64,000 nt of DNA, taken from assembly GCF_003202235.1 (NCBI RefSeq), contig NZ_MASU01000006.1:124001-188000 (forward strand). Direction: 5' to 3'. Positions 1 to 64,000 of this stretch are shown in pieces (within the stretch, counting starts at the first letter, position 1; every line of letters starts with the position of its first letter). The position numbers were made by a program, and so were the translations under genes. This DNA is from Prauserella flavalba. GTDB taxonomy: Bacteria; Actinomycetota; Actinomycetes; Mycobacteriales; Pseudonocardiaceae. Under the pieces are notes generated by a model. That model made no database searches. It was given only the letters and a program-made list of their open reading frames with translations, and was not told the DNA's origin.

Positions 1-2
1 CG

Positions 3-1154
3 GCATGGAGCGGGGACGCCGGCACCCGGGCGAGGCAGGGGGCCGGGCCGCTGATGCCCGCACTCGAGGAGTCCGCGCGGAACATGGACAGCACGGTCGG
101 CTCGATGAAGACACAGGCCGGCGACTGGCACACCGCGGCCAACTCCGTCGAACCCGTGCCGCCGTTGCCCGAGAAGCCGAACCCCTGGACCACCGGGTTG
201 AAGGCCGCCATTCCCGTCGCGGGACCCTTCATGGCCTCCAGTGACCTGCGGTCGTACCAGGACGGCGTCGAGGCCCACAACCGCGCGGCTCAGCACAACG
301 TCGACGTGATGTCGGCGTACTCGAACCAGACGAGCAGCAACTCGAACTTCCCCCGCACCTATGGCGTGCTCGAGCCGGGTTCGTCGCCGATCTCGGTCGC
401 CTCCAGCTCCACGCCCAGCGCGATCTCCGGTGACCTGCACTCCGACGTCACGCGCAGCTCCACGGTCTCCGCGCCCGCCGGGACCGGTACCCCTGTCACG
501 AGCGGGCCGATGACCAGTGCCGTGCCGCAGGTCGGTTCGCCCGTGTCGACCGGGGCGGGCACACCCACCACCACGCCGGGGCCGATCACCTCCGGCCCGG
601 CCGGGTCGACCGGTCCCACCGGGCCGACCACGGGGCTCGCCGCCGCCGGGCCGGTGACTCCGCCGCCGGGGTCGTCCTCCGGCGACCGGGCGCGGCCCGG
701 GTCCACGCCTCCTGGGCGCAGCACGTTCGGTACCACCAACCCCACGAAGCCGGGCGCTCCCCGCGGGCTCAGCGAGCGGGCGGGCAGCAGGCTCTACAGC
801 CCCGGTGGCGGTTCCAGCGGAGGAACCGTCGGTCGCGGCGGAGCCGGTGGCGTCGGCGGCGTGGGTAGTGGCGGGTCCGCCGGTGACGCGGCCTCCCGCG
901 CACTCGGTGCCGGCAAGGGCACCGGTGCCGGGTTGCCCGGTGGTGCCGCGTCCGCCGCCGAGTCAGCCGCCGCGCGCAGCGCCGCGGGCACCAGGGGCGC
1001 CGGCATGGGTGCGATGGGCGCGGCCGGCGCCGGCGGGGCGAGGCGCGAGGAGGACGAGGAGCACCAGCGCGCCGCCTACCTGCAGGAGAACGACCCCGAC
1101 GAGGTGTTCATCGGTGACCTCGGCAAGACCACGCCGCCGGTGATCGGGGAGTGA
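3..1154 (+). CDS. PPE-like ESX (type VII) substrate, 5' end missing
   Basis: The reading frame is open through the left edge, so the N-terminus is cut off. The first visible residues include W-S-G, which fits the WxG turn of WXG100/PPE-type helical hairpins, followed by about 110 residues of helix-forming sequence. The remaining two thirds is low-complexity Gly/Ser/Thr/Pro/Ala sequence ending in an acidic tail (EEDEEHQRAAYLQENDPDEV). In Pseudonocardiaceae such proteins are predicted substrates of ESX secretion. The stop overlaps the GTG of the EspG-like gene by four bases (GTGA), which implies translational coupling and supports the substrate role. Family assignment is by pattern only; the exact subfamily is unknown. 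Confidence 0.7.
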   Translation, partial: AWSGDAGTRARQGAGPLMPALEESARNMDSTVGSMKTQAGDWHTAANSVEPVPPLPEKPNPWTTGLKAAIPVAGPFMASSDLRSYQDGVEAHNRAAQHNVDVMSAYSNQTSSNSNFPRTYGVLEPGSSPISVASSSTPSAISGDLHSDVTRSSTVSAPAGTGTPVTSGPMTSAVPQVGSPVSTGAGTPTTTPGPITSGPAGSTGPTGPTTGLAAAGPVTPPPGSSSGDRARPGSTPPGRSTFGTTNPTKPGAPRGLSERAGSRLYSPGGGSSGGTVGRGGAGGVGGVGSGGSAGDAASRALGAGKGTGAGLPGGAASAAESAAARSAAGTRGAGMGAMGAAGAGGARREEDEEHQRAAYLQENDPDEVFIGDLGKTTPPVIGE

Positions 1155-1897
1155 GAGCCAACAGGGTCGAGCTGCCGCTCGGCGTGCTCGCCGGCCTGGT
1201 CGAACGCGAACGGGTCGGCACGCTTCACGTCGTTCTCCAGCCGGAGCCGATGTGGTTTCCCGAGGAGGAGAAGGACGCGCTCGACTCGGCGCTCACCAGG
1301 AGCCTCACCGAGGCCGGGCTCGTCGACCGGCGCGGCCGCGTCGAGGTCGACCTGCTCGACTGGCTGCCCCTGCTCACCTCAGCGTCCCTGGAGTACTACG
1401 GCTGGTTCTCCCACGGCGAGAGCACCTGGGGCGTGCTCGCCGCGGCCCGCGGTGTCCAGGGCGTGCTGGCCGTGCGCGCCGGCGACCTCGTGGCGCTCAC
1501 GCCGGTGGCCGTCGCCGACCTGGCCGACGCCTTCGTCGGGCAGCTGCCCCAGCTCTATCCGGGCGGCGGCACACAGTGGTCGGTGCGGATCATCGACCTT
1601 GAGGAGGCCGGCAGGCGCGGTGGGCCGCAGAACCGGCTGCCCGCCGACGTGCAGGAGATCGTCAAGGTCGTGCAGCGCCCGGTGACGGGCGGCGGCGAGC
1701 TGTACGTCGCCGAACGCGACGAGGCCGGCCGCTACGGCAGGCTCGACTCCCCACTGCACTATGTGGACACCGACTGGGGCCGCTATCTCAACTACACCAC
1801 GGGATCCGGCGACGAGGCCGAGATCCACATCGCCCCGGGGAGCGCGACGGCGATCGCCGCGACACTGGAGAAGCTGCGCGCGACGCTGCCGGTGTGA
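1151..1897 (+). CDS. EspG-family ESX secretion-associated chaperone
   Basis: A 248-residue cytosolic protein with the make-up of EspG-family proteins: alternating beta strands and helices with no signal peptide or membrane segment. It has a central W-F-S-H-G-E-S stretch and a C-terminal segment typical of actinobacterial homologues. EspG proteins bind PE/PPE-type substrates and deliver them to the ESX machine. The GTG start overlaps the stop of the upstream PPE-like gene, so the pair is very likely a substrate-chaperone unit. No ESX core genes (eccB, eccC, eccD) are visible in the window. The gene ends one base before the converging rRNA methyltransferase gene. Confidence 0.75.
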   Translation: MRANRVELPLGVLAGLVERERVGTLHVVLQPEPMWFPEEEKDALDSALTRSLTEAGLVDRRGRVEVDLLDWLPLLTSASLEYYGWFSHGESTWGVLAAARGVQGVLAVRAGDLVALTPVAVADLADAFVGQLPQLYPGGGTQWSVRIIDLEEAGRRGGPQNRLPADVQEIVKVVQRPVTGGGELYVAERDEAGRYGRLDSPLHYVDTDWGRYLNYTTGSGDEAEIHIAPGSATAIAATLEKLRATLPV

Positions 1898-2656
1898 TCA
1901 CCCCCGCCGCACGACCTCGAAGCACAGCACGGCGGCGGCCGCGGACACGTTCAGCGACTCCACGTCGCCCGGCATCGGGATCGACACCCACTCGGCGACG
2001 TAGCGGGCGACCTCCTCGCTCACGCCCTGGCTCTCCCCGCCGAGCACGAACGCGGCACGCGCGGGCAGGTCGAGGTCGAACAGCGACGCCGAGCCGGAGG
2101 CTCCGAGCGCGTACACGGCGTAGCCAGCCTCGGTGAGCTGCTCCACCGCGTCCAGAGCGGTCGCGCAGCGCAGCACGGGAGCCCGGAACGCGACGCCGGC
2201 CGACGCCTTCACCACCAGCGGGTCCAGTGTCGCGACGCCGCGCCGCGGCACCACGACGCCGCCGAAGCCGGCCGCCGTCGCCGTGCGCAGGATCATCCCC
2301 ACGTTCGCGGGTGTGGTGATGCCGTCCAGCACGAGCACCCGCGACGGCGGCCGCTGCTCGGTCAGCGCCGTGGCCAGCGGGCGCATCCTCGGCGCGACGA
2401 CGTCGGCCAGCACGCCCTGGTCCTGCTTGCCGTTGCCGGCGAGCACCTTCACCCGGTGCGCGCTCGCCCGCTGGACCGGCACCCCGGCCGCCTTCGCCGC
2501 ACGCTCGATCTCGCCGACAGCGGGCCCCCTGGCCACGTCGGCGAGTATCACTTTGTCGACATCCAGCGCCGGGTCGGTCAGTGCCTCGAGCACGGGTTTG
2601 CGCCCGTAGACGGTCAGAAAGCGGTCCTTCGGGGACACCGCGGAATCGTCACCCAC
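1898..2656 (-). CDS. TrmH/SpoU-family RNA 2'-O-ribose methyltransferase
   Basis: A 252-residue SPOUT enzyme predicted to transfer methyl from S-adenosylmethionine to a 2'-hydroxyl in rRNA or tRNA. The N-terminal third resembles the L30e-like RNA-binding domain (YGRKPVLEAL). The C-terminal domain shows the SpoU motifs: DGITTPANVGMILRTA, VLGGESQGVS and IPMPGDVESLNVSAAAAV, the last forming part of the knotted SAM site. I chose the GTG at 2656 because the frame further upstream would overlap the divergent acyltransferase gene and reads as non-conserved Arg/Gly-rich sequence. Only about 35 bp separate it from that gene. The RNA target cannot be told from sequence. Confidence 0.85.
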   Translation of the reverse strand: MGDDSAVSPKDRFLTVYGRKPVLEALTDPALDVDKVILADVARGPAVGEIERAAKAAGVPVQRASAHRVKVLAGNGKQDQGVLADVVAPRMRPLATALTEQRPPSRVLVLDGITTPANVGMILRTATAAGFGGVVVPRRGVATLDPLVVKASAGVAFRAPVLRCATALDAVEQLTEAGYAVYALGASGSASLFDLDLPARAAFVLGGESQGVSEEVARYVAEWVSIPMPGDVESLNVSAAAAVLCFEVVRRG

Positions 2657-2691
2657 GGCGGGAAGTCTCCCACCTGTGCCAGGATCACCAC

Positions 2692-4098
2692 ATGTCCGAC
2701 CGTCTCTCCGCGCTGGACGCATCGTTCCTGTACGTGGAGGAACCGGCCACCCCGATGCACGTCGGCAGTGTGGCCATCTTCGACCGGCCCAAGGGCGGCT
2801 TCGAGTACGGCGCCCTGCTCGCGCTGGTGAACCACCGCCTGGGCTACCTGCCGCGCTACCGGCAGCGCGCCCTGCCCGTGCCGGGGCACCTCGCCAGGCC
2901 CGTGTGGGTCGACGACGTGGACTTCGACCTCAACTACCACGTCCGCCGCTCGGCACTGCCCGCTCCCGGCAGCGACGAGCAGCTGTTCGACCTGGTCGCG
3001 CGGCTGCTGGCCCGCCCGCTGGACCGGGAACGGCCGCTCTGGGAGGCGTACTTCATCGAGGGGCTCGCCGACAACCGCGTGGCACTGGTCACCAAAACCC
3101 ACCAGTCGCTGGTGGACGGCATCGGCACCGTCGACCTCGGCCAGCTCATCCTCGACGCGGGCGCCGCCGAGCGCGATCCGGGCGAGGACACGTGGACGCC
3201 GCGTCGCCCTCCGAGCCGCGCGCAACTCGTGCTCGACGCCGTGGGGGAGGCCGTGCAGCGGCCCGGCGAGCTGGTCGAGAACGCCCGCTCGGCGGCGCGG
3301 GACCTCGCGGCGACCGCCGAGAAGGCCATCGGCGCCGTGGGCGGGCTCGCGTCGGCGCTGCGCAGCGTCGTCCGGCCCGCACCGGCGGGGCCGCTGAACT
3401 GCCACGTCTCCGGGGGGCGGGTCTTCGCGGGCCTGCGCACCAGCCTCGACGACTTCCGCAAGATCCGCGCCCAGCACGGCTGCACCGTCAACGACGCCGT
3501 GTTCGCCGTGCTCACCGGTGCGCTGCGGGCGTGGCTGGGCTCGCGCGGCGAACCACTGGACGACTCGGCGACCGTGCGCGCCCTCGTGCCGCTCGCGGTG
3601 CTGGAGCCCGACGCCGCCGAGTTCTCCACGGCGGGCCTGGTCAACAACCGCGTCAAGCCGTACCTGGTCGACCTGCCCGTCGGCGAGTCCGACCCGGTGC
3701 TGCGGCTGCAGCACATCGCGCACGCGATGGCCGAGCACCTCGACGCCGAGCGTTCGGTCGCCGCGCGGGCCATGCTCAAGGTCGGCGGGTTCGCGCCCGC
3801 GACCATGCACTCGCTGGCCGCGCGGGCGGCCGGGTCGTTCTCGGGGCGGATCTTCAACGTGCTCATCGCCAACTCGCCGGGCCCGCAGGAACCCGTGTAC
3901 GCGGGGTCGGCGAGGATGGCCGCGATCTATCCGGTGATGCCGCTCGCCCGCGACCAGGCGCTGGCGATCGGGGTGACCTCGTACCACGGCGGCGTCTACT
4001 TCGGATTGAACGGCGACCGCAAGGCGTTGTTCGATGTGCGCCTCGTGGCGGAGATGATCGAGGAAGCGCTGGAGGAACTGAAAGGGACGAACTGGTGA
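2692..4098 (+). CDS. Wax ester synthase/diacylglycerol acyltransferase family protein
   Basis: A 468-residue member of the WS/DGAT family, which esterifies long-chain acyl-CoA to diacylglycerol or fatty alcohol to make storage lipid. The N-terminus (LSALDASFLYVEEPATPMHV) and the block DAVFAVLTGALRAWL are family hallmarks. The catalytic HHxxxDG motif appears here as H137-Q138-S-L-V-D-G, so the second histidine, usually assigned as the general base, is glutamine. That may mark a subfamily with altered activity rather than a dead enzyme. It overlaps the next gene by GTGA and diverges from the methyltransferase gene 35 bp away. Confidence 0.85.
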   Translation: MSDRLSALDASFLYVEEPATPMHVGSVAIFDRPKGGFEYGALLALVNHRLGYLPRYRQRALPVPGHLARPVWVDDVDFDLNYHVRRSALPAPGSDEQLFDLVARLLARPLDRERPLWEAYFIEGLADNRVALVTKTHQSLVDGIGTVDLGQLILDAGAAERDPGEDTWTPRRPPSRAQLVLDAVGEAVQRPGELVENARSAARDLAATAEKAIGAVGGLASALRSVVRPAPAGPLNCHVSGGRVFAGLRTSLDDFRKIRAQHGCTVNDAVFAVLTGALRAWLGSRGEPLDDSATVRALVPLAVLEPDAAEFSTAGLVNNRVKPYLVDLPVGESDPVLRLQHIAHAMAEHLDAERSVAARAMLKVGGFAPATMHSLAARAAGSFSGRIFNVLIANSPGPQEPVYAGSARMAAIYPVMPLARDQALAIGVTSYHGGVYFGLNGDRKALFDVRLVAEMIEEALEELKGTNW

Positions 4099-4604
4099 GG
4101 GTTTACCTGCCCGCGACGATCGGCATTCTGCGGCAACTGGTCGAGGACGGTGAGTTCCGGCCGCTCAGCGGCACCGGCTTCGCGCTCACCCCGGCGCTGC
4201 GGGAGTCCTACGTCAGCGGTTCGACGGAGGAACTGGAGTACGCCGCGCTGCTCGACGCCGCGCGCGCCTCGCTGCGGCTGATCGCGGCCGCGCAGGAGGA
4301 CGCGCAGGACACCAAGGAGCCGCCGAGGCGGGTGGTGGTGTCCGCCGACGTCGAGGACGTGACTCTGCGGCCCGACCTCGACCACGCGGTGGTGCGCCTT
4401 TCGGGGCCGGTGCCGCTCTCGGACGTGGCGGCCGTGCACGTGGACGCCGCCGAGGCCGAGCCCGCCGTGCTGGCCGCCGCCGCGGTGATCGACGCCGCCG
4501 ATCTGGGGGACCCGGACGCCGAGTTCACCCTGGGGGATGTCGAGGACCACGAGCTCGCCTGGTATGCGCCTCAGGAGCTGCCCTTCCTGCTCGAGCTCAT
4601 GTAA
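4095..4604 (+). CDS. Small conserved actinobacterial protein (DUF6912-like)
   Basis: A 169-residue soluble protein beginning VRVYLPATIGILRQLVEDGEF. It has a helical N-terminal half and an acidic C-terminal half ending in FLLELM. The start matches actinobacterial proteins grouped under DUF6912, for which no function is established. The GTG start overlaps the stop of the acyltransferase gene (GTGA), so the two are co-translated and may be linked in function. No catalytic motif, signal peptide or membrane helix is visible. Confidence 0.7.
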   Translation: MRVYLPATIGILRQLVEDGEFRPLSGTGFALTPALRESYVSGSTEELEYAALLDAARASLRLIAAAQEDAQDTKEPPRRVVVSADVEDVTLRPDLDHAVVRLSGPVPLSDVAAVHVDAAEAEPAVLAAAAVIDAADLGDPDAEFTLGDVEDHELAWYAPQELPFLLELM

Positions 4605-4659
4605 CCATGAGGTCTGACCGCCCACGAAGCGGAGCGATTCCGGGAGGCGAGACTGACCC

Positions 4660-6288
4660 ATGGACGCCGTCACATCCGTTCCGGTACCGAAGAACGAGCC
4701 GGTGCGCACGTACGCGCCGGGCACCGAGGAGCGCTCGTCGCTGCAGCGCAGGCTCGCCGAGCTGAAGAGCGACAAGCACGAGCTGACCCAGACCATCGGC
4801 GGCAGGCGCGCGCTCGCCGGCGGGGAGCCGTTCGACGTCGTGCAGCCACACGACCACGGGCACGTGCTCGGGGTCAGCGCGCAGGCGACGCCCGCGGACG
4901 TCGCGGAGGCGGTGCGGGCGGCGAAGGCCGCGGCGCCCGGCTGGCGCGAGCTGCCCTTCGACGAGCGTGCCGCCGTGTTCCTGCGGGCGGCCGACCTGCT
5001 GGCGGGGCCGTACCGCGACACGATCAACGCGGCAACGATGCTCGGGCAGTCCAAGTCGGTGCAGCAGGCGGAGATCGACGCGGCGTGTGAGCTGATCGAC
5101 TTCCTGCGCTTCAACGTCAGCTACGCGCGCCGCATCCTCGCCGAGCAGCCCAACTCGGTCCCCGGCGCGTGGAACCGCATGGAGTACCGGCCGCTGGACG
5201 GCTTCGTCGTCGCGATCACGCCGTTCAACTTCACCGCGATCGCGGGCAACCTGCCCAGCTCGCCCGCGCTCATGGGCAACACGGTGGTGTGGAAGCCGAC
5301 GCCGTCGCAGCAGCTCGCCGCGCACTACACGATGCAGGTGTTCGAGGAGGCAGGCCTGCCGCCGGGTGTGATCAACCTCGTGACCGGCGACGGCCACGCT
5401 GTCAGCGACGTGGCTCTCGCCGACCCCGGTTTCGCCGGTCTGCACTTCACCGGCTCCACGGCGACCTTCAAGCTGCTGTGGCGCAGGATCGCCGAGAACC
5501 TCGACGCGTACGCCTCGTACCCGAGGATCGTCGGCGAGACCGGCGGCAAGGATTTCGTGGTGGCGCACACCTCGGCGGATCCCGACAAGCTCGTGCCCGC
5601 GCTGGTGCGGGGCGCGTTCGAGTACCAGGGCCAGAAATGCTCGGCGGCCTCGCGGGCCTACCTGCCGCGCTCGCTGTGGGAGGGCGGTGTGCGCGAACGG
5701 CTCGCCGACGTCACCAGGAGCGTGAAGTACGGCGACATCTCCGACCTCTCGCTCTTCGGCGGTGCGGTGATCAACGCGAAGGCGTTCGCGAAGCACCAAG
5801 AGCTGCTGTCGCGTGTGGACGGTGATTCGGCGCTGGAGGTGCTGGTCGGCGGCGGCTGTGACGACCAGATCGGCTATTTCGTCGAGCCGACGGTGCTGCT
5901 GACCGACGACCCGGCGCACGAGGTGCTCTCCACGGAGTACTTCGGCCCGATCCTGGCCGTGTACGTCTACCCGGACGGCGAGTACGAGCGCGTGCTGGAG
6001 CTGGTGGACACGAGCGCCCCGTACGCGCTCACGGGTGCGGTGTTCGCCGACGACCGGACCGCCATCCAGCAGGCGCACCGGGCGCTGCGGTTCACGGCGG
6101 GCAACTTCTACGTCAACGACAAGCCGACGGGCTCCATCGTCGGCCAGCAGCCATTCGGCGGGTCGCGGGCGTCGGGGACCAACGACAAGGCGGGCTCGAT
6201 GTTCAACCTGCTGCGCTGGACGAGCCCCAGGTCGATCAAGGAGACCTTCGACGCGCCCACCTCGATCGCCTACCCCCACATGGAGTAA
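4660..6288 (+). CDS. pruA: L-glutamate gamma-semialdehyde dehydrogenase (P5C dehydrogenase)
   Basis: A 542-residue aldehyde dehydrogenase that oxidises glutamate semialdehyde (1-pyrroline-5-carboxylate) to glutamate with NAD+, the second step of proline catabolism. The general-base motif is E293-T-G-G-K and the catalytic cysteine is C327 in GQKCSAASR. The C-terminal FGGSRASGTNDKAGS block is typical of monofunctional PruA, and the length matches that group. A GGGAGGCGA ribosome site precedes the ATG. No proline dehydrogenase gene (putB) lies beside it, unlike many actinomycetes. A palindromic repeat follows eight bases after the stop. Confidence 0.93.
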   Translation: MDAVTSVPVPKNEPVRTYAPGTEERSSLQRRLAELKSDKHELTQTIGGRRALAGGEPFDVVQPHDHGHVLGVSAQATPADVAEAVRAAKAAAPGWRELPFDERAAVFLRAADLLAGPYRDTINAATMLGQSKSVQQAEIDAACELIDFLRFNVSYARRILAEQPNSVPGAWNRMEYRPLDGFVVAITPFNFTAIAGNLPSSPALMGNTVVWKPTPSQQLAAHYTMQVFEEAGLPPGVINLVTGDGHAVSDVALADPGFAGLHFTGSTATFKLLWRRIAENLDAYASYPRIVGETGGKDFVVAHTSADPDKLVPALVRGAFEYQGQKCSAASRAYLPRSLWEGGVRERLADVTRSVKYGDISDLSLFGGAVINAKAFAKHQELLSRVDGDSALEVLVGGGCDDQIGYFVEPTVLLTDDPAHEVLSTEYFGPILAVYVYPDGEYERVLELVDTSAPYALTGAVFADDRTAIQQAHRALRFTAGNFYVNDKPTGSIVGQQPFGGSRASGTNDKAGSMFNLLRWTSPRSIKETFDAPTSIAYPHME

Positions 6289-6295
6289 CGAAAAA

Positions 6296-6405
6296 GTCCC
6301 CCAAGGCCACCTTTGGTGCGTTGATTCAACGCTGTGGCGCGTCAGCGTCTCCGTTTGGGTGGTGGTGGGAGACGGGCGGGCGCGGCAAAGGTGGCCTTGG
6401 GGGAC
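6296..6405. repeat. Palindromic intergenic element, copy A (long, divergent form)
   Basis: Perfect 20-bp inverted arms lie at 6296-6315 and 6386-6405, with core CCAAGGCCACCTTTG on the left. They enclose about 70 bp holding a second hairpin (GTCTCC at 6347-6352 against GGAGAC at 6368-6373). It sits between the converging ends of pruA and the lipoprotein gene, so it is probably a bidirectional terminator. The inner module is shared with copies at 13380 and 39454, while the outer arm sequence differs from the other seven copies. Confidence 0.8.
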
Positions 6406-6433
6406 GTTGGCTCAGCTCAGCTGACGGGAAGCG

Positions 6434-7255
6434 TCAGCCCATCGGCATCTCGCCGACCTGGTCGGCCGGCGGGGCCTCGACGGTGACCGGAGCACCCCAG
6501 TCGGAGTACTTCATGGTCATCTTGGCCTCCTGGCCACCGGCACCGGCGGCCTCCATCATCTTGCCCATGTCCATGACCACCTGCACCGGCAGGTTGTCGC
6601 TGTTCAGCCACAGCTCCATCGGCAGCTTGGCGGGCAGCTGCTCGGCCTGCTCGGGCGTGATGCCGGACGCGGCGCCCATCTCCGAGGCGATCTTCTTGAA
6701 GTCCAGCTCGATCGTGTAGTGCGTGACCTCCTGGCCGTCCAGGGTGGTCTTCTCGCTGTTGGTGATCTCGCCGGCTTCCTTGATGTACTCGAGCGTCTTG
6801 GTCGGGTCGCTCTGCTCCATCGAGCTGCTCAGCTGCTGCGACATCGGGTCGGTGCCGTCGAGCGAGATCTTCGCCCACGGCTTGCCGCCCGTCTGGGCCT
6901 CCAGGCCGGCCATCTTCATGTACATCGCCTGGTCGACCAGGCGCATCTCCACCGACTGGCCCATCATCTCCATGTTCATGGACATCTTGGTGTTGGCGCC
7001 GTCGTAGAGGCCCTCACCGTTGGCCGTCATCTGCATGCCGGCCATGTTCATGTCCATCGAGAACTTCGACGACTTGGACTCAGCCGTCTTCTCGGAGGCC
7101 GCCGCCGCCAGCTGCTGCGGGTCGCTGAAGAAGCTCGAGCCCGCGTCGCCGCTGTTGTTGCCCCCGAACGCGTTGCCAGAGTCACCGTCGCTGCCGCACG
7201 CGCTGAGCGCGATGACCAGCGCGAAGCCGCTGGCCGCCAGAGCCGTCTTACGCAT
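6434..7255 (-). CDS. Secreted lipoprotein, LppX/LprG-like or DUF6612-like fold
   Basis: A 273-residue lipoprotein. Residues 1-19 form a signal peptide (MRKTALAASGFALVIALSA) ending in the lipobox L-S-A-C, with C20 as the lipidated cysteine. The mature part begins with a Gly/Ser/Asn linker. It continues with a Met-rich beta-strand region (MNMEMMGQSVEMRLVDQAMYMKM) and a strand-rich C-terminal half typical of the LolA/LprG-like clam fold that binds lipids or hydrophobic ligands. It should sit on the outer face of the cytoplasmic membrane. The abundance of methionine is unusual. It is a single gene with convergent pruA downstream. Function is unproven. Confidence 0.75.
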   Translation of the reverse strand: MRKTALAASGFALVIALSACGSDGDSGNAFGGNNSGDAGSSFFSDPQQLAAAASEKTAESKSSKFSMDMNMAGMQMTANGEGLYDGANTKMSMNMEMMGQSVEMRLVDQAMYMKMAGLEAQTGGKPWAKISLDGTDPMSQQLSSSMEQSDPTKTLEYIKEAGEITNSEKTTLDGQEVTHYTIELDFKKIASEMGAASGITPEQAEQLPAKLPMELWLNSDNLPVQVVMDMGKMMEAAGAGGQEAKMTMKYSDWGAPVTVEAPPADQVGEMPMG

Positions 7256-7378
7256 GAAGATCCCCTTGTAAGTTTGTTCTTCCGAGCGGTTCGCCCGCTT
7301 TCCCTCGGACGGGCGGTCCCCTATGAGGGTTCCATGCTTACCGAATTGGTTTCACACCGGCTTAACCAACGCGGCGTG

Positions 7379-8386
7379 TCACGGCTGTTCGAGACCCGCT
7401 CGTGACGCCAGGAGCCTGCGCAGTGACGCGAGCCTTCCCGGCCGCGCCTGCCCGCCCTCGACCACCTCGTCCAGCGCGCAGTCCGGGTCCTCCGGCGGGC
7501 CGAGGTGCCCGCAGCCGGAGGGGCACTCCTCGGCGGCCTCGGCAAACTCGGGGAACGAGAGGACAATGTCGTCGGCCGTCACGTGGGCGAGGCCGAACGA
7601 GCGCACGCCCGGCGTGTCGATCACCCAGCCGCCGTCCGGCAGGGGCAGCGCCACCGCGCTGACCGACGTGTGCCTGCCCTTGCCGACGGCGCTCACCTCG
7701 CCGGTTGCCAGGTCGGCATCGGGCACGAGCCGGTTGACCAGCGTGGACTTGCCGACCCCGGAGTGGCCGACGAGCGCGGACACGCGCCCGTCCAGCCGCT
7801 CTCGCAGGCCCTCGGGCTCCTCGTCGTAGCGCGTGACGACGGCGGGAACGTCGAGGTCGGAGTAGGACGCGAGCAGTTCGGCCGGATCGGCGAGGTCGGA
7901 CTTGGTGAGGCACAGCACCGGTTCGAGGCCGCCCGTGTAGCAGGCGACGAGGCACCGGTCGATGAACCCGGTCCTCGGCGGCGGGTCGGAGAGCGAGGTG
8001 ACGATGAGCAGCTGCTCGGCGTTGGCGACCACCACGCGCTCGTAGGGGTCGGTGTCGTCGGCGGTACGCCGCAGCAGGCTCGTCCGCTCCTCGACACGCA
8101 CGATCCGCGCGAGTGTGTCTGGCTTGCCGCTGACGTCGCCGACCAGGCCCACCCGGTCGCCGACCACCACCGGCGTCCGGCCCAGCTCACGGGCCCGCAT
8201 CGCCGTCACCGCGCGGCCGGGGTCGGCCTCGACGGCGCAGGTCCAGCGGCCGCGGTCGACCGCCGTCACCATCGCGGGTGCGGCGTCGGCGTGTGCCGGC
8301 CGGCGCTTGCTCCGTGGACGGGTGCCCTTGCCGGGGCGCACCCTGACGTCGCTCTCGTCGAGCTTGCGCCAGTCACTGCGGGCCAA
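7379..8386 (-). CDS. rsgA: Ribosome small subunit biogenesis GTPase RsgA
   Basis: A 335-residue circularly permuted GTPase that acts late in 30S maturation. An OB-fold domain comes first (about 40-110). The GTPase motifs then follow in permuted order: T/NKxD (TKSDL), P-loop GHSGVGKST with K213, and DTPGVRSFGL. A C-terminal zinc knuckle follows (CPSGCGHLGPPEDPDC). Length and order match the family. It belongs to the block syntenic with M. tuberculosis Rv3228c-Rv3214, but aroA, which normally adjoins rsgA in that genome, is absent here. Confidence 0.93.
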   Translation of the reverse strand: MARSDWRKLDESDVRVRPGKGTRPRSKRRPAHADAAPAMVTAVDRGRWTCAVEADPGRAVTAMRARELGRTPVVVGDRVGLVGDVSGKPDTLARIVRVEERTSLLRRTADDTDPYERVVVANAEQLLIVTSLSDPPPRTGFIDRCLVACYTGGLEPVLCLTKSDLADPAELLASYSDLDVPAVVTRYDEEPEGLRERLDGRVSALVGHSGVGKSTLVNRLVPDADLATGEVSAVGKGRHTSVSAVALPLPDGGWVIDTPGVRSFGLAHVTADDIVLSFPEFAEAAEECPSGCGHLGPPEDPDCALDEVVEGGQARPGRLASLRRLLASRAGLEQP

Positions 8387-8508
8387 ACCGTCACACCCTC
8401 CACTCGTGGGGATACCAGCAATGATGATCCCTCATGGTGCTCGCCAGGGCCCAGCAACCGTGCCACGATGGCGCTCTAGGAGCCACGAACAAGGGGAGGG
8501 CCGATCTC

Positions 8509-9312
8509 ATGTGCGGCCGATACGCCGCCACCAAGGACCCGGCCACGTTGATGAAGGAGTTCGACGCGGCCGACGGTACCGAGGGGCACGCGCCGACCGA
8601 GAACTACAACGTCGCGCCGACGAAGAACGTCATCAGCGTCGTCGAGCGGCACCCGCGCGACGACGACGGCAACGTGCAGGAGGACGAGCCCGCGGTGCGC
8701 AGCCTGCGCGTCATGCGCTGGGGGCTCGTGCCGTTCTGGGCCAAGGACGCCGGCATCGGCAGCCGCATGATCAACACGCGCGCGGAGACCGCGACCGAGA
8801 AGCCGGCGTTCCGCAAGGCGCTGTCGCGGCGCCGCTGCCTGATCCCCGCCGACGGCTGGTACGAGTGGCGGGTCGCCGAGGGCGCGGGCAAGAAGGCGCC
8901 CAAGGAGCCGTTCTTCATGACCACGCGCGACGGCTCGTCCCTGGCGTTCGCCGGCATCTGGGAGACCTGGCGCGACCCGAAGGGCGAGCCGGACGCGCCG
9001 CCGCTGATCACGTGCTCGGTGATCACGACCGACGCGATCGGCCAGCTCACCGACATCCACGACCGCATGCCGCTCGTCATGCCGAGGGACCGGTGGCGCG
9101 ACTGGCTCGACCCCGACCGTACGGACGCCTCCTCGCTGCTCGAACCGCCGAGCCTCGAGTGGGCCGACTCGCTCGAGCTGCGGCCGGTGTCCACCAAGGT
9201 CAACAGCGTCCGCAACAACGGGCCCGGCCTGCTCGAGCGCGTCGAGACCGAGCCGGCGAACCTGGACGAGAGCGGCACCGGCGCCCTCTTCGAACTGCCC
9301 AACCCGAAATGA
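8509..9312 (+). CDS. SRAP-family abasic-site DNA-protein crosslink protein (YedK/HMCES)
   Basis: A 267-residue SRAP protein that shields abasic sites in single-stranded DNA by forming a covalent thiazolidine link through its N-terminal cysteine. The start ATG at 8509 gives Met-Cys-Gly-Arg-Tyr, exposing the essential Cys2 after methionine removal, and an AAGGGGAGGG ribosome site sits just upstream. Other family residues are visible: N in MINTRAET, E in LIPADGWYEW and H in DIHDRMPLV. It overlaps the following hydrolase gene by ATGA. The homologue Rv3226c holds the same relative place in M. tuberculosis. Confidence 0.92.
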   Translation: MCGRYAATKDPATLMKEFDAADGTEGHAPTENYNVAPTKNVISVVERHPRDDDGNVQEDEPAVRSLRVMRWGLVPFWAKDAGIGSRMINTRAETATEKPAFRKALSRRRCLIPADGWYEWRVAEGAGKKAPKEPFFMTTRDGSSLAFAGIWETWRDPKGEPDAPPLITCSVITTDAIGQLTDIHDRMPLVMPRDRWRDWLDPDRTDASSLLEPPSLEWADSLELRPVSTKVNSVRNNGPGLLERVETEPANLDESGTGALFELPNPK

Positions 9313-9923
9313 CCAGCAAGCGGATCGACACCCCGCACGGCCCGGCCCGTGCCGAGCTGCACTGCGCCGAGGAGGGCACGGCCGGGCTGCTGCTCGGGCA
9401 CGGCGCGGGCGGCGGGATCGAGGCGCCCGACCTGGTGGCGGTCACCAGGTCGGCGCGCGACGCGGGCGTGCACGTCGCGCTGGTCGAGCAGCCCTACCGC
9501 GTCGCGGGCAGGCGTGCCCCCGCGCCCGCGAAGCAGCTCGACGCGGCGTGGCTCGCGGTGGCCGAGGACCTCTCCGCGACGTGGTTCGACGGCCTCCCGC
9601 TGGTGTTCGGTGGCCGCTCGTCCGGCGCGAGGGTCGCGTGCCGCACGGCGGCGCAGGGACAGGCCGTCGCCGTGCTCTGCCTCGCGTTTCCCGAGCACCC
9701 GCCGGGCAAGCCGGAGCGGACCCGCCAGCCCGAGCTGGACGGCGTCGAGGTGCCGACGCTGGTCGTGCAGGGCGAGAACGACCCCTTCGGCAGGCCGGAG
9801 CCCGGCCCGCACCACGAGGTCGTGGTGGTGCCCGGCGACCACAGCCTCAAGGCCGGGCTCGACGGGGTGTCGCGGGCCGCCTCCGAGTGGCTCGGCCGGG
9901 TGCTGCGTCCGCTCGTGACGTGA
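9309..9923 (+). CDS. Alpha/beta hydrolase of the KANL3/Tex30-like family
   Basis: A 204-residue alpha/beta hydrolase. Visible elements are LLLGHGAGGGIEAPDL (oxyanion region), GGRSSGARVACR containing the nucleophile Ser in a G-x-S-S-G elbow, VQGENDPFG with the acid and PGDHSLK with the catalytic histidine. The set fits the short KANL3/Tex30/dienelactone hydrolase-like group. Substrate is unknown. It overlaps the SRAP gene by ATGA, so both are co-expressed, which hints at a stress or repair setting but does not define a role. Confidence 0.78.
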   Translation: MTSKRIDTPHGPARAELHCAEEGTAGLLLGHGAGGGIEAPDLVAVTRSARDAGVHVALVEQPYRVAGRRAPAPAKQLDAAWLAVAEDLSATWFDGLPLVFGGRSSGARVACRTAAQGQAVAVLCLAFPEHPPGKPERTRQPELDGVEVPTLVVQGENDPFGRPEPGPHHEVVVVPGDHSLKAGLDGVSRAASEWLGRVLRPLVT

Positions 9924-9926
9924 GAC

Positions 9927-10403
9927 TCAGCCCGCGATGGGCGCCACGATGGCGGTGGTGAGCGTCACCAGGTCGGCGGGTGCGAGCTCGATCTCCAGCC
10001 CGCGCCGCCCGCCGGAGCAGAGCACCGTGTCGAACCGCTGCGCCGACTCGTCCACCACGACGGGCAGGCGCGAGCGCTGGCCGAGCGGGGAGATGCCGCC
10101 GAGGACGTAGCCGGTGGCCCGCTGCGCGGCCGCCGCGTCGGCCAGCTTCGCCCGCTTGCCGCCGACGGCCGCCGCGAGAGCCTTGAGATCGAGCTGCCCG
10201 GTCACGGGCACGACGCCCACGGTGAGCTTGCCGTCGACCTCGGCCACCAGGGTCTTGAACACCCGCGCCGGGTCCACCCCGAGCACCTCCGCGGCCTCCG
10301 TGCCGTAGGACTCGTGTCGCGGATCGTGGTCGTACGTGTGCACGGTGTGCTCGATCTTCTTCTTGCCGAGCAACGCCGTTGCGGGAGTGCCTTTTCCAGC
10401 CAC
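9927..10403 (-). CDS. ybaK: Cys-tRNA(Pro)/Cys-tRNA(Cys) deacylase YbaK/EbsC family
   Basis: A 158-residue editing protein that hydrolyses mischarged Cys-tRNA(Pro). The N-terminal segment ([19 protein letters not shown]), the [27 protein letters not shown] core, the lysine of GKRAKLAD and the [11 protein letters not shown] block are all characteristic. I chose the GTG at 10403 because the longer frame upstream lies over the sigR promoter and has no family sequence. It converges with the hydrolase gene, leaving three bases, and diverges from sigR. Confidence 0.9.
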
Positions 10404-10425
10404 GACCGCGCATCCTATCCGGCCA

Positions 10426-10451
10426 GGAATTCGCGACGAGCCGCTCGCGTT
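10426..10451 (+). promoter_or_regulatory. SigR-type autoregulatory promoter for sigR-rsrA
   Basis: GGAAT at 10426-10430 and GTT at 10449-10451 are separated by exactly 18 bases, matching the SigR/SigH consensus GGAAT-N18-GTT of actinomycetes. It lies about 130 bp before the sigR start and reads toward it, so positive autoregulation by the thiol-stress sigma factor is expected. Confidence 0.8.
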
Positions 10452-10580
10452 ACACCGATCGTGCCGACCACTCTGACCAGTACCCCCAACCGTTTCCGCG
10501 TATCGTGGGAGCCGACGTCCGAGCCGTCGGCAGCGGGCACCACACGCCGGCGCCACAGCGCCGATCTGGAAGGGAAAGGT

Positions 10581-11222
10581 TTGCCGAGCACGCAGAACTC
10601 AGCGGAGCCCACGGCCACCCCGGCTGACACGGAGCAGGAGCAGGAGCGGGCCGAGCGCTTCGAACGCGACGCCATGCCCCTGCTCGACCAGCTCTACTCG
10701 GCGGCGTTGCGCATGACCCGTAACCCCGCCGACGCCGAGGACCTGGTGCAGGAGACCTACCTCAAGGCCTATGCGGCGTTCGCGTCCTTCAAAAAGGGCA
10801 CGAACCTCAAGGCCTGGATGTACCGGATCCTCACCAACACCTACATCAACGGCTACCGCAAGCGGCAGCGTCAGCCCCTCCAGCAGCCCACGGAGGAGAT
10901 CACCGACTGGCAGCTCGCCCAGGCGGAGAGCCACACGTCGAGCGGCCTGCGCTCGGCCGAGGTCGAGGCGATGGACAACCTGCCGGACGTCGACGTGAAG
11001 GCGGCGCTGCAGCAGCTGCCCGAGGAATTCCGGCTCGCCGTGTACCTCGCCGACGTCGAGGGCTTCGCCTACAAGGAAATCGCAGAGATCATGGATACCC
11101 CCATCGGCACGGTGATGTCGCGACTGCACCGGGGCCGCAGCCAGCTGCGCGGCCTGCTCGCCGACGTCGCCAGGGAGCGCGGGTTCATCCGTTCCGCCCA
11201 GCAGGAGGTGGCCGGACGATGA
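10581..11222 (+). CDS. sigR: ECF sigma factor SigR (SigH-like), thiol-oxidative stress
   Basis: A 213-residue group 4 sigma factor. Region 2 ([43 protein letters not shown]) recognises the -10 element. Region 4 ([44 protein letters not shown]) recognises -35. The TTG at 10581 follows GGAAGGGAAAGG and was chosen as start. The same frame stays open for 89 codons upstream, across its own promoter, so a longer isoform like the S. coelicolor SigR' could be made from an upstream transcript. Its stop overlaps rsrA by ATGA. It should control thioredoxin and mycothiol genes. Confidence 0.93.
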
Positions 11223-11551
11223 GCACTCTGGACGGTTCAGGCAAGTCCGACAAGGTCCATTGCGAAGAGGCGCTCGCCGAGATCTTCCTGCTGCTGGACA
11301 AGGAGTGCAGCCCCGAGCGCGACGCCGAGCTGCGCAGGCACATCGACGACTGCCCGCCGTGCCTCGAGGAGTACGGCATCGACGAGCAGCTCAAGCAGCT
11401 GCTGGCCCGCAAGTGCGGGGGTGACCACGCCCCGGCGGAGCTCAAGAACCGGTTGCGGGCCTCGATTCGCAAGACCGTGGAGGAGCATGGCGGCCACCGG
11501 ATCTCCGAGACCGAGGTGACCGTGGAGCGGGTCACCGAAGGCAGCGACTGA
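11219..11551 (+). CDS. rsrA: Zinc-binding redox anti-sigma factor RsrA
   Basis: A 110-residue ZAS-family anti-sigma factor that holds SigR in the reduced state and releases it when its cysteines form disulfides. The zinc motif H41-x3-C45-x2-C48 is present, with the extra ligand or switch cysteine C15 (VHCEEALAE) and further cysteines C30 and C66. The C-terminal third is charged and probably flexible. Coupling with sigR through ATGA should keep the two proteins in balance. A strong hairpin follows. Confidence 0.93.
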
Positions 11552-11563
11552 CGTCACACGCAC

Positions 11564-11597
11564 GCGGCCCCGGCACCGAGAACGGTGCCGGGGCCGC
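11564..11597. terminator. GC-rich hairpin between rsrA and bL37 genes
   Basis: A perfect 14-bp stem (11564-11577 GCGGCCCCGGCACC against 11584-11597) encloses a six-base loop GAGAAC. It lies between converging genes and has no T-run on either side, as is usual for high-GC actinomycetes. It probably terminates both transcripts. Confidence 0.75.
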
Positions 11598-11615
11598 TGT
11601 GTTCGCCTCGCCTGC

Positions 11616-11690
11616 TCAGGCGTTGGGCTTCTTGCCGTGGTTCGCGCCGTTCTTCTTCCGGTCGCGACGCTTACGGGCACGCTTCGACAT
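11616..11690 (-). CDS. Ribosomal protein bL37 (24 residues, COX24-like)
   Basis: A 24-residue basic peptide, MSKRARKRRDRKKNGANHGKKP plus N-A, preceded by AGGAG at proper spacing. It matches the actinobacterial ribosomal protein bL37 first seen in mycobacterial ribosome structures, related to the AURKAIP1/COX24 domain. It occupies the same spot beside sigH-rshA in mycobacteria. It is far shorter than usual gene-calling cut-offs, so it is often missed. Lys/Arg-rich content fits rRNA binding. Confidence 0.88.
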   Translation of the reverse strand: MSKRARKRRDRKKNGANHGKKPNA

Positions 11691-11845
11691 GTTCACTCCT
11701 CCATGACTGGCTCCATCTAGTGTGTCATGGGGAGTGACGCTGCCCGCCGGAGGTGTGCCGGGGGTGCCGCGCTCTGGTTGTATTGCGGACGGTGCGTGGG
11801 CCTGCGCACCGTGATCGAGAATGACGTTCGGTGGTCGAATAAGCC

Positions 11846-13354
11846 ATGTCCACGCTAGCCGAGCTGCTCGCGGAGAACACCGGACTGCCTGGTGAGGCGG
11901 TCGACCATCTGCAGATGGTCGTGGCCGAATGGCAGCTGCTGGCCGATCTCTCCTTCGCGGACTTCCTCATGTGGGTTCCCGTGGAGGAGGGTGAGGGCGA
12001 CTTCGTCTGCGTCGCGCAGGTGCGCCCGACGACGGGCCCGACGGCCCATCCCGAGGACGTCGTGGGCACGCGGTTCACGAACGAGGATCACCCGCAGCTC
12101 GGCAGGGCGATGCGGGAGGTCCGGCTCTGCCGCGAGGAGGACCCGCACTGGTACCGCGACCTGCCGATGCGCAGGGAGGCCGTGCCGGTCAAGTTCGGCG
12201 AGGGGGTGATCGCCGTGCTGAGCAGGGAGACCAACCTCGCGTCGCCGAGGGTGCCGAGCCCCCTGGAGATCGCCTACCTCGGCAGTGCGGCGGACCTGTG
12301 CCAGATGATGGCCGACGGCACGTTCCCGAGCCCGGACGGCGGCACCGACGTGCACACCAGCCCGCGGGTCGGCGACGGGCTGATCCGGCTCGACCAGAGC
12401 GGCACGGTGGTGTTCGCGAGCCCCAACGGGCAGTCGGCCTACCACCGCATGGGCTACGAGTCCGATCTCATCGGCACGCGGCTCGCGCCGCTCACGCGGT
12501 CGCTGATCCGCGACCCGTTCGACGCCACCGAGGTCTCGCACCGCATCCTCGACGCGCTCGACGGCAAGCCGGGCAGCCGCACCGAGGTGGAGTCGCGGCG
12601 CGGGGCTGTGGTGTTGTTCCGCGCGCTGCCGCTGCGGCCCGCGGGGCGGCCGGCCGGGGCGCTCGTGCTGGCGCGCGACGTCACGGAGGTGAAGCGGCGC
12701 GACCGGGCGCTGCTGTCGAAGGACGCGACGATCCGGGAGATCCACCACCGGGTCAAGAACAACCTGCAGACCGTCGCCGCGCTGCTGCGGCTCCAGTCGC
12801 GGCGTACGCAGAGCAATGAGGCGCGGCAGGCGCTGAGCGAGTCCGTGCGGCGGGTGTCCTCGATCGCGATGGTGCACGAGGCGCTGTCGATGTCGGTGGA
12901 CGAGCGAGTGGACCTCGACAAGCTGCTCGACAACGTGCTGCCGATGGTGGGCGAGGTCGCGACGGCCGAGGCGCACGTGAAGCTCACCCGCTCCGGATCC
13001 TTCGGCGTCGTCGTCGCCGAGATCGCCACGCCGCTGGTGATGGTGGTCGCCGAGCTCGTGCAGAACGCCGTCGGCCACGCCTTCGTGCCGGGACGGCCCG
13101 GTCAGGTCGAGATCCAGGTGAGCCGCTCGGCGCGCTGGCTCGACATCGTCGTGCGCGACGACGGCAAGGGCCTGCCCGCCGGTTTCTCGCTGGAGCGGGC
13201 CGACGGTCTCGGCCTGCAGATCGCGCGGACCCTCGTCGAATCGGAACTGCGCGGATCGCTGTCGCTTCGGGGCGTGCGGGACGGTGATTCCTCCGGCCGC
13301 CGCTCCGGCGGTACCGAGGCCGCCCTGCGCATCCCGTTGAGCCGCCGCGTCTGA
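11846..13354 (+). CDS. pdtaS: Sensor histidine kinase PdtaS (HisKA_2 type)
   Basis: A 502-residue soluble kinase. Residues about 1-160 form a GAF-like domain and about 175-285 a PAS domain (GLIRLDQSGTVVFASPNG). The HisKA_2 box EIHHRVKNNLQTVAALLRLQ follows, with H301 the likely phosphorylated residue, then an HATPase domain (N of ELVQNAVGHAF, DDGKGLP, GLGLQI). It resembles M. tuberculosis PdtaS (Rv3220c), whose partner PdtaR is an RNA-binding antiterminator; no pdtaR is visible here. No transmembrane segment is seen. The gene converges with whiB1. Confidence 0.9.
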   Translation: MSTLAELLAENTGLPGEAVDHLQMVVAEWQLLADLSFADFLMWVPVEEGEGDFVCVAQVRPTTGPTAHPEDVVGTRFTNEDHPQLGRAMREVRLCREEDPHWYRDLPMRREAVPVKFGEGVIAVLSRETNLASPRVPSPLEIAYLGSAADLCQMMADGTFPSPDGGTDVHTSPRVGDGLIRLDQSGTVVFASPNGQSAYHRMGYESDLIGTRLAPLTRSLIRDPFDATEVSHRILDALDGKPGSRTEVESRRGAVVLFRALPLRPAGRPAGALVLARDVTEVKRRDRALLSKDATIREIHHRVKNNLQTVAALLRLQSRRTQSNEARQALSESVRRVSSIAMVHEALSMSVDERVDLDKLLDNVLPMVGEVATAEAHVKLTRSGSFGVVVAEIATPLVMVVAELVQNAVGHAFVPGRPGQVEIQVSRSARWLDIVVRDDGKGLPAGFSLERADGLGLQIARTLVESELRGSLSLRGVRDGDSSGRRSGGTEAALRIPLSRRV

Positions 13355-13379
13355 CGCCCGGCCCCCGGAGCCTCGCCGA

Positions 13380-13491
13380 CCGCAGTGAAGGCCACCTTGC
13401 CTTCGCCCACCCGTCTCCCGCCACCACCCAAACGGAGGCGCTCCGCGCCGCTGTGTTCGATTCCACGCAGTGAAGGTGGCCTTCACTGCGG
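13380..13491. repeat. Palindromic intergenic element, copy B (long form)
   Basis: Perfect 19-bp arms, CCGCAGTGAAGGCCACCTT at 13380-13398 and its complement at 13473-13491, enclose an inner module shared with copies A and E but reversed in orientation. It lies between the converging pdtaS and whiB1 genes, 26 bp after the pdtaS stop. A terminator role is likely. Confidence 0.82.
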
Positions 13492-13533
13492 AGGGGGGCG
13501 CGTTTGACGGCGACCAAACAACCCCGCACACGC

Positions 13534-13570
13534 TTGAGGGCCGGCACCCGAGACGGATGCCGGCCCTCAA
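13534..13570. terminator. Hairpin downstream of whiB1
   Basis: A 16-bp stem with one mismatch (13534-13549 TTGAGGGCCGGCACCC against 13555-13570) has a five-base loop. It lies 65 bp beyond the whiB1 stop on the minus strand and probably ends that transcript, while the adjacent palindromic element serves pdtaS. Confidence 0.7.
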
Positions 13571-13635
13571 ACCTTTTGCCGCTGTTTGAATTGCGTTAAA
13601 GCATTACGCGGCAAAAGGCATTCGCTTGAGTGCGA

Positions 13636-13890
13636 TCAGAAGTTGCTGCGCGTGCCGATCTGCGCACGGCGACGCTTGAGCGCGCGCCGCTCGTCCTCGC
13701 TCATGCCGCCCCACACGCCGGCGTCCTGGCCGCTGGCCAGTGCCCAGGCCAGGCAGTCGGAAGCGACGGTGCAGCGGTGGCACACGGACTTCGCCGCGGT
13801 GATCTGCGACAGAGCAGGACCACTGGTCCCCACAGGGAAGAAGAGTTCCGGGTCCTCGTCTCGGCAGGCCGCGCGGTGGCGCCAGTCCAT
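13636..13890 (-). CDS. whiB1: Iron-sulfur transcription factor WhiB1
   Basis: An 84-residue WhiB-family protein. The four cluster ligands C9, C37, C40 and C46 match the spacing of WhiB1, the GVWGG turn lies at 58-62, and the C-terminus is a basic helix (RRALKRRRAQ) for DNA contact. WhiB1 carries a nitric-oxide-sensitive 4Fe-4S cluster and binds the principal sigma factor. It is essential in mycobacteria. The upstream region carries two CRP-like sites, matching the known cAMP-CRP control of whiB1 in M. tuberculosis. Confidence 0.95.
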   Translation of the reverse strand: MDWRHRAACRDEDPELFFPVGTSGPALSQITAAKSVCHRCTVASDCLAWALASGQDAGVWGGMSEDERRALKRRRAQIGTRSNF

Positions 13891-13959
13891 TTCCTTGAGC
13901 TCCTTTTAAGGGCGCGGCGTTCCGCGCCAGTCGTCATGGCGGTCGTTTCTTGGGGTGCT

Positions 13960-14025
13960 TGTGAATGCTTTCACGAGTCACCGAGTTCGACAAGTGTTTT
14001 CTGGCAATCGGTGAGTCAGCTCACC
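13960..14025 (-). promoter_or_regulatory. Two CRP-like binding sites upstream of whiB1
   Basis: TGTGA-ATGCTT-TCACG lies at 13960-13975 and GGTGA-GTCAGC-TCACC at 14010-14025. Both fit GTGA-N6-TCAC, and their centres are 50 bp apart. The nearer one is about 70 bp before the whiB1 start. M. tuberculosis whiB1 also has two CRP sites in its promoter, so cAMP-CRP control is a reasonable inference. Confidence 0.6.
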
Positions 14026-14177
14026 CGTGCGAGCTACTAGCCTGACCTGCGGATATGCGCCTGTCAGGTCCGTCCGTCGCGCAACGTCTTGCGGTGAACG
14101 GAGCTTCTCCGTCGCTGAGCGGCAACGTGGAGTTTGCCGGAGACGATCAGTCGATGTTGCTGACCGACCGCAACCAC

Positions 14178-15104
14178 TCATAACGCAACCGTGAGCGCCC
14201 TCGGCACGCTGATGAACTCCACTCGGGTGCGCTGCCCGACCAGATCGCCATCGACCTGCAAGTTTACCGGGACTTCAGCCGTCACGCTGACTATCGGCAG
14301 ATCGTCGTGACGCAGTAACTGCCTGCCACGGTGCCTGCTGCGGCTGCGCAGCGCCTGGCGGACGTGCCGCAGCACCGTGACGAGCCCCATGCCCCGCAGC
14401 GCGAACAGGCCGAGGCCCGTGTCGAACGAACATTCCGTGTTGAGGTGCACCGGCCGCGAGCCCAGGTAGCTCCACGGGTCCGTGTTGGACACGAACGCGG
14501 TGTGCACCTCGGCGGGCTCCTCGCCGGGCATCCGGACCGTCAGCGCCGGCCTGCCGTTGGGCGGACGCAGATAGCAGCGCACCGCCGTCCGCAGGTACAG
14601 CGAGGGACTCGTCCGCTTGCCGCGCCGCTTCTCTACCTCGCCTACCACGTCGGCGTCCCAGCCCATCCCGGCGTTGAAGGTGAACCAGCGGTCGCCCGCG
14701 AGACCGAGACCGACCTGCCTGCCGCTCTGCTCCTCGAGCGCGTGCAGCAGCCGGTGCGTGGCCTCCACCGGATCGCACGGCAGCCCGAGAGCGCGCGCGA
14801 AGACGTTCGCCGAGCCACCCGGCACGACGCCGAGCATCGGCACCGGGCCGTACTTGCCCGGCTTGCCGTCGGTGTCGGCCAGCAGGCCGTTGACGACCTC
14901 GTTGACCGTGCCGTCCCCGCCGTGCGCGACCACCAGGTCGACCTGGTCCCGCGCCGCGGCGTGCGCGACGGCCATCGCGTGACCGCGGTAGTCGGTCTCG
15001 ACGACGTCCAGCTTCACCTGGCTGGCCAGCGCGTGCGCGAGCACGTCGCGACCACCGGGAGTGGTAGCGGTGGCTTGCGGATTCACGACGAGCACTGCGC
15101 GCAC
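14178..15104 (-). CDS. Diacylglycerol kinase-family lipid kinase
   Basis: A 308-residue DAGK-catalytic-domain protein that probably phosphorylates a lipid hydroxyl using ATP. The start VRAVLVVNPQATATTPGGRD is the nucleotide-binding strand-loop. The glycine-rich motif HGGDGTVNEVVNGL and the GVVPGGSANVFARALGLP segment are family signatures, and the C-terminal beta sandwich ends with VNLQVDGDLVGQRTRVEF. I chose the GTG at 15104 because family members begin right at this motif; a GTG 30 bases earlier is possible. It occupies the Rv3218 position in the syntenic block. Confidence 0.85.
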   Translation of the reverse strand: MRAVLVVNPQATATTPGGRDVLAHALASQVKLDVVETDYRGHAMAVAHAAARDQVDLVVAHGGDGTVNEVVNGLLADTDGKPGKYGPVPMLGVVPGGSANVFARALGLPCDPVEATHRLLHALEEQSGRQVGLGLAGDRWFTFNAGMGWDADVVGEVEKRRGKRTSPSLYLRTAVRCYLRPPNGRPALTVRMPGEEPAEVHTAFVSNTDPWSYLGSRPVHLNTECSFDTGLGLFALRGMGLVTVLRHVRQALRSRSRHRGRQLLRHDDLPIVSVTAEVPVNLQVDGDLVGQRTRVEFISVPRALTVAL

Positions 15105-15416
15105 TACCGCAGAGTAGGTGAGTTCGCCCGTCACGCGGCTCGGTTGCCCGAACTAATCGTTGCGAAACTCGTCACTGCGCCGTGAGCTGTCGTGCGCGGT
15201 CGTGGACCCGCGATCCCGTGTCCCTCTGCCGGTCGCTGCCCTCCGTTCGTCCTGCCCCGAACGACAACTTCCGCCGTGACGAGTGCACCCCGGCCGACCG
15301 CCGGCTCATCGACGACAACCAGATCTTTGCTCGTGGCCCGGCCGCCCGAAAACGGCCGTCTGGGTGGCATACCATCGAAAGTGTTCACGCACGGTCATCT
15401 GACGGGAAGGCGCCCC
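15105..15416. other. Divergent intergenic region, lipid kinase / membrane protein
   Basis: This 312-bp stretch separates two divergent starts. No coding frame with family-like sequence was seen on either strand. A TACCAT at 15370-15375 could act as a -10 element for the downstream membrane protein gene. No convincing inverted repeat was found. Confidence 0.4.
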
Positions 15417-15896
15417 GTGTCGCTCGCCGACAAGTTCTCCCCCGCGCCGCGCGAGGTGCGCCTCGCCGGTCTGCTCACCGCGCTGCCGGGACTGGCGCTG
15501 CTCGCGATCGGTGTGGTGCTGGTCGTGGACTTCCTCGGCCAGGAACCCGTGGCCGGCAACAACATCTACGCCGAGGTCGGGTACTACCTCGTGCTCGGCC
15601 TCGGTGTGCTGGCGTGCGCCGTGGGGCTGCTGCTCGGCAAGACGTGGGCCCGCTCGCCCGCGCTGGTCATCAGCCTGGTGCTCGTCGGTGTGGGCTGGTA
15701 CGCCACGGGACCGTCCGGCCAGCCCGGCTTCGGCGTGCCGATCATGATCGCCGGGGCGGCGGTGGTGGTGCTGCTGTTCCGCAGGCCCTCGCGCGCGTGG
15801 GTGCTCGGCCAGGAGGAGGGCGAGAGCGAGGAGGAGGCCGCCAGGCGCGGCGGCCTCGAAGGCCGCCACGCCCAGCGGGAACGCGATCAGGACTGA
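15417..15896 (+). CDS. Four-helix membrane protein (Rv3217c position)
   Basis: A 159-residue protein with four predicted transmembrane helices: LLTALPGLALLAIGVVLVVD, YYLVLGLGVLACAVGLLLG, ALVISLVLVGVGWYATG and GVPIMIAGAAVVVLLF. It ends in a charged cytosolic tail rich in Glu and Arg. The GTG start is preceded by GGGAAGG with good spacing. No family function is known to me. It overlaps the converging acetyltransferase gene by 10 bp at the 3' ends. Position and size agree with the integral membrane protein Rv3217c of M. tuberculosis. Confidence 0.7.
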   Translation: MSLADKFSPAPREVRLAGLLTALPGLALLAIGVVLVVDFLGQEPVAGNNIYAEVGYYLVLGLGVLACAVGLLLGKTWARSPALVISLVLVGVGWYATGPSGQPGFGVPIMIAGAAVVVLLFRRPSRAWVLGQEEGESEEEAARRGGLEGRHAQRERDQD

Positions 15897-16369
15897 GTCG
15901 TCGCCAGCGCGCGCAGCGGTTCGTCCGTGAGGCGGTAGACCGTCCACTCGTCCTGCGGTGCCGCGCCCATCGCGCGATAGAACTCCACGGCGGGGTTCCA
16001 GTTCAGCACCGACCACTCCAGCCGCGCGTAGCCGCGATCGACGCACTCGCGCGCGAGCGTGGCGAGCAGCGCCTTGCCGAGGCCCGTGCCGCGCCGCTCC
16101 GGGCGGACGTACAGGTCCTCCAGGTAGATGCCGTTCACGCCGCGCCAGGTGGAGAAGTTGAGGAACCACAGCGCGAAGCCGGCCACCTCGCCGTCGATCT
16201 CGCCGACGTGCGCGAAGACGCTGGGCGTCTCGCCGAACAGGGCCACGCGCAGCTGCCCGGCGGTCAGTGTGCACTCCTGCGGCGCCTTCTCGAACTCGGC
16301 GAGGTCGTGGACGAGCTGGACGACGGCGTCGACGTCGGACTCGCGAACGCGGCGGATCAGGTGGGTCAA
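15887..16369 (-). CDS. GNAT N-acetyltransferase, SSAT-like
   Basis: A 160-residue acetyl-CoA-dependent acetyltransferase. Motif A is YLEDLYVRPERRGTGLGKAL, with the R/Q-x-x-G-x-G pyrophosphate loop. The FALWFLNFSTWRGVNGIYLED block and LEWSVLNWNPAVEFYRAMGA are typical of the spermidine/thialysine acetyltransferase (SSAT) branch, so a polyamine or small amine substrate is plausible. The start is TTG preceded by AGGAG. It matches Rv3216 in position. Confidence 0.82.
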   Translation of the reverse strand: MTHLIRRVRESDVDAVVQLVHDLAEFEKAPQECTLTAGQLRVALFGETPSVFAHVGEIDGEVAGFALWFLNFSTWRGVNGIYLEDLYVRPERRGTGLGKALLATLARECVDRGYARLEWSVLNWNPAVEFYRAMGAAPQDEWTVYRLTDEPLRALATTQS

Positions 16370-16382
16370 GTGAGGCTCCTTC

Positions 16383-16973
16383 TCAGGACGCTGGAACGTT
16401 CAGGTGCTGGATCTGTGGCTTGCCGCGCTCGTCGCCGAGCACGGTGATGCTCGCCGGGTCGAACTTGAAATGGACGCCCGCGCTCGCGCCGAGGCCGAGC
16501 CAGCGGGCGATCAGTACGCGGCTGAAGTGCCCGTGCCCGACCAGCACGACGTCGCCGCCTGCCAGCGCGGTCCGCACGCGGTCGAGCACCTTGTCCGCCC
16601 GCTCGGTGACCTGTGCCGCGCTCTCGCCGCCCGGCATCGGGTGCGACCACACGGTCCACCCCGGCACGGACTCGCGAATCTGCGGTGTGGTGAGGCCCTC
16701 GTAGTCGCCGTAGTCCCATTCGGCGAGGTCCTCGGTGGTCTCGTCGACGGAGAGCCCGGCCAGCTCGGCGGTGCGCACGGCCCGCTCGCGGGGGCTGCTC
16801 AGCACCAGCGCGGGCGCGGTGCCGCCGTGCATGAGCGCGTAGGTGCGGCCCGCGGCGTGCGCCTGACGTTCCCCGACGGCCGTGAGCGGGAGGTCGGTCC
16901 GGCCGGTGTGCCTGCCCGTGGCGGACCACTCGGTCTGGCCGTGACGGAGAAGGAGAAGCACGTGCTGGTCCAC
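16383..16973 (-). CDS. Histidine phosphatase (phosphoglycerate mutase-like, Rv3214-type)
   Basis: A 196-residue histidine phosphatase superfamily protein. The phospho-acceptor motif LLRHGQTEWS, the second arginine region SSPRERAVRTAEL, the acid in DLAEWDYGDYEGL and the second histidine in VLVGHGHFSRVL are all present. In M. tuberculosis the syntenic Rv3214 (Gpm2) acts as an acid phosphatase rather than a mutase. The GTG at 16973 is the best start. A longer frame upstream runs over the divergent thioesterase gene and was discarded. Confidence 0.85.
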   Translation of the reverse strand: MDQHVLLLLRHGQTEWSATGRHTGRTDLPLTAVGERQAHAAGRTYALMHGGTAPALVLSSPRERAVRTAELAGLSVDETTEDLAEWDYGDYEGLTTPQIRESVPGWTVWSHPMPGGESAAQVTERADKVLDRVRTALAGGDVVLVGHGHFSRVLIARWLGLGASAGVHFKFDPASITVLGDERGKPQIQHLNVPAS

Positions 16974-17028
16974 GCCTGCGAATATAGCGGGCGCCGCCGA
17001 CTTGTTACTCACGAGTAATATGGCGGCC

Positions 17029-17526
17029 ATGACGACTTCGAACTCGACGTACGCGGCGTGGCGCAAGCTCTCCGGCACCACGGCCGGCCGGGTGCTCTTC
17101 TCCGCCGCCGTGTCCCTGCGTGCGCCGTACTTCAGCACCGTGCTGCCGTACGTGCGCGACCTGCGGCCAGGGCGCGCCGAGGTCAGCGCGCCCAAGTGGT
17201 GGGGTGTGCGCAACCACATCGGGACCTTCCACGCCATCGCCGCGTGCAACCTCGCCGAGGTCGCGATGGGCATGCTCGCCGAGGCCACGGTGCCCTCGAC
17301 GCACCGGTGGATCCCGAAGGGCATGACGGTGTCCTACCTCGCGAAGGCCGAGACGTCGCTGGTCGCGGTGGCGGAGCTGCCCGAGCCGCTCGATGTCGGC
17401 GGCGCCGGGGAGGGCCCTGCAGGCATCGAGGTCCCGGTCCCGGCAACGGTCACCGACCGGCGCGGCAAGGTCGTGGTGACGGCGACGATCACGATCTGGG
17501 TCACGCCCAAAAGGAGTCAGCACTGA
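17029..17526 (+). CDS. Hotdog-fold protein, DUF4442 thioesterase-like
   Basis: A 165-residue protein resembling DUF4442 hotdog-fold proteins, which are related to acyl-CoA thioesterases. Key blocks are RDLRPGRAEVSAPKWWGVRNHIGTFHAIAACNLAEVAMGML, in which the N-H-I-G-T-x-H stretch lines the usual thioester site, and WIPKGMTVSYLAKAETSLVA. Starts at 17020 or 17029 are equally possible because no clear ribosome site is present. Substrate is unknown. It diverges from the phosphatase gene with about 55 bp between starts. Confidence 0.75.
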   Translation: MTTSNSTYAAWRKLSGTTAGRVLFSAAVSLRAPYFSTVLPYVRDLRPGRAEVSAPKWWGVRNHIGTFHAIAACNLAEVAMGMLAEATVPSTHRWIPKGMTVSYLAKAETSLVAVAELPEPLDVGGAGEGPAGIEVPVPATVTDRRGKVVVTATITIWVTPKRSQH

Positions 17527-17590
17527 CTCCTCCAGGAGAGTGAAACTTAACGGTGTTTACCCAGTTGACGTGAACGGTACTCGGGTTTGA

Positions 17591-19249
<1,659 letters not shown>

Positions 19250-19250
19250 C

Positions 19251-19311
19251 GACCGCAGTGAAGGCCACCTTCACTGCGTTCAACGCAGGCAAGGTGGCCT
19301 TCACTGCGGTC
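19251..19311. repeat. Palindromic intergenic element, copy C (short form)
   Basis: Perfect 21-bp arms lie at 19251-19271 and 19291-19311 with a 19-base loop; the arm core is GCAGTGAAGGCCACCTT. It begins two bases after the choA stop and ends five bases before the rmlC-like gene's end, so it fills the whole gap between two converging genes. It probably terminates both. Confidence 0.87.
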
Positions 19312-19315
19312 AGGG

Positions 19316-19921
19316 CTAACCGTTGGCGCGGAGCTGGGCGTAGCGGGCCTGGCAGGCGGAGTAGTCCGGCAGCATGCCTGCGTCCTTCGCCTCGGCCAGC
19401 GTGGGCGCGGCGGAGTCCTTTTCGGACAGAATGAACTCCAGCTCGGCGGGCCACGGCAGGCCCAGCTCCGGGTCGAGCGGCGTGATGCCGTGCTCGCCCG
19501 CCGGGTTGTAGCCGGTCGAGCACAGGTACGACATGGCCGTGTCGTCCTCGAGCGCGATGAAGCCGTGGCCGAGGCCCTCGGGGACGTAGACGGCGTGGAA
19601 CTCGGTGCTGTCGAGGCGGACGGCGTCCCACTGCCCGAACGTGGGGGAGCCCACGCGCAGGTCGACGATCACATCGAGCAGCGAGCCCCTCGGGCAGTAC
19701 ACGTACTTCGCCTGGCCCGGGGGCGTGTCGGCGAAGTGGATTCCCCTGATCGTGCCCTTCCTGGAAACACTGTGGTTGGTCTGCGCCACGGTGAGCGGGT
19801 GCCCGACGGCCTTGAGGAACGCGGGCTCCTGGAACGGCGCGACGAAAAGTCCGCGTTGATCAGGGAAACGAGGGGGGACGAACTCGTAGGCGTCCCGCAC
19901 CGCCAGCTCGCGCACATCCAT
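19316..19921 (-). CDS. dTDP-4-dehydrorhamnose 3,5-epimerase family protein (RmlC-like)
   Basis: A 201-residue cupin-fold sugar epimerase. The catalytic histidine lies in GTIRGIHFAD, the acid in LLDVIVDLRVGSPTFGQWD and the family block is EFHAVYVPEGLGHGFIALEDD. These suit epimerisation of a dTDP-4-keto-6-deoxy sugar at C3 and/or C5, used for rhamnose or for deoxysugars in glycosylated products. No other rml genes are adjacent, so the pathway is open. ATG 19921 is preferred over a GTG 21 bases earlier. Confidence 0.85.
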   Translation of the reverse strand: MDVRELAVRDAYEFVPPRFPDQRGLFVAPFQEPAFLKAVGHPLTVAQTNHSVSRKGTIRGIHFADTPPGQAKYVYCPRGSLLDVIVDLRVGSPTFGQWDAVRLDSTEFHAVYVPEGLGHGFIALEDDTAMSYLCSTGYNPAGEHGITPLDPELGLPWPAELEFILSEKDSAAPTLAEAKDAGMLPDYSACQARYAQLRANG

Positions 19922-20217
19922 GTGGCGCAGCTTAGCCGCCACATCCCAAGCCGGACGGTCGTCTTGTTATTAGCCGCTTGACCAGGGCAGATTCGGGAAA
20001 ATCTGTGATCTCAACCGCACCCCCGCGCCCAAGACCCCGTCCGGCCTGTCACACTGAGCGGACCGCCGCGTCCGCGGCACAGCCTCGACCACGGGCCTCG
20101 ACGGACGCCTCGCCCGGAAACACGGCGCTACCGCGCCGGTCAGCCGGGACAGAGGAGCCCAACACAGCTGGGGATGCCGTGCGGCGATCCCCTGAATTTC
20201 CAGCCCTGGAGATTGAC

Positions 20218-21384
20218 GTGTCCCAAGCTCAGGTGAGCGACGACGAGATCTTCGGTGGTCACGAGGGCGGCAAGCTCTCGGTGACCGCCACCCGACCCAT
20301 CACGCAGGCGCGTGACCTCTCCATCGCCTACACCCCCGGAGTAGCCAAGGTCAGCCGCGCGATCGCGGAGGACGCCGCGCTCGCGAAGCGCTACACGTGG
20401 GCCGACCGGCTCGTCGCGGTGGTCAGCGACGGCACCGCGGTACTCGGCCTCGGCGACATCGGGCCGAGCGCGTCCCTGCCGGTGATGGAGGGCAAGTCGG
20501 TGCTCTTCAAGACCTTCGCCGGGCTGGACTCGATCCCGCTGGTGCTCGACACCACCGACGTGGACGAGATCGTCGAGACCCTCGTGCGCCTGCGCCCCTC
20601 GTTCGGCGCGGTGAACCTGGAAGACGTCTCGGCGCCGCGCTGCTTCGAGCTGGAGGACAAGCTCAAGGCGGCGCTCGACTGCCCGGTGATGCACGACGAC
20701 CAGCACGGCACCGCGATCGTGGTGCTCGCCGCGTTGCGCGGCGCGAACATGGTGCTCGACCGCGCGATCGCCGACCAGCGCGTGGTGATCTCCGGTGCGG
20801 GCGCGGCCGGGGTGGCGTGCACCCGGATCCTGCAGGCCGCGGGCGTCGGCGACGTCACGGTGCTGGACTCGAAGGGCATCGTCCACGCGGGCAGGGCCGG
20901 GCTGAACCCGATCAAGGAGCAGCTCGCGGAGACCACGAACACGGCGGGGCTGCGCGGCGGCCTCGCCGAGGCGCTGAAGGGCGCCGACGTGTTCATCGGC
21001 CTCTCCAGCTCGACCATCGACGAGAGCCTGCTCGCCACGATGGCGGGCGACTCGATCGTGTTCGCACTGTCCAATCCGGACCCGGAGGTGCACCCGGACG
21101 TCGCGGCGCGGTACGCGTCGGTCGTGGCGACCGGGCGCAGCGACTTCCCGAACCAGATCAACAACGTGCTCGCGTTCCCCGGCGTGTTCAAGGGCGCGCT
21201 GGACTCCGGCGCGCGGTCGATCACGGAGAACATGAAGCTCGCCGCGGCCGACGCGATCGCGTCGGTGGCCGCCGACAAGCTGGCCGCCGACCACATCGTG
21301 CCGAGCCCGCTCGACCCGAGGGTGGCCCCCGAGGTCGCCGCCGCCGTGGCGAAGGCCGCGGAGTCGGACGGCGTGACGGGGTAG
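20218..21384 (+). CDS. NAD-dependent malic enzyme
   Basis: A 388-residue malic enzyme of the short bacterial type, decarboxylating malate to pyruvate. The N-terminal catalytic domain shows LSIAYTPGVAKVSRAIAED (catalytic Tyr), KSVLFKTFAGLDSIPLVLD (Lys), AVNLEDVSAPRCFELE (metal-binding acids) and MHDDQHGTAIV. The Rossmann motif is VVISGAGAAGVACTRIL. The GTG at 20218 follows TGGAG and begins the family-like sequence. The open frame upstream to 19978 is Pro/Arg-rich and not conserved. It resembles the NAD-malic enzyme of Streptomyces coelicolor. Confidence 0.9.
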   Translation: MSQAQVSDDEIFGGHEGGKLSVTATRPITQARDLSIAYTPGVAKVSRAIAEDAALAKRYTWADRLVAVVSDGTAVLGLGDIGPSASLPVMEGKSVLFKTFAGLDSIPLVLDTTDVDEIVETLVRLRPSFGAVNLEDVSAPRCFELEDKLKAALDCPVMHDDQHGTAIVVLAALRGANMVLDRAIADQRVVISGAGAAGVACTRILQAAGVGDVTVLDSKGIVHAGRAGLNPIKEQLAETTNTAGLRGGLAEALKGADVFIGLSSSTIDESLLATMAGDSIVFALSNPDPEVHPDVAARYASVVATGRSDFPNQINNVLAFPGVFKGALDSGARSITENMKLAAADAIASVAADKLAADHIVPSPLDPRVAPEVAAAVAKAAESDGVTG

Positions 21385-21396
21385 CCCTCGGCGCCC

Positions 21397-22809
21397 TCAG
21401 CCCAGTGCCGCCCGGATCTCCGCGATCCGGTGCCTGGGCAGGTCGATGAGCCGCAGGTCCGCGATGTCGGCGGGCGCCTGCGGCCAAAGGTTGCCGACGC
21501 GGCCGTGTGCGCGGGTCCAGACCGCGTGCACGGCCGCGTTCGTGTTGCCGGGCACCGCGTCGGCGACCACCACGGCGTGCTTGTTGTCCGGGGTGCTGCG
21601 CAGCAGGCGCAGCCGGTACTTCGGCGCGACGAGGTCCATGAGCGCCTGCTGTGACCGCTGATCGCCGAGGTCTGGGTGCGCGTTCGGCACCAGGAGGGCC
21701 ACGCGGCCGGCGTTCACGGCCAGCAGTACGCGTGCGAGCCACGGGCCGGGGGCCGCCGTGAGGTCCACGGCCACGGCGGTGCTCTCGGGCACGGTCGCGG
21801 GCTTCGTCCAGTCCGCGTCGCGAACGGTCACGTCGTGGCCGGTGTCGCCCGCGAGCGCGACGAGCGCGTCCAGCAGCGCCGCCGAGGTTCCGCGCGCCTC
21901 CACCGACTGCGGGCCGTGCGTGTAGATGCCCTGCTGCTTGCCCTTGCCCTTCTTGCGTGCCCGTGCCGTGGGCTGGCAGACGTACAGGTCCGCCGCGCTG
22001 CCGATCGCCTGCGCGCCCGCGTACCGGTGGAACGCGGGAACGATCGCCTCGAACGCCAGCCCGAGCGAGAGCAGGGCCCGCTGCACCTGGTGCCCGAGCG
22101 CCGGGTGCCTCGGGCTGTAGCCGTAGGCGAGCACCAGGCGCCCCTCCGGCGGATCGGCGAGGCACTCGATGCCGCGGGCGGCGAACAGGCCCATGCCCTC
22201 CGGCGTGTACGGCGGATCGCTGAACACGACGTCCGCCTTCCCGGCCACCGCGAGCGGCAGGCCGAACCGGAGGTCCGCGTGCACGGTGCGGATGGAGCGT
22301 TCGCTGCGCCGGTCGAGGTACTCCAGGATCCGGTCGTCGACGTCGACCACCGTCAGCCGGGCCTCGGGGCGAAGCGCGTGCACGGCAAGCGACGTGAGGT
22401 CGTGGTCGCCGACGAAGGTCAGGCGCGTGCGGCGCAGGTCGTATTGCTCGTCGAGCCAGCGGGCCCTCGCCACCACGGTCTCGGGCGTCGCCTGCACGTG
22501 GTCGAGCGCGGCCAGCGGCGGTGGTACGTCCGCGATCGCCGCGGTCATCGTGGCGAGCAGATCACCGGGCTGCGCGGCCTCACCGGCCAGCTCCCGGTAG
22601 CGCGGGACCGCGTCCGGCCGCAGCCGCACCGCGGTGCCCTCGCGTTCGAGGTCGTCGCCGAACGCGGCCAGCAGGTCCTCGACGCCGCGCCGGGGCTCCG
22701 CCGTCGCGCGCACCAGCTCGTCGAACTCCTGCCAGCCGTGCGCGAGAAGGGAGACGGCGAGCCGCAGCGGCCGGGCCTGGACGCCGAAGGCGTCGAGCGG
22801 GGAAGTCAC
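21397..22809 (-). CDS. Bis-aminopropyl spermidine synthase-like methyltransferase-fold protein (DUF43)
   Basis: A 470-residue protein with an N-terminal winged-helix-like region (about 1-100) and a Rossmann-fold domain containing FVGDHDLTSLAVHAL, VVDVDDRILEYLDRR and VFSDPPYTPEGMGLF. The D-P-P-x-T-P motif is characteristic of BpsA, the branched polyamine synthase of thermophiles that transfers aminopropyl groups from decarboxylated S-adenosylmethionine. A long additional C-terminal half (from about 270) starts with a Lys-rich linker KARKKGKGK and is not part of archaeal BpsA. Whether the actinobacterial proteins make polyamines is not established. Confidence 0.75.
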   Translation of the reverse strand: MTSPLDAFGVQARPLRLAVSLLAHGWQEFDELVRATAEPRRGVEDLLAAFGDDLEREGTAVRLRPDAVPRYRELAGEAAQPGDLLATMTAAIADVPPPLAALDHVQATPETVVARARWLDEQYDLRRTRLTFVGDHDLTSLAVHALRPEARLTVVDVDDRILEYLDRRSERSIRTVHADLRFGLPLAVAGKADVVFSDPPYTPEGMGLFAARGIECLADPPEGRLVLAYGYSPRHPALGHQVQRALLSLGLAFEAIVPAFHRYAGAQAIGSAADLYVCQPTARARKKGKGKQQGIYTHGPQSVEARGTSAALLDALVALAGDTGHDVTVRDADWTKPATVPESTAVAVDLTAAPGPWLARVLLAVNAGRVALLVPNAHPDLGDQRSQQALMDLVAPKYRLRLLRSTPDNKHAVVVADAVPGNTNAAVHAVWTRAHGRVGNLWPQAPADIADLRLIDLPRHRIAEIRAALG

Positions 22810-22894
22810 CAGCTCAGCCTAGATGCTGGAATGCCGTGCCTTCGCGGCTGATCTCGGCTACGGTCGGGCGGGTCCGTCCAGAGGGGAGTGGGCT

Positions 22895-23986
22895 ATGGGA
22901 ATCGAGTTCCGCGGCGTCACGAAGAAATACCCGGACGGCACCGTTGCCGTCGACGATCTGAACCTGACCATCGAGGACGGCACGATCACCGTGTTCGTCG
23001 GTCCTTCCGGCTGTGGCAAGACCACCTCCCTGCGAATGATCAACCGGATGGTGGAGCCGACGTCGGGCACGATCCTGCTCGACGGCGCCGACGTCCGCGA
23101 CTCCGACGCGGCGCTGCTACGCAGGGGCATCGGCTACGTGATCCAGCACGCCGGTCTCTTTCCACATCGGACGGTGCTGAGCAACGTCGCCACCGTGCCG
23201 CTGCTTTCCGGCTGGGACAAGCGGAAGGCGCGCGAGCGGGCGGCGGAGCTGCTGGAGACCGTCGGCCTTCCTGCCGAGCTCGGCAAGCGCTACCCCGCAC
23301 AGCTTTCCGGCGGCCAGCAGCAGCGCGTCGGCGTCGCCCGCGCGCTCGCGGCCGACTCGCCCGTGCTGCTCATGGACGAGCCGTTCTCGGCCGTCGACCC
23401 GGTGGTGCGCGAGGGCCTGCAGGACGAGCTGTTGCGCCTGCAGTCGCAGCTGGGCAAGACGATCGTGTTCGTCACCCACGACATCGACGAGGCGGTGCGG
23501 CTCGGCGACAAGGTGGCCGTGTTGCGCGTCGGCGGCAGGCTCGCGCAGTACGGCACGCCCGCCGACGTGCTGCGGCACCCCGTGGACGACTTCGTCGCCG
23601 GGTTCGTCGGCAAGGACCGCGGCTACCGGGGGCTGTCGTTCCTGTCCGCGGGCGACGTGCTCGTCGAGGACGTGCCGACCGTGCGCGTCGGCGGTGCGCC
23701 GGGGGAGAGCGCGGACTGGCGGCTCGCCGTGAACGACGAGGGCGAGCCGCGCGGCTGGCTGCCGCCGTCCTCCACGGTGGACGGTGAACTGTCCGAATCG
23801 GACCTCGTCGCCGGTGGATCGCTGTACCAGCAGGGGACTCCCATCCGCGGCGCCCTCGACGCGGCGCTGTCGTCGCCCGCGAGCCTCGGCGTGGTCGTGG
23901 ACGCCGACGGCAAGGCGATCGGCGTGGTCACCGCGAGGCAGGTACTCGACGTGATCGAGAACCATCCGCAGGGGGTGACGCGGTGA
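22895..23986 (+). CDS. Osmoprotectant ABC transporter ATP-binding protein (OpuCA/ProV-like)
   Basis: A 363-residue ATPase powering glycine betaine/choline-type uptake. Walker A is GPSGCGKTT, the signature LSGGQQQR and Walker B VLLMDEPFSAVDP. After the ATPase domain (about 1-240) comes a CBS-domain region, of which DADGKAIGVVTARQVLDVI is the clearest part. CBS domains in this family sense ionic strength. The ATG follows GAGGGGAG. It is the first gene of a tight four-gene operon in which every junction is a GTGA overlap. Confidence 0.9.
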   Translation: MGIEFRGVTKKYPDGTVAVDDLNLTIEDGTITVFVGPSGCGKTTSLRMINRMVEPTSGTILLDGADVRDSDAALLRRGIGYVIQHAGLFPHRTVLSNVATVPLLSGWDKRKARERAAELLETVGLPAELGKRYPAQLSGGQQQRVGVARALAADSPVLLMDEPFSAVDPVVREGLQDELLRLQSQLGKTIVFVTHDIDEAVRLGDKVAVLRVGGRLAQYGTPADVLRHPVDDFVAGFVGKDRGYRGLSFLSAGDVLVEDVPTVRVGGAPGESADWRLAVNDEGEPRGWLPPSSTVDGELSESDLVAGGSLYQQGTPIRGALDAALSSPASLGVVVDADGKAIGVVTARQVLDVIENHPQGVTR

Positions 23987-24672
23987 GCTTCCTCGACGAG
24001 CTCGGGCAGTACCTCGGCAGCGCCAACAACCGCGAGCAGATCGTCGACACCCTCGCCGAGCACTGCTATCTCGCCTTGCTGCCGCTCGTGCTCGGCATCG
24101 TGCTCGCGATCGCCATCGGCTGGCTCGGCCGCGCCTGGCCGCGCGCGAGGGGCGTCATCCTCGTGCTGGCGAACCTCGTCTACACCATTCCCTCGCTCGC
24201 GCTGTTCGTCGTGATCCCCAGCCTCATCGGCACGAAGATGCTCGACAGCATCAACGTCGTCGTGGCGCTCACCCTCTACACGGCGGCACTGCTCGTGCGG
24301 CCCGTCCTCGACGCGCTGGACGCCGTGCCGCCCGCCGTCATCGCCTCGGCGACCGCGATGGGCTACCGGCCGGCCCGGCGGTTCCTCACCGTCGAGCTGC
24401 CGCTCGCGGTACCGGTGCTCGCGGCCGGGGTGCGCGTGGCGAGCGTCAGCAACATCAGCCTCGTGAGCGTCGGAGCGCTGATCGGCGTCGGCGGGCTCGG
24501 CGTGCTGTTCACCGACGGTTTCCAGCGGGAGTACTTCTCGCCGATCGTGGTCGGGATCGTGCTGACGTTGCTGCTGGCACTGGTCGTGGACCTGCTGCTG
24601 GTGCTGCTGCGGCGGTTGCTGACCCCGTGGGACCGCACGCCGGCCCCGGTGAAAACGGAGGTGGCGGCGTGA
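23983..24672 (+). CDS. Osmoprotectant ABC transporter permease 1 (OpuCB/ProW-like)
   Basis: A 229-residue permease with about five to six transmembrane helices and the EAA-like coupling loop IASATAMGYRPARRFLTVELPLAVPVL. The segment SNISLVSVGALIGVGGLGVLFTDGFQ is typical of betaine/choline permeases. It should pair with the second permease to form a heterodimeric channel. The GTG start overlaps the stop of the ATPase gene. Confidence 0.9.
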   Translation: MSFLDELGQYLGSANNREQIVDTLAEHCYLALLPLVLGIVLAIAIGWLGRAWPRARGVILVLANLVYTIPSLALFVVIPSLIGTKMLDSINVVVALTLYTAALLVRPVLDALDAVPPAVIASATAMGYRPARRFLTVELPLAVPVLAAGVRVASVSNISLVSVGALIGVGGLGVLFTDGFQREYFSPIVVGIVLTLLLALVVDLLLVLLRRLLTPWDRTPAPVKTEVAA

Positions 24673-25358
24673 TCGGCGAGATCGTCGACTGGTTCACCAG
24701 CTCGGCCAACTGGCAGGGTGCGGACGGCGTGCCGACCCGCGTGCTCCAGCATCTCGGCTACGTGCTCCTCGCGCTCGTGCTCGCCTCGGTGATCGCCGTG
24801 CCGATCGGGCTCTACGTTGGCCACACGGGACGCGGCGGGGTGCTGCTCGTCGGCAGCGGCAACGTCATCCGCGCGCTGCCGACGCTGGGACTGGTGACCT
24901 TCCTGTTCCTGCTGTTCACCGACAGCGACGTCGCCGCGATCATCGGGCTCGTCGTGCTCGCGATCCCGCCGATCCTCGCGGGCACCTACGCTGGCCTGCA
25001 GGCCGTCGACCGCGCGGTGGTCGACGCCGCGGAGGGCATGGGTATGCGCGGTGGGCAACGGCTCTGGCAGATCGAGGTGCCGATCGCGTTGCCACTCGTG
25101 CTGGGCGGCGTGCGCAACGCCGTGCTGCAGCTCGTCGCCACCGCGGCCGTCGCGGCGTACGTGGGCCTCGGCGGCCTCGGCCGGTACCTGCTCGACGGAT
25201 TGGCCATTCTGGACTACGGCGAGGTCGCGGCGGGCGCCATTCTCACCGCGTTGCTGGCGATCGTGCTCGACATCGTGCTCGCCACGATCCAGCGGGCGCT
25301 GGTGCCCCGAGGGGTCCGGCTCGCCGAGGCGGGCACGAAGAAGGAGGTGGAGGCGTGA
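24669..25358 (+). CDS. Osmoprotectant ABC transporter permease 2 (OpuCD/ProW-like)
   Basis: A 229-residue permease. Helices include VLLALVLASVIAVPIGLYVG, IIGLVVLAIPPILAGTYAG and ILTALLAIVLDIVLATI. The coupling loop is VVDAAEGMGMRGGQRLWQIEVPIALPLVLGG. GLGGLGRYLLDG matches the paralogous permease. It starts with GTG overlapping the previous stop and ends overlapping the binding-protein gene, so all four proteins are made together. Confidence 0.9.
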   Translation: MIGEIVDWFTSSANWQGADGVPTRVLQHLGYVLLALVLASVIAVPIGLYVGHTGRGGVLLVGSGNVIRALPTLGLVTFLFLLFTDSDVAAIIGLVVLAIPPILAGTYAGLQAVDRAVVDAAEGMGMRGGQRLWQIEVPIALPLVLGGVRNAVLQLVATAAVAAYVGLGGLGRYLLDGLAILDYGEVAAGAILTALLAIVLDIVLATIQRALVPRGVRLAEAGTKKEVEA

Positions 25359-26245
25359 GGCGGCGGCTGCTCGCACTCGCCGCGGCGGTCGGCCTGCTCG
25401 CCACCGCGTGCGGCAACCCGCTGGAGGGCGGCGCCGAGGGCGGCCCGGCCGGCGAGATCATCATCGGCGCCTCCGATGTCGGGGAAAGCCTCCTGCTGGC
25501 CCAGATCTACGCGGGTGCGCTCCGCAATGCGGGCGCCGACAACGTCACCGTGCGCCCTCCCGTCGGCGGCCGCGAGGTGGTGGTCAAGGCGCTCGAGGAC
25601 CGCTCCCTGTCGCTCGTGCCCGAGTACAGCGGCAACCTGCTGCAGTACTTCGACGAGAACAGCCAGGCCACCACGCCCGAGGAGGTGCACGCCGAGCTGC
25701 GGCGGAAGCTGCCGGAGCAGTTCGAGGTGCTCGAGGCGGCCCCGGCCGAGAACAGCGACGAGATGGTGGTCCGCAAGGAGCTCGCCGACCAGGGCATCCG
25801 CACGGTCTCCGACCTCGCGCCCCGCTGCGGGGAGCTGGTGTTCGGCGGGCCGGGCCAGTGGGCCGACCGCTGGCAGGCCAAGATCAAGGACATCTACGGC
25901 TGCGGGTTCAAGGAGATCCGCACCACCGACACGGGCGGCCCGGTGACCGTCGAGGCGCTGCGCTCGGACGAGGTGCAGGTCGCCGACCTGTTCAGCACCT
26001 CGTCGACCATCCGCAGCAACGGCTTCGTGACGCTCGAGGACGACAAGGACATGTTCCCCGCGCAGAACATCGTGCCGCTCGTCGCGAAGGGCACGCTCAG
26101 CGAGCGCGAGGTGCGGGCGCTCAACGCCGTGTCGGAGGTGCTGACCACCGAGAAGCTCACCGACCTCAACGTCGAGTTCACCGAACAGAAACGCAACCCG
26201 CTCGACATCGCCGAGGACTTCCTCATCGAGAACGGCCTCGCCTAG
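25355..26245 (+). CDS. Osmoprotectant-binding lipoprotein (ProX/OpuCC-like)
   Basis: A 296-residue substrate-binding lipoprotein. The signal peptide ends in L-A-T-A-C with C19 lipidated. The mature protein begins EIIIGASDVGESLLLAQIYAGAL and continues with LVPEYSGNLLQYF, EVQVADLFSTSSTI and a C-terminal domain ending DIAEDFLIENGLA. This is the OpuAC/ProX pattern for quaternary amines such as glycine betaine, choline or carnitine. It closes the operon and is followed three bases later by palindromic element copy D. Confidence 0.9.
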   Translation: MRRRLLALAAAVGLLATACGNPLEGGAEGGPAGEIIIGASDVGESLLLAQIYAGALRNAGADNVTVRPPVGGREVVVKALEDRSLSLVPEYSGNLLQYFDENSQATTPEEVHAELRRKLPEQFEVLEAAPAENSDEMVVRKELADQGIRTVSDLAPRCGELVFGGPGQWADRWQAKIKDIYGCGFKEIRTTDTGGPVTVEALRSDEVQVADLFSTSSTIRSNGFVTLEDDKDMFPAQNIVPLVAKGTLSEREVRALNAVSEVLTTEKLTDLNVEFTEQKRNPLDIAEDFLIENGLA

Positions 26246-26247
26246 AC

Positions 26248-26300
26248 GCAGTGAAGGCCACCATCACTGCGTTCAACGCAGGCATGGTGGCCTTCACTGC
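26248..26300. repeat. Palindromic intergenic element, copy D (short form, compensatory change)
   Basis: Perfect 17-bp arms lie at 26248-26264 (GCAGTGAAGGCCACCAT) and 26284-26300. Relative to copy C, the left arm reads CCAT instead of CCTT and the right arm reads ATGG instead of AAGG, so both partners of one base pair changed together. It lies between the converging binding-protein and kgd genes. Confidence 0.87.
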
Positions 26301-26320
26301 ATTCTGGCTGCGCGGCTGGG

Positions 26321-29300
26321 TTACTCGAAAGCCTTCGCGATGAGGGCCTTCTGCTCCACCTCGTGGACCTTCGACGAGCCCGCGGACGGGGCGGCCATCG
26401 GGCGGCGCGCCACGACCTGCAGGTTCGAGAACACCTCAGGCAGCTTGCGCGGCAGGTTCAGCCCGAAGAACGGCCAGCCGCCCTGGTTCTCCGGCTCCTC
26501 CTGCACCCACACGACGTCCTTCGCGGCCGTGTAGCGCTCGAGCGCGGCCAGGAGCTTCTTCTTCGGCAGCGGGTAGTACTGCTCGATCCGGACGATCGCG
26601 ACGTCGTCGATGCCCTGCTTCTCGCGCTCGACGAACAGCTCCCAGTACATCTTCCCCGAGGTCAGCAGCACCTTGCGCGCCTTGGCCGGGTCGACACCGC
26701 CGTCGTCGATCACCGAGAGGAACTTCGACTGGTCGGTGAACTCCTCGATGCCCGACTTCACGTTCTTGTCGCGCAGCAGGCGCTTCGGGGTGAAGACGAT
26801 CAGCGGCCGGTTCACGCCGTCCAGGGCGTGGCGGCGCAGCAGGTGGAAGTAGTTCGCCGGCGTGGACGGCACCGCCACCGTCATCGAGCCCTCCGCGCAC
26901 AGCTGCAGGAAGCGCTCGATGCGGCCCGACGTGTGGTCCGGACCCTGGCCCTCGTGGCCGTGCGGCAGCAGCAGCACGACGTCGGAGAGCTGGCCCCACT
27001 TCGCCTCACCGGAGGAGATGTACTCGTCGATCACGGTCTGCGCGCCGTTGACGAAGTCACCGAACTGCGCTTCCCACATCACGAGCGCCTCGGAGTTGGC
27101 CACCGAGTAGCCGTACTCGAAGCCCACCGCCGCGTACTCGGACAGCGCCGAGTCGTAGATCATCACGCGGCCCTGCTGCTCGGCCAGGTTCTGCAGCGGC
27201 GAGTACTCCTGACCGGTCTTGCGGTCGATCAGCACCGAGTGCCGCTGCGTGAACGTGCCGCGGCGCGAGTCCTGACCGGACAGGCGCACCAGCCTGCCCT
27301 CCATCGCGAGCGAGCCGAACGCGAGCAGCTCGCCGAACGCCCAGTCGACGCCGCCCTCGCGCGACATCTTGTGCCGCCGCTCCATGACCGGCTTGACGCG
27401 CGGGTGAGGCGTGAAGCCCTCGGGGACGTCGACGAACGCGTCGCCGATGCGCTCGATGACCTCGCGGGAGACGGCGGTCGGCACCTTGGCCGGAACCTGC
27501 TGTTCCTCCTCGACCGACGGGCTCGGGGCGATCGGGTGCTTCTCCAGCTCGCGGACCTCGTTGAAGACGTGCTCCAGCTGGCTGGAGAAGTCCCGCAGCG
27601 CGGCTTCGGCCTCGTCCATCGAGATGTCGCCACGGCCGATGAGGGCCTCGGTGTAGGTCTTCCGGACGCTGCGCTTCGTGTCGATGATGTCGTACATCGC
27701 GGGCTGGGTCATCGAGGGGTCGTCGCCCTCGTTGTGGCCGCGCCGCCGGTAGCAGATCATGTCGATCACGACGTCCTTGTTGAACGCCTGGCGGTAGTCG
27801 ACGGCCAGCCGCGCCACCCAGTACGCGGCCTCGGGGTCGTCGCCGTTCACGTGGAAGATCGGCGCGCCGATCATCTTCGCGACGTCGGTGGCGTACTGCG
27901 ACGAGCGGGCGTGCTCGGGCGCGGTGGTGAAGCCGACCTGGTTGTTGATGATCACGTGCACGGTGCCGCCGGTGCGGTAACCGCGCAGCAGCGCGAGGTT
28001 CAGCGTCTCGGCCACCACGCCCTGGCCCGCGAAGGCCGCGTCGCCGTGCAGCAGCACCGGCAGCACGGTGAAGCCGCCCGAGGCGCGGTCGCCCTTGTCG
28101 AGGATGTCCTGCTTGGCGCGGACGATGCCCTCGAGCACCGGGTCGACGGTCTCCAGGTGCGACGGGTTCGCGGTGAGTGAGACCTTCGTCTCACCGTCGC
28201 CGAACATGCGGAAGTACTTGCCCTCGGCGCCGAGGTGGTACTTCACGTCGCCGGAGCCGTGCGCCTGGCCCGGGTCGAGGTTGCCCTCGAACTCCTGGAA
28301 GATCTGCGAGATCGGCTTGCCGACGATGTTGGCGAGCACGTTCAGGCGCCCGCGGTGGGGCATGCCGATGACGACCTCGTCGAGCTCGTGCTCGGCCGCC
28401 TTGTCCAGCACCGTGTCGAGCAGCGGGATCACGGTCTCGCCGCCCTCGAGCGAGAACCGCTTCTGGCCGACGTACTTGGTCTGCAGGAACGTCTCGAACG
28501 CCTCGGCCGCGTTGAGCTTCGACAGCACGTACTTCTGCACCGAGGGCTCGGGCTTCTCGTGCGGGACCTCCACGCGCTCCTGGATCCAGCGGCGCTCGTC
28601 CGGGTCGAGGATGTGCGTGTACTCGACACCGACCGTGCGGCAGTAGGAGTCGCGCAGCACGCCGAGCACGTCCCGCAGCTTCATGCGCTGCTGGCCCGCG
28701 AAGCCGCCGACCGCGAACTCGCGGTCGAGGTCCCACAGGGTCAGGCCGTGGCTGAGGATGTCCAGGTCCTCGTGCCTGCGCTGGCGGTAGTTCAGCGGGT
28801 CGGTGTCGGCCATCAGGTGGCCGCGCATCCGGTAGGCGTCGATCAGCTCCAGCACGCGGGCCGTCTTGTCGATCTCGCCCTCGGGGATGTCCTCGACCCA
28901 GCGCACCGGCTCGTACGGCAGGCGCAGCGAGGTGAAGATGTCGTCGTAGAAGCCGTCACCGCCGAGCAGCAGCTCGTGGATGCGCTTGAGGAACTCGCCC
29001 GACTCGGCACCCTGGATGATGCGGTGGTCGTAGGTCGAGGTCAGCGTCATGATCTTGCTGACGCCGAGGCCGACGAGGGTCTGCTCGCTGGTGCCCTCGA
29101 AGTGGGCCGGGTACTGCATCGCGCCGACGCCGATGATCGCGCCCTGGCCCGCCTGCAGGCGGGGCACCGAGTGGTTGGTGCCGATGCCGCCCGGGTTGGT
29201 CAGCGAGATCGTGGTGCCGGAGAAGTCGTCGGCGGTGAGCTTGTTGTTCCTCGCCTTCTTGACGATGTCCTCGTAGGCCTGCCAGAACTGCAGGAACGTC

Positions 29301-30040
29301 ATGTTCTCGGTGCCCTTGATGGACGCGACGACGAGCGTGCGGCCGCCGTCCTTGCCCTTCATGTCGATGGCGAGGCCGAGGTTGACGTGCTCCGGCGTGA
29401 CGGCGTGCGGCTTGCCGTCGATCAGCGCGTAGTGCCGGTTCATGTTCGGGAAGTCGTGCAGCGCTCGCACCATCGCGTAGCCGATGAGGTGCGTGAACGA
29501 GATCTTCCCGCCGCGGGTGCGCTTGAGGTGGTTGTTGATGACGATGCGGTTGTCGGCCATCAGCTTGGCCGGGACCGCGCGCACGCTGGTGGCGGTGGGG
29601 ACGCTCAGCGAGGCGTCCATGTTCTTGGCGATCGCCGCGGCTGCGCCGCGCAGCGGCTTGCTCTCGGGCTCCTCGGCCTTGGCGGGGGCGGCCGGCGCCG
29701 CCTTCGCGGCGGCGGGCGTGGTGGGTGCCGGCTTCGCCGGTGCGCTCTGCTTCGGCTCCGGCTTGGGAGCGGCCTTGGGTGCGGCCTTGGGGGCGGGCTT
29801 CGCCTCGGCCGGTGCCTGCTGCGGCTTGGCGGGGGCCTGCTGTGCGGCCTGACCGTTGGCGGCGGACGTCCGCTCGGCGGTGGCCGTGTCCGGCTTCGGC
29901 TGCGCCTGGGTGGGCTTGAAATCAGCAAAGAAGTCATGCCACGCGGCGTCTACTGAGGAGGGGTCGGCGAGGAACTGGTCGTACATTTCCTCGACGAGCC
30001 ACTCGTTTGGGCCGAACTGTGACGCAGGGCTGCTGGACAC
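26321..30040 (-). CDS. kgd: Multifunctional 2-oxoglutarate metabolism enzyme (alpha-ketoglutarate decarboxylase / dehydrogenase E1-E2)
   Basis: A 1239-residue TPP enzyme unique to actinobacteria that combines E2-like and E1 domains. Residues about 8-38 form the E1 N-terminal helix ([19 protein letters not shown]). Residues 45-115 are an Ala/Pro/Lys linker without a lipoyl domain. Residues about 120-350 are the succinyltransferase domain with H339 in [10 protein letters not shown], and the remainder is the E1 part ([39 protein letters not shown]). It decarboxylates 2-oxoglutarate and can form succinyl-CoA with partner E2/E3 or 2-hydroxy-3-oxoadipate. The GTG start at 30040 lies next to the 21-bp repeat region. 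Confidence 0.95.
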
Positions 30041-30198
30041 GGCTTGGACTCGCCTCTATCCGTCTCGATCTGGTTGTCCGATTACGCGCCTACCAGGCTA
30101 ACCCCCTCGCCCGGTGCGTCGTCATCGAAGTCCGCCAACGGAGCCCTCACGACGTTGGCATTTCTCACTGGATCGATCACGGTCCTCGAACACCCGTT

Positions 30199-30547
30199 CG
30201 CGAGTCGTGCATGCCCGACCGCGAGTCGTGCGCTCCGGACCGCGAGTCGTGCGTTCCCGCGCGCGAGTCGTGCGTTCAGGACGCCGAGTTGTGCGCTGCG
30301 AGCGGGTACGGTCGCTCGACGGCCAGCAGTGTGCGCGCCGCGTCGGGGTCGGAGCGGGCGACGGCCTCGCCGCGAAGGCCGATCCGGGTCGACCGGTACG
30401 GCAACGGCAGTGGCGCAGGTCCGGCTCGGGATCCCACAGTACCCGAGGATCGCGGCGCAAGATCGCCGTGATCGAGCGGTTTCCGCCGGACTCGCGGTCG
30501 GGAACGCACGACTCGCGGTCCGGAGTGCACGACTCGCGGTCGTCAGG
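30199..30547. repeat. 21-bp-period repeats, five direct then three inverted units
   Basis: Units with core CGCGAGTCGTGC start at 30199, 30220, 30241, 30262 and (degenerate) 30283, exactly 21 bp apart. The reverse complement GCACGACTCGCG recurs at 30506 and 30527, with a degenerate copy at 30485, in the same 21-bp phase. The last unit runs over the stop codon of the ABC exporter gene. The rest of the 502-bp gap between 30041 and 30542 shows no gene. The opposed arrays could fold into a large hairpin in RNA or act as a protein-binding array near the kgd promoter. Confidence 0.85.
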
Positions 30548-33500
30548 TGGGTGGCTCGCCGAGACGCCACAGGTGGGCGTAGTGGCCGCCGGCCGCGAGC
30601 AGGTCCTCGTGGGTTCCCTGTTCGACGATCTTGCCGTGGTCGAGCACGACGATGAGATCCGCCCTCGCCGCCGTGGCCAGGCGGTGGGCCACCACGAAGG
30701 TGGTCCGCTTCTTGGCGAGGGCCTCGGTGGCCTTCAGCACGGCGGTCTCGGTGGCCGGGTCGAGCGCGGCGGTGGCCTCGTCGAGCAGCAGGACGTCGGG
30801 GTCCACCAGCTCCGCGCGCGCGAGCGCGACGAGCTGCCGCTGCCCGGCCGAAAGGGCACGCCCTCGCTCGCCGACCGGCTGGTGGAACCCGGCGGGCAGC
30901 GCCGCCACCCCCTCCAGCGCGCCCACCGACCGCACCGCCGCCTCCACCTCGGCATCGCTGGCCGAGGGGTGGCCGTAGCGCACGTTGTCGGCGACCGTGC
31001 CCGAGAACAGGTGCGCCTCCTGCGGCACCACACCGAGCCTGCCGCGCAGGCCCGGCAGGTCGTAGTCGCGCACGTCGACGCCGTCGATGCGCACCACTCC
31101 ACCGGTGACGTCGTAGAAGCGGGCCACCAGTTTGACCACAGTGGACTTCCCGGCCCCGGTCGCGCCCACCAGCGCCACCGTGGTGCCCGCCGGGACCTGC
31201 AGGGACACGTCGTCGAGCGCGAGCGCGTCGGTACCCGGGTAGGCGAAGCGGACGCCGTCCAGCTCCACCTCGCCGCGTAGTCGCTCTGGCACTGCGACGG
31301 GCCGCTCGGCGGGCGGCACCGACGTGGGCGTGCGCAGCAGCTCGCCGATCCGGCCGAGCCCGACCTTGGCCTGCTGGTAGCCGTCGAACACCGACGACAG
31401 CTGCTGCACCGGGGAGAAGAACGACTCCAGGTAGAGCAGGAACGCCAGCAGCACACCCACCGAGAGCGTGCCGTCGGCGACGCGGTTCGCGCCCGCGACC
31501 AGCACGATCGCCGCCGCGGTCCCGGACAGCAGGGTGACGAACGGGAAGTAGGTGGCCACGTAGCGCTGGGCGCGCAGGCGGGAGCGGCGGTACGCGTCGC
31601 TGCGCGAGGCGAAGTCCCGCGCCGAGCGCTCCTCGCGCGTGTACGCCTGCGCGACCCGCAGCCCGGTGACGTTCTCCTGCATGTCGGCGTTCACCGCGCT
31701 GACGCGCTCGCGTGCCTCGTTGTAGGCGGCCGAGGCGAGCCTGCGGAAGATCACCGTCGCCACCGCGAGCACCGGCAGCACCGAGAAGGCGTACAGCGCG
31801 AGGCCGGCGTCGGTGATCACGAGGGCGCCGCCGATGCCGACGAGCGTGAGCACGCTGACCACGGCCGTCGCCAGCCCGGTCTGCAGGAACGTCGACAGCG
31901 CGTCGACGTCCGTGGTCATCCTGGTCATGATCCGGCCGGCCAGTTCGCGCTCGTAGTAGTCGAGCCCCAGCCGTTGCAGGTGCGCGTAGCTGCGTACCCG
32001 CAGCAGATACAGCACGGATTCGCCGGTGCGGGCGGTGAGCCGCGTCTGCAGGGCGATGACGAGCCAGTCGAGTGCGATCACGAGCGCCCCGACGCCCGCC
32101 GCGATCAGCACGGCGGACTCCACTCCCGCTCGCACGCCGTCGTCGACACCCCGCTGGTACAGGGCGGGCACGGCGATGGTGGCCAGCGCGTCGAGCGCCA
32201 CGAGGGTGATCACCGCGGCCAGCAGGGCGCGGACCGGTCGCAGCAGCCCGCCCAGCCGGAACGCCGGATCGGGCGCCTTCGGATCGGACTCGCCGAGCCT
32301 CGGCTCACCCGTCGCGGGCGGGAGCTCCCGCACCCGCCGCAGCAACTCGGGTGTCGGCGGGAGGTCCAGTGACGCCCGCGAACCGGGGCCGCCGGTGCTC
32401 GCCGCCTGGGTGGTGCGGACCGAGGCCGACTCGGCGAGCGCGTCGACGTCGTCGTGCACGGCCGGAGCCGGCCACAGCCGCGGGGTGATGCCCGACTCGT
32501 CGCGCACGAGCACGTCCCGCCGGTGTACCTCCTCGACGTCCTCGCCGGGACCTCCCACGAGATCGCGGAACAGCGCGCACCGTTCCTCCAGCTCCTCCGC
32601 GGTCCCGACGTCCACCACCCTGCCCGCGTCGAGCACGGCGATGCGGTCGGCGAGCGACAGCGTGGAGCGCCGGTGGGCGATGAGCAGGGTGGTGCGGGTG
32701 CGCGTCACCGCCCGCAGGGTGTCGTGGATCGCGGCCTCGGTGGCGGTGTCGACGGCCGAGGTCGCGTCGTCGAGCACCAGGACCCTCGGGTCGGTGAGCA
32801 GCGCCCTCGCGAGGCCGAGCCGCTGCCGCTGGCCGCCGGAGAGCGTCAGTCCGCGCTCGCCGACCTGCGTGTCGTAGCCGTCGGGCAGCGCGCTGATGAA
32901 CTCGTGCGCCTCGGCGGCCTTCGCGGCGGCGACCACCTCCTCGTCGCTCGCGTCCGGCCTGCCGTAGGCGATGTTGTCGCGCACCGTGGTGGAGAAGAGG
33001 AACGCCTCCTCGAACACCACGCCGATCGCGCGGCGCAGCTCCGTGAGCCGCGCGTCGCGCACGTCGACGCCGCCGACGTGGACGGAGCCGGCGTGCACGT
33101 CGTAGAAGCGGGGCAGCAGAAGCGAGATCGTGGACTTGCCCGAGCCCGCCGTGCCGACGAGCGCGAGGGTCTCGCCGGGCCGCGCGTGCAGGGAAAGGCC
33201 GTCGAGCACGGGCTCGCTGCGGGTGTAGCCGAAGCGGACGCCGTCGAGGCGCACGTCGAGCGGGCCATCGGGCAGCGGTCGCGGGTCAGGGCGCTCGCGC
33301 ACCTCCGGCTGCGCGTCGATGAGCTCGTGCACGCGTTCGGCACCCGCACGCGTGAGCTGCGCCTGTACCACGAGGCTCGCCAGCATCCGCGCGGGACCGA
33401 TGAGTGCGGAGACGTAGGTGGCGAACGCGAGGAACGTGCCGAGGCTGATCTGCCCGTGCAGCGCCATGATCCCGCCCGCGGCGAGCACGGCGATCTGGCC

Positions 33501-34295
33501 CGCGGCGGGCAGCGCCGAGGTGGTGGCGGTGGGCACCGCGGCGAGCTTCGCGGCGCGCAAACGTTCGCGGTACAGCGTGCGCGCGGTGCCGGAGAGCTTG
33601 CCGATCTCCCGGTCTTCCTGGCCGAAGCCCTTCACCACGCGCACGCCGGTGACGGTCTCCTCCACCTGCTGCGCCACGTCGGCCGCGCGCTGCTGCGCCG
33701 ACCAGGTGGCGGGGAAGAGCCTGCGCCTGCTGACCGTGATCACGATCGCCACGGCGGGCGCCACGACGAGCGCGATGAGCGTGAGCAGCGGCGAGAGCAG
33801 GAGCATCGAGCCGAGCGCGAGCACCGCGAAGATCACCGAGCCCGCCGAGAGCGGCACCTGCATGAGCACGCCGGTCACGAGCTGGAGGTCGGTGATGGCG
33901 CGGGAGACGATCTGGCCGGTGCGCAGCGAGTCCTGCTTGCCGCCGTCGAGGCGGGACACCGCTCCGAACACGGCCTGGCGCAGGTCGTGCTGGACGTCGA
34001 GGGCGAGCCGTCCGCCGAGGTAGCGCCGGGCGAAGGCGCTGCCGAACGTCAGCAGCTGCAGGCCGATGAGCGCGGCGGCGAGCCAGCCGAGCCTGCCGGT
34101 CTCGCCCGCGACGGCGTCGTCGACGGCGACCTTGACGAACAACGGGCTCGCCGCCTGCAGGCCGACGCCCAGCATGGCGGCGCCCAGCGAGAGCACCACC
34201 AGCACCGGGTGCCGCCAGCACGCCGCGGCGAGCCTGCGGATCCACCCGGCCTTGCGGCCGGGAGTGTCCAGCGCCGTCGCCGTTCTGCCAGACAC
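30543..34295 (-). CDS. Fused double ABC exporter (TMD-NBD-TMD-NBD), Rv0194-like
   Basis: A 1250-residue protein holding two complete type IV ABC exporter halves in one chain. TMD1 is about 30-320 and NBD1 about 345-590 (Walker A GTAGSGKST near 378-386, LTLSGGQRQRLGLARALL, LVLDDATSAVD). TMD2 is about 690-960 and NBD2 about 1000-1245 (GATGAGKST, LSAGQRQLVALARAEL, LLLDEATAALD). NBD1 has Asp rather than Glu after the Walker B aspartate (LDDATSA), so it is probably the degenerate ATP site, and NBD2 hydrolyses. This layout resembles M. tuberculosis Rv0194, a multidrug efflux pump. Its substrate is unknown. Confidence 0.88.
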   Translation of the reverse strand: MSGRTATALDTPGRKAGWIRRLAAACWRHPVLVVLSLGAAMLGVGLQAASPLFVKVAVDDAVAGETGRLGWLAAALIGLQLLTFGSAFARRYLGGRLALDVQHDLRQAVFGAVSRLDGGKQDSLRTGQIVSRAITDLQLVTGVLMQVPLSAGSVIFAVLALGSMLLLSPLLTLIALVVAPAVAIVITVSRRRLFPATWSAQQRAADVAQQVEETVTGVRVVKGFGQEDREIGKLSGTARTLYRERLRAAKLAAVPTATTSALPAAGQIAVLAAGGIMALHGQISLGTFLAFATYVSALIGPARMLASLVVQAQLTRAGAERVHELIDAQPEVRERPDPRPLPDGPLDVRLDGVRFGYTRSEPVLDGLSLHARPGETLALVGTAGSGKSTISLLLPRFYDVHAGSVHVGGVDVRDARLTELRRAIGVVFEEAFLFSTTVRDNIAYGRPDASDEEVVAAAKAAEAHEFISALPDGYDTQVGERGLTLSGGQRQRLGLARALLTDPRVLVLDDATSAVDTATEAAIHDTLRAVTRTRTTLLIAHRRSTLSLADRIAVLDAGRVVDVGTAEELEERCALFRDLVGGPGEDVEEVHRRDVLVRDESGITPRLWPAPAVHDDVDALAESASVRTTQAASTGGPGSRASLDLPPTPELLRRVRELPPATGEPRLGESDPKAPDPAFRLGGLLRPVRALLAAVITLVALDALATIAVPALYQRGVDDGVRAGVESAVLIAAGVGALVIALDWLVIALQTRLTARTGESVLYLLRVRSYAHLQRLGLDYYERELAGRIMTRMTTDVDALSTFLQTGLATAVVSVLTLVGIGGALVITDAGLALYAFSVLPVLAVATVIFRRLASAAYNEARERVSAVNADMQENVTGLRVAQAYTREERSARDFASRSDAYRRSRLRAQRYVATYFPFVTLLSGTAAAIVLVAGANRVADGTLSVGVLLAFLLYLESFFSPVQQLSSVFDGYQQAKVGLGRIGELLRTPTSVPPAERPVAVPERLRGEVELDGVRFAYPGTDALALDDVSLQVPAGTTVALVGATGAGKSTVVKLVARFYDVTGGVVRIDGVDVRDYDLPGLRGRLGVVPQEAHLFSGTVADNVRYGHPSASDAEVEAAVRSVGALEGVAALPAGFHQPVGERGRALSAGQRQLVALARAELVDPDVLLLDEATAALDPATETAVLKATEALAKKRTTFVVAHRLATAARADLIVVLDHGKIVEQGTHEDLLAAGGHYAHLWRLGEPPT

Positions 34296-34317
34296 TCCCG
34301 ACCCTCCCTGTTGTCGC

Positions 34318-35205
34318 CTAGGTGATGTCCCTGCGCTGGTTGGCTGCCCAGCCGCCGATGAAGAACAGCATCGTCCACGCGAGGAAGATCAACGCCGCGG
34401 CCCACCACGAGAACGCGCCGGGGGCGCCCGCCGTGTACTGCAGGAGCCACTGCAGGTCCTCGTCGAGCGCGCCGGGCACCGAGACTCCGGCCGCACCGAA
34501 AGCCTCGGCGCCGATCGCGCCCACGATGCCGTTCAGGGTGCCGTTCGGCAGCACGCCGCCGAGCCAGGTGATCCCGAACCAGCCGAACGACACGAACACG
34601 AGGACGTTCTCGACGACGAGCATCCAGATCGTCAGCGTGATCGTGGCGCCGGTGACACTGTTCCACACGGCACCGACACCGATGCCGAACAGCGTGGCCA
34701 GGGTGGTGGCGAGGATGCCCGCACCCAGCACGCCTAGCCACTGGCCCGCGGTCGGCAGCCCGGCGCTGTCCACCGTCAGCACGGTGGCGAGGCTCGCGAA
34801 GGCGACGATGATGATGCCGTAGACGACGCCCCAGCCGATGTAGGTGAACATCTTCGCGCTCAGCGCCGACATGCGGTTGGGCGCGGTGAGGAACGTCGTG
34901 GTGATCGTCTTCTTGCTGTACTCGCCCGCCAGCGCGAAGACACCGAAGATCACCGGGAACATCGTGCCGATGTTGATGCCGTGTGCCAGCGCGAGCAGCC
35001 CGACCGGCAGCTCGCCGAGCTGCACGCCCAGCAGGCCCGCGAGCTCCTCGGCGTCGGAGCTGCCGAGGAAGTCGTTGAGGTCGTTGGTGATCGCGCCCCA
35101 GCCGAGCGCGAACAGGAACGCGAACAGCACCGCCGGGATCATGAGACCCCACCAGCTCTTGGTGCTCAGCGTCTTGCGGATCTCGGCCTTGATCAGGTTG
35201 CCCAT
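34318..35205 (-). CDS. ABC-2 type permease
   Basis: A 295-residue permease with about six hydrophobic helices, including IPAVLFAFLFALGWGAI, GTMFPVIFGVFALAGEY, YIGWGVVYGIIIVAFASLA and ALIFLAWTMLFFIGGWAA. The GEYSKKTITTTFLTAPNR segment is characteristic of ABC-2 family membrane proteins paired with CcmA-like ATPases. It starts at ATG 35205, overlapping the ATPase gene's stop by one base (TGATG). The pair probably exports a lipid, drug or peptide; nothing indicates which. Confidence 0.85.
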   Translation of the reverse strand: MGNLIKAEIRKTLSTKSWWGLMIPAVLFAFLFALGWGAITNDLNDFLGSSDAEELAGLLGVQLGELPVGLLALAHGINIGTMFPVIFGVFALAGEYSKKTITTTFLTAPNRMSALSAKMFTYIGWGVVYGIIIVAFASLATVLTVDSAGLPTAGQWLGVLGAGILATTLATLFGIGVGAVWNSVTGATITLTIWMLVVENVLVFVSFGWFGITWLGGVLPNGTLNGIVGAIGAEAFGAAGVSVPGALDEDLQWLLQYTAGAPGAFSWWAAALIFLAWTMLFFIGGWAANQRRDIT

Positions 35206-36314
35206 CACTGCTGACCTCCCCAGCCCTGCTGCTGCCCCGGCTGCTGACCTGGTTGCTGTCCCGGCTGCTGCTGGAAGCCGGGCGGCGGGGTCTGCTGGTA
35301 CGGCTGTTGCGGTGGTTGTCCCGGTTGCTGGTAGCCGGGCGGAGGCGCGTTCCACTCCTGTTGCTGCTGGTACGGCTGCTGCTGCGGCGGGTAGGCCGTC
35401 GCGCCCGCGCCGTACTGCGGGCTGGTGAGCTGGAAGAACAGCTGCTCGAGGTCGGCCTTCTCCTCCTGCATGCCGTACACGGCGATGCCCGCCTTGGCGG
35501 CGATGTCACCGATCTGCTGCACGGTCGCGCCGGACACGGCGACGCGGCCGTCCTGCGTCGGCTCGACCTGGTGGAGGCCCGCCTCCTGCAGTGCCGTGAC
35601 GAGACCGTTCGCGTCGGCCGGCTGGACGAGCACCCGCGAGCGCTGGCTCGCGCGCAGCTGGTCGAGCGGGCCGTAGTAGCGCGTCATGCCCGCGCTGACG
35701 ATCACGACCTGGTCGATGGTCTGCTCGACCTCGGACAGCAGGTGGCTTGACACCAGCACGGTGCGCCCCTGCTGGGCGAACGAGCGCAGGAACGAGCGCA
35801 ACCACGCGATGCCCTCGGGGTCGAGCCCGTTCGACGGCTCGTCGAGGACGAGCACCTGCGGGTCACCGAGCAGCGCCGTCGCGAGCGCGAGCCGCTGGCG
35901 CATACCGAGCGAGAACCCGCCCGCCTTGCGGTCGGCCGCGGGTGAGAGGCCGACGAGCCCCAGCATCTCGTCCACGCGCTGGTCGGGCACGCCGATCGCC
36001 GCCGCGTACACGCGGAGGTGGTTGCGGGCGGTGCGCTTGGGGTGGAAGCCCTCGTTCTCCAGCACCGCGCCGACCACTCTGGCCGGGTTGCCGAGCTGGT
36101 GGTGTGGCCTGCCGTTGATCGTCGCCGTGCCCGCGGTGGGCGTCACCAGGCCGAGCAGCATGCGCAACGTCGTCGTCTTGCCTGCCCCGTTCGGGCCGAG
36201 GAACCCGGTGACCGACCCGGGCTCCACCGTGAAGCTGAGGTTCTGTACCGCGGTCACGGCCCCGAACTGCTTGGTGAGGTTCTGTACCGCGATGCGGCCG
36301 CTGCCATCGTGCAT
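35205..36314 (-). CDS. ABC transporter ATP-binding protein with Pro/Gln-rich tail
   Basis: A 369-residue ATPase of the CcmA/drug-resistance type. Walker A is GPNGAGKTT, the signature FSLGMRQRLALATAL and Walker B VLVLDEPSNGLDP, with the H-loop SSHLLSEVE. After the ATPase and a small beta domain (to about 300) comes a roughly 65-residue tail made almost only of Pro, Gln, Gly and Tyr (QPGQQPGQQPGQQQGWGGQQ). Such a tail is unusual for this family and is probably disordered. It forms an operon with the permease gene. Confidence 0.88.
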   Translation of the reverse strand: MHDGSGRIAVQNLTKQFGAVTAVQNLSFTVEPGSVTGFLGPNGAGKTTTLRMLLGLVTPTAGTATINGRPHHQLGNPARVVGAVLENEGFHPKRTARNHLRVYAAAIGVPDQRVDEMLGLVGLSPAADRKAGGFSLGMRQRLALATALLGDPQVLVLDEPSNGLDPEGIAWLRSFLRSFAQQGRTVLVSSHLLSEVEQTIDQVVIVSAGMTRYYGPLDQLRASQRSRVLVQPADANGLVTALQEAGLHQVEPTQDGRVAVSGATVQQIGDIAAKAGIAVYGMQEEKADLEQLFFQLTSPQYGAGATAYPPQQQPYQQQQEWNAPPPGYQQPGQPPQQPYQQTPPPGFQQQPGQQPGQQPGQQQGWGGQQ

Positions 36315-36709
36315 GCTGCCTCTCGTTTCCCCTCGTCGTCTGCGCTGTGGCGGTGGTCATCCTGCCGTACGGCCACGTTGGACGATCACGCGAGGTCCAC
36401 CGGTTCCGGGCGGGGCCTCACTCGGCCCGCGAGAGCGCGAAAGGCCAGGTCGGCAACCCCTGTGGGGAGGTTCACCAGGACCGAAATGCCTGATTGAGAA
36501 AACAATTCGGGGCAAGTTCGCCCCCCGGGGAGCGAACTCTGGAGTTATTACTTAAGCTTGTAGGTGGCGGCCCGCTCCCGGTGACCCCCAGGCTGGTTGA
36601 GCGGGCCGCCCCTTCGTGTGCTCACGTCCCCGATCTTGGTGAACCGATTGCCGGTTCACCGTCCCTCTGGTTACCGTTTGCCCGGTTCGGGATCGACTGG
36701 GGGAGTTCC
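36315..36709. other. Intergenic region with two inverted repeats
   Basis: No intact gene was found in these 395 bp. AGTTCGC at 36516-36522 pairs with GCGAACT at 36533-36539 over a 10-base loop. GGCGGCCCGCTC at 36566-36577 pairs perfectly with 36599-36610 over 21 bases. The stretch 36541-36560 is locally AT-rich (TTATTACTTAAGCTTG). The region probably holds the promoter of the minus-strand ABC genes. The second hairpin may terminate a short transcript or be a relic of the decayed gene that follows. Confidence 0.45.
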
Positions 36710-37203
36710 ATGAACGGTTACGGCGTGGACCCGCGGAGACTGGTGGCCTCACCACGCCAGCCGTCGAGCCCGCCGAGAGCGTTTTGGCGTCGCCCGCCGT
36801 GGCGGAGAGCTGCCCGGCGAGCCGCGCCCACTTCGACGAGGTCCGTTCCGGCTAGGAGAAGGCGGCCGAGTGCATCGAGCGGATACCGCCGAAGCCGCGC
36901 GAGCGGATTGATCCGGAGGATGGCCGACGACGGCCCACGCGGCCGGTACGAGATCAGCAAGATCTACTGGCTGAACGGCCTGCCCTCGGAGCGGAACGCC
37001 GAGTTCGTCGACGCGCTGTACGAACATTGGGTCGCCAACGGGTTCCGGGTGCTCAGCGACCAGCGCGCGGCGGACGGCAAGTTCGTTTCCGTCGAGAACG
37101 CGGGCGACGCCTTCCGCATGTCGGTCAAGCAGACTGTCGAGGGTGACCTGTCGCTGGGTGCCTCGTCGCCGTGCGTCTGGCCGGACGGCGTACCGCCCGC
37201 CGA

Positions 37204-37222
<19 letters not shown>
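36710..37222 (+). pseudogene. Decayed gene: short ESX-like start joined to a frameshifted hypothetical protein
   Basis: An ATG after GGGGGAG begins MNGYGVDP, a start seen in Pseudonocardiaceae WXG100-like proteins, but the frame then turns into Arg/Pro-rich nonsense. In another frame, from 36736, plausible protein sequence appears ([19 protein letters not shown]), is cut by TAG at 36853 and continues [20 protein letters not shown]. From about 36925 the coding sense moves back to the first frame ([21 protein letters not shown]) and runs to 37222. One stop and at least one frameshift are therefore needed to explain it. The end overlaps the ald gene by 19 bp. Confidence 0.6.
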
Positions 37223-38310
<1,088 letters not shown>

Positions 38311-38427
38311 GGCTTCCTCCTGCGTGTAGTGCGGTGTTGCTGCCCACGGTGAACCACCCGGACAGCGGTGTCATCGTGGGCGCACGACAATGCTTGCCCC
38401 CCGAAGTGGTTGTCGCAGCACAAGTGC

Positions 38428-38449
38428 TTGACCTCTAGCTAAGTCGAGG
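38428..38449 (+). promoter_or_regulatory. SoxR/MerR-type promoter box upstream of quinone oxidoreductase gene
   Basis: A -35-like TTGACC at 38428-38433 overlaps an 18-bp imperfect palindrome CCTCTAGCTAAGTCGAGG at 38432-38449. The arrangement matches the SoxR box (CCTCAAGTTAACTTGAGG) set just inside the -35 element. It lies about 30 bp before the ATG. A second copy with the same geometry is at 51789. Confidence 0.65.
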
Positions 38450-38480
38450 TCGCACGCTGGGCGCACACGGAAGGGGTGCC

Positions 38481-39440
38481 ATGAGAGCCGTCTGGCTGAA
38501 GGAGTTCGGCGAGCCCGGGATGCTGGTCGAGGGGGAGGCCCCCGACCCGGCGCCGGGGCCGGGTCAGGTGCTGATCGAGGTGGCGTTCGCGAACATCACG
38601 TTCGTCGAGACGCAGTTCCGTCGCACCGGTTTCGGACCGTTCCGGGTGGAGCCGCCCGTGATCCCCGGCAACGGGGTCGGCGGGGTCATCGCCAGGGTCG
38701 GCGAGGGCGTCGACCCCGGGCTGGCGGGCAGGCGCGTGGTGAGCTCGCTCGGCGGGCACGGGGGTTACGCCGAACGGGCCGTCGCCGACGCGGCGATGGT
38801 GGTGGAGGTGCCGGAGGGGCTCGGACTCGACGACGCGGTGGCGCTGCTGGCGGACGGGCGCACGGCGGTGCTGCTCGTGCACGGCGCCGGGCTGCGGCGA
38901 GGTGAGCGGGTGCTGGTCGAAGCCGCAGGGGGAGGCGTGGGCAGCCTGCTGGTGCAGCTCGCGAACAACGCGGGTGCGCTCGTGGTCGCCGCGGCGGGCG
39001 GTGACCGCAAGCTGGAGCTCGCCTGGGAGCTCGGCGCTGAGTTCACGGTGGACTACCGTAAGCCGGACTGGACCGACCGGGTGCGCGAGGCCGTCGGGGG
39101 TGTCGACGTCGTCTTCGACGCCGTGGGCGGCGACATCGGCAGGGCGGCGTTCGAGCTGGTCGGGCGCGGCGGCCGGATGGTCACGTTCGGCGCGGCCAGT
39201 GGGGCTCCGACCGAGATCGCCGACGAGCTCGCCGCCGAGCGCGGGGTGACGGTCGGGTGGGGAATCGGCGGGACGCCGCAGGAGCTGCGCGGGTTCGCCG
39301 AGACTGCGCTCGCCGAGGCGGCGGCGGGCAGGCTGCGCCCGGTGATCGGGCAGCGGTTCCCGCTGGCGCGCGCCGCCGATGCGCACGCGGCGATCGAGTC
39401 GCGCGACACGCTCGGCAAGACGCTGCTCGAAGTCGCCTGA
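38481..39440 (+). CDS. Zinc-independent quinone oxidoreductase-like MDR protein
   Basis: A 319-residue medium-chain dehydrogenase/reductase. The GroES-like N-terminal domain lacks zinc-binding cysteines, as in quinone oxidoreductases. The Rossmann domain contains EAAGGGVGSLLVQLANNAGA, and GADVVFDAVGGD-type sequence appears as GVDVVFDAVGGDIGRAAF. It should use NADPH to reduce quinones or enones. The SoxR-like box upstream suggests induction by redox-active compounds. The stop is 14 bp from palindromic element copy E. Confidence 0.88.
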   Translation: MRAVWLKEFGEPGMLVEGEAPDPAPGPGQVLIEVAFANITFVETQFRRTGFGPFRVEPPVIPGNGVGGVIARVGEGVDPGLAGRRVVSSLGGHGGYAERAVADAAMVVEVPEGLGLDDAVALLADGRTAVLLVHGAGLRRGERVLVEAAGGGVGSLLVQLANNAGALVVAAAGGDRKLELAWELGAEFTVDYRKPDWTDRVREAVGGVDVVFDAVGGDIGRAAFELVGRGGRMVTFGAASGAPTEIADELAAERGVTVGWGIGGTPQELRGFAETALAEAAAGRLRPVIGQRFPLARAADAHAAIESRDTLGKTLLEVA

Positions 39441-39453
39441 GCAGACACCCTGA

Positions 39454-39564
39454 CCGCAGTGAAGGCCACCTTGCCTGCCTTGAACCAACACAGCGGCGCG
39501 CAGCGTCTCCGCTTGGGTGGTGGTGGGAGACGGGTGGGCGCAGTGAAGGTGGCCTTCACTGCGG
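39454..39564. repeat. Palindromic intergenic element, copy E (long form)
   Basis: Perfect 19-bp arms lie at 39454-39472 and 39546-39564, identical to those of copy B. The inner module resembles copy A in orientation (GCGTCTCCGCTTGGGTGG). It lies between the converging oxidoreductase and PucR-type genes and ends five bases from the latter's stop. Confidence 0.83.
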
Positions 39565-39569
39565 AGGGG

Positions 39570-41129
39570 TCACGCCCAGCGCAGGGCGGTCAGCTGGGCA
39601 AGCAGGGCCAGGCGCACGTCGGGGTCGTCGAGGTCGAGCGGGACCAGTTCGAGCAGCTTGCGCATGCGATAGCGCAACGTGTTGGGGTGGATCCGCAGGG
39701 CCGTGGCCGCCGTGCGCGGGTCGCCGGGATGGCGCAGCCACTCGTACAGCGTCGCCACGTAGCCGGTGCCGTTGGCGGTGTCGTACGCGCGGATCGTCCC
39801 CAGTGGACCCAGCTCGGTCACGTGCGCGCCGTTCGCCGCCGTCGCCGCGCGGTGCAGGACCAGTGCGGTCCACACGTCGTCGAAGCACACCACCCTGCCC
39901 GCCAGCACGCCCGCGCGCAGCAGTCCGAGCGTCTCCTCGGCCTCCGCCCGCGACCGCGACAGGTCGGTGAGGTCGCGCGCGCCACCGGCCGCGGCCCGCA
40001 GCTGTCCCTTCCCGGTGGGGGTTTCGGCGAGCGCGGAACGGATCTCCGGCCACGTACCCGGGCCCTCGCCGTCAGGGACGACGGCGTAGAGCAGCCCGGC
40101 CTCCTCGGTGGCGACGGGCCTGCGCCCGATGCCCTGCGAGATCCGTTCCAGCAGCGCGAGCCGCAGCCCCTCGCCGTCGAGGGTCTCTCCTCCGGGCGTC
40201 TCCACCACCACGACGCGGTGCGGTTCGTCGGTGAGGTCCAGCTCGGCGACGGCCTTGCGCGGGCTCACCTCCCCGCGCAGCAGCGCCCGCAGCAGCTCGG
40301 CCGACGCCCGGCGCTGCACGTCGGCGTGCGCACGCCTGCGCAGCAGGTGCAGCGCGACGACGGGCGCGGTATCGGCGAACGCGGCGGCCCGCTCGTCCGG
40401 CACCGGCCCCGGAACCACTGCCCACATCGAGCCGAGCAGCTCGCCGCCCATGCGGATGGGCACGATCAGCCTCGGCAGCGTGCCGTCCCGCTGGCCCGGC
40501 ACGAAGATCGTCTGCCTGCCCCTGGTGAGCTCCCGGAACACGCCGCGCGAGCGGAACCGGGCGAGCACGTCGTCGGGAATCCGCCTGCCCATGATCGTCG
40601 CGACGCGCGCCGGATCGGTGACGTCCTGCCGTGCCGAGTAGGCGAGCACGCGGGAGTTGGTGTCCTCGATTGTCACCGGAGCGTCCACAACGGACGCCAC
40701 CGCGTCGGCGAGGCGGAACAGATCGCTCGCGCCCGCGTCGTCGCCGTTCTCCAGGGTGTCGGACTCGTCGGCGATCGCGTCGAGCACGGTGCGCAGCAGC
40801 CACACGAGCTGGGCCCACGACGTCGCGGCGTGCACCTCGATGAGCCCGATGTCGGCGCGTTTCGCGGCCCGCCGGATCGCGGGCTTGCCTGCCAGCGGCG
40901 GCTTCAGCAGCACGGCGGCGGCGTCGTGCTCGGCGCTGTCGCGGATCAGTTCGGTCGCGCCCGCGACGTCGGCCACGGCGACGGCGAGCACCAGGTCACC
41001 GGCGCCCAGGCCGGCGGCGCCCGGTTCGGCGATCACGACGTCGGTGACGGCGGGGCAGTCCGCCGGTAGGTGGACCGCGTGCAGCAGTGTGGGACCCACG
41101 CGGTTCACGACGGCGCGCACGGAGACCAT
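39570..41129 (-). CDS. PucR-family transcriptional regulator
   Basis: A 519-residue regulator. The N-terminal PucR domain spans about 1-130. The central region (about 150-400) is GAF/GGDEF-like (APVTIEDTNSRVLAYSARQD). The C-terminal HTH_30 is AATALRIHPNTLRYRMRKLL, about residues 475-500, and binds DNA. Such regulators often respond to purines, amino acids or other small ligands. The ATG at 41129 overlaps the stop of the VOC gene by one base. The three minus-strand genes PadR, VOC and PucR thus form one operon. Confidence 0.87.
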   Translation of the reverse strand: MVSVRAVVNRVGPTLLHAVHLPADCPAVTDVVIAEPGAAGLGAGDLVLAVAVADVAGATELIRDSAEHDAAAVLLKPPLAGKPAIRRAAKRADIGLIEVHAATSWAQLVWLLRTVLDAIADESDTLENGDDAGASDLFRLADAVASVVDAPVTIEDTNSRVLAYSARQDVTDPARVATIMGRRIPDDVLARFRSRGVFRELTRGRQTIFVPGQRDGTLPRLIVPIRMGGELLGSMWAVVPGPVPDERAAAFADTAPVVALHLLRRRAHADVQRRASAELLRALLRGEVSPRKAVAELDLTDEPHRVVVVETPGGETLDGEGLRLALLERISQGIGRRPVATEEAGLLYAVVPDGEGPGTWPEIRSALAETPTGKGQLRAAAGGARDLTDLSRSRAEAEETLGLLRAGVLAGRVVCFDDVWTALVLHRAATAANGAHVTELGPLGTIRAYDTANGTGYVATLYEWLRHPGDPRTAATALRIHPNTLRYRMRKLLELVPLDLDDPDVRLALLAQLTALRWA

Positions 41130-41575
41130 CAGACCCCCGGCGGGGTGCGCGCGTCGATGTCCTCGGGCGTGAACTGCTCGCGCTTGGTGGTGAGCGCCCA
41201 GCGGTGCCCGTCGGGGTCGACCACGCGGCCGTAGCGTTCGCCGAAGAACATCTCTTCGATGGGTGCTTCCACTGTCGCGCCCGCGAAGACGGCTCGGCGG
41301 AACAGGTCGTCGGGGTCCTCGGTCTCCAGCGTCAGCAGCATCGGGGTGCCGCCGAGCGTGGCGGGGGCGAGCGCGTCGAGCTGCGGGATCTCCTGGCTCA
41401 CCAGCAGCCGGGTGTCGCCGATGGCGACCTCGACGAACAGCACCGTGCCGTCGGGCAGCCGGTTGCGGAACAGCTCGACCGCGCCGAACGCCTTGCCGTA
41501 GAAGGACAACGCCTCGTCGACGTCCTTGACGAAGAGGTGCGGCACCAGCCCGAGTGCCCGGCTCGGCGCGGTCAT
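41129..41575 (-). CDS. VOC/glyoxalase-superfamily protein (PhnB-like)
   Basis: A 148-residue protein made of paired beta-alpha-beta-beta-beta modules: VPHLFVKDVDEALSFYGKAFGAVE, then DDLFRRAVFAGATVEAPIEEMFFGERYGRVVDPDGHRWAL. The DPxGHxW ending is typical of PhnB/YdcI-like members. Function may be binding or resistance to a small molecule. It lies in an operon behind a PadR regulator, overlapping it by ATGA, which fits an inducible detoxification role but no substrate can be assigned. Confidence 0.8.
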   Translation of the reverse strand: MTAPSRALGLVPHLFVKDVDEALSFYGKAFGAVELFRNRLPDGTVLFVEVAIGDTRLLVSQEIPQLDALAPATLGGTPMLLTLETEDPDDLFRRAVFAGATVEAPIEEMFFGERYGRVVDPDGHRWALTTKREQFTPEDIDARTPPGV

Positions 41576-41928
41576 GCCGACCGCTCCTGCCTGCCGAGCA
41601 GGCCCGCCTCGGCGGCCGCGCCCGCGAGCCGCCGGATCAGCTCGGCCTCACGTGCGGCGGCCTCCCAGCCCCGCGCGGTGAGCTGGTAGTAACGGCGGCG
41701 CGCGTCGTGCGGCTGGTCCTCGCTCATGTCCGGAGCCTCCTCGACGAGGCCGTCGGCCGCCAGCCGGGAGAGCGTGCGGTAGAGGGTGCCGGGGCCGAGC
41801 TGCACGGAGCCGCCGGTGAGCTCGCTGACGAAGCCCATGATCCCGTAGCCGTGGGCGCGCCCGCGCGCGAGCGCCAGCAGTACCTGGAACGCCGCCGGGG
41901 TGATGGGTGGCGGGTTGCCCTTCGCCAT
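41572..41928 (-). CDS. PadR-family transcriptional regulator
   Basis: A 118-residue PadR protein. A winged helix occupies about residues 10-85 (AAFQVLLALARGRAHGYGIMGFV, LGPGTLYRTLSRLAADGLVEE, RRRYYQLTARGWEAAAREAE), and the C-terminal helix is for dimerisation. It is first in an operon with the VOC and PucR genes and diverges from a second VOC gene across 62 bp. That gap holds clear inverted repeats, so it probably represses both directions. Confidence 0.9.
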   Translation of the reverse strand: MAKGNPPPITPAAFQVLLALARGRAHGYGIMGFVSELTGGSVQLGPGTLYRTLSRLAADGLVEEAPDMSEDQPHDARRRYYQLTARGWEAAAREAELIRRLAGAAAEAGLLGRQERSA

Positions 41929-41941
41929 GCGAGGAGCATAC

Positions 41942-41986
41942 ACTCCAATCTCGTTGTATCCGTAGTGGATATATTCCGATTGGAGT
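41942..41986. promoter_or_regulatory. Candidate PadR operator in the divergent promoter
   Basis: ACTCCAATC at 41942-41950 and its perfect complement GATTGGAGT at 41978-41986 flank a smaller palindrome TATCC-GTAGT-GGATA at 41957-41971. The outer right arm overlaps the ribosome site of the plus-strand VOC gene. Nested symmetry between a PadR gene and its divergent target is typical of autoregulated operators. Confidence 0.65.
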
Positions 41987-41990
41987 CATC

Positions 41991-42377
41991 ATGGCCATTC
42001 GAGGCGTGAGCAAGGTCGTCATCGGGGTGCGCGACCAGCAGCGGGCGAAGCGGTTCTGGACGGAGATGCTGGGCTTCACGGTCGCCATCGACGAGCCCTA
42101 TGACGACAAGGGCAACCGCTGGATCGAGGTCACCGCCCCGGACGGGCAGACCACGCTGGTACTGAGCACTGATCCGCAGGACGCCTTCCGCGCACCGGCG
42201 AGCGACGACCTGCCCACCGCGAACTTCTTCTTCTACGCCGACGACATCGAGCGCACCTACGAGGAGCTCTCGGCCAAGGGGGTCGAGTTCCCCGCGAAGC
42301 CGGTGCAGCAGCCGTGGGGCTGGTGGTCGATGTTCCTCGACTCCGAGGGCAACCGCTTCGCACTCCAGCAACGCTGA
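41991..42377 (+). CDS. VOC/glyoxalase-superfamily protein
   Basis: A 128-residue glyoxalase-fold protein. The first module is VSKVVIGVRDQQRAKRFWTEMLGFTV and the second is ANFFFYADDIERTYEELSAKGVEFPA, closing with MFLDSEGNRFALQQ. A metal site using E in DSEGNRF is likely. It is transcribed divergently from padR, so it is the probable direct target of that regulator. ATTGGAGT just before the ATG gives a GGAG ribosome site that lies inside the presumed operator. Confidence 0.85.
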   Translation: MAIRGVSKVVIGVRDQQRAKRFWTEMLGFTVAIDEPYDDKGNRWIEVTAPDGQTTLVLSTDPQDAFRAPASDDLPTANFFFYADDIERTYEELSAKGVEFPAKPVQQPWGWWSMFLDSEGNRFALQQR

Positions 42378-42381
42378 GCCC

Positions 42382-42909
42382 TCAGCGCGCGAGCTTCGCG
42401 CGGTACCACGGCGTCCTGCCTCCCGGCGTGAACACCGAGAGCAGCGTGGCCACGAGCAGCAGCACGAGCCCCGCGGTCATGGCGCTCACCAGCAGCGTCC
42501 GGGCGTCGCCCGCCTGGCCGCCGTCGGCCACGGCCTCGCCCGCGGCGACGAAGCGGGGGACCACGAGCAGGTTCCCGCCGAAGTACAGCGCGATCGTGAG
42601 CACCAGCTTCGCGACCACCCAGTGGTAGCGCAGCAGTCCCCATTTCGTGCCGATCCCCAGCAGTAGCCCGCTGATCAGCGCGACGAGGCTCACCGGGAAG
42701 TAGAACGTGCCGCCGAGCACGCCCGCGATCACGGACGAGCCGGTGACGACGGCCGGGTCGGTGCTGGACACGCCCACGATGCCGAGGGTCAGCAGGCACG
42801 CCTCGACGCCGATCCAGCCCACCGAGCTGACGACGTGGACGAACAGCAGCCACTTGCGGGCGCCGCGGCCGAGCTTCACACGCGGTTCGATCCGGGTCTT
42901 GGTAGCCAT
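42382..42909 (-). CDS. Four-helix membrane protein (DUF2269-like)
   Basis: A 175-residue integral membrane protein with four hydrophobic helices: LLFVHVVSSVGWIGVEACLL, TFYFPVSLVALISGLLLGIG, WVVAKLVLTIALYFGGNLLV and LLVSAMTAGLVLLLVATLLSVF. A histidine early in helix 1 and another in the R-Y-H-W-V-V loop recall DUF2269/CopD-like proteins that may bind haem or metal. The basic N-terminus (KTRIEPRVKLGRGARK) should be cytosolic. The role is unknown. It ends five bases from the converging VOC gene. Confidence 0.65.
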   Translation of the reverse strand: MATKTRIEPRVKLGRGARKWLLFVHVVSSVGWIGVEACLLTLGIVGVSSTDPAVVTGSSVIAGVLGGTFYFPVSLVALISGLLLGIGTKWGLLRYHWVVAKLVLTIALYFGGNLLVVPRFVAAGEAVADGGQAGDARTLLVSAMTAGLVLLLVATLLSVFTPGGRTPWYRAKLAR

Positions 42910-43019
42910 GCGAACGAGCGTCGCGAAACGCCGCCGTAGCGTCGTCGGCCCGCAATCGACACCTACGCCTACGTACGGTGCGGTACCCGGTCCGCCCCCA
43001 CCCATCCATCCACCCATCC

Positions 43020-43072
43020 GCAGTGAAGGCCACCTTCACTGCGTTCAACGCAGTGAAGGTGGCCTTCACTGC
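43020..43072. repeat. Palindromic intergenic element, copy F (perfect 53-bp palindrome)
   Basis: Arms of 26 bp are perfectly complementary about the single base at 43046. Each arm is itself a smaller palindrome, GCAGTGAAGG-CCA-CCTTCACTGC, and the centre GCGTT-C-AACGC is symmetrical too. It lies 47 bp beyond the stop of the minus-strand hypothetical gene and upstream of the next minus-strand gene, so it separates two co-directional transcripts. Confidence 0.88.
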
Positions 43073-43118
43073 AGTCGGCCGGCGACTGCAGGTGGCGTTC
43101 AGCGCGGTCGGCTGCCTG

Positions 43119-43676
43119 CTAGTCGGCCAGGGCTTCGGCGATCCAGTCGGCCACCGGGAGGCGGCGGTCGAGGCATTCGGCGGACAGGCGCATCGTCCAG
43201 CGGAGGGCCTGCAGGATCAGTGCGTCCACCTCGCCGGGTGCCGCGCTGGCGAGCGCGATCTCCACCTGTTCCTGCGCGGCCTCGGTGTTGCCGTGCACCT
43301 CGGCGAGCAGGGTGCGAACAGCCGTGCGCACGGGCGGGTCGGCCTGGTCGATCGAGACCTCCTCGCCTGCCTCGTCGAAGACCTGCACCTTGACCGGCGC
43401 GGAGCCGCCGTCGCCGAGCGTGCTGACCATCGCGCTGCATGCGCCGAACAGGAGCAGCATCAGCTCCCGGGTGTCGGCCATGCGTTCCTCGGCCGACGGC
43501 GCGAGCACGGTCAGAGCCTCGTCGTCGTCGCCGAAGCGCATGGCGACGAGAGCGCGTTGCGCCTTCTCGACGAGCCCGGCCGGCTCCTCGTCGCTCTCGC
43601 TTCGGTCCGCGTGCACGTGCACCATCAAACACCAGCGCGGGCCCGTTTGGGTGCCGCCCGCTGGGGTGATCGTCAT
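43119..43676 (-). CDS. Conserved hypothetical protein
   Basis: A 185-residue protein I do not recognise. It is acidic and helix-rich (GLVEKAQRALVAMRFGDDDEALTVLA, RTAVRTLLAEVHGNTEAAQEQVEIAL), without signal peptide, membrane helix or metal motif. The pattern suggests a small helical-repeat protein. The ATG overlaps the stop of the TetR gene (ATGA), so it is co-translated with that regulator and may modulate it or be co-regulated with it. Confidence 0.65.
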   Translation of the reverse strand: MTITPAGGTQTGPRWCLMVHVHADRSESDEEPAGLVEKAQRALVAMRFGDDDEALTVLAPSAEERMADTRELMLLLFGACSAMVSTLGDGGSAPVKVQVFDEAGEEVSIDQADPPVRTAVRTLLAEVHGNTEAAQEQVEIALASAAPGEVDALILQALRWTMRLSAECLDRRLPVADWIAEALAD

Positions 43677-44263
43677 TTGGCCGCGTAGAGGGCACCCAGT
43701 GCGAGGCGGCAGAGCAGGTCGGCGAGCTCGTCGTCGGGCAGGTGCCGGTTGTGCGGCGTCGAGTTGATGAGCCCGAAGACGGCGTGTGCGGCGGAACGCG
43801 CGTGCGGCTCGTCAAGGTTCGGCACGGCGGCGCGCAGTGCGCGGACCCACACCTCGACGTAGCGCCGTTGCAGTGCCCGCACCTGCTTGCGGTCGGTGTC
43901 GGTGAGGTTCGCGAGGTTGCGTTCCTGCACGGTGATCAGCGCGGGCCGCTGAAGCGCGAAGTCGACGTGGAACCGCACGAGCCCGGCGAGGATCTCGTCG
44001 GCGTCGCCGGAACGATCCGCGTGGGCTTTGCCGCCGTCGAAGAGGTACTCGCTGATGGAGGTCAGCATCTCGCCGAGCATGGCGTCCTTGCTGCGGAAAT
44101 GCCGGTACAGCGCCGGTCCGGAGATTCCGACGGCCGCGCCGATGTCGTCGATGCCCACCCCGTGGAAACCGTGCTGGGCGAAGAGTTCGGCCGCGGCCGC
44201 GAGGATCTGTTCGCGCCTGCTGGCCTTCTCCCCGCCGGAGAGGGGTGCGGAACCGTGGGACAT
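43673..44263 (-). CDS. TetR-family regulator, probable repressor of the acyl-CoA carboxylase operon
   Basis: A 196-residue TetR protein. The DNA-binding domain is REQILAAAAELFAQHGFHGVGIDDIGAAVGISGPALYRHFRSKDAML (about residues 17-63) and the ligand domain follows. A palindrome GTTAGCGAGCGCTAAC lies about 20 bp upstream of its start, and two related sites precede the carboxylase operon at 45231 and 45259. Control of branched-chain or fatty acyl-CoA breakdown with an acyl-CoA effector is therefore a sound inference. Confidence 0.85.
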   Translation of the reverse strand: MSHGSAPLSGGEKASRREQILAAAAELFAQHGFHGVGIDDIGAAVGISGPALYRHFRSKDAMLGEMLTSISEYLFDGGKAHADRSGDADEILAGLVRFHVDFALQRPALITVQERNLANLTDTDRKQVRALQRRYVEVWVRALRAAVPNLDEPHARSAAHAVFGLINSTPHNRHLPDDELADLLCRLALGALYAAK

Positions 44264-44285
44264 CGCGTCAGTCTAGGGCAGCGTG

Positions 44286-44301
44286 GTTAGCGAGCGCTAA
44301 C
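44286..44301. promoter_or_regulatory. TetR operator, site 1
   Basis: GTTAGCGAGCGCTAAC has 7-bp arms about two central bases. It lies 22 bp upstream of the tetR start codon, where a repressor would block its own promoter. Confidence 0.7.
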
Positions 44302-44416
44302 ATCCGCCCGACTTCCGGCTTGAACCGGTCGGGTCAACTCCCGATCGGTCGCCTTCCACGGTGCCGTTGCGGCTGGTAATGGTTCTCCTCGTCAGTGATT
44401 GACGAAGGGGTCCGCC

Positions 44417-45205
44417 ATGCTGGTGAAGGCTTTTCGATTTCTCTCCGTTCTCGTGGTCGCCTCGCTGGTGCTGGTGGGCAGCGCGATCACCTCCGCCGCC
44501 CAGGCGGTCAGCTACGTCGCGCTCGGCGACTCCTACTCCTCCGGCGTCGGCGCCGGGGAGTACGGCGACTCGGGTTCCTGTAAGCGCAGTGCCAACGCCT
44601 ATCCACAGCTGTGGGCGGATTCCCACGGCGCCACGGACTTCCAGTTCGTCGCGTGCCTCGGCGCGCGCACGGACGATGTGCTCGCACAGGCCGACGCGCT
44701 GTCGGCGGCGACGACCCTGGTCACCGTCTCGGTCGGTGGCAACGACGCCGGCTTCACCGACGTGATGACCGACTGCACGCTCGGCGGCGACCAGGCGTGC
44801 GTCGATCGCGTCGAGGAGGCGAAGGCGTTCGTCACCGGAACGCTGCCCGGCCTGCTCGACAACGTGTACTCGACGCTGCGGAGCAAGGCGCCGAACGCGG
44901 AGATCGTGGTGCTCGGCTACCCGCGCTTCTACCAGCTGGGCGGGTCGTGCGAAGCCGGGTTGAGCGAGGTCAAGCGCGAGGCGATCAACTCCGGTGCCGA
45001 CGCGCTCGCCGAGGTGACCGGGCAGCGTGCCGGCGCCGCGGGCTTCACGTTCGTCGACGTGCGCGAGCCGTTCACCGGCCACGAGATCTGCTCGAGCGAC
45101 TGGTGGCTCAAGAGCCTCACCTGGCCCGTCGACGAGTCCTACCACCCGAATGTGAACGGTCAGGCGCTCGGTTACCTGCCCGCCCTGGAGGCCGTCACCG
45201 GCTGA
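44417..45205 (+). CDS. Secreted SGNH-fold lipase/esterase
   Basis: A 262-residue exported hydrolase. The signal peptide covers about residues 1-30 (FRFLSVLVVASLVLVGSAIT). The SGNH blocks are YVALGDSYSSG (nucleophile Ser), the glycine region near CLGARTDDVL, VSVGGNDAGF (Asn) and VDESYHPNVNGQ (Asp/His). Cysteines are paired in the pattern of Streptomyces lipase SCO1725. The start ATG follows AAGGGG. It lies between tetR and the carboxylase operon on the plus strand, so the site near tetR could affect it too. Confidence 0.87.
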   Translation: MLVKAFRFLSVLVVASLVLVGSAITSAAQAVSYVALGDSYSSGVGAGEYGDSGSCKRSANAYPQLWADSHGATDFQFVACLGARTDDVLAQADALSAATTLVTVSVGGNDAGFTDVMTDCTLGGDQACVDRVEEAKAFVTGTLPGLLDNVYSTLRSKAPNAEIVVLGYPRFYQLGGSCEAGLSEVKREAINSGADALAEVTGQRAGAAGFTFVDVREPFTGHEICSSDWWLKSLTWPVDESYHPNVNGQALGYLPALEAVTG

Positions 45206-45230
45206 GCCCGCCCGGGACCTGGACGCCGGG

Positions 45231-45274
45231 GTTAGCTAGCGTTAACATCCTCAGTGACGTTAACGGCAGCTAAC
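45231..45274 (+). promoter_or_regulatory. TetR operator sites 2 and 3 before the carboxylase operon
   Basis: Site 2 at 45231-45246 reads GTTAGCTAGCGTTAAC. Site 3 at 45259-45274 reads GTTAACGGCAGCTAAC, whose reverse complement differs from site 2 at two positions. Together with site 1 they give GTTAGC-N4-GYTAAC. They lie directly upstream of the carboxylase start, where a repressor would act. Confidence 0.65.
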
Positions 45275-45288
45275 CCCAAAGGGGTGGG

Positions 45289-46902
45289 ATGGACACTCCG
45301 GCGCTCACCAGCTCAGCCGATCCGCAGAGCGACGCGTTCGCCCGTAATATCAGCGGGCACGCCGAACTCGTCGAGGATCTCCGCAAGCGGCTCGCCGTCG
45401 CCCGGCTCGGCGGATCCGAGAAGGCCCGTGCCCGGCATGTGGAACGCGGCAAGCTCCTGCCGAGGGACCGCGTCGACGCGCTGCTCGACCCGGGCTCGCC
45501 GTTTCTGGAGCTCTCGCCGCTCGCCGCCACCGGCCTCTACGACGACGAGGCGCCCTCGGCCGGGATCATCACCGGCATCGGGCGCGTGTCCGGCCGCGAG
45601 TGCGTGGTCGTCGCCAACGACGCGACGGTGAAGGGCGGAACCTACTACCCGGTCACGGTCAAGAAGCACCTGCGCGCGCAGGAGGTGGCGCTGCACAACA
45701 ACCTCCCGTGCGTCTACCTCGTCGACTCCGGCGGCGCCTTCCTGCCCCGGCAGGACGACGTGTTCCCCGACCGCGAGCACTTCGGCCGCATCTTCTACAA
45801 CCAGGCCACGATGTCCGCGCGCGGAATCCCGCAGATCGCCGCCGTGCTCGGCTCGTGCACGGCAGGCGGCGCGTACGTGCCCGCGATGAGCGACGAGGCC
45901 GTGATCGTGCGCAACCAGGGCACGATCTTCCTCGGCGGGCCGCCGCTGGTGAAGGCCGCGACCGGTGAGGTCGTGACGGCCGAGGAGCTCGGCGGCGGCG
46001 ACGTGCACGCCCGCCAGTCCGGCGTCACCGACCACCTCGCCGCCGACGACGCGGACGCGCTGCGCATCGTGCGCTCGATCGTGTCGACGCTCGGCCCGCG
46101 CCCGTCCCGGCCGTGGGACGTCCTGCCGAGCGAGGAGCCCGCGCTCGACCCGCGTGAGCTGTACGGCGTGGTGCCCACCGACCCGCGCACGCCCTACGAC
46201 GTGCGCGAGGTCATCGCCCGGATCGTGGACGGCAGCCGGTTCGCCGAGTTCAAGAAGGAGTACGGCGCCACGCTCGTCACGGGCTTCGCGCGCATCCACG
46301 GGCACCCGGTGGGCATCATCGCCAACAACGGCGTGCTGTTCGCCGAGTCGGCGATGAAGGGCGCGCACTTCATCGAGCTGTGCGACAAGCGCTCGATCCC
46401 GTTGCTGTTCCTGCAGAACATCACCGGGTTCATGGTCGGAAAGGACTACGAGGCGGGCGGCATCGCCAAGCACGGCGCCAAGATGGTCACCGCGGTAGCG
46501 TGCGCGCGCGTGCCCAAGTTCACCGTGATCATCGGCGGTTCGTTCGGCGCGGGGAACTACTCGATGTGCGGGCGGGCCTACTCGCCCCGGTTCCTGTGGA
46601 TGTGGCCGAACGCGCGGATCTCCGTGATGGGCGGCGAGCAGGCGGCCTCGGTGCTCGCCACCGTGCGCAGGGACGCGATGGAGGCCAAGGGCACCGAATG
46701 GTCCACTGAGGACGAAGAGGCGTTCAAGGACCCGATCCGCGCGCAGTACGAGGAGCAGGGCAACCCGTACTACTCGACGGCCCGGCTGTGGGATGACGGC
46801 GTGATCGACCCGCTCGACACGCGCATGACGCTGGGGCTTGCGCTGTCCGCAGCGGCCAACGCGCCGCTCGAACCCGTCGGCTACGGCGTCTTCCGGATGT
46901 GA
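45289..46902 (+). CDS. Acyl-CoA carboxylase carboxyltransferase subunit (methylcrotonyl-CoA type)
   Basis: A 537-residue beta subunit that transfers carboxyl from carboxybiotin to an acyl-CoA. The stretches [39 protein letters not shown] and [19 protein letters not shown] are typical of 3-methylcrotonyl-CoA carboxylase beta (LiuB/AccD1 type), the leucine breakdown enzyme. [17 protein letters not shown] holds an oxyanion hole. It is the first gene of an operon with the biotin subunit and an acyl-CoA dehydrogenase, which together cover two steps of leucine catabolism. Confidence 0.9.
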
Positions 46903-46910
46903 GGGGACAC

Positions 46911-48893
46911 ATGTTCGACACAGTTCTGGTCGCCAACCGCGGGGAGATCGCCGTCCGCGTCATCGGCACGTTGCGGCGCATGGGGATCCGCTCGGTCGCC
47001 GTCTACAGCGATGCCGACGCCGGGGCGCGGCACGTGCGGGAGGCCGACGCCGCCGTGCGGATCGGCCCGGCCGAGGCGGCGAGGAGCTACCTGTCCCTGC
47101 CCGACGTAGTGCGTGCCGCGGTGGAGTCCGGGGCGCAGGCCGTGCACCCGGGCTACGGCTTCCTCTCCGAGAACGCCGCGTTCGCGAAGGCCTGCGAGGA
47201 GGCAGGCCTGGTGTTCGTCGGCCCGCCCGTGAGCGCGATCGACGCGATGGGCGACAAGATCCGCGCCAAGGCCACGGTCTCGGCCGCCGGCGTTCCCGTC
47301 GTTCCCGGCGAGTCCGGTGTGGACACTGTGGGCGACATCGCCGCCGCCGCCGAGCGGGTCGGCTACCCGGTGCTGCTCAAGCCCTCCGCTGGCGGTGGCG
47401 GCAAGGGCATGCGGCTGGTGACGGAGCCCGGCGAGCTGGCCGAGGCCGTCGAGTCCGCGCAGCGCGAGGCCAGGGGCGCGTTCGGCGACGACCGGCTGCT
47501 GGTCGAGCGGTTCGTGGAGAGCCCGCGGCACATCGAGATCCAGGTGCTGGCCGATGCGCACGGCAACGTGATCCACCTCGGCGAGCGCGAGTGCAGCCTG
47601 CAGCGGCGGCACCAGAAGATCATCGAGGAGGCTCCGTCGGCGCTGCTGGACGAGGCGACGCGGGAGCGGATGGGTTCCTCGGCCGTGGAGGCCGCCCGCT
47701 CGGTCGGCTACGTCGGCGCCGGCACGGTCGAGTTCATCGTTTCCTCGGCCCGGCCGGACGAGTTCTTCTTCCTGGAGATGAACACGCGGCTGCAGGTGGA
47801 GCACCCGGTGACCGAACTGGTGACGGGCCTCGACCTGGTCGAGTGGCAGCTGCGCGTCGCGGCGGGGGAGCCGCTGGGCGTGAGCCAGCAGGACGTCCGC
47901 CTCGAAGGCCACGCCGTGGAAGCCCGCGTCTACGCCGAAGATCCCACGCGCGGCTTCATCCCCACGGGCGGCACGGTGCTCGGGCTCGCGGAGCCGTCGG
48001 GCACCGGCGTGCGCGTGGACTCCGGGCTCTCCGAGGGCAGCGTGGTCGGCTCCAACTACGATCCGATGCTCGCGAAGGTGATCGCGTGGGGCCCCGACCG
48101 CGCCTCGGCGCTGCACCGGCTCGACCGGGCGCTCGCCGACACCGCGGTGCTCGGCGTGCACACCAACGTCGCGTTCCTCCGCGCGTTGCTGCAGGACCCC
48201 GACGTGCGGGCGGGCGACCTCGACACCGGGCTCGTGGAACGCAAGCTGTCCGCGCTCGTGTCCGACGGCGTGCCCGGCGACTTCCTCGTCGCGGGCGCGC
48301 TCGACCGCCTGCTGGCGCTGTACCCGAGCGGTCCCGTGGTGGACCCCTGGGACGTGCCGAGCGGCTGGCGGCTCGGCGCGAGCGCGAGCGTGACGTTCCG
48401 GCTGCGGGCCGAGCAGACCGAGTCGCTCGTGCGCGTGGAGGGCTCCCCCGAGGACGCGCGCGTGAGCATCGGCGACGCCGAGCCCGTCGAGGCATCGGCC
48501 GAGCGCACCGCGGCGGGGCTCGCCATGCGCCACGACGGCGAGTACCTGCGCTACCGGCGCGCCGAGTCGCCGGACGGCACGGTGTGGCTCGCCCGTGAGG
48601 GCCGCGGCGTCGCGCTCGGCGAGCGGCCGAACCTGCTGGCTTCCCACGCCGAGGACGCAGAGGCCGGACCCGTCACGAGCCCCATGCCCGGCACGGTGCT
48701 CGTGGTCAAGGTCGCCAAGGGCGACGTCGTGGCGGCGGGAGCGCCGCTGCTCGTCGTCGAGGCCATGAAGATGGAGCACACCATCACCGCGCCGGTCGAC
48801 GGCGTCGTCACCGAACTCCACGTCCAGGCAGGCCAGCAGGTCGCGCTGGACGAGGCACTCGCCCTGGTCACCCCCGAGGAGCACGCATCATGA
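46911..48893 (+). CDS. Biotin-dependent acyl-CoA carboxylase alpha subunit (biotin carboxylase + BCCP)
   Basis: A 660-residue protein. The biotin carboxylase domain occupies about 1-445 ([40 protein letters not shown]). A BT-like linker region follows, then a C-terminal biotinyl domain with biotin lysine K620 in EAMKMEHT. It carboxylates its own biotin with ATP and bicarbonate for the beta subunit upstream. The ATG at 46911 follows GAGGGG; a GTG at 46899 overlapping the previous stop is an alternative. The stop overlaps the dehydrogenase gene by ATGA. Confidence 0.93.
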
Positions 48894-50041
48894 TCGACTT
48901 CAGGCTCGACGACGAGTACGAGGCCCTGCGCAAGACCGTCCACGACTTCGCGCAGAACGAGGTGTCGCCGGTGATCGGCGGCTACTACGAGCGCGAGGAG
49001 TTCCCGTACCCGCTCGTCGCGAAGATGGGCGAGATGGGCCTGTTCGGCCTGCCCTTCCCTGAGGAGTACGGCGGCATGGGCGGCGACTACTTCGCACTGT
49101 GCCTCGCGTTGGAGGAGTTGGCGCGCGTCGACTCGTCCGTGGCGGTGACGCTGGAGGCCGGCGTCTCGCTCGGCGCGATGCCGATCTACCGCTTCGGCTC
49201 CGCCGAGCAGAAACGCGAGTGGCTGCCCGCCCTGTGCTCGGGTGAGGCGCTCGGTGGGTTCGGGCTCACCGAGCCGGGTGGCGGCTCCGACGCGGGCGCC
49301 ACGCGCACCACGGCCAAGCTCGACAACGGAGAATGGGTGATCAACGGCAGCAAGGCGTTCATCACCAACTCCGGCACCGACATCACGCGTCTGGTGACCA
49401 TCACGGCCATCACGGGCGAGGCAGGCGGGCGCAAGGAGATCTCGGCGATCATCGTGCCGTCGGGCACGCCCGGGTTCACGGTGGCGCCGAAGTACTCGAA
49501 GGTCGGCTGGAACGCCTCCGACACGCACGAGCTGGCGTTCTCCGACTGCCGCGTGCCCGAGGAGAACCTCGTGGGCGAGCGCGGGCGCGGCTACGCGCAG
49601 TTCCTGTCCATTCTGGATGAAGGCAGGATCGCGATCGCCGCGCTGGGCGTCGGACTCGCGCAGGGCTGTGTGGACGAGTGCCTGCGCTACGTCGGCGAGC
49701 GCGAGGCGTTCGGCAACAAGATCGGCTCCTACCAGGCGATCCAGTTCAAGATCGCCGACATGGAGCTGCGCGCGCACACCGCGCGGCTGGCGTACTACGA
49801 GGCGGCCTCGAAGATGCTGCGCGGCGAGCCGTTCAAGAAGGAGGCGGCGATCGCCAAGCTGGCGTCGTCCAACGCGGCGATGGACAACTCCCGCGACGCG
49901 ACGCAGATCTTCGGCGGCTACGGCTTCATGAACGAGTTCGCCGTGGGCCGGTTCTACCGCGACGCGAAGATCCTCGAGGTCGGCGAGGGTACGAGCGAGG
50001 TGCAGCGCATGCTCATCGCGAGGGAACTCGGCCTGCGCTGA
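48890..50041 (+). CDS. Acyl-CoA dehydrogenase (isovaleryl- or short branched-chain type)
   Basis: A 383-residue FAD flavoprotein introducing an alpha-beta double bond into an acyl-Co[20 protein letters not shown] and [22 protein letters not shown] are flavin-binding signatures. The catalytic base is probably E366 in [15 protein letters not shown]. Co-translation with the carboxylase subunits points to isovaleryl-CoA, although fatty acyl-CoA is possible, as in the mycobacterial accA2-accD2-fadE cluster. It differs from the dehydrogenase remnant at 55476, whose C-terminus is of another subfamily. Confidence 0.9.
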
Positions 50042-50053
50042 GTCCCCCCTCGA

Positions 50054-50110
50054 CCGCAATGAAGGCCACCTTGCCTGCGTTCAACGCAGTGAAGGTGGCC
50101 TTCACTGCGG
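50054..50110. repeat. Palindromic intergenic element, copy G (short form)
   Basis: Arms of 19 bp lie at 50054-50072 and 50092-50110 with one mismatch (GCAATG on the left for GCAGTG). It starts 13 bp after the acyl-CoA dehydrogenase stop and separates that operon from a co-directional acetyltransferase gene. Confidence 0.83.
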
Positions 50111-50168
50111 ACGGGGTGGCCCCTGCCGGCCGTGGGGCGGGTTGGGCGCCGCGTATCCTCATCGCGCT

Positions 50169-50696
50169 ATGACGGAACCGACGATCCGGCCCGGCGTCGC
50201 CGCCGACGCCGGCCTCCTGCTGGCGATGTTCGACGGCGCGGTCGCGTGGCTCACCGAGCGTGGCCGGGAGGGTCAGTGGGGCTCGACGCCGTGGTCGCAG
50301 GACCCGAAGCGCGTCGAGCGCGTCAACGGCATGGCCAGCGGCGGCAAACTGCTGATCGCCGAGCTCGACGGCGACGCCGCGGGCGCGCTCATCCTCACCG
50401 AGCAGCCGCCCGCCCACATCCCACCGGTCACCGAGCGCGAGCTCTACATCGACCTGCTGATCACCGCGCGACGGCACACCGGGCGGGGCGTCGGCTCCTT
50501 CCTGCTCCGCCACGCGCGGGACGAGGCACGCAGGCGCGGCATCGGCCTCGTGCGCGTCGACTGCTGGGCCGGTGGTGACGGTGCGCTCGTGCGCTACTAC
50601 ACCGGGCAGGGATTCACGCCCACTGAGCGGTTCCACGTGGGGGACTGGACCGGCCAGGTCTTCGAGGACCGGCTCGACGGCGCGGGCGTGGGTTAA
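50169..50696 (+). CDS. GNAT N-acetyltransferase
   Basis: A 175-residue GNAT-fold protein. The central beta strand and pyrophosphate loop are LYIDLLITARRHTGRGVGSFLLRHARDEARRRG, with the R-x-x-G-x-G motif read as RRHTGRGVGS. The following VRVDCWAGGDGALVRYYTGQGF is the usual substrate-facing segment. The protein is soluble and of standard size. The acceptor cannot be predicted. Confidence 0.82.
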   Translation: MTEPTIRPGVAADAGLLLAMFDGAVAWLTERGREGQWGSTPWSQDPKRVERVNGMASGGKLLIAELDGDAAGALILTEQPPAHIPPVTERELYIDLLITARRHTGRGVGSFLLRHARDEARRRGIGLVRVDCWAGGDGALVRYYTGQGFTPTERFHVGDWTGQVFEDRLDGAGVG

Positions 50697-50726
50697 CGTA
50701 TCCCTGGCAGGCCGAGGGGAGACGCG

Positions 50727-51803
50727 ATGACATCACCGACATCACCGCCCGCGCGACTGGTGTCGGCGGCGTCCAACGTGGCGGCGAAGGTGCTGCGGGG
50801 CGGTGTCGCCGACCTGCGCCCGGTGCCGAGGGTGCTCATCGACCAGGGGCCCAACCGGTCGGTCTACCGGCTCACCGGCACCGGCGGCGGACGTGCGCCC
50901 TCCGGGCCTCCCGTGCTGCTCGTGCCACCGCTGGCCGCACCCGCGCTGTGCTTCGACCTGCGCCGCGGCTGCAGCCTCGCCGAGCACCTCGTGGAGGGCG
51001 GCAGGCGGACCTACCTCGTCGACTACGGCAACGTCGCGTTCTCCGACCGGCGCCTCGGCATCGAACACTGGATCGAGGAGGTGCTGCCCAGGGCGATCCG
51101 CAAGGTCAGCGCCGACTCCGGCGGCCAGGGCGTGCACGTCGTCGCGTGGTGCCTCGGCGGCATCTTCTCCCTGCTCACCACGGCCGACCAGCCGAAGCTG
51201 CCGGTCGAGTCGATCACCACCATCGCGTCGCCCTTCGACTTCACGGCCATCCCGCTGGTGGCGCCGTTCCGGCCGCTCGTGGAGTTCACCGGAGGGCACC
51301 TGCTCACGCCGTTCTACCGGGCCCTCGGCGGGGCACCGTCCTATTTGGTCAGCAAGGTCTTCAGGGCGACGGGCTTCAACAAGGAGATCACCAAGCCGCT
51401 CGCGATCCTGCGCAACCTCGACGACCGCGACTTCCTCGCCCAGATCGAGGCCGTCGACCATTTCATGGACAACATGATCGCCTACCCCGGCCGGACGTTC
51501 GGCCAGCTCTACCACCGGTTCTTCCGCGCCAACGACCTCGCGGAGGGCAGCGTGGACCTCGGCGGCAGGGTGATCTCGCTCTCCGGCGTCAAGGTCCCCA
51601 CGCTCGTGATCGCGGGCGAGAACGACACGATCGCGCCGCGGCGCGCCGTCGAGCGGCTGGTCGGCCTGCTGGACAACGCGCCGCAGGTGCGGTTCGAGGT
51701 CGCTCCCGGCGGGCACCTCGGCGTGCTGACGGGCCGCAGGGCGCGCGGGACGACGTGGCGCTACGTCGACTCGTTCCTCGACGCGCAGTTGACCTCCAGT
51801 TAG
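50727..51803 (+). CDS. PhaC-like alpha/beta hydrolase with cysteine nucleophile
   Basis: A 358-residue alpha/beta hydrolase close to poly(hydroxyalkanoate) synthases. The lipase-like box is VVAWCLGGI, giving nucleophile C142 as in PhaC rather than serine. The acid D300 lies in VIAGENDTIAP and the histidine H330 in PGGHLGV. It is shorter than class I PHA synthases (about 560 residues) and close to class III PhaC (about 355), but no phaE gene adjoins it. Some mycobacterial and Streptomyces relatives are of unknown role. The stop codon lies inside the SoxR-like box of the next gene. Confidence 0.8.
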   Translation: MTSPTSPPARLVSAASNVAAKVLRGGVADLRPVPRVLIDQGPNRSVYRLTGTGGGRAPSGPPVLLVPPLAAPALCFDLRRGCSLAEHLVEGGRRTYLVDYGNVAFSDRRLGIEHWIEEVLPRAIRKVSADSGGQGVHVVAWCLGGIFSLLTTADQPKLPVESITTIASPFDFTAIPLVAPFRPLVEFTGGHLLTPFYRALGGAPSYLVSKVFRATGFNKEITKPLAILRNLDDRDFLAQIEAVDHFMDNMIAYPGRTFGQLYHRFFRANDLAEGSVDLGGRVISLSGVKVPTLVIAGENDTIAPRRAVERLVGLLDNAPQVRFEVAPGGHLGVLTGRRARGTTWRYVDSFLDAQLTSS

Positions 51804-51810
51804 CTGGAGG
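51789..51810 (+). promoter_or_regulatory. SoxR-type promoter box upstream of EcaC-like gene
   Basis: TTGACC at 51789-51794 overlaps the 18-bp near-perfect palindrome CCTCCAGTTAGCTGGAGG at 51793-51810. This keeps the outline CCTCnAGTTA-nCTnGAGG of the SoxR box and has the same offset from TTGACC as the box at 38428. It spans the stop codon of the upstream gene and ends 15 bp before the next ATG. Confidence 0.72.
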
Positions 51811-51825
51811 TTGCAGGCTGGCGGA

Positions 51826-52263
51826 ATGAGCCCAGCACCCATCATCGAGGACCGCTCCGAGCACGAGGCCGACCTCGCGGAGATCAGGCAGATCATCGCC
51901 GACACCGAGACCGCCTACAACACCAACGACGCCGACCTGCTGACCGCGCACTTCGCCCGCAATGCGACGGTCGTGAACGCCTTGGGCGTGCGGCTGTCCG
52001 GCCGGGACGCCCTGCTCGAGGCCAACCGCGCGGGGCTGGCGGGGTTCCTGCGCGACCAGTACGCGAGCTACGAACTGTTCGATGTCCTGTTCGTCCGGCC
52101 CGATGTCGCGCTCGCGCACAAGGGTGCGCGGGCGACGGACGCCACGGGGGAGCTGATCGATCTGGACCACGCGATGGTCGCCCTGTACGTGCTGGTGAAG
52201 GAGGACGGCCGCTGGTGGGTGATCGCGAGGCAGAACACCCTCGTACCGGAGAAGACGGGGTAG
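51826..52263 (+). CDS. SgcJ/EcaC-family SnoaL-like protein
   Basis: A 145-residue cone-shaped SnoaL/NTF2-like protein. EIRQIIADTETAYNTNDADLLTAHFARNATVVNALG is the family start, and LDHAMVALYVLVKEDGRWWVIARQNT closes the barrel. Members act as isomerases, hydratases or binding proteins; the name EcaC comes, as I recall, from a Streptomyces gene expressed under SoxR together with actinorhodin. The SoxR-like box directly upstream fits that background. Confidence 0.8.
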   Translation: MSPAPIIEDRSEHEADLAEIRQIIADTETAYNTNDADLLTAHFARNATVVNALGVRLSGRDALLEANRAGLAGFLRDQYASYELFDVLFVRPDVALAHKGARATDATGELIDLDHAMVALYVLVKEDGRWWVIARQNTLVPEKTG

Positions 52264-52273
52264 ACTGGCGCGC

Positions 52274-52309
52274 ATGACCATCCGCCGCGAGTGGTGGTGG
52301 CTGTCCTAG
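52274..52309 (+). CDS. trpL: Trp-codon leader peptide upstream of trpS
   Basis: A short reading frame encodes MTIRREWWWLS (11 residues) with three consecutive TGG codons at 52292-52300. It is followed by mutually exclusive RNA hairpins and then trpS. Ribosome stalling at the Trp codons when charged tRNA-Trp is scarce would favour the antiterminator. Such leaders control an auxiliary tryptophanyl-tRNA synthetase gene in Streptomyces coelicolor. Confidence 0.85.
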   Translation: MTIRREWWWLS

Positions 52310-52360
52310 GACGGCCACCACTTCCGCATGCGCGAAATCCGGGCCGTCTTCGTACGGCCC
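52294..52360 (+). promoter_or_regulatory. Transcription attenuator of trpS
   Basis: Segment 1 (52294-52306 GTGGTGGCTGTCC, holding two of the Trp codons and the next Leu and Ser codons) pairs with segment 2 (52309-52321 GGACGGCCACCAC) through 13 pairs with one G-U. Segment 3 (52341-52347 GGGCCGT) pairs with segment 4 (52354-52360 ACGGCCC) as the terminator hairpin. Segment 2 bases GACGGCC can instead pair with segment 3 bases GGCCGTC. This is the 1:2, 3:4 versus 2:3 logic of amino acid attenuation. A further small hairpin follows at 52363-52377. Confidence 0.8.
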
Positions 52361-52421
52361 CCGCGGCGGATCCGCGTTCCCGGCCGGCTCGAAGACCGCC
52401 CCTGACCTCGAAGGGGTAGCC

Positions 52422-53405
52422 ATGACCGGCATCCGGGTGCTGACGGGCGACCGGCCCACCGGACCGCTCCACATCGGACATTACTTCGGCAGCCTGCGTA
52501 ACCGGGTCCGCCTGCAAGGGCAGGGCGCCGACCTGTTCGTCGTGATCGCCGACTACCAGGTGCTCACCGACCGCGACGTCGCCGAGAACCTCCAGGAGTA
52601 CGTGGAGGAACTGCTGCTCGACTACCTCGCGGTGGGCATCGACCCTGCCGCGAGCACGATCTTCACCCACAGCCACGTCGCGTCGCTCAACCAGCTCCTG
52701 CTGCCGCTGCTGAGTCTCGTGAGCGTCGCGGAGCTGCGGCGAAACCCGACCGTGAAGGACGAGATCGCGGCGAGCAGGCAGGCACGTGTCAGCGGGCTGA
52801 TGTTCACTTACCCCGTGCACCAGGCGGCCGACATCCTGTTCTGCGGCGCCGATGTCGTGCCGGTAGGCCAGGACCAGCTGCCGCACCTGGAGCTGACCCG
52901 GCTGCTCGCCCGCCGGTTCAACGAGCGCTACGGGCAGCTGTTCACCGAGCCCGAGGCGCTGCTCGGGGAGGCGCCGGCCCTGCTCGGCGTCGACGGCAGG
53001 AAGATGAGCAAGAGCAGGGAAAACGCGATCGCGCTCGGTGCGGGCGAGGACGAGACGGCGAACCTGATCCGGCGGGCGAAGACCGACGCGGAGCGCGTGA
53101 TTACCTACGAGCCGGAGCGCAGGCCCGAGGTGTCGAGCCTGGTGCTGCTGGCCGCGCTGTGCCAGGACCGCCGACCCGAGGACGTGGCCGAGGAGGTGGG
53201 CGACGGCGGTGCGGGACGGCTCAAGGCCGTGGTCACCGAGGCGCTCAACGAGCACCTGCGGCCGATCCGGGCGAGGCGCGCCGAGCTCGCCCGTGACCGC
53301 GGTGAGTTGCGCCGGATCCTGTGCGCGGGCAACGAGAAGGCGAACGCGGTCGCGGACCGCACGCTCGAGGCCGTCCGTGACCGCATGGGGATGGTCTACA
53401 GCTAG
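52422..53405 (+). CDS. trpS: Tryptophanyl-tRNA synthetase (auxiliary type)
   Basis: A 327-residue class Ic aminoacyl-tRNA synthetase that charges tRNA-Trp. The HIGH motif is H17-I-G-H20 in GPLHIGHYFGS and the KMSKS loop is K194-M-S-K-S198. ARVSGLMFTYPVHQAADILFCGADVVPVGQDQ lines the tryptophan pocket. The Trp leader and attenuator upstream match the auxiliary, indolmycin-resistant TrpRS of Streptomyces rather than the housekeeping copy; resistance itself cannot be read from the sequence. A housekeeping trpS probably lies elsewhere in the genome. Confidence 0.92.
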   Translation: MTGIRVLTGDRPTGPLHIGHYFGSLRNRVRLQGQGADLFVVIADYQVLTDRDVAENLQEYVEELLLDYLAVGIDPAASTIFTHSHVASLNQLLLPLLSLVSVAELRRNPTVKDEIAASRQARVSGLMFTYPVHQAADILFCGADVVPVGQDQLPHLELTRLLARRFNERYGQLFTEPEALLGEAPALLGVDGRKMSKSRENAIALGAGEDETANLIRRAKTDAERVITYEPERRPEVSSLVLLAALCQDRRPEDVAEEVGDGGAGRLKAVVTEALNEHLRPIRARRAELARDRGELRRILCAGNEKANAVADRTLEAVRDRMGMVYS

Positions 53406-53563
53406 CTCTCCTGCCAGGCGCGCTGGGAGCGGGTGATGATCTCGAGTGCGGTTCTGAACGTCCGGTAGGTCTGCTCGCCCAGCTCCTCGCGGTGCCGCTG
53501 TTCGATCGCCGCGAGGATGGCGCGGGCCTTGGCGACCTCGTCCAGACCGATCCCGAGCCGAAC
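53402..53563 (-). pseudogene. 3' remnant of a MarR-family regulator
   Basis: The minus strand encodes VRLGIGLDEVAKARAILAAI and continues to a stop at 53402 through EIITRSQRAWQES, about 54 codons. The sequence resembles the C-terminal dimerisation helices of a MarR-type regulator. No winged-helix domain precedes it: the frame runs into the terminator hairpin behind the flavin reductase gene. The regulator gene has therefore lost its 5' part. A MarR-like operator survives upstream of the monooxygenase gene at 55329. Confidence 0.5.
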
Positions 53564-53588
53564 GCGGGGTGCCCGGCACCCCGCGTTC
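53560..53588. terminator. Hairpin downstream of flavin reductase gene
   Basis: A perfect 14-bp inverted repeat (53560-53573 GAACGCGGGGTGCC against 53575-53588) is separated by one base. It begins nine bases beyond the reductase stop on the minus strand and overlaps the broken end of the MarR remnant. Confidence 0.75.
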
Positions 53589-53596
53589 CGCTCTGC

Positions 53597-54214
53597 TTAC
53601 TGCTGGGCCCGCAGGGCCGCCAGCTGCTGTTCGAACGGGATCACCTCGTCCGTGGCGTGACTCGTGGCCGGCCTGCCCGCCATGAGCTCGGCCAGTTCCC
53701 CCGCCGCGCGGGCGATGCGGCCGGAGAGCCCCTCGGCGTCGGCCGCGCCCCAGTCCTCGGCCGCGGCGTAGACGGCCGTGGGCACGACCACCGCCCGCAG
53801 GTAGGCGAACATCGGGCGCAGGGCGTGTTCCAGCGCGAGCGAGTGGCGGGGCGTGCCGCCGGTCGCCGCGATCAGCACGGGCTTGCCGGTGAGCGCGGTG
53901 TTGTCCACGACGTCGAAGAACGACTTGAACAGCCCGCTGTAGGAGGCGGTGAAGATCGGGGTGACGGCGATGAGCGCGTCGGCCGCCGTCACCGCCTCCA
54001 GCTCGGCGTTCAGTGCGGGGCTGGGGAAGCCGGTGACGAAGTTGTTGGCGATGTCCACGGCCAGCTCGCGCAGCTCGATCACGTGGACGTCCACCCCACG
54101 GCCCTCGTCGGCGAGCTGCCTGGTGACGGCCTCGCCGAGCCGGTCGGACAGCAGCCGCGTGGACGACGGCTGGGTGAGCCCGGCCGTGACGACCACCAGC
54201 TTCAGCGGGTTCAT
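53597..54214 (-). CDS. NAD(P)H-dependent FMN reductase (CE1759/MsuE-like)
   Basis: A 205-residue flavodoxin-fold reductase that supplies reduced FMN. LVVVTAGLTQPSSTRLLSDRLGEAV is the phosphate-binding loop and TPIFTASYSGLFKSFFDVVD the flavin-ring segment. The family is regularly paired with a luciferase-like monooxygenase, and here its ATG overlaps the stop of that gene (ATGA). The two should function as a two-component monooxygenase. Confidence 0.9.
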   Translation of the reverse strand: MNPLKLVVVTAGLTQPSSTRLLSDRLGEAVTRQLADEGRGVDVHVIELRELAVDIANNFVTGFPSPALNAELEAVTAADALIAVTPIFTASYSGLFKSFFDVVDNTALTGKPVLIAATGGTPRHSLALEHALRPMFAYLRAVVVPTAVYAAAEDWGAADAEGLSGRIARAAGELAELMAGRPATSHATDEVIPFEQQLAALRAQQ

Positions 54215-55308
54215 CGTGCCTCCACGGGGACCTCGTCGGGCTTGTTGGCGAGCAGCGACTCGTGCGTGGGCGCGTCCGGGACCTCGGCAGGCCGGTTCTT
54301 CGCGAACTCCTTCCGCAGCACGGGAACCACCTCCTCGCCCAGGATGTCCAGCTGCTCGAGGACGGTCTTGAGCGGCAGGCCGGCGTGGTCCATCAGGAAC
54401 AGCTGGCGCTGGTAGTCGCCGAAGTACTCGCGGAAGGTGAGCGTCTTGTCGATCACCTGCTGCGGGCTGCCGACGGTCAGCGGCGTCTGCTCGGTGAAGT
54501 CCTCCAGCGAAGGGCCGTGACCGTACACCGGCGCGTTGTCGAAGTAGGGACGGAACTCGCGCACCGCGTCCTGGCTGTTCTTGCGCATGAACACCTGCCC
54601 GCCGAGCCCGACGATCGCCTGCTCGGGCGTTCCGTGGCCGTAGTGGGCGTAGCGCTCGCGGTAGAGGCCGATGAGGCGCATGTAGTGCTCCTTCGGCCAG
54701 AAGATGTTGTTGGCGAAGAAGCCGTCGCCGTAGTAGGCGGCCTGCTCCGCGATCTCCGGGCTGCGGATGGAGCCGTGCCAGACGAACGGCGGAACGCCGT
54801 CGAGCGGGCGCGGGGTCGAGGTGAAGCCCTGGAGTGGGGTGCGGAAGCGGCCCTTCCAGTCGACGACGTCCTTGCGCCAGAGTTCGTGCAGCAGGGCGTA
54901 GTTCTCGATGGCGAGCGGGATGCCCTGGCGGATGTCCTGCCCGAACCAGGGGTAGACGGGACCGGTGTTGCCGCGGCCCATCATCACGTCGACGCGGCCG
55001 TCGGCGAGGTGCTGGAGCATGGCGAAGTCCTCGGCGATCTTCACCGGGTCGTTGGTGGTGATCAGCGTGGTGGACGTGGAGAGGATCAGCCGCTCGGTGC
55101 GCGCGGCGATGTAGCCGAGCATCGTCGTGGGCGAGGACGGCACGAAGGGCGGGTTGTGGTGCTCACCGGTGGCGAAGACGTCGAGCCCGACCTCCTCGGC
55201 CTTGAGCGCGATGCGGACCATCGCCTTGATGCGCTCGTACTCGGTCGGCGTCGTGCCGTTGGTGGGATCGGTCGTGACGTCGCCGACGGTGAAGATCCCG
55301 AACTGCAT
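54211..55308 (-). CDS. LLM-class FMN-dependent monooxygenase (CE1758 family)
   Basis: A 365-residue luciferase-like TIM-barrel monooxygenase. The start MQFGIFTVGDVTTDPTNGTTP, the EVGLDVFATGEHHNPPFVPSSP segment and ILSTSTTLITTNDPVKIAEDFAMLQHLADGR are family hallmarks. It uses FMNH2 from the co-translated reductase; the substrate is unknown. The ATG at 55308 has AAGGTG upstream. A MarR-like inverted repeat lies 21 bp before the start, so it was probably inducible. Confidence 0.9.
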   Translation of the reverse strand: MQFGIFTVGDVTTDPTNGTTPTEYERIKAMVRIALKAEEVGLDVFATGEHHNPPFVPSSPTTMLGYIAARTERLILSTSTTLITTNDPVKIAEDFAMLQHLADGRVDVMMGRGNTGPVYPWFGQDIRQGIPLAIENYALLHELWRKDVVDWKGRFRTPLQGFTSTPRPLDGVPPFVWHGSIRSPEIAEQAAYYGDGFFANNIFWPKEHYMRLIGLYRERYAHYGHGTPEQAIVGLGGQVFMRKNSQDAVREFRPYFDNAPVYGHGPSLEDFTEQTPLTVGSPQQVIDKTLTFREYFGDYQRQLFLMDHAGLPLKTVLEQLDILGEEVVPVLRKEFAKNRPAEVPDAPTHESLLANKPDEVPVEAR

Positions 55309-55328
55309 CCCAATCACCTTGCTCGGAA

Positions 55329-55348
55329 GTAGTTGCTTGCTCAACTAC
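55329..55348 (-). promoter_or_regulatory. MarR-like operator before the monooxygenase operon
   Basis: GTAGTTG at 55329-55335 and CAACTAC at 55342-55348 form perfect 7-bp arms around six bases. Size and position fit a MarR operator over the promoter of the monooxygenase gene. Confidence 0.6.
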
Positions 55349-55404
55349 CTACCCTAACGGCAAGGTGGCCGGAGGTATTCCTTGGCTGAGGGTGGGTTCC
55401 TGAC

Positions 55405-55461
55405 CTGCAGTGAAGGCCACCTTCACTGCGTTGAACGCAGGCAAGGTGGCCTTCACTGCAG
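55405..55461. repeat. Palindromic intergenic element, copy H (short form, second compensatory change)
   Basis: Perfect 19-bp arms lie at 55405-55423 (CTGCAGTGAAGGCCACCTT) and 55443-55461. Compared with other copies the left arm has CTG for CCG and the right CAG for CGG, again a paired change. It lies 15 bp beyond the stop of the acyl-CoA dehydrogenase remnant on the minus strand, so it was presumably that gene's terminator. Confidence 0.85.
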
Positions 55462-55475
55462 AGGGAGGCTTGTGG

Positions 55476-55595
55476 CTACCTCAGCTCCGCGCTCGTCTTT
55501 CCCAGGAGCCTGCGGGCGACGATGAGTTGCTGGATCTGCTGCGTGCCTTCGAAGATGTCCAGGATCTTGCGGCCGGTCAGCGGCCACCTGGCGAA
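55476..55595 (-). pseudogene. 3' remnant of an acyl-CoA dehydrogenase gene at the element boundary (putative att site)
   Basis: The minus strand encodes RKILDIFEGTQQIQQLIVAR followed by RLLGKTSAELR and a stop at 55476. This is the C-terminus of a fatty acyl-CoA dehydrogenase, including the catalytic-base region IFEGTQQIQ. Upstream of about 55580 the similarity stops abruptly and AICE sequence begins. The rest of the gene is absent from the window. The simplest reading is that the element integrated into the 3' end of this gene and left the tail here, with the remainder of the gene, or a restored copy, at the far junction. Confidence 0.75.
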
Positions 55596-55599
55596 TTGA

Positions 55600-56156
55600 G
55601 CTAGAAACCGCCTCTGACCTGCGCAGACGTTTGCCGTCGTTTCTCGCGGCTACTCGCCTCTGCTCGACCTCCCACGGCCTGGAGACGGCCTGGCGCGAGC
55701 CTGCCCAGCTCACCCCGTCCACCCCGACATGAAGCCGAACACGCGGCCGGTGGTGCCGTGTCAAGGGTCGAAGATCGCGCAGCGACGCGCCAGCGCCCTT
55801 GACGCGGTGCGACCGGCCGTTGTCACGATCCGGCGTCGGGGCGGAGGGAGCCCGTAACGGATCACTCGCAGTGAGCGACCGACGAGATACGACGCTGATG
55901 AGGGGACTGGGGCTTGCTCGACGTGGACATGCGCGCCGCTGGCGGCTGGCGACCCGTGCCGGGCGTTGCGGGCCGCACCGGCCGGCCGCCGGGCGTAGCG
56001 GAGCGGGAGCCCGGTGTGCCGGGATGGGTGCGGCCCGCCGCCCGAGCACGATGTCGCGAGGCGACGTGCGCGCCGCCGTCGGCGGCGCGCCTTGATCCCA
56101 TAGAGCCAAATTCGGCAAGGAATTATCATGTAACCCGATCGCGAGGTGGCTTCACG
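55600..56156. other. Non-coding left end of the integrative element
   Basis: No gene was identified in these 557 bp although frames stay open because of high GC. GTCAAGGG at 55760-55767 pairs with CCCTTGAC at 55796-55803. TCACT-CGC-AGTGA lies near 55862. A strong GC hairpin is at 56068-56090. The region may hold promoters for the cargo gene at 56157 or attachment-site arm sequences. Confidence 0.45.
56068..56090 (+). terminator. Strong GC hairpin upstream of the HEPN-motif gene
   Basis: GCGCGCCGCC at 56068-56077 pairs perfectly with 56081-56090 around a three-base loop GTC. It lies 66 bp before the TTG start at 56157 and marks the border between GC-rich non-coding DNA and the AT-richer cargo gene. 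It could terminate upstream transcription or act as a leader structure. Confidence 0.5.
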
Positions 56157-58544
56157 TTGAGCGACGAGGCGAAAGTCAGTAGTGCGCCCTCAGAGAACGA
56201 GATAGAAACACTCGTGCGCTGCTTCCATCTCGGAGACTTCATTGAGCTGGGGTTCTTCGATCATGAATACGATCCGCCTCGGGCGTTGACCTCGCAGATC
56301 AAGTTGACGCGGCTTGGAGCTCGGATTGCGAACCAGGAGAAAGGCGGAAGTGTTGGGCTTCACGAATCTCAGCTTGCCGTATTTCTAAACGGTTGGTCAG
56401 GGGCTGACATACTTATCGATCTAGAAGCCATCGACGTCGAGGCCCTTCGCGCGCATATCTCATCTGAGATAAAGAGGAAGAAGATAGTACTTCCGTGGGT
56501 TTATGGTAGGCGAATATACGACCTAATAGCCGATTCGGCTTTTCATGGTCACATTAGGCCAAGTTACGACGAAAGCAAGTCGCTTTTGGCGGATCTGCCG
56601 CAAGGTGTGTTTCAGCTGGGCCCCTATGTGTCCGGTCCGTATGGGTTGCTCGAGACGAAATACTGGCGAGACATTCCGCCGCCGTATGCTTTGCCTGGGT
56701 TTCATTGTGAAGAGATCGACTGTCACTCGGTTCATCCTATCTACTTGACATCCGGAGAGTGCAATTTAGAGAAGTCTACAGAGCAGATTAGAAAAAAGCT
56801 TTCGAAGAAGCATCAAAGGAATGAAGAATTTTTAGATGCCGTCACTAGATTCCTTGCAGCTAAGGTGCCGCCGTTCTCCTGGTCGCATAATGGTAGCCTC
56901 CCCTATTTCTTATTAGATTGCTTTACGACTGATGAGATTAGGTTGCTCCTTACTTCGCTTCTTGATTCTACGAATGGGAGCTTGAGGCGGCAGATTCGTG
57001 AGTCGATCGATATCGAAGTTCGTTCTGCGGCAGAGTTCGCGGCAAGTCTTGATGAAGCTCAACTACTGCAGATTACGTTGCTCGCTTCGGATAGGCAGAT
57101 ACATACCTGCTTGAATCGACTTATTCGAACGAGGGGAATTGAGATCCCAGCGGGAGAAGTTAGGAGTGCCCGTATAAGACAGGATGGATCAGGGCCGATG
57201 GATATCCGGCTGCAAGCTTCCGCTCTGGGGGTTCGGTACTCGCCACCGGAGGGGTTGATTCAACTTCGTCTCCGACAGCTAGTCTCTGCAATTTTCGCGC
57301 CTGGCGACCAAGATTCGACGAACAGAATTCGTTGGGCTCTTAGAAGATTCGAAGGGGATACGGCTGAGAAAAAGCTCTCTGTGGCGATGTCGGATGAGCC
57401 GCCACTGTCGATAGTAAGGAAGTTGATTGTTGCGGATGAAAAGGCATGTACTACGGTCCTCGAGCTTCTTGATCTCTCTCCGGAGCTGATTTCTAATCTG
57501 AGTGATGACGACATATGTGCGATTATATCTTGGCATATCGGATTCGATGATCAAAGCTCCGACGAGGCGCTAGTACATTTCCGTCGAAACCTCAGCGAAG
57601 TGCAAAGGATCGCGAGAAGTCTCCCGGCGCGGCTTGATAGAAAAGACGCGAGCGAGATTAGGGGTGATGCTAGTCAGCTATTTGTTAGTCTTGAGGAAGT
57701 ACTTAAGGTTGTGCTATGTTTCACTGGTTGGGCGCTAATAAACGATCACTATGGTCAAGGCGCAGAGTTTGAATACTCGAAGGGCATTGCAAGCCAGTTT
57801 ATGGACACGTGGCTGAAGGCTAGGCGGGTCAAGGTGGAATCCGATGCAATAGAGAATATGGCATTGGGTGATTTGTTGACCTGTTTTAGTGCTCTGGGCA
57901 ATTTCTTTGCTGAGGCGTCGAGGAATTCCGATGGTCACAAAAGACCTGTTGCAGAGTGGCCGCGGACAATTAGAGAGGTAAGTTCACCTTTTGAGTTTCC
58001 CTTCCAATCCAGGATCCCTTTCCTTGATCTGGAAGAGAGTGCTCGTGACATGATTGCGCAAACCTTAAGGTCTGTTGTGAAAGGGCTCAATTCTGCTGGT
58101 GTTCTTTCTGTGCGTAACGGGTTCATGCACCACAATGAAGAGGTGCCGACGAGAGATGACATCTTGCGGTCGGCGGCCGAGGTTGATATTCGAGTGAGTG
58201 AACTGGTCAACATGGGGCTTTATCCATTGACCTTCTCAATGTACTCGACAGACGTTGACATGTATGGTCGTCGACGTGTCCTGATGCGATCAGATGGTGG
58301 CCCCGAGGTTTGGCTGAAGCGGCCTAGTATTGTTCATCTTTCCGGTTTTCCGAGCGTTGGCGAGCGGCAAGTCCTAGTCGTTGGAGCGGTGCTGCGGACG
58401 GGTGATGAGCCGCTACGTTTTCGAGCGGTAAGCGACTCGGCATATCGAGAATTCTGGCGCAATTTTCCGAGGCGCCCGGCGCGTCGCGTCGAGCATTCGT
58501 TGTCAAATCCACTGGTTTCCTTTGGTTCCACTAACCTAATTTAA
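56157..58544 (+). CDS. Large cargo protein of unknown function with a HEPN-type R-x4-H motif
   Basis: A 795-residue protein I cannot assign to a named family. The TTG at 56157 follows GAGGTGG by seven bases and starts at the AT-richer DNA; a longer frame from 55914 is GC-rich and unlike protein. Visible elements are HCEEIDCHSVH at residues 183-193, a Lys-rich helix (EQIRKKLSKKHQRNEE) and a helical C-terminal third with R653-N-G-F-M-H658, the R-[ND]-x3-H motif of HEPN ribonucleases, followed by HNEEVPTRDDIL. A C-terminal beta-rich region follows. HEPN proteins on mobile elements are often toxins or abortive-infection RNases, so anti-phage defence is a plausible but untested role. It converges with the phosphatase gene, leaving 10 bp. 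Confidence 0.6.
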   Translation: MSDEAKVSSAPSENEIETLVRCFHLGDFIELGFFDHEYDPPRALTSQIKLTRLGARIANQEKGGSVGLHESQLAVFLNGWSGADILIDLEAIDVEALRAHISSEIKRKKIVLPWVYGRRIYDLIADSAFHGHIRPSYDESKSLLADLPQGVFQLGPYVSGPYGLLETKYWRDIPPPYALPGFHCEEIDCHSVHPIYLTSGECNLEKSTEQIRKKLSKKHQRNEEFLDAVTRFLAAKVPPFSWSHNGSLPYFLLDCFTTDEIRLLLTSLLDSTNGSLRRQIRESIDIEVRSAAEFAASLDEAQLLQITLLASDRQIHTCLNRLIRTRGIEIPAGEVRSARIRQDGSGPMDIRLQASALGVRYSPPEGLIQLRLRQLVSAIFAPGDQDSTNRIRWALRRFEGDTAEKKLSVAMSDEPPLSIVRKLIVADEKACTTVLELLDLSPELISNLSDDDICAIISWHIGFDDQSSDEALVHFRRNLSEVQRIARSLPARLDRKDASEIRGDASQLFVSLEEVLKVVLCFTGWALINDHYGQGAEFEYSKGIASQFMDTWLKARRVKVESDAIENMALGDLLTCFSALGNFFAEASRNSDGHKRPVAEWPRTIREVSSPFEFPFQSRIPFLDLEESARDMIAQTLRSVVKGLNSAGVLSVRNGFMHHNEEVPTRDDILRSAAEVDIRVSELVNMGLYPLTFSMYSTDVDMYGRRRVLMRSDGGPEVWLKRPSIVHLSGFPSVGERQVLVVGAVLRTGDEPLRFRAVSDSAYREFWRNFPRRPARRVEHSLSNPLVSFGSTNLI

Positions 58545-58554
58545 GAGTGTGTGC

Positions 58555-59346
58555 TCACAGATTCTTGGTTAGCTTGGTTACTTCAGCCGAGATGCTCGGC
58601 GTTGTCGCAGTGATAGAGGTTGTGCTGAAACAGTATTTTTTCCCCGTGCTATCTGTGAGAGCTGCGCCGGATTCCTTGGACAAGAGGGCTCCTGCAGCCA
58701 TGTCCCAGGGCTTGTTGCTGAGGATCACGCACGCATCAGTGCGGCCTTCGGCTACCCAGGCGAGATCTAACGACGCCGCACCGAACATGCGCACACGCTC
58801 GACGTTCTCGGCCAACGCCTGCGTGACGGCGAATCGGCGGCGGTTCTTCTCGGCTGCTCCTTCGCCAGTGGCGTAGTCGCCGATGGAGACGATGGCGCGG
58901 TTTAGGTCGGTGGTTTCGCTGGCGTGGATGGGTTTGTCGTTGCAGTACGCTCCGCCGCCTTTGGTGGCGTGGTAGCGCAGGTTGAGGAACGGCGCGACGA
59001 TGACGCCCACGACGGGTTCGCCTCGGTGGACCAGGGCTAGCGAGGTGGCGCAGAGTGGGATGCCGTGGGTGAAGTTCGAGGTGCCGTCGATGGGGTCGAG
59101 GGCCCACACGTACTCGGTGCTCTCATCGATGCTGCCGCCGCCTTCCTCTTCGCCGAGGAAGTCGATGTCCGGGGTTGCGCGGCGTAGGTGGTCTTGGATC
59201 TCGTGTTGGATCTTGACGTCCAGCTCGGTCACGTAGTCGCGGTCACCCTTGGCGCGGACGGCCCCCGGCGCTGAGGTCGTCATGAACTTCGCGCCGATGT
59301 CGGCGGCTTCCTGCGCGATCGTGAGCAGGTCGTTCAGGTCCTTCAC
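58555..59346 (-). CDS. Inositol monophosphatase/CysQ-family phosphatase
   Basis: A 263-residue Mg-dependent, lithium-sensitive-type phosphatase. The metal site motifs are FLGEEEGGGS, WALDPIDGTSNFTHG and NKPWDMAAGALLSKESGA. Substrates of the family are inositol phosphates, fructose bisphosphate or 3'-phosphoadenosine 5'-phosphate; the sequence does not decide. The GTG start overlaps the stop of the regulator gene (GTGA), so the two are made together. Such a gene is not a standard AICE core component. It might act in regulation, as the Nudix protein does beside pra in pSAM2, or be cargo. Confidence 0.85.
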   Translation of the reverse strand: MKDLNDLLTIAQEAADIGAKFMTTSAPGAVRAKGDRDYVTELDVKIQHEIQDHLRRATPDIDFLGEEEGGGSIDESTEYVWALDPIDGTSNFTHGIPLCATSLALVHRGEPVVGVIVAPFLNLRYHATKGGGAYCNDKPIHASETTDLNRAIVSIGDYATGEGAAEKNRRRFAVTQALAENVERVRMFGAASLDLAWVAEGRTDACVILSNKPWDMAAGALLSKESGAALTDSTGKKYCFSTTSITATTPSISAEVTKLTKNL

Positions 59347-60224
59347 GTGGTGACCTCCGTGCTACGCGCCCACATCGACTCGAACACCTGCGAGAACGTC
59401 TCGAACAGGCCCGGTGGTCCAGGCTGCTTCTCGATCACCAGCGTCGGGGACTCGACCCCGCGGGCATCTGGCAGGTAGGGCTGTACAACGCAGGTGGCGT
59501 CATCGATCACGGTGATGTTGAACCGCACGGCCTCGTCGTAGGTGCGGATGCGCAGGTTCCCCCGCGCCTCGGGCGAGAGCTTGCCTTGGAGGCGCTGCAA
59601 CGTCTGGATGTTCAGCGTGGTGAGCGTGGAGAGCACGCCCTGGGGGTGCGACTCCTCCTGCTCGCGCTCGGTGATATAGCGGCCGGCCGGGTCGAGGAAC
59701 AGGCACTGGACCACGGTCCCCGATTCGAGCAGGTCTAGTAGCGATCGGTCGGGGTAGCTCTGGCACAGCAGGTTGAGCGAGAGGCCGACCATGTTGATCT
59801 GCTCGGCTCCGTCGAAGAGCTTGTGCGGTGGGATCTCGTGCGAGAACGCGGGTCGGCTCGGGAACACGGCGGTCACGTCGGCCATGCCCTGCGCGGTTGG
59901 CTGTGCTGCCTTTGCCGGGCGGCCCGTGCCGGTCGAGGCTGGGGGCTCGGGTACGAACTCGATGCCCCCTGTGTGCTCCTGGAAGAGCTGTTCGGCCGTC
60001 CAGCCGGGCAACATCGCTTCCAGTATCCGGCAGTGGTGTGCGTACGGCAGGCCCTGGATATCGCGAGAGAGCCAACGGTAGAACTGCGCCTTGCTCGGCC
60101 AGCTCCCGACAAGATCGGGCTCAATCTGCTTCGCGAGCTTGTCGTACTCCTTGCAGAACGCGCGGTGCCCTTGCAGGTGCCGCTGCCGCAGCAGGACCTT
60201 CAGCACGATCGGCTTGTCGGCCAT
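59343..60224 (-). CDS. HTH regulator with C-terminal DUF5919-like domain
   Basis: A 293-residue protein. The N-terminal part (about residues 10-85) is a helix-turn-helix-like region including WPSKAQFYRWLSRDIQGLPY. A Pro/Ala linker follows. The C-terminal part from about 130 reads LFDGAEQINMVGLSLNLLCQ and LLESGTVVQCLFLDPAGRYI, typical of DUF5919 proteins found in AICEs. It is divergent from the pra-like gene across 192 bp, so it probably controls the switch between integrated and replicating states. It is co-translated with the phosphatase. Confidence 0.75.
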   Translation of the reverse strand: MADKPIVLKVLLRQRHLQGHRAFCKEYDKLAKQIEPDLVGSWPSKAQFYRWLSRDIQGLPYAHHCRILEAMLPGWTAEQLFQEHTGGIEFVPEPPASTGTGRPAKAAQPTAQGMADVTAVFPSRPAFSHEIPPHKLFDGAEQINMVGLSLNLLCQSYPDRSLLDLLESGTVVQCLFLDPAGRYITEREQEESHPQGVLSTLTTLNIQTLQRLQGKLSPEARGNLRIRTYDEAVRFNITVIDDATCVVQPYLPDARGVESPTLVIEKQPGPPGLFETFSQVFESMWARSTEVTT

Positions 60225-60416
60225 CGACTCATCCCCCGTGACGTCGGTGAAGAGACGACCGTACCACTCGGATGAGACAAAGACGAGACTTGACGAGAGT
60301 TAGAAGTTCGAGACGCGACATGCGCGGTGTCGTGACGGGACCCACACCTGACCGAATCTAGGAGTGTGCCGCCGAACCGTGCGGCCGGACGGAGACAGGA
60401 AAGGGTCACAACAGCT

Positions 60417-60887
60417 ATGGCGATCCCCAAGGGGTACCGATTCCCGATCGAGTTCGATGACGCGTTCCCGCAGGGGCTGGTGATGGTCGGTGAGGTGTCG
60501 CCGGACAACGAGTACCAGTCGCGTGAGGACCGTGCGATGGGCAAGCCTGCCCGGCAGCGCATCGATGAGGTGACCGGCAAGCGGCAGTGGAAGGTCACGG
60601 TCACCGACCCGACCGAGCCGAACGCCAAGCGGGCGTCCTACGAGGTCACGTTGCTGGCTGATGTGCAGCCGGTGCCGACGACCCCGGAGGCGCTGCCGGG
60701 TATGCGGCCGATCGAATTGGCCGGGCTGACCGCTGAGCCGCGCGTGGCGGGCAACGGTGAGTTCAAGTACCAGTCCTACGTGTTCCGGGCGACCGGCTTC
60801 AAAAACGCCGCTGCCGGTGGCGGCCGGTCGGCTCAGTCCGGGAAGTCGTCCGCTCCGGCGGGCGAGTCCGCTGCCAAGGCCGCGTGA
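60417..60887 (+). CDS. Pra-like plasmid replication, integration and excision activator
   Basis: A 156-residue protein. It resembles proteins annotated as plasmid replication, integration and excision activators: FPIEFDDAFPQGLVMVGEV, QWKVTVTDPTEPN, PEALPGMRPIELAGLTAEPRV and SYVFRATGF. In pSAM2 Pra switches on the rep-xis-int operon. A Ser/Ala/Lys-rich tail ends the protein. ATG 60417 is preferred, with AGGAAAGGG upstream; a GTG at 60366 is in frame. It is first in the plus-strand operon that leads to the transfer and replication genes. Confidence 0.78.
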   Translation: MAIPKGYRFPIEFDDAFPQGLVMVGEVSPDNEYQSREDRAMGKPARQRIDEVTGKRQWKVTVTDPTEPNAKRASYEVTLLADVQPVPTTPEALPGMRPIELAGLTAEPRVAGNGEFKYQSYVFRATGFKNAAAGGGRSAQSGKSSAPAGESAAKAA

Positions 60888-60919
60888 GCGCGCGGTAACG
60901 CCTGACTGGAGGCGTCGTG

Positions 60920-61240
60920 ATGGTGGCGAAGAAGTTGGTCCGGGCTTGGGAAGAGGCGTACCGGCGCTACGGCGCGGCCTCGGATCTGGCGGCCCGGACT
61001 CGTGAGGTGGACGCGGCGACGGCTCAGGAGATGGCTTCGGCTTCCTGGGCCGTCGCGGCCGCCTGGCGAAGCATCGCCGGTGATCCGGAGTTGTCCTGGT
61101 GGATGTTGGCGGCGCTGGAATCGGCGGCGCAGGCGTTCGAGGAGCAGGCGCAGGACTGGCAGGCGCGCTCGGCCGCTCGCTCGTGCGGGATGGCCTCCGT
61201 ACGGCCGCCCGAACGGGCTGGCGCTCGTCGGCGCGGGTGA
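60920..61240 (+). CDS. Small AICE accessory protein
   Basis: A 106-residue Ala-rich helical protein with regular charge pattern (LVRAWEEAYRRYGAASDLAARTREVDAATA, WWMLAALESAAQAFEEQAQDW). GGAGG precedes the ATG by seven bases. No known motif is visible. It lies in the operon between the Pra-like gene and the transfer genes, as small unknown proteins do in other AICEs, and might form coiled coils. Confidence 0.6.
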   Translation: MVAKKLVRAWEEAYRRYGAASDLAARTREVDAATAQEMASASWAVAAAWRSIAGDPELSWWMLAALESAAQAFEEQAQDWQARSAARSCGMASVRPPERAGARRRG

Positions 61241-61271
61241 GCGTGATGGACATGAGCAAAGGGGTGAATCG

Positions 61272-61508
61272 GTGAGTCAGGAAGGGTGGCGGCTGGCGAA
61301 GCAGGCGCGCACGTTGATGCAGGCACACGAAGCGCTCAGCGCGCTGATGCCGGGTGAGGACGCTTCGCCTGCGGCACGGCTGGAGTTCTACCGGCGCAGT
61401 GCGGCGGTGTACGCGGCGGTCGCGGAGATCGACCGGGGCCACCACCACGAGGCGCTGTACTGGGCGGAGCGTGAGCAACGGAGAGCGGAGGCGCTGGCGC
61501 AACGGTAG
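61272..61508 (+). CDS. AMED_5909-family small protein
   Basis: A 78-residue helical protein starting at GTG. The blocks KQARTLMQAHEALSALMPGED and AAVYAAVAEIDRGHHHEALYWA match the actinobacterial AMED_5909 family, which recurs in integrative elements. IDRGHHHEALYWA is the most conserved part. Its function is unknown. It lies in the plus-strand AICE operon. Confidence 0.7.
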   Translation: MSQEGWRLAKQARTLMQAHEALSALMPGEDASPAARLEFYRRSAAVYAAVAEIDRGHHHEALYWAEREQRRAEALAQR

Positions 61509-61682
61509 CAAACCGAGACGCCGAAGAAAACAACAAAGTCCACTATAGACAATCAACGCACGCTGGGTCGTGCGGCGATGAAGCACGTCCTGAAAACGGA
61601 ACTTTGAACCATAAGGCGCAGAAGCGGAACCTGGCTACCAACCTTGCCGCTCCTGCGCTGTCCACACCAGACGGAGTAGACA

Positions 61683-61853
61683 TTGGCAACCATAGACAAC
61701 GATCGCCGATCGATGTCAACCCGGGTCACCCGGATGCGATGCGAATCATGCAAGCGGTTCGCCCGGCTGGCCCCTGGCGACAAGAAATGCGCGGCCTGCG
61801 CTGGTCGCCTTCCCCTCGACGTCCCGAGCGGGGATCGAGGTGAGGCCCGATGA
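61683..61853 (+). CDS. Small zinc-ribbon protein coupled to traSA
   Basis: A 56-residue protein starting at TTG 61683, with GGAG six bases upstream; ATG 61713 would give 46 residues. It contains two knuckles, C-E-S-C and C-A-A-C, 15 residues apart (MRCESCKRF ... KKCAACAGR), forming a likely zinc ribbon. Its stop overlaps the ATG of the translocase gene (ATGA), so the two are translationally coupled. It is easily missed because of its length. A role in DNA or protein binding during transfer is possible. Confidence 0.65.
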   Translation: MATIDNDRRSMSTRVTRMRCESCKRFARLAPGDKKCAACAGRLPLDVPSGDRGEAR

Positions 61854-63349
61854 GCGTGCACGGTTCGCGTTGGGCCGACCCGGCACCGCTGGAGATCTCC
61901 CGGCCTCGCCTGCCGTGGTGGACCCTCCTGCCGCGCTGGGTCAAGTACCTCATCGCGCCGTTCGTGTTCACCTGGCTTGTGTGCTGGCTGCTGTTGCAGC
62001 TCGGCCGGGTGCTCTGGCGCTACCCGCTGACAGTCACGGTCGCGGTGCTCGTCGGCTGGCTCCAGGCCACGGCGGGGCACTGGGTTCTGGCTTTCACACT
62101 GCTGGCCGTCGTCCTGGTGCTTGCGTTGTGGCGCTGGCGGCATGCCTCGTCGTTCGACCGCTTCGTGGCACCGCAGCCGCGCACGGAGTTTCGCCGGTTC
62201 TCGGTGTACGCGTGCCAGTGGCGCACGGTGATGCGGCTGTCGGACCTGGTGAAGACCAGCCGGGGCAAGGAGTACCGACCGAAGCTCGGGTGGGTGCGCT
62301 CAGAGGGCTGGCGTGATCGGGTGCGCGTGCGGATGGTGAAGGGGCAGGCACCCGAACAGTGGGAGCTGCGGGCCTCGGGTCTGGCTCACGCGTTCAAGGC
62401 CAAGTCGTGCCGGGTGCGGGTGCGCAAGCCGGGTCGGCTCGAACTCGACCTGGTGCACCGGGATCCGCTCGTGCGGCCGGTTCCCGTGCCCGCGCTCACC
62501 GACGATGCGGCCAGCGTGGATCTGAAGCGCGTGACGGTGGGCCGGACGGAGACCGGCAAGCCGTGGCGGGTTCGGCTGCTCGGCACGCACCTGCTGACCG
62601 TGGGTGTCTCGGGTGCGGGCAAGGGCTCGCTGCTGTGGTCGATCGTGTGGGCGCTCGCGCCGTTGATCCGCAGTGGCCGCGTTCGGCTGGCGGGGATCGA
62701 CCCCAAGGGCGGCATGGAGCTCGGCCAAGCTCCGGAGGTGTTCAGCCGGGTCGTGTTCGACAACGGCCCTGATGCCGTAGCGCTGCTGGAAGAGATCGCG
62801 GCCACCGTAAAGGAACGCGCGACCCGGTACCGAGGCAGATTGCGGGCGTGGACCCCAGAGACGGGCGACCCGTTCATCCTGCTCGTGGTCGACGAGCTGG
62901 CCGACGTGATCGCCTACCAAACCGACAAGGGCCTGCGAGAGCGGGCAAGCCGGGCCGTGCAGACCATCACGAGTCAGGGCCGTGCCCCCGGCGTGTGCGT
63001 GCTCGGTCTGCTCCAGGACCCGCGCAAGGAGGTCATCAGCTTCCGGCACCTGTTCTCCACGCGCATCGCGATGCGGCTGGACGAGAAGGCGCAGGTCGAC
63101 ATGGTGCTTGGCGATGGCGTGCGGGAACGTGGGGCGACGGCGCATGAGATCTCCGAGCACACGCCCGGTGTCGGCTGGGCCAAGGAAGAGGGACGACGGG
63201 AACCGTTCCGGGCACGGGCCTTCCACGTCACAGACACCGACCTGGATGAGCTGGTCACCTATGTGACCGGGGTGCCGGTCCACCGTGCTGACGTGCTGGC
63301 CTTCCCCACACCGCAGGACGGGTCGCAGAGCGGGGGTGTTGCGGCATGA
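61850..63349 (+). CDS. traSA: FtsK/SpoIIIE-type DNA translocase TraSA (TraB-like)
   Basis: A 499-residue membrane-anchored ATPase that moves double-stranded AICE DNA between mycelia without nicking. Two transmembrane segments lie near residues 30-60 (YLIAPFVFTWLVCWLLLQLG) and 65-100 (VTVAVLVGWLQATAGHWVLAF). Walker A is G252-V-S-G-A-G-K258-G and Walker B ILLVVDELAD with D348-E349. VQTITSQGRAPGVCVLGLLQDP is the conserved sensor region. A C-terminal winged helix that binds clt repeats may be short or absent. It overlaps repSA by ATGA. Confidence 0.92.
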   Translation: MSVHGSRWADPAPLEISRPRLPWWTLLPRWVKYLIAPFVFTWLVCWLLLQLGRVLWRYPLTVTVAVLVGWLQATAGHWVLAFTLLAVVLVLALWRWRHASSFDRFVAPQPRTEFRRFSVYACQWRTVMRLSDLVKTSRGKEYRPKLGWVRSEGWRDRVRVRMVKGQAPEQWELRASGLAHAFKAKSCRVRVRKPGRLELDLVHRDPLVRPVPVPALTDDAASVDLKRVTVGRTETGKPWRVRLLGTHLLTVGVSGAGKGSLLWSIVWALAPLIRSGRVRLAGIDPKGGMELGQAPEVFSRVVFDNGPDAVALLEEIAATVKERATRYRGRLRAWTPETGDPFILLVVDELADVIAYQTDKGLRERASRAVQTITSQGRAPGVCVLGLLQDPRKEVISFRHLFSTRIAMRLDEKAQVDMVLGDGVRERGATAHEISEHTPGVGWAKEEGRREPFRARAFHVTDTDLDELVTYVTGVPVHRADVLAFPTPQDGSQSGGVAA

Positions 63350-64000
63350 CCGAGGTCGCTTCGTTCCCTGCCGATGTCGCGGGGCAGACCCGTGCGCAGC
63401 GGATGCGGCAGCCGCTCTCGGCCGAGGTCATCAAGGCCACGGCGGAGAAGCACGGCGTGTGTGTCCGGCCTTTCACGATGGAGGTGGGCGATCCGGACAC
63501 CGGTGAGTTGCGGTACGTCGCTGTGCCGTGCGGGTCCACGGTCGAGTCGGTGTGCGCTCCGTGCGCGAAGAAGGCCAAGGCGCTGCGGATGGTGCAGTGC
63601 CGGGAAGGCTGGCACCTGACCGAGGAACCGGACTTCACCCCGGAGCCACCGACCCGCCAGCAGACCGAGCTGCTCGAGTTCCGGGCCGATCTCGTGCACG
63701 CCTATCGGCAGGCCCTGGCCGAGGGCGTCGAGTGCGATGCGGAGGAGCTGCGCGAAGAGATCCGGGGCGTCGACGAAGAACTTCGGCAACTCGGCATGCG
63801 GGGTCGGCTGCCCTCGCCGGAGCCTCCGGGCAAGAGGCCGGCCAAGCGCTCCACGAAGCGGCGGCAGGATGCCCCGGACCTGCCTACCCGCAAGGTCGCC
63901 AAGACCACGGTGGGACGCGAGTACGCAGGGAAGTTCCGGCCGTCCATGTTCGTCACGCTCACCTGTGACACCTATGGGCGAGTGCGGGAGGACGGCACAC
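63346..64000 (+). CDS. repSA: AICE replication initiator RepSA (3' end beyond window)
   Basis: The first 218 residues of a rolling-circle initiator. The N-terminal region carries VCAPCAKKAKALRM, part of a zinc-binding motif, then a charged helical segment and Lys-rich linker. RPSMFVTLTCDTYGRVREDG is the first Rep motif typical of pSAM2-like RepSA. The frame stays open at the right edge. The start ATG overlaps the traSA stop. Confidence 0.88.
   Translation, partial: MTEVASFPADVAGQTRAQRMRQPLSAEVIKATAEKHGVCVRPFTMEVGDPDTGELRYVAVPCGSTVESVCAPCAKKAKALRMVQCREGWHLTEEPDFTPEPPTRQQTELLEFRADLVHAYRQALAEGVECDAEELREEIRGVDEELRQLGMRGRLPSPEPPGKRPAKRSTKRRQDAPDLPTRKVAKTTVGREYAGKFRPSMFVTLTCDTYGRVREDGT

Follow-up and report, generated by a model that had tools for sequence, protein, structure and literature searches.

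A candidate single-protein HEPN effector in the cargo slot of an AICE of Prauserella flavalba

The window analyzed here, a 64,000-nt stretch of the Prauserella flavalba genome, carries near the left end of an AICE a gene (56157..58544, plus strand) encoding a 795-aa candidate single-protein HEPN effector. The best explanation, which we consider fairly probable, is that this gene is the single cargo of the AICE and that its product is a self-contained immune effector, a HEPN RNase acting by abortive infection.

The gene and its protein family

The open reading frame, its 795 residues and the sequence RNGFMH at residues 653–658 were found exactly as an earlier note on this DNA had described them, as was the Cys/His cluster reported near residues 183–193 (H183-C184-x4-C189-x3-H193). 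The frame starts with TTG, with GAGGTGG just upstream. An alternative TTG start at 55914, from which the frame is open, was rejected because the upstream part overlaps the conserved hairpin and core of the element. The GC content of the gene was 0.505 vs. 0.686 for its flanks, in line with the low value noticed earlier.

No family had been recognized for the product, and the profile searches agreed: no match to the 795-aa protein was obtained in Pfam (up to E 10), in NCBIfam or among the 5027 models of PADLOC-DB 2.0. HEPN models were absent among the Pfam matches of six members of the family (the window protein and five homologues), and a sequence search of the PDB yielded nothing or chance-level matches only. 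Phages, plasmids and viral contigs contained no homologue, none of the 20 pattern stretches found there being confirmed. The N-terminal part had no match in these searches, and the fold search barely probed that part. Comparison by hhalign with three single ApeA/RiboL-HEPN sequences gave probabilities below 8%; the aligned ranges were compatible with a motif-to-motif match in those two sequences that carry RN-x3-H, the third being without it. These alignments were rejected as support, being too weak.

Plain R-x4-H arose in 83% of 5,000 shuffles of the protein, which contains two more copies (at 589 and 722) besides that at 653. The stricter RN-x3-H arose in 4.7% of 20,000 shuffles, and the real protein has a second copy of it at 589. 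The R653–H658 motif alone was rejected as evidence, being at chance level in shuffles; it is weak by itself, and the case therefore rests on conservation.

Invariance was counted in 12 distinct members, the window protein included, all of which span the motifs. The partial homologue L017 and the frame-broken L002 and L004 were left out of the counts, and L014, cut short by a stop at match position 743, was retained. Pairwise identity among the 12 members was 21–72% (about 21–38% outside close pairs), and the window protein shared 22–28% with the other eleven. Conservation of R653 and H658 had been set beforehand as one of the points at which the HEPN proposal could fail; both residues, together with N654, were invariant in 12/12 members (motif at 58113..58130, plus strand). 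Among the R-x4-H copies, that at 653 was the only invariant one, and it was also present in the partial L017 and in L002. Altogether 42 positions were invariant, including C184, C189, H193, E513, D530, H531, R653, N654, and H658.

The gene is patchily distributed. In a draw of 396 genomes of the phylum, the profile search had matches in two and the single-protein search in three, own genome counted in both; the third, L003/G271 (E 4.8e-4 by single sequence), was absent by profile in the same draw and was dropped as a chance match. The single-protein search also found matches in 5/394 genomes of the class and 2/298 of the order, and the profile search in 2/200 genomes of the family, again with the own genome included. 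Within the genus, the gene was present in one of four genomes, the collection's other three (the congeners G1039, G966, and G1063) being without it. A scan of genome contigs returned nine loci from 156 pattern stretches, in Nocardioides (2), Streptomyces (2), Jiangella, Pseudarthrobacter, Hamadaea, Cellulomonas, and a Deltaproteobacteria MAG, two of them repeating earlier loci (L010 = L007, L013 = L005). GC content of the gene was below that of the flanks in 12/12 members. In the tree, the homologues from Jiangella and Pseudarthrobacter, which belong to different families, were sisters with 58% identity and a support of 100/100, an indication of horizontal transfer. The window protein was on a long branch, and its placement was unsure.

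Predicted fold

The AlphaFold2 model of the protein had a pLDDT of 82. Residues 1–490 (56157..57626, plus strand), the presumed sensing or regulatory part, were predicted as helices with a small beta part at residues 153–196. This part holds the HC-x4-C-x3-H cluster (residues 183–193; 56703..56735, plus strand), a possible metal site, in which C184, C189, and H193 are invariant in 12/12 members and pLDDT is low (blocks 54 and 75). Residues 495–685 (57639..58211, plus strand) form a HEPN-like domain of predicted helices at 495–528, 542–555, 570–589, 627–646, 649–657, and 666–685, with the invariant E513, D530, and H531 upstream of the predicted RNase active-site motif. The helix 649–657 holds R653 and N654, and H658 opens the loop before helix 666–685; local pLDDT around the motif was 82–95. 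In HEPN domains, according to the part of PMC3710099 used here, helix 3 ends with the motif, R is followed by a polar residue, and an acidic residue lies upstream. The placement in the model, a helix end followed by a loop and a helix, is that described for HEPN, and E513 is a candidate for the acidic residue.

In the fold search, the smallest rmsd among the 50 matches listed was to 4z30 (Roquin HEPN+ROQ; 2.6 Å over 116 residues). The structure 4txa and the Csm6 structure 8jbc (15% identity over 131 aligned residues) were also among the matches listed, and we take the matched part of 8jbc to be its HEPN domain. The Roquin and Csm6 HEPN matches were not above the helical-bundle background; an HEPN domain in 4z30 and 4txa is described in the part of PMC4614863 used here. 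MNT-type HEPN toxins were absent among the matches listed, an absence that is uninformative by the tool's own note. The helical HEPN bundle proposed in the earlier note was thus borne out in part: in the AlphaFold2 model, the C-terminal domain is all-helical and the motif is placed where one of the helices ends, and the match to known HEPN structures stayed within background. We regard the C-terminal domain as very probably HEPN.

The AICE and its cargo slot

The gene begins 0.6 kb inward of the left att repeat of an 11.2-kb AICE (55475–66635 in window numbering), the edge position that had been suggested for it. The element is flanked by a 94-bp repeat, whose left copy (55475..55568) is 85% identical to the right copy (66542–66635, beyond the window), with an exact 29 bp within (55540–55568 and 66607–66635). 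The right copy coincides with the 3' end of a gene on the minus strand to the right of the element, presumably an acyl-CoA dehydrogenase gene. The congener G1039 has a single att copy with both flanks adjoining, i.e., an empty site, and the congeners G966 and G1063 carry a sister element. The host element is mobile; the att repeats, the empty site and cargo swaps at the same slot bear out the mobile-element setting proposed before.

To the right of the HEPN-like gene lie an inositol-monophosphatase-family gene (58555..59346, minus strand; PF00459, E 4.6e-58) and a gene for a DUF5919 protein, the presumed AICE regulator (59343..60224, minus strand; PF19319, E 4.3e-29). They are followed by the FtsK/SpoIIIE-type transfer ATPase of the AICE (61850..63349, plus strand; PF01580, E 9.5e-9) and by the start of a gene that we take to be the replication initiator (63346..64000, plus strand; the reading frame continues to 64989). 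The next frame, 65200–66450, is presumably the tyrosine integrase. On the left, the neighboring gene (PF00296) is outside the element. With these neighbors, the earlier statement that no separate antitoxin is adjacent holds; in particular, no MNT antitoxin gene was found adjacent to the HEPN-like gene at this locus.

Comparison with the sister elements located the cargo precisely. Identity of the window to G1063 was 96% over 54201–56117 and 95% over 58690–68498, and to G966 92% over 55469–56117 and 86% over 58697–68498, with nothing aligning between these ranges in either case. At 56117, the left breakpoint vs. both sisters (L039 and L040), a 27-nt core, CTTGATCCCATAGAGCCAAATTCGGCA (56091..56117, plus strand), comes to its end, and exactly there the sequence shared by the window and both sister AICEs stops. 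On the right, the slot is bounded by the 3' end of the inositol-monophosphatase gene, inside which the breakpoints 58690 and 58697 fall; the C-terminus of its product is consequently different in every element, being exchanged along with the cargo. The last ~45 codons of this gene (58555–58697) differ between sister AICEs that are otherwise 86–95% identical there. The occupants of the same slot are unrelated, a DUF6119 gene in G1063 and a Fic gene in G966. The former (L040:9962–11734, minus strand; GC 0.49) encodes a 591-aa protein of a family of unknown function.

Immediately before the core lies a GC-rich hairpin (56068..56090, plus strand), the left edge of the slot. Hairpin and core were present in 18/25 elements (up to 7 mismatches in 27), and 30 columns were invariant in all 18 snippets, partly because the snippets were picked by the core. 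In its own genome, the core had one site at up to 3 mismatches. At 56068–56117 and in 17 related elements, the hairpin was followed by CTTGATCCC-TAGAG-...-TTC-GCA, and conservation stopped where the cargo starts. The hairpin with CTTG/A resembles a rolling-circle nicking origin, and the hairpin/CTTGATCCC-TAGAG is possibly one.

In some of the related elements, the corresponding slot holds defence-type genes. A DUF5919 match was present in 102/200 family genomes; after the window, G1063 and G966, the next 22 by E-value were fetched (51–90% identity), which with G966 and G1063 made 24 elements besides the window. The phosphatase adjoined DUF5919 in 25/25 elements. A slot gene was defined as a low-GC ORF (under 0.585) of at least 190 aa past the phosphatase and within 3.2 kb, and 16/24 elements had one, the exceptions being L072, L074, L075, L078, L082, L085, L087, and L089. 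All 20 slot ORFs were searched with Pfam and ten of them with PADLOC. Counting the slot position only, defence-type families above Pfam cut-offs occurred in 7/16 occupied elements: ABC-3C (L073), DpnII-MboI REase (L076), ApeA_NTD1 with HEPN_Apea (L080), GmrSD_N/NsnA (L081), nSTAND3 with Mrr_cat (L086), Abi_C (L093), and Fic/SoFic (L039). The slot of L091 (7619–9267, plus strand) held a ParA-like ATPase and, directly after it, a protein whose RiboL-PSP-HEPN match was sub-threshold, a possible two-gene system. Among the others, L040 held the DUF6119 gene, L088 two genes (a nucleotidase and an orphan), and L083 and L084 genes with sub-threshold Pfam matches only. The slot genes of L077, L079, L090, and L092 had no Pfam match at E 0.001; with one of the two genes of L088, at least one such low-GC gene was present in 5/24 elements.

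Between core and phosphatase, 14 of the 18 elements with hairpin and core, the window included, held 0.9–3.1 kb with a GC content of 0.48–0.54, L085 held 3.7 kb (GC 0.66), and three were nearly empty (71, 160, and 434 bp). In L089, 81 bp separated core and phosphatase, on a weaker core match outside the 18.

Elsewhere, 8 of the 13 other homologue loci showed mobile or defence features. A phage-type integrase was near the homologue in L011, L016, L022, and L024, a serine recombinase with a transposase domain in L012, and a TrwC relaxase upstream of it in L021; PD-Lambda-1 adjoined two of the 13 (L014 and L022). The defence association suggested in the earlier note accordingly found support in these two loci and in the cargo swaps at the slot. 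At L010, L013, L015, L017, and L023, no mobile or defence features were seen in crude gene calls. Neighbor annotation covered 62 of 100 called neighbor genes as a pooled tally, and its PADLOC matches also included ThsC, C3a194, PDC-S10, PDC-S68, and CARF3. Direct repeats, searched for around 12 homologue loci, were clear only at L018 (44 bp), with 20 bp at L012. At L018 (9149–12753), the homologue lies between the copies of this tRNA-Glu 44-bp repeat, in an islet of 3.56 kb; it is the only ORF of >100 codons there, and no integrase is inside. Beside the homologue of L022, PD-Lambda-1, a type IV REase, a phage integrase, and AriAB (PARIS) form a compact defence island (12689–18388).

Proposed action, alternatives and known systems

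A defence role of the protein is likely, and for its mechanism we lean, with moderate confidence, toward a sensor-gated RNase. The N-terminal ~490 residues, with the C-x4-C-x3-H cluster, would keep the protein inactive until a sign of infection appears. The C-terminal ~190 residues would be the HEPN domain, probably a dimer, in which R653 and H658 would then cut RNA without a metal, and this cutting would stop the infected cell, i.e., cause abortive infection. A separate antitoxin gene would not be needed because control would lie in the same chain.

The same RNase might serve the element and not the cell, as a self-limiting toxin killing cells that lose the AICE or as a block to rival elements. 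That the gene is mobile-element cargo fits such a role, and HEPN toxins are common in toxin–antitoxin pairs (PMC3710099, part used here). We nevertheless find it unlikely: no antitoxin-like partner was found, the phosphatase and DUF5919 genes point the opposite way and stay while the cargo swaps, and the L018 homologue stands alone between tRNA repeats. Still less probable is that the C-terminal bundle, although HEPN-like, binds RNA or protein without catalysis, the protein being a regulator or scaffold. In some cases HEPN domains serve as binding modules (PMC3710099), and the Roquin HEPN, with its smallest rmsd among the 50 matches listed, belongs to an RNA-binding region; the same source, in the part used, describes presumed non-catalytic HEPN domains as being without R-x4-6H, whereas here R, N, and H are invariant in 12/12 members despite about 21–38% identity outside the close pairs.

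It could also be that the motif is fortuitous, the helical domain not HEPN and the protein an unrelated AICE cargo enzyme. The frequency of R-x4-H in shuffles (83%), a fold-search Z within the helical background and the lack of a profile match would agree with this. Against it are the invariance of R, N, and H, the helix-end placement and the presence of Csm6 and Roquin among the fold-search matches listed, and we judge it very improbable. We retain a self-contained HEPN RNase of immunity as the preferred reading. A broader proposal is more tentative, and we would put it at somewhat under even: that the protein is the first of a new family of HEPN RNases acting in immunity as single, sensor-gated proteins, and that it rides in a dedicated AICE defence-cassette slot with fixed edges. 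With such edges (the hairpin/CTTGATCCC-TAGAG and the phosphatase 3' end), one conjugative lineage would exchange unrelated immune systems of one or two genes at a single site.

The catalytic idea is already known, as is variable, partly defence-type AICE cargo (PMC9513070, part compared). Neither the family nor its architecture nor this slot turned up in the literature searched, which is no proof of absence. Tha, an anti-phage protein of S. aureus prophages with the inhibitor Ith, is described in the part of PMC11087260 used here as a non-specific RNase activated by phage tail proteins, with RNSIMH in Tha-1 (301 aa). Compared by description only, it resembles the window protein as a single protein with a C-terminal HEPN, RN-x3-H and mobile-element carriage; the 795-aa protein differs from Tha-1 in a much larger N-terminal part and the invariant Cys/His cluster. 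The HEPN RNases RnlA/LsoA, PrrC/RloC, Csm6, and the HEPN of HEPN-MNT (PMC3710099, part used) share R-x4-H, the polar residue after R and a motif placed where a helix of the bundle ends (predicted here), whereas the 795-aa protein has neither a profile match nor an MNT-type partner gene.

In the established anti-phage system ApeA, a single gene likewise combines an N-terminal domain with a C-terminal HEPN, and an ApeA-like gene occupies the corresponding slot of L080; the ApeA_NTD1 and HEPN_Apea Pfam models, however, matched none of the six members tested. The P2 and P4 mobile elements reportedly have hotspots for defence genes.

In the parts of the papers compared, R-M and AIPR genes are described as AICE cargo (PMC9513070), and AICEs are described as carrying diDNase genes close to defence systems (PMC11706625). 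As in other mobile-element defence hotspots, one variable position here holds alternative defence genes in an otherwise conserved element; the difference is an AICE slot edged by the hairpin/CTTG and the inositol-monophosphatase 3' end, and the word "inositol" is absent from the main text of the AICE papers compared.

If right, the proposal adds a HEPN effector family without a Pfam, NCBIfam or PADLOC match, and the interval from hairpin/CTTG to inositol-monophosphatase becomes an address for reading off further unknown actinobacterial defence genes. Through this slot, the way in which AICEs exchange single immune genes also becomes testable. Orphan low-GC genes occupy the corresponding slot at L079:7166–9052 (plus strand), L092:8417–9190 (minus strand), and L090:8457–9119 (minus strand) and are candidates for new defence genes.
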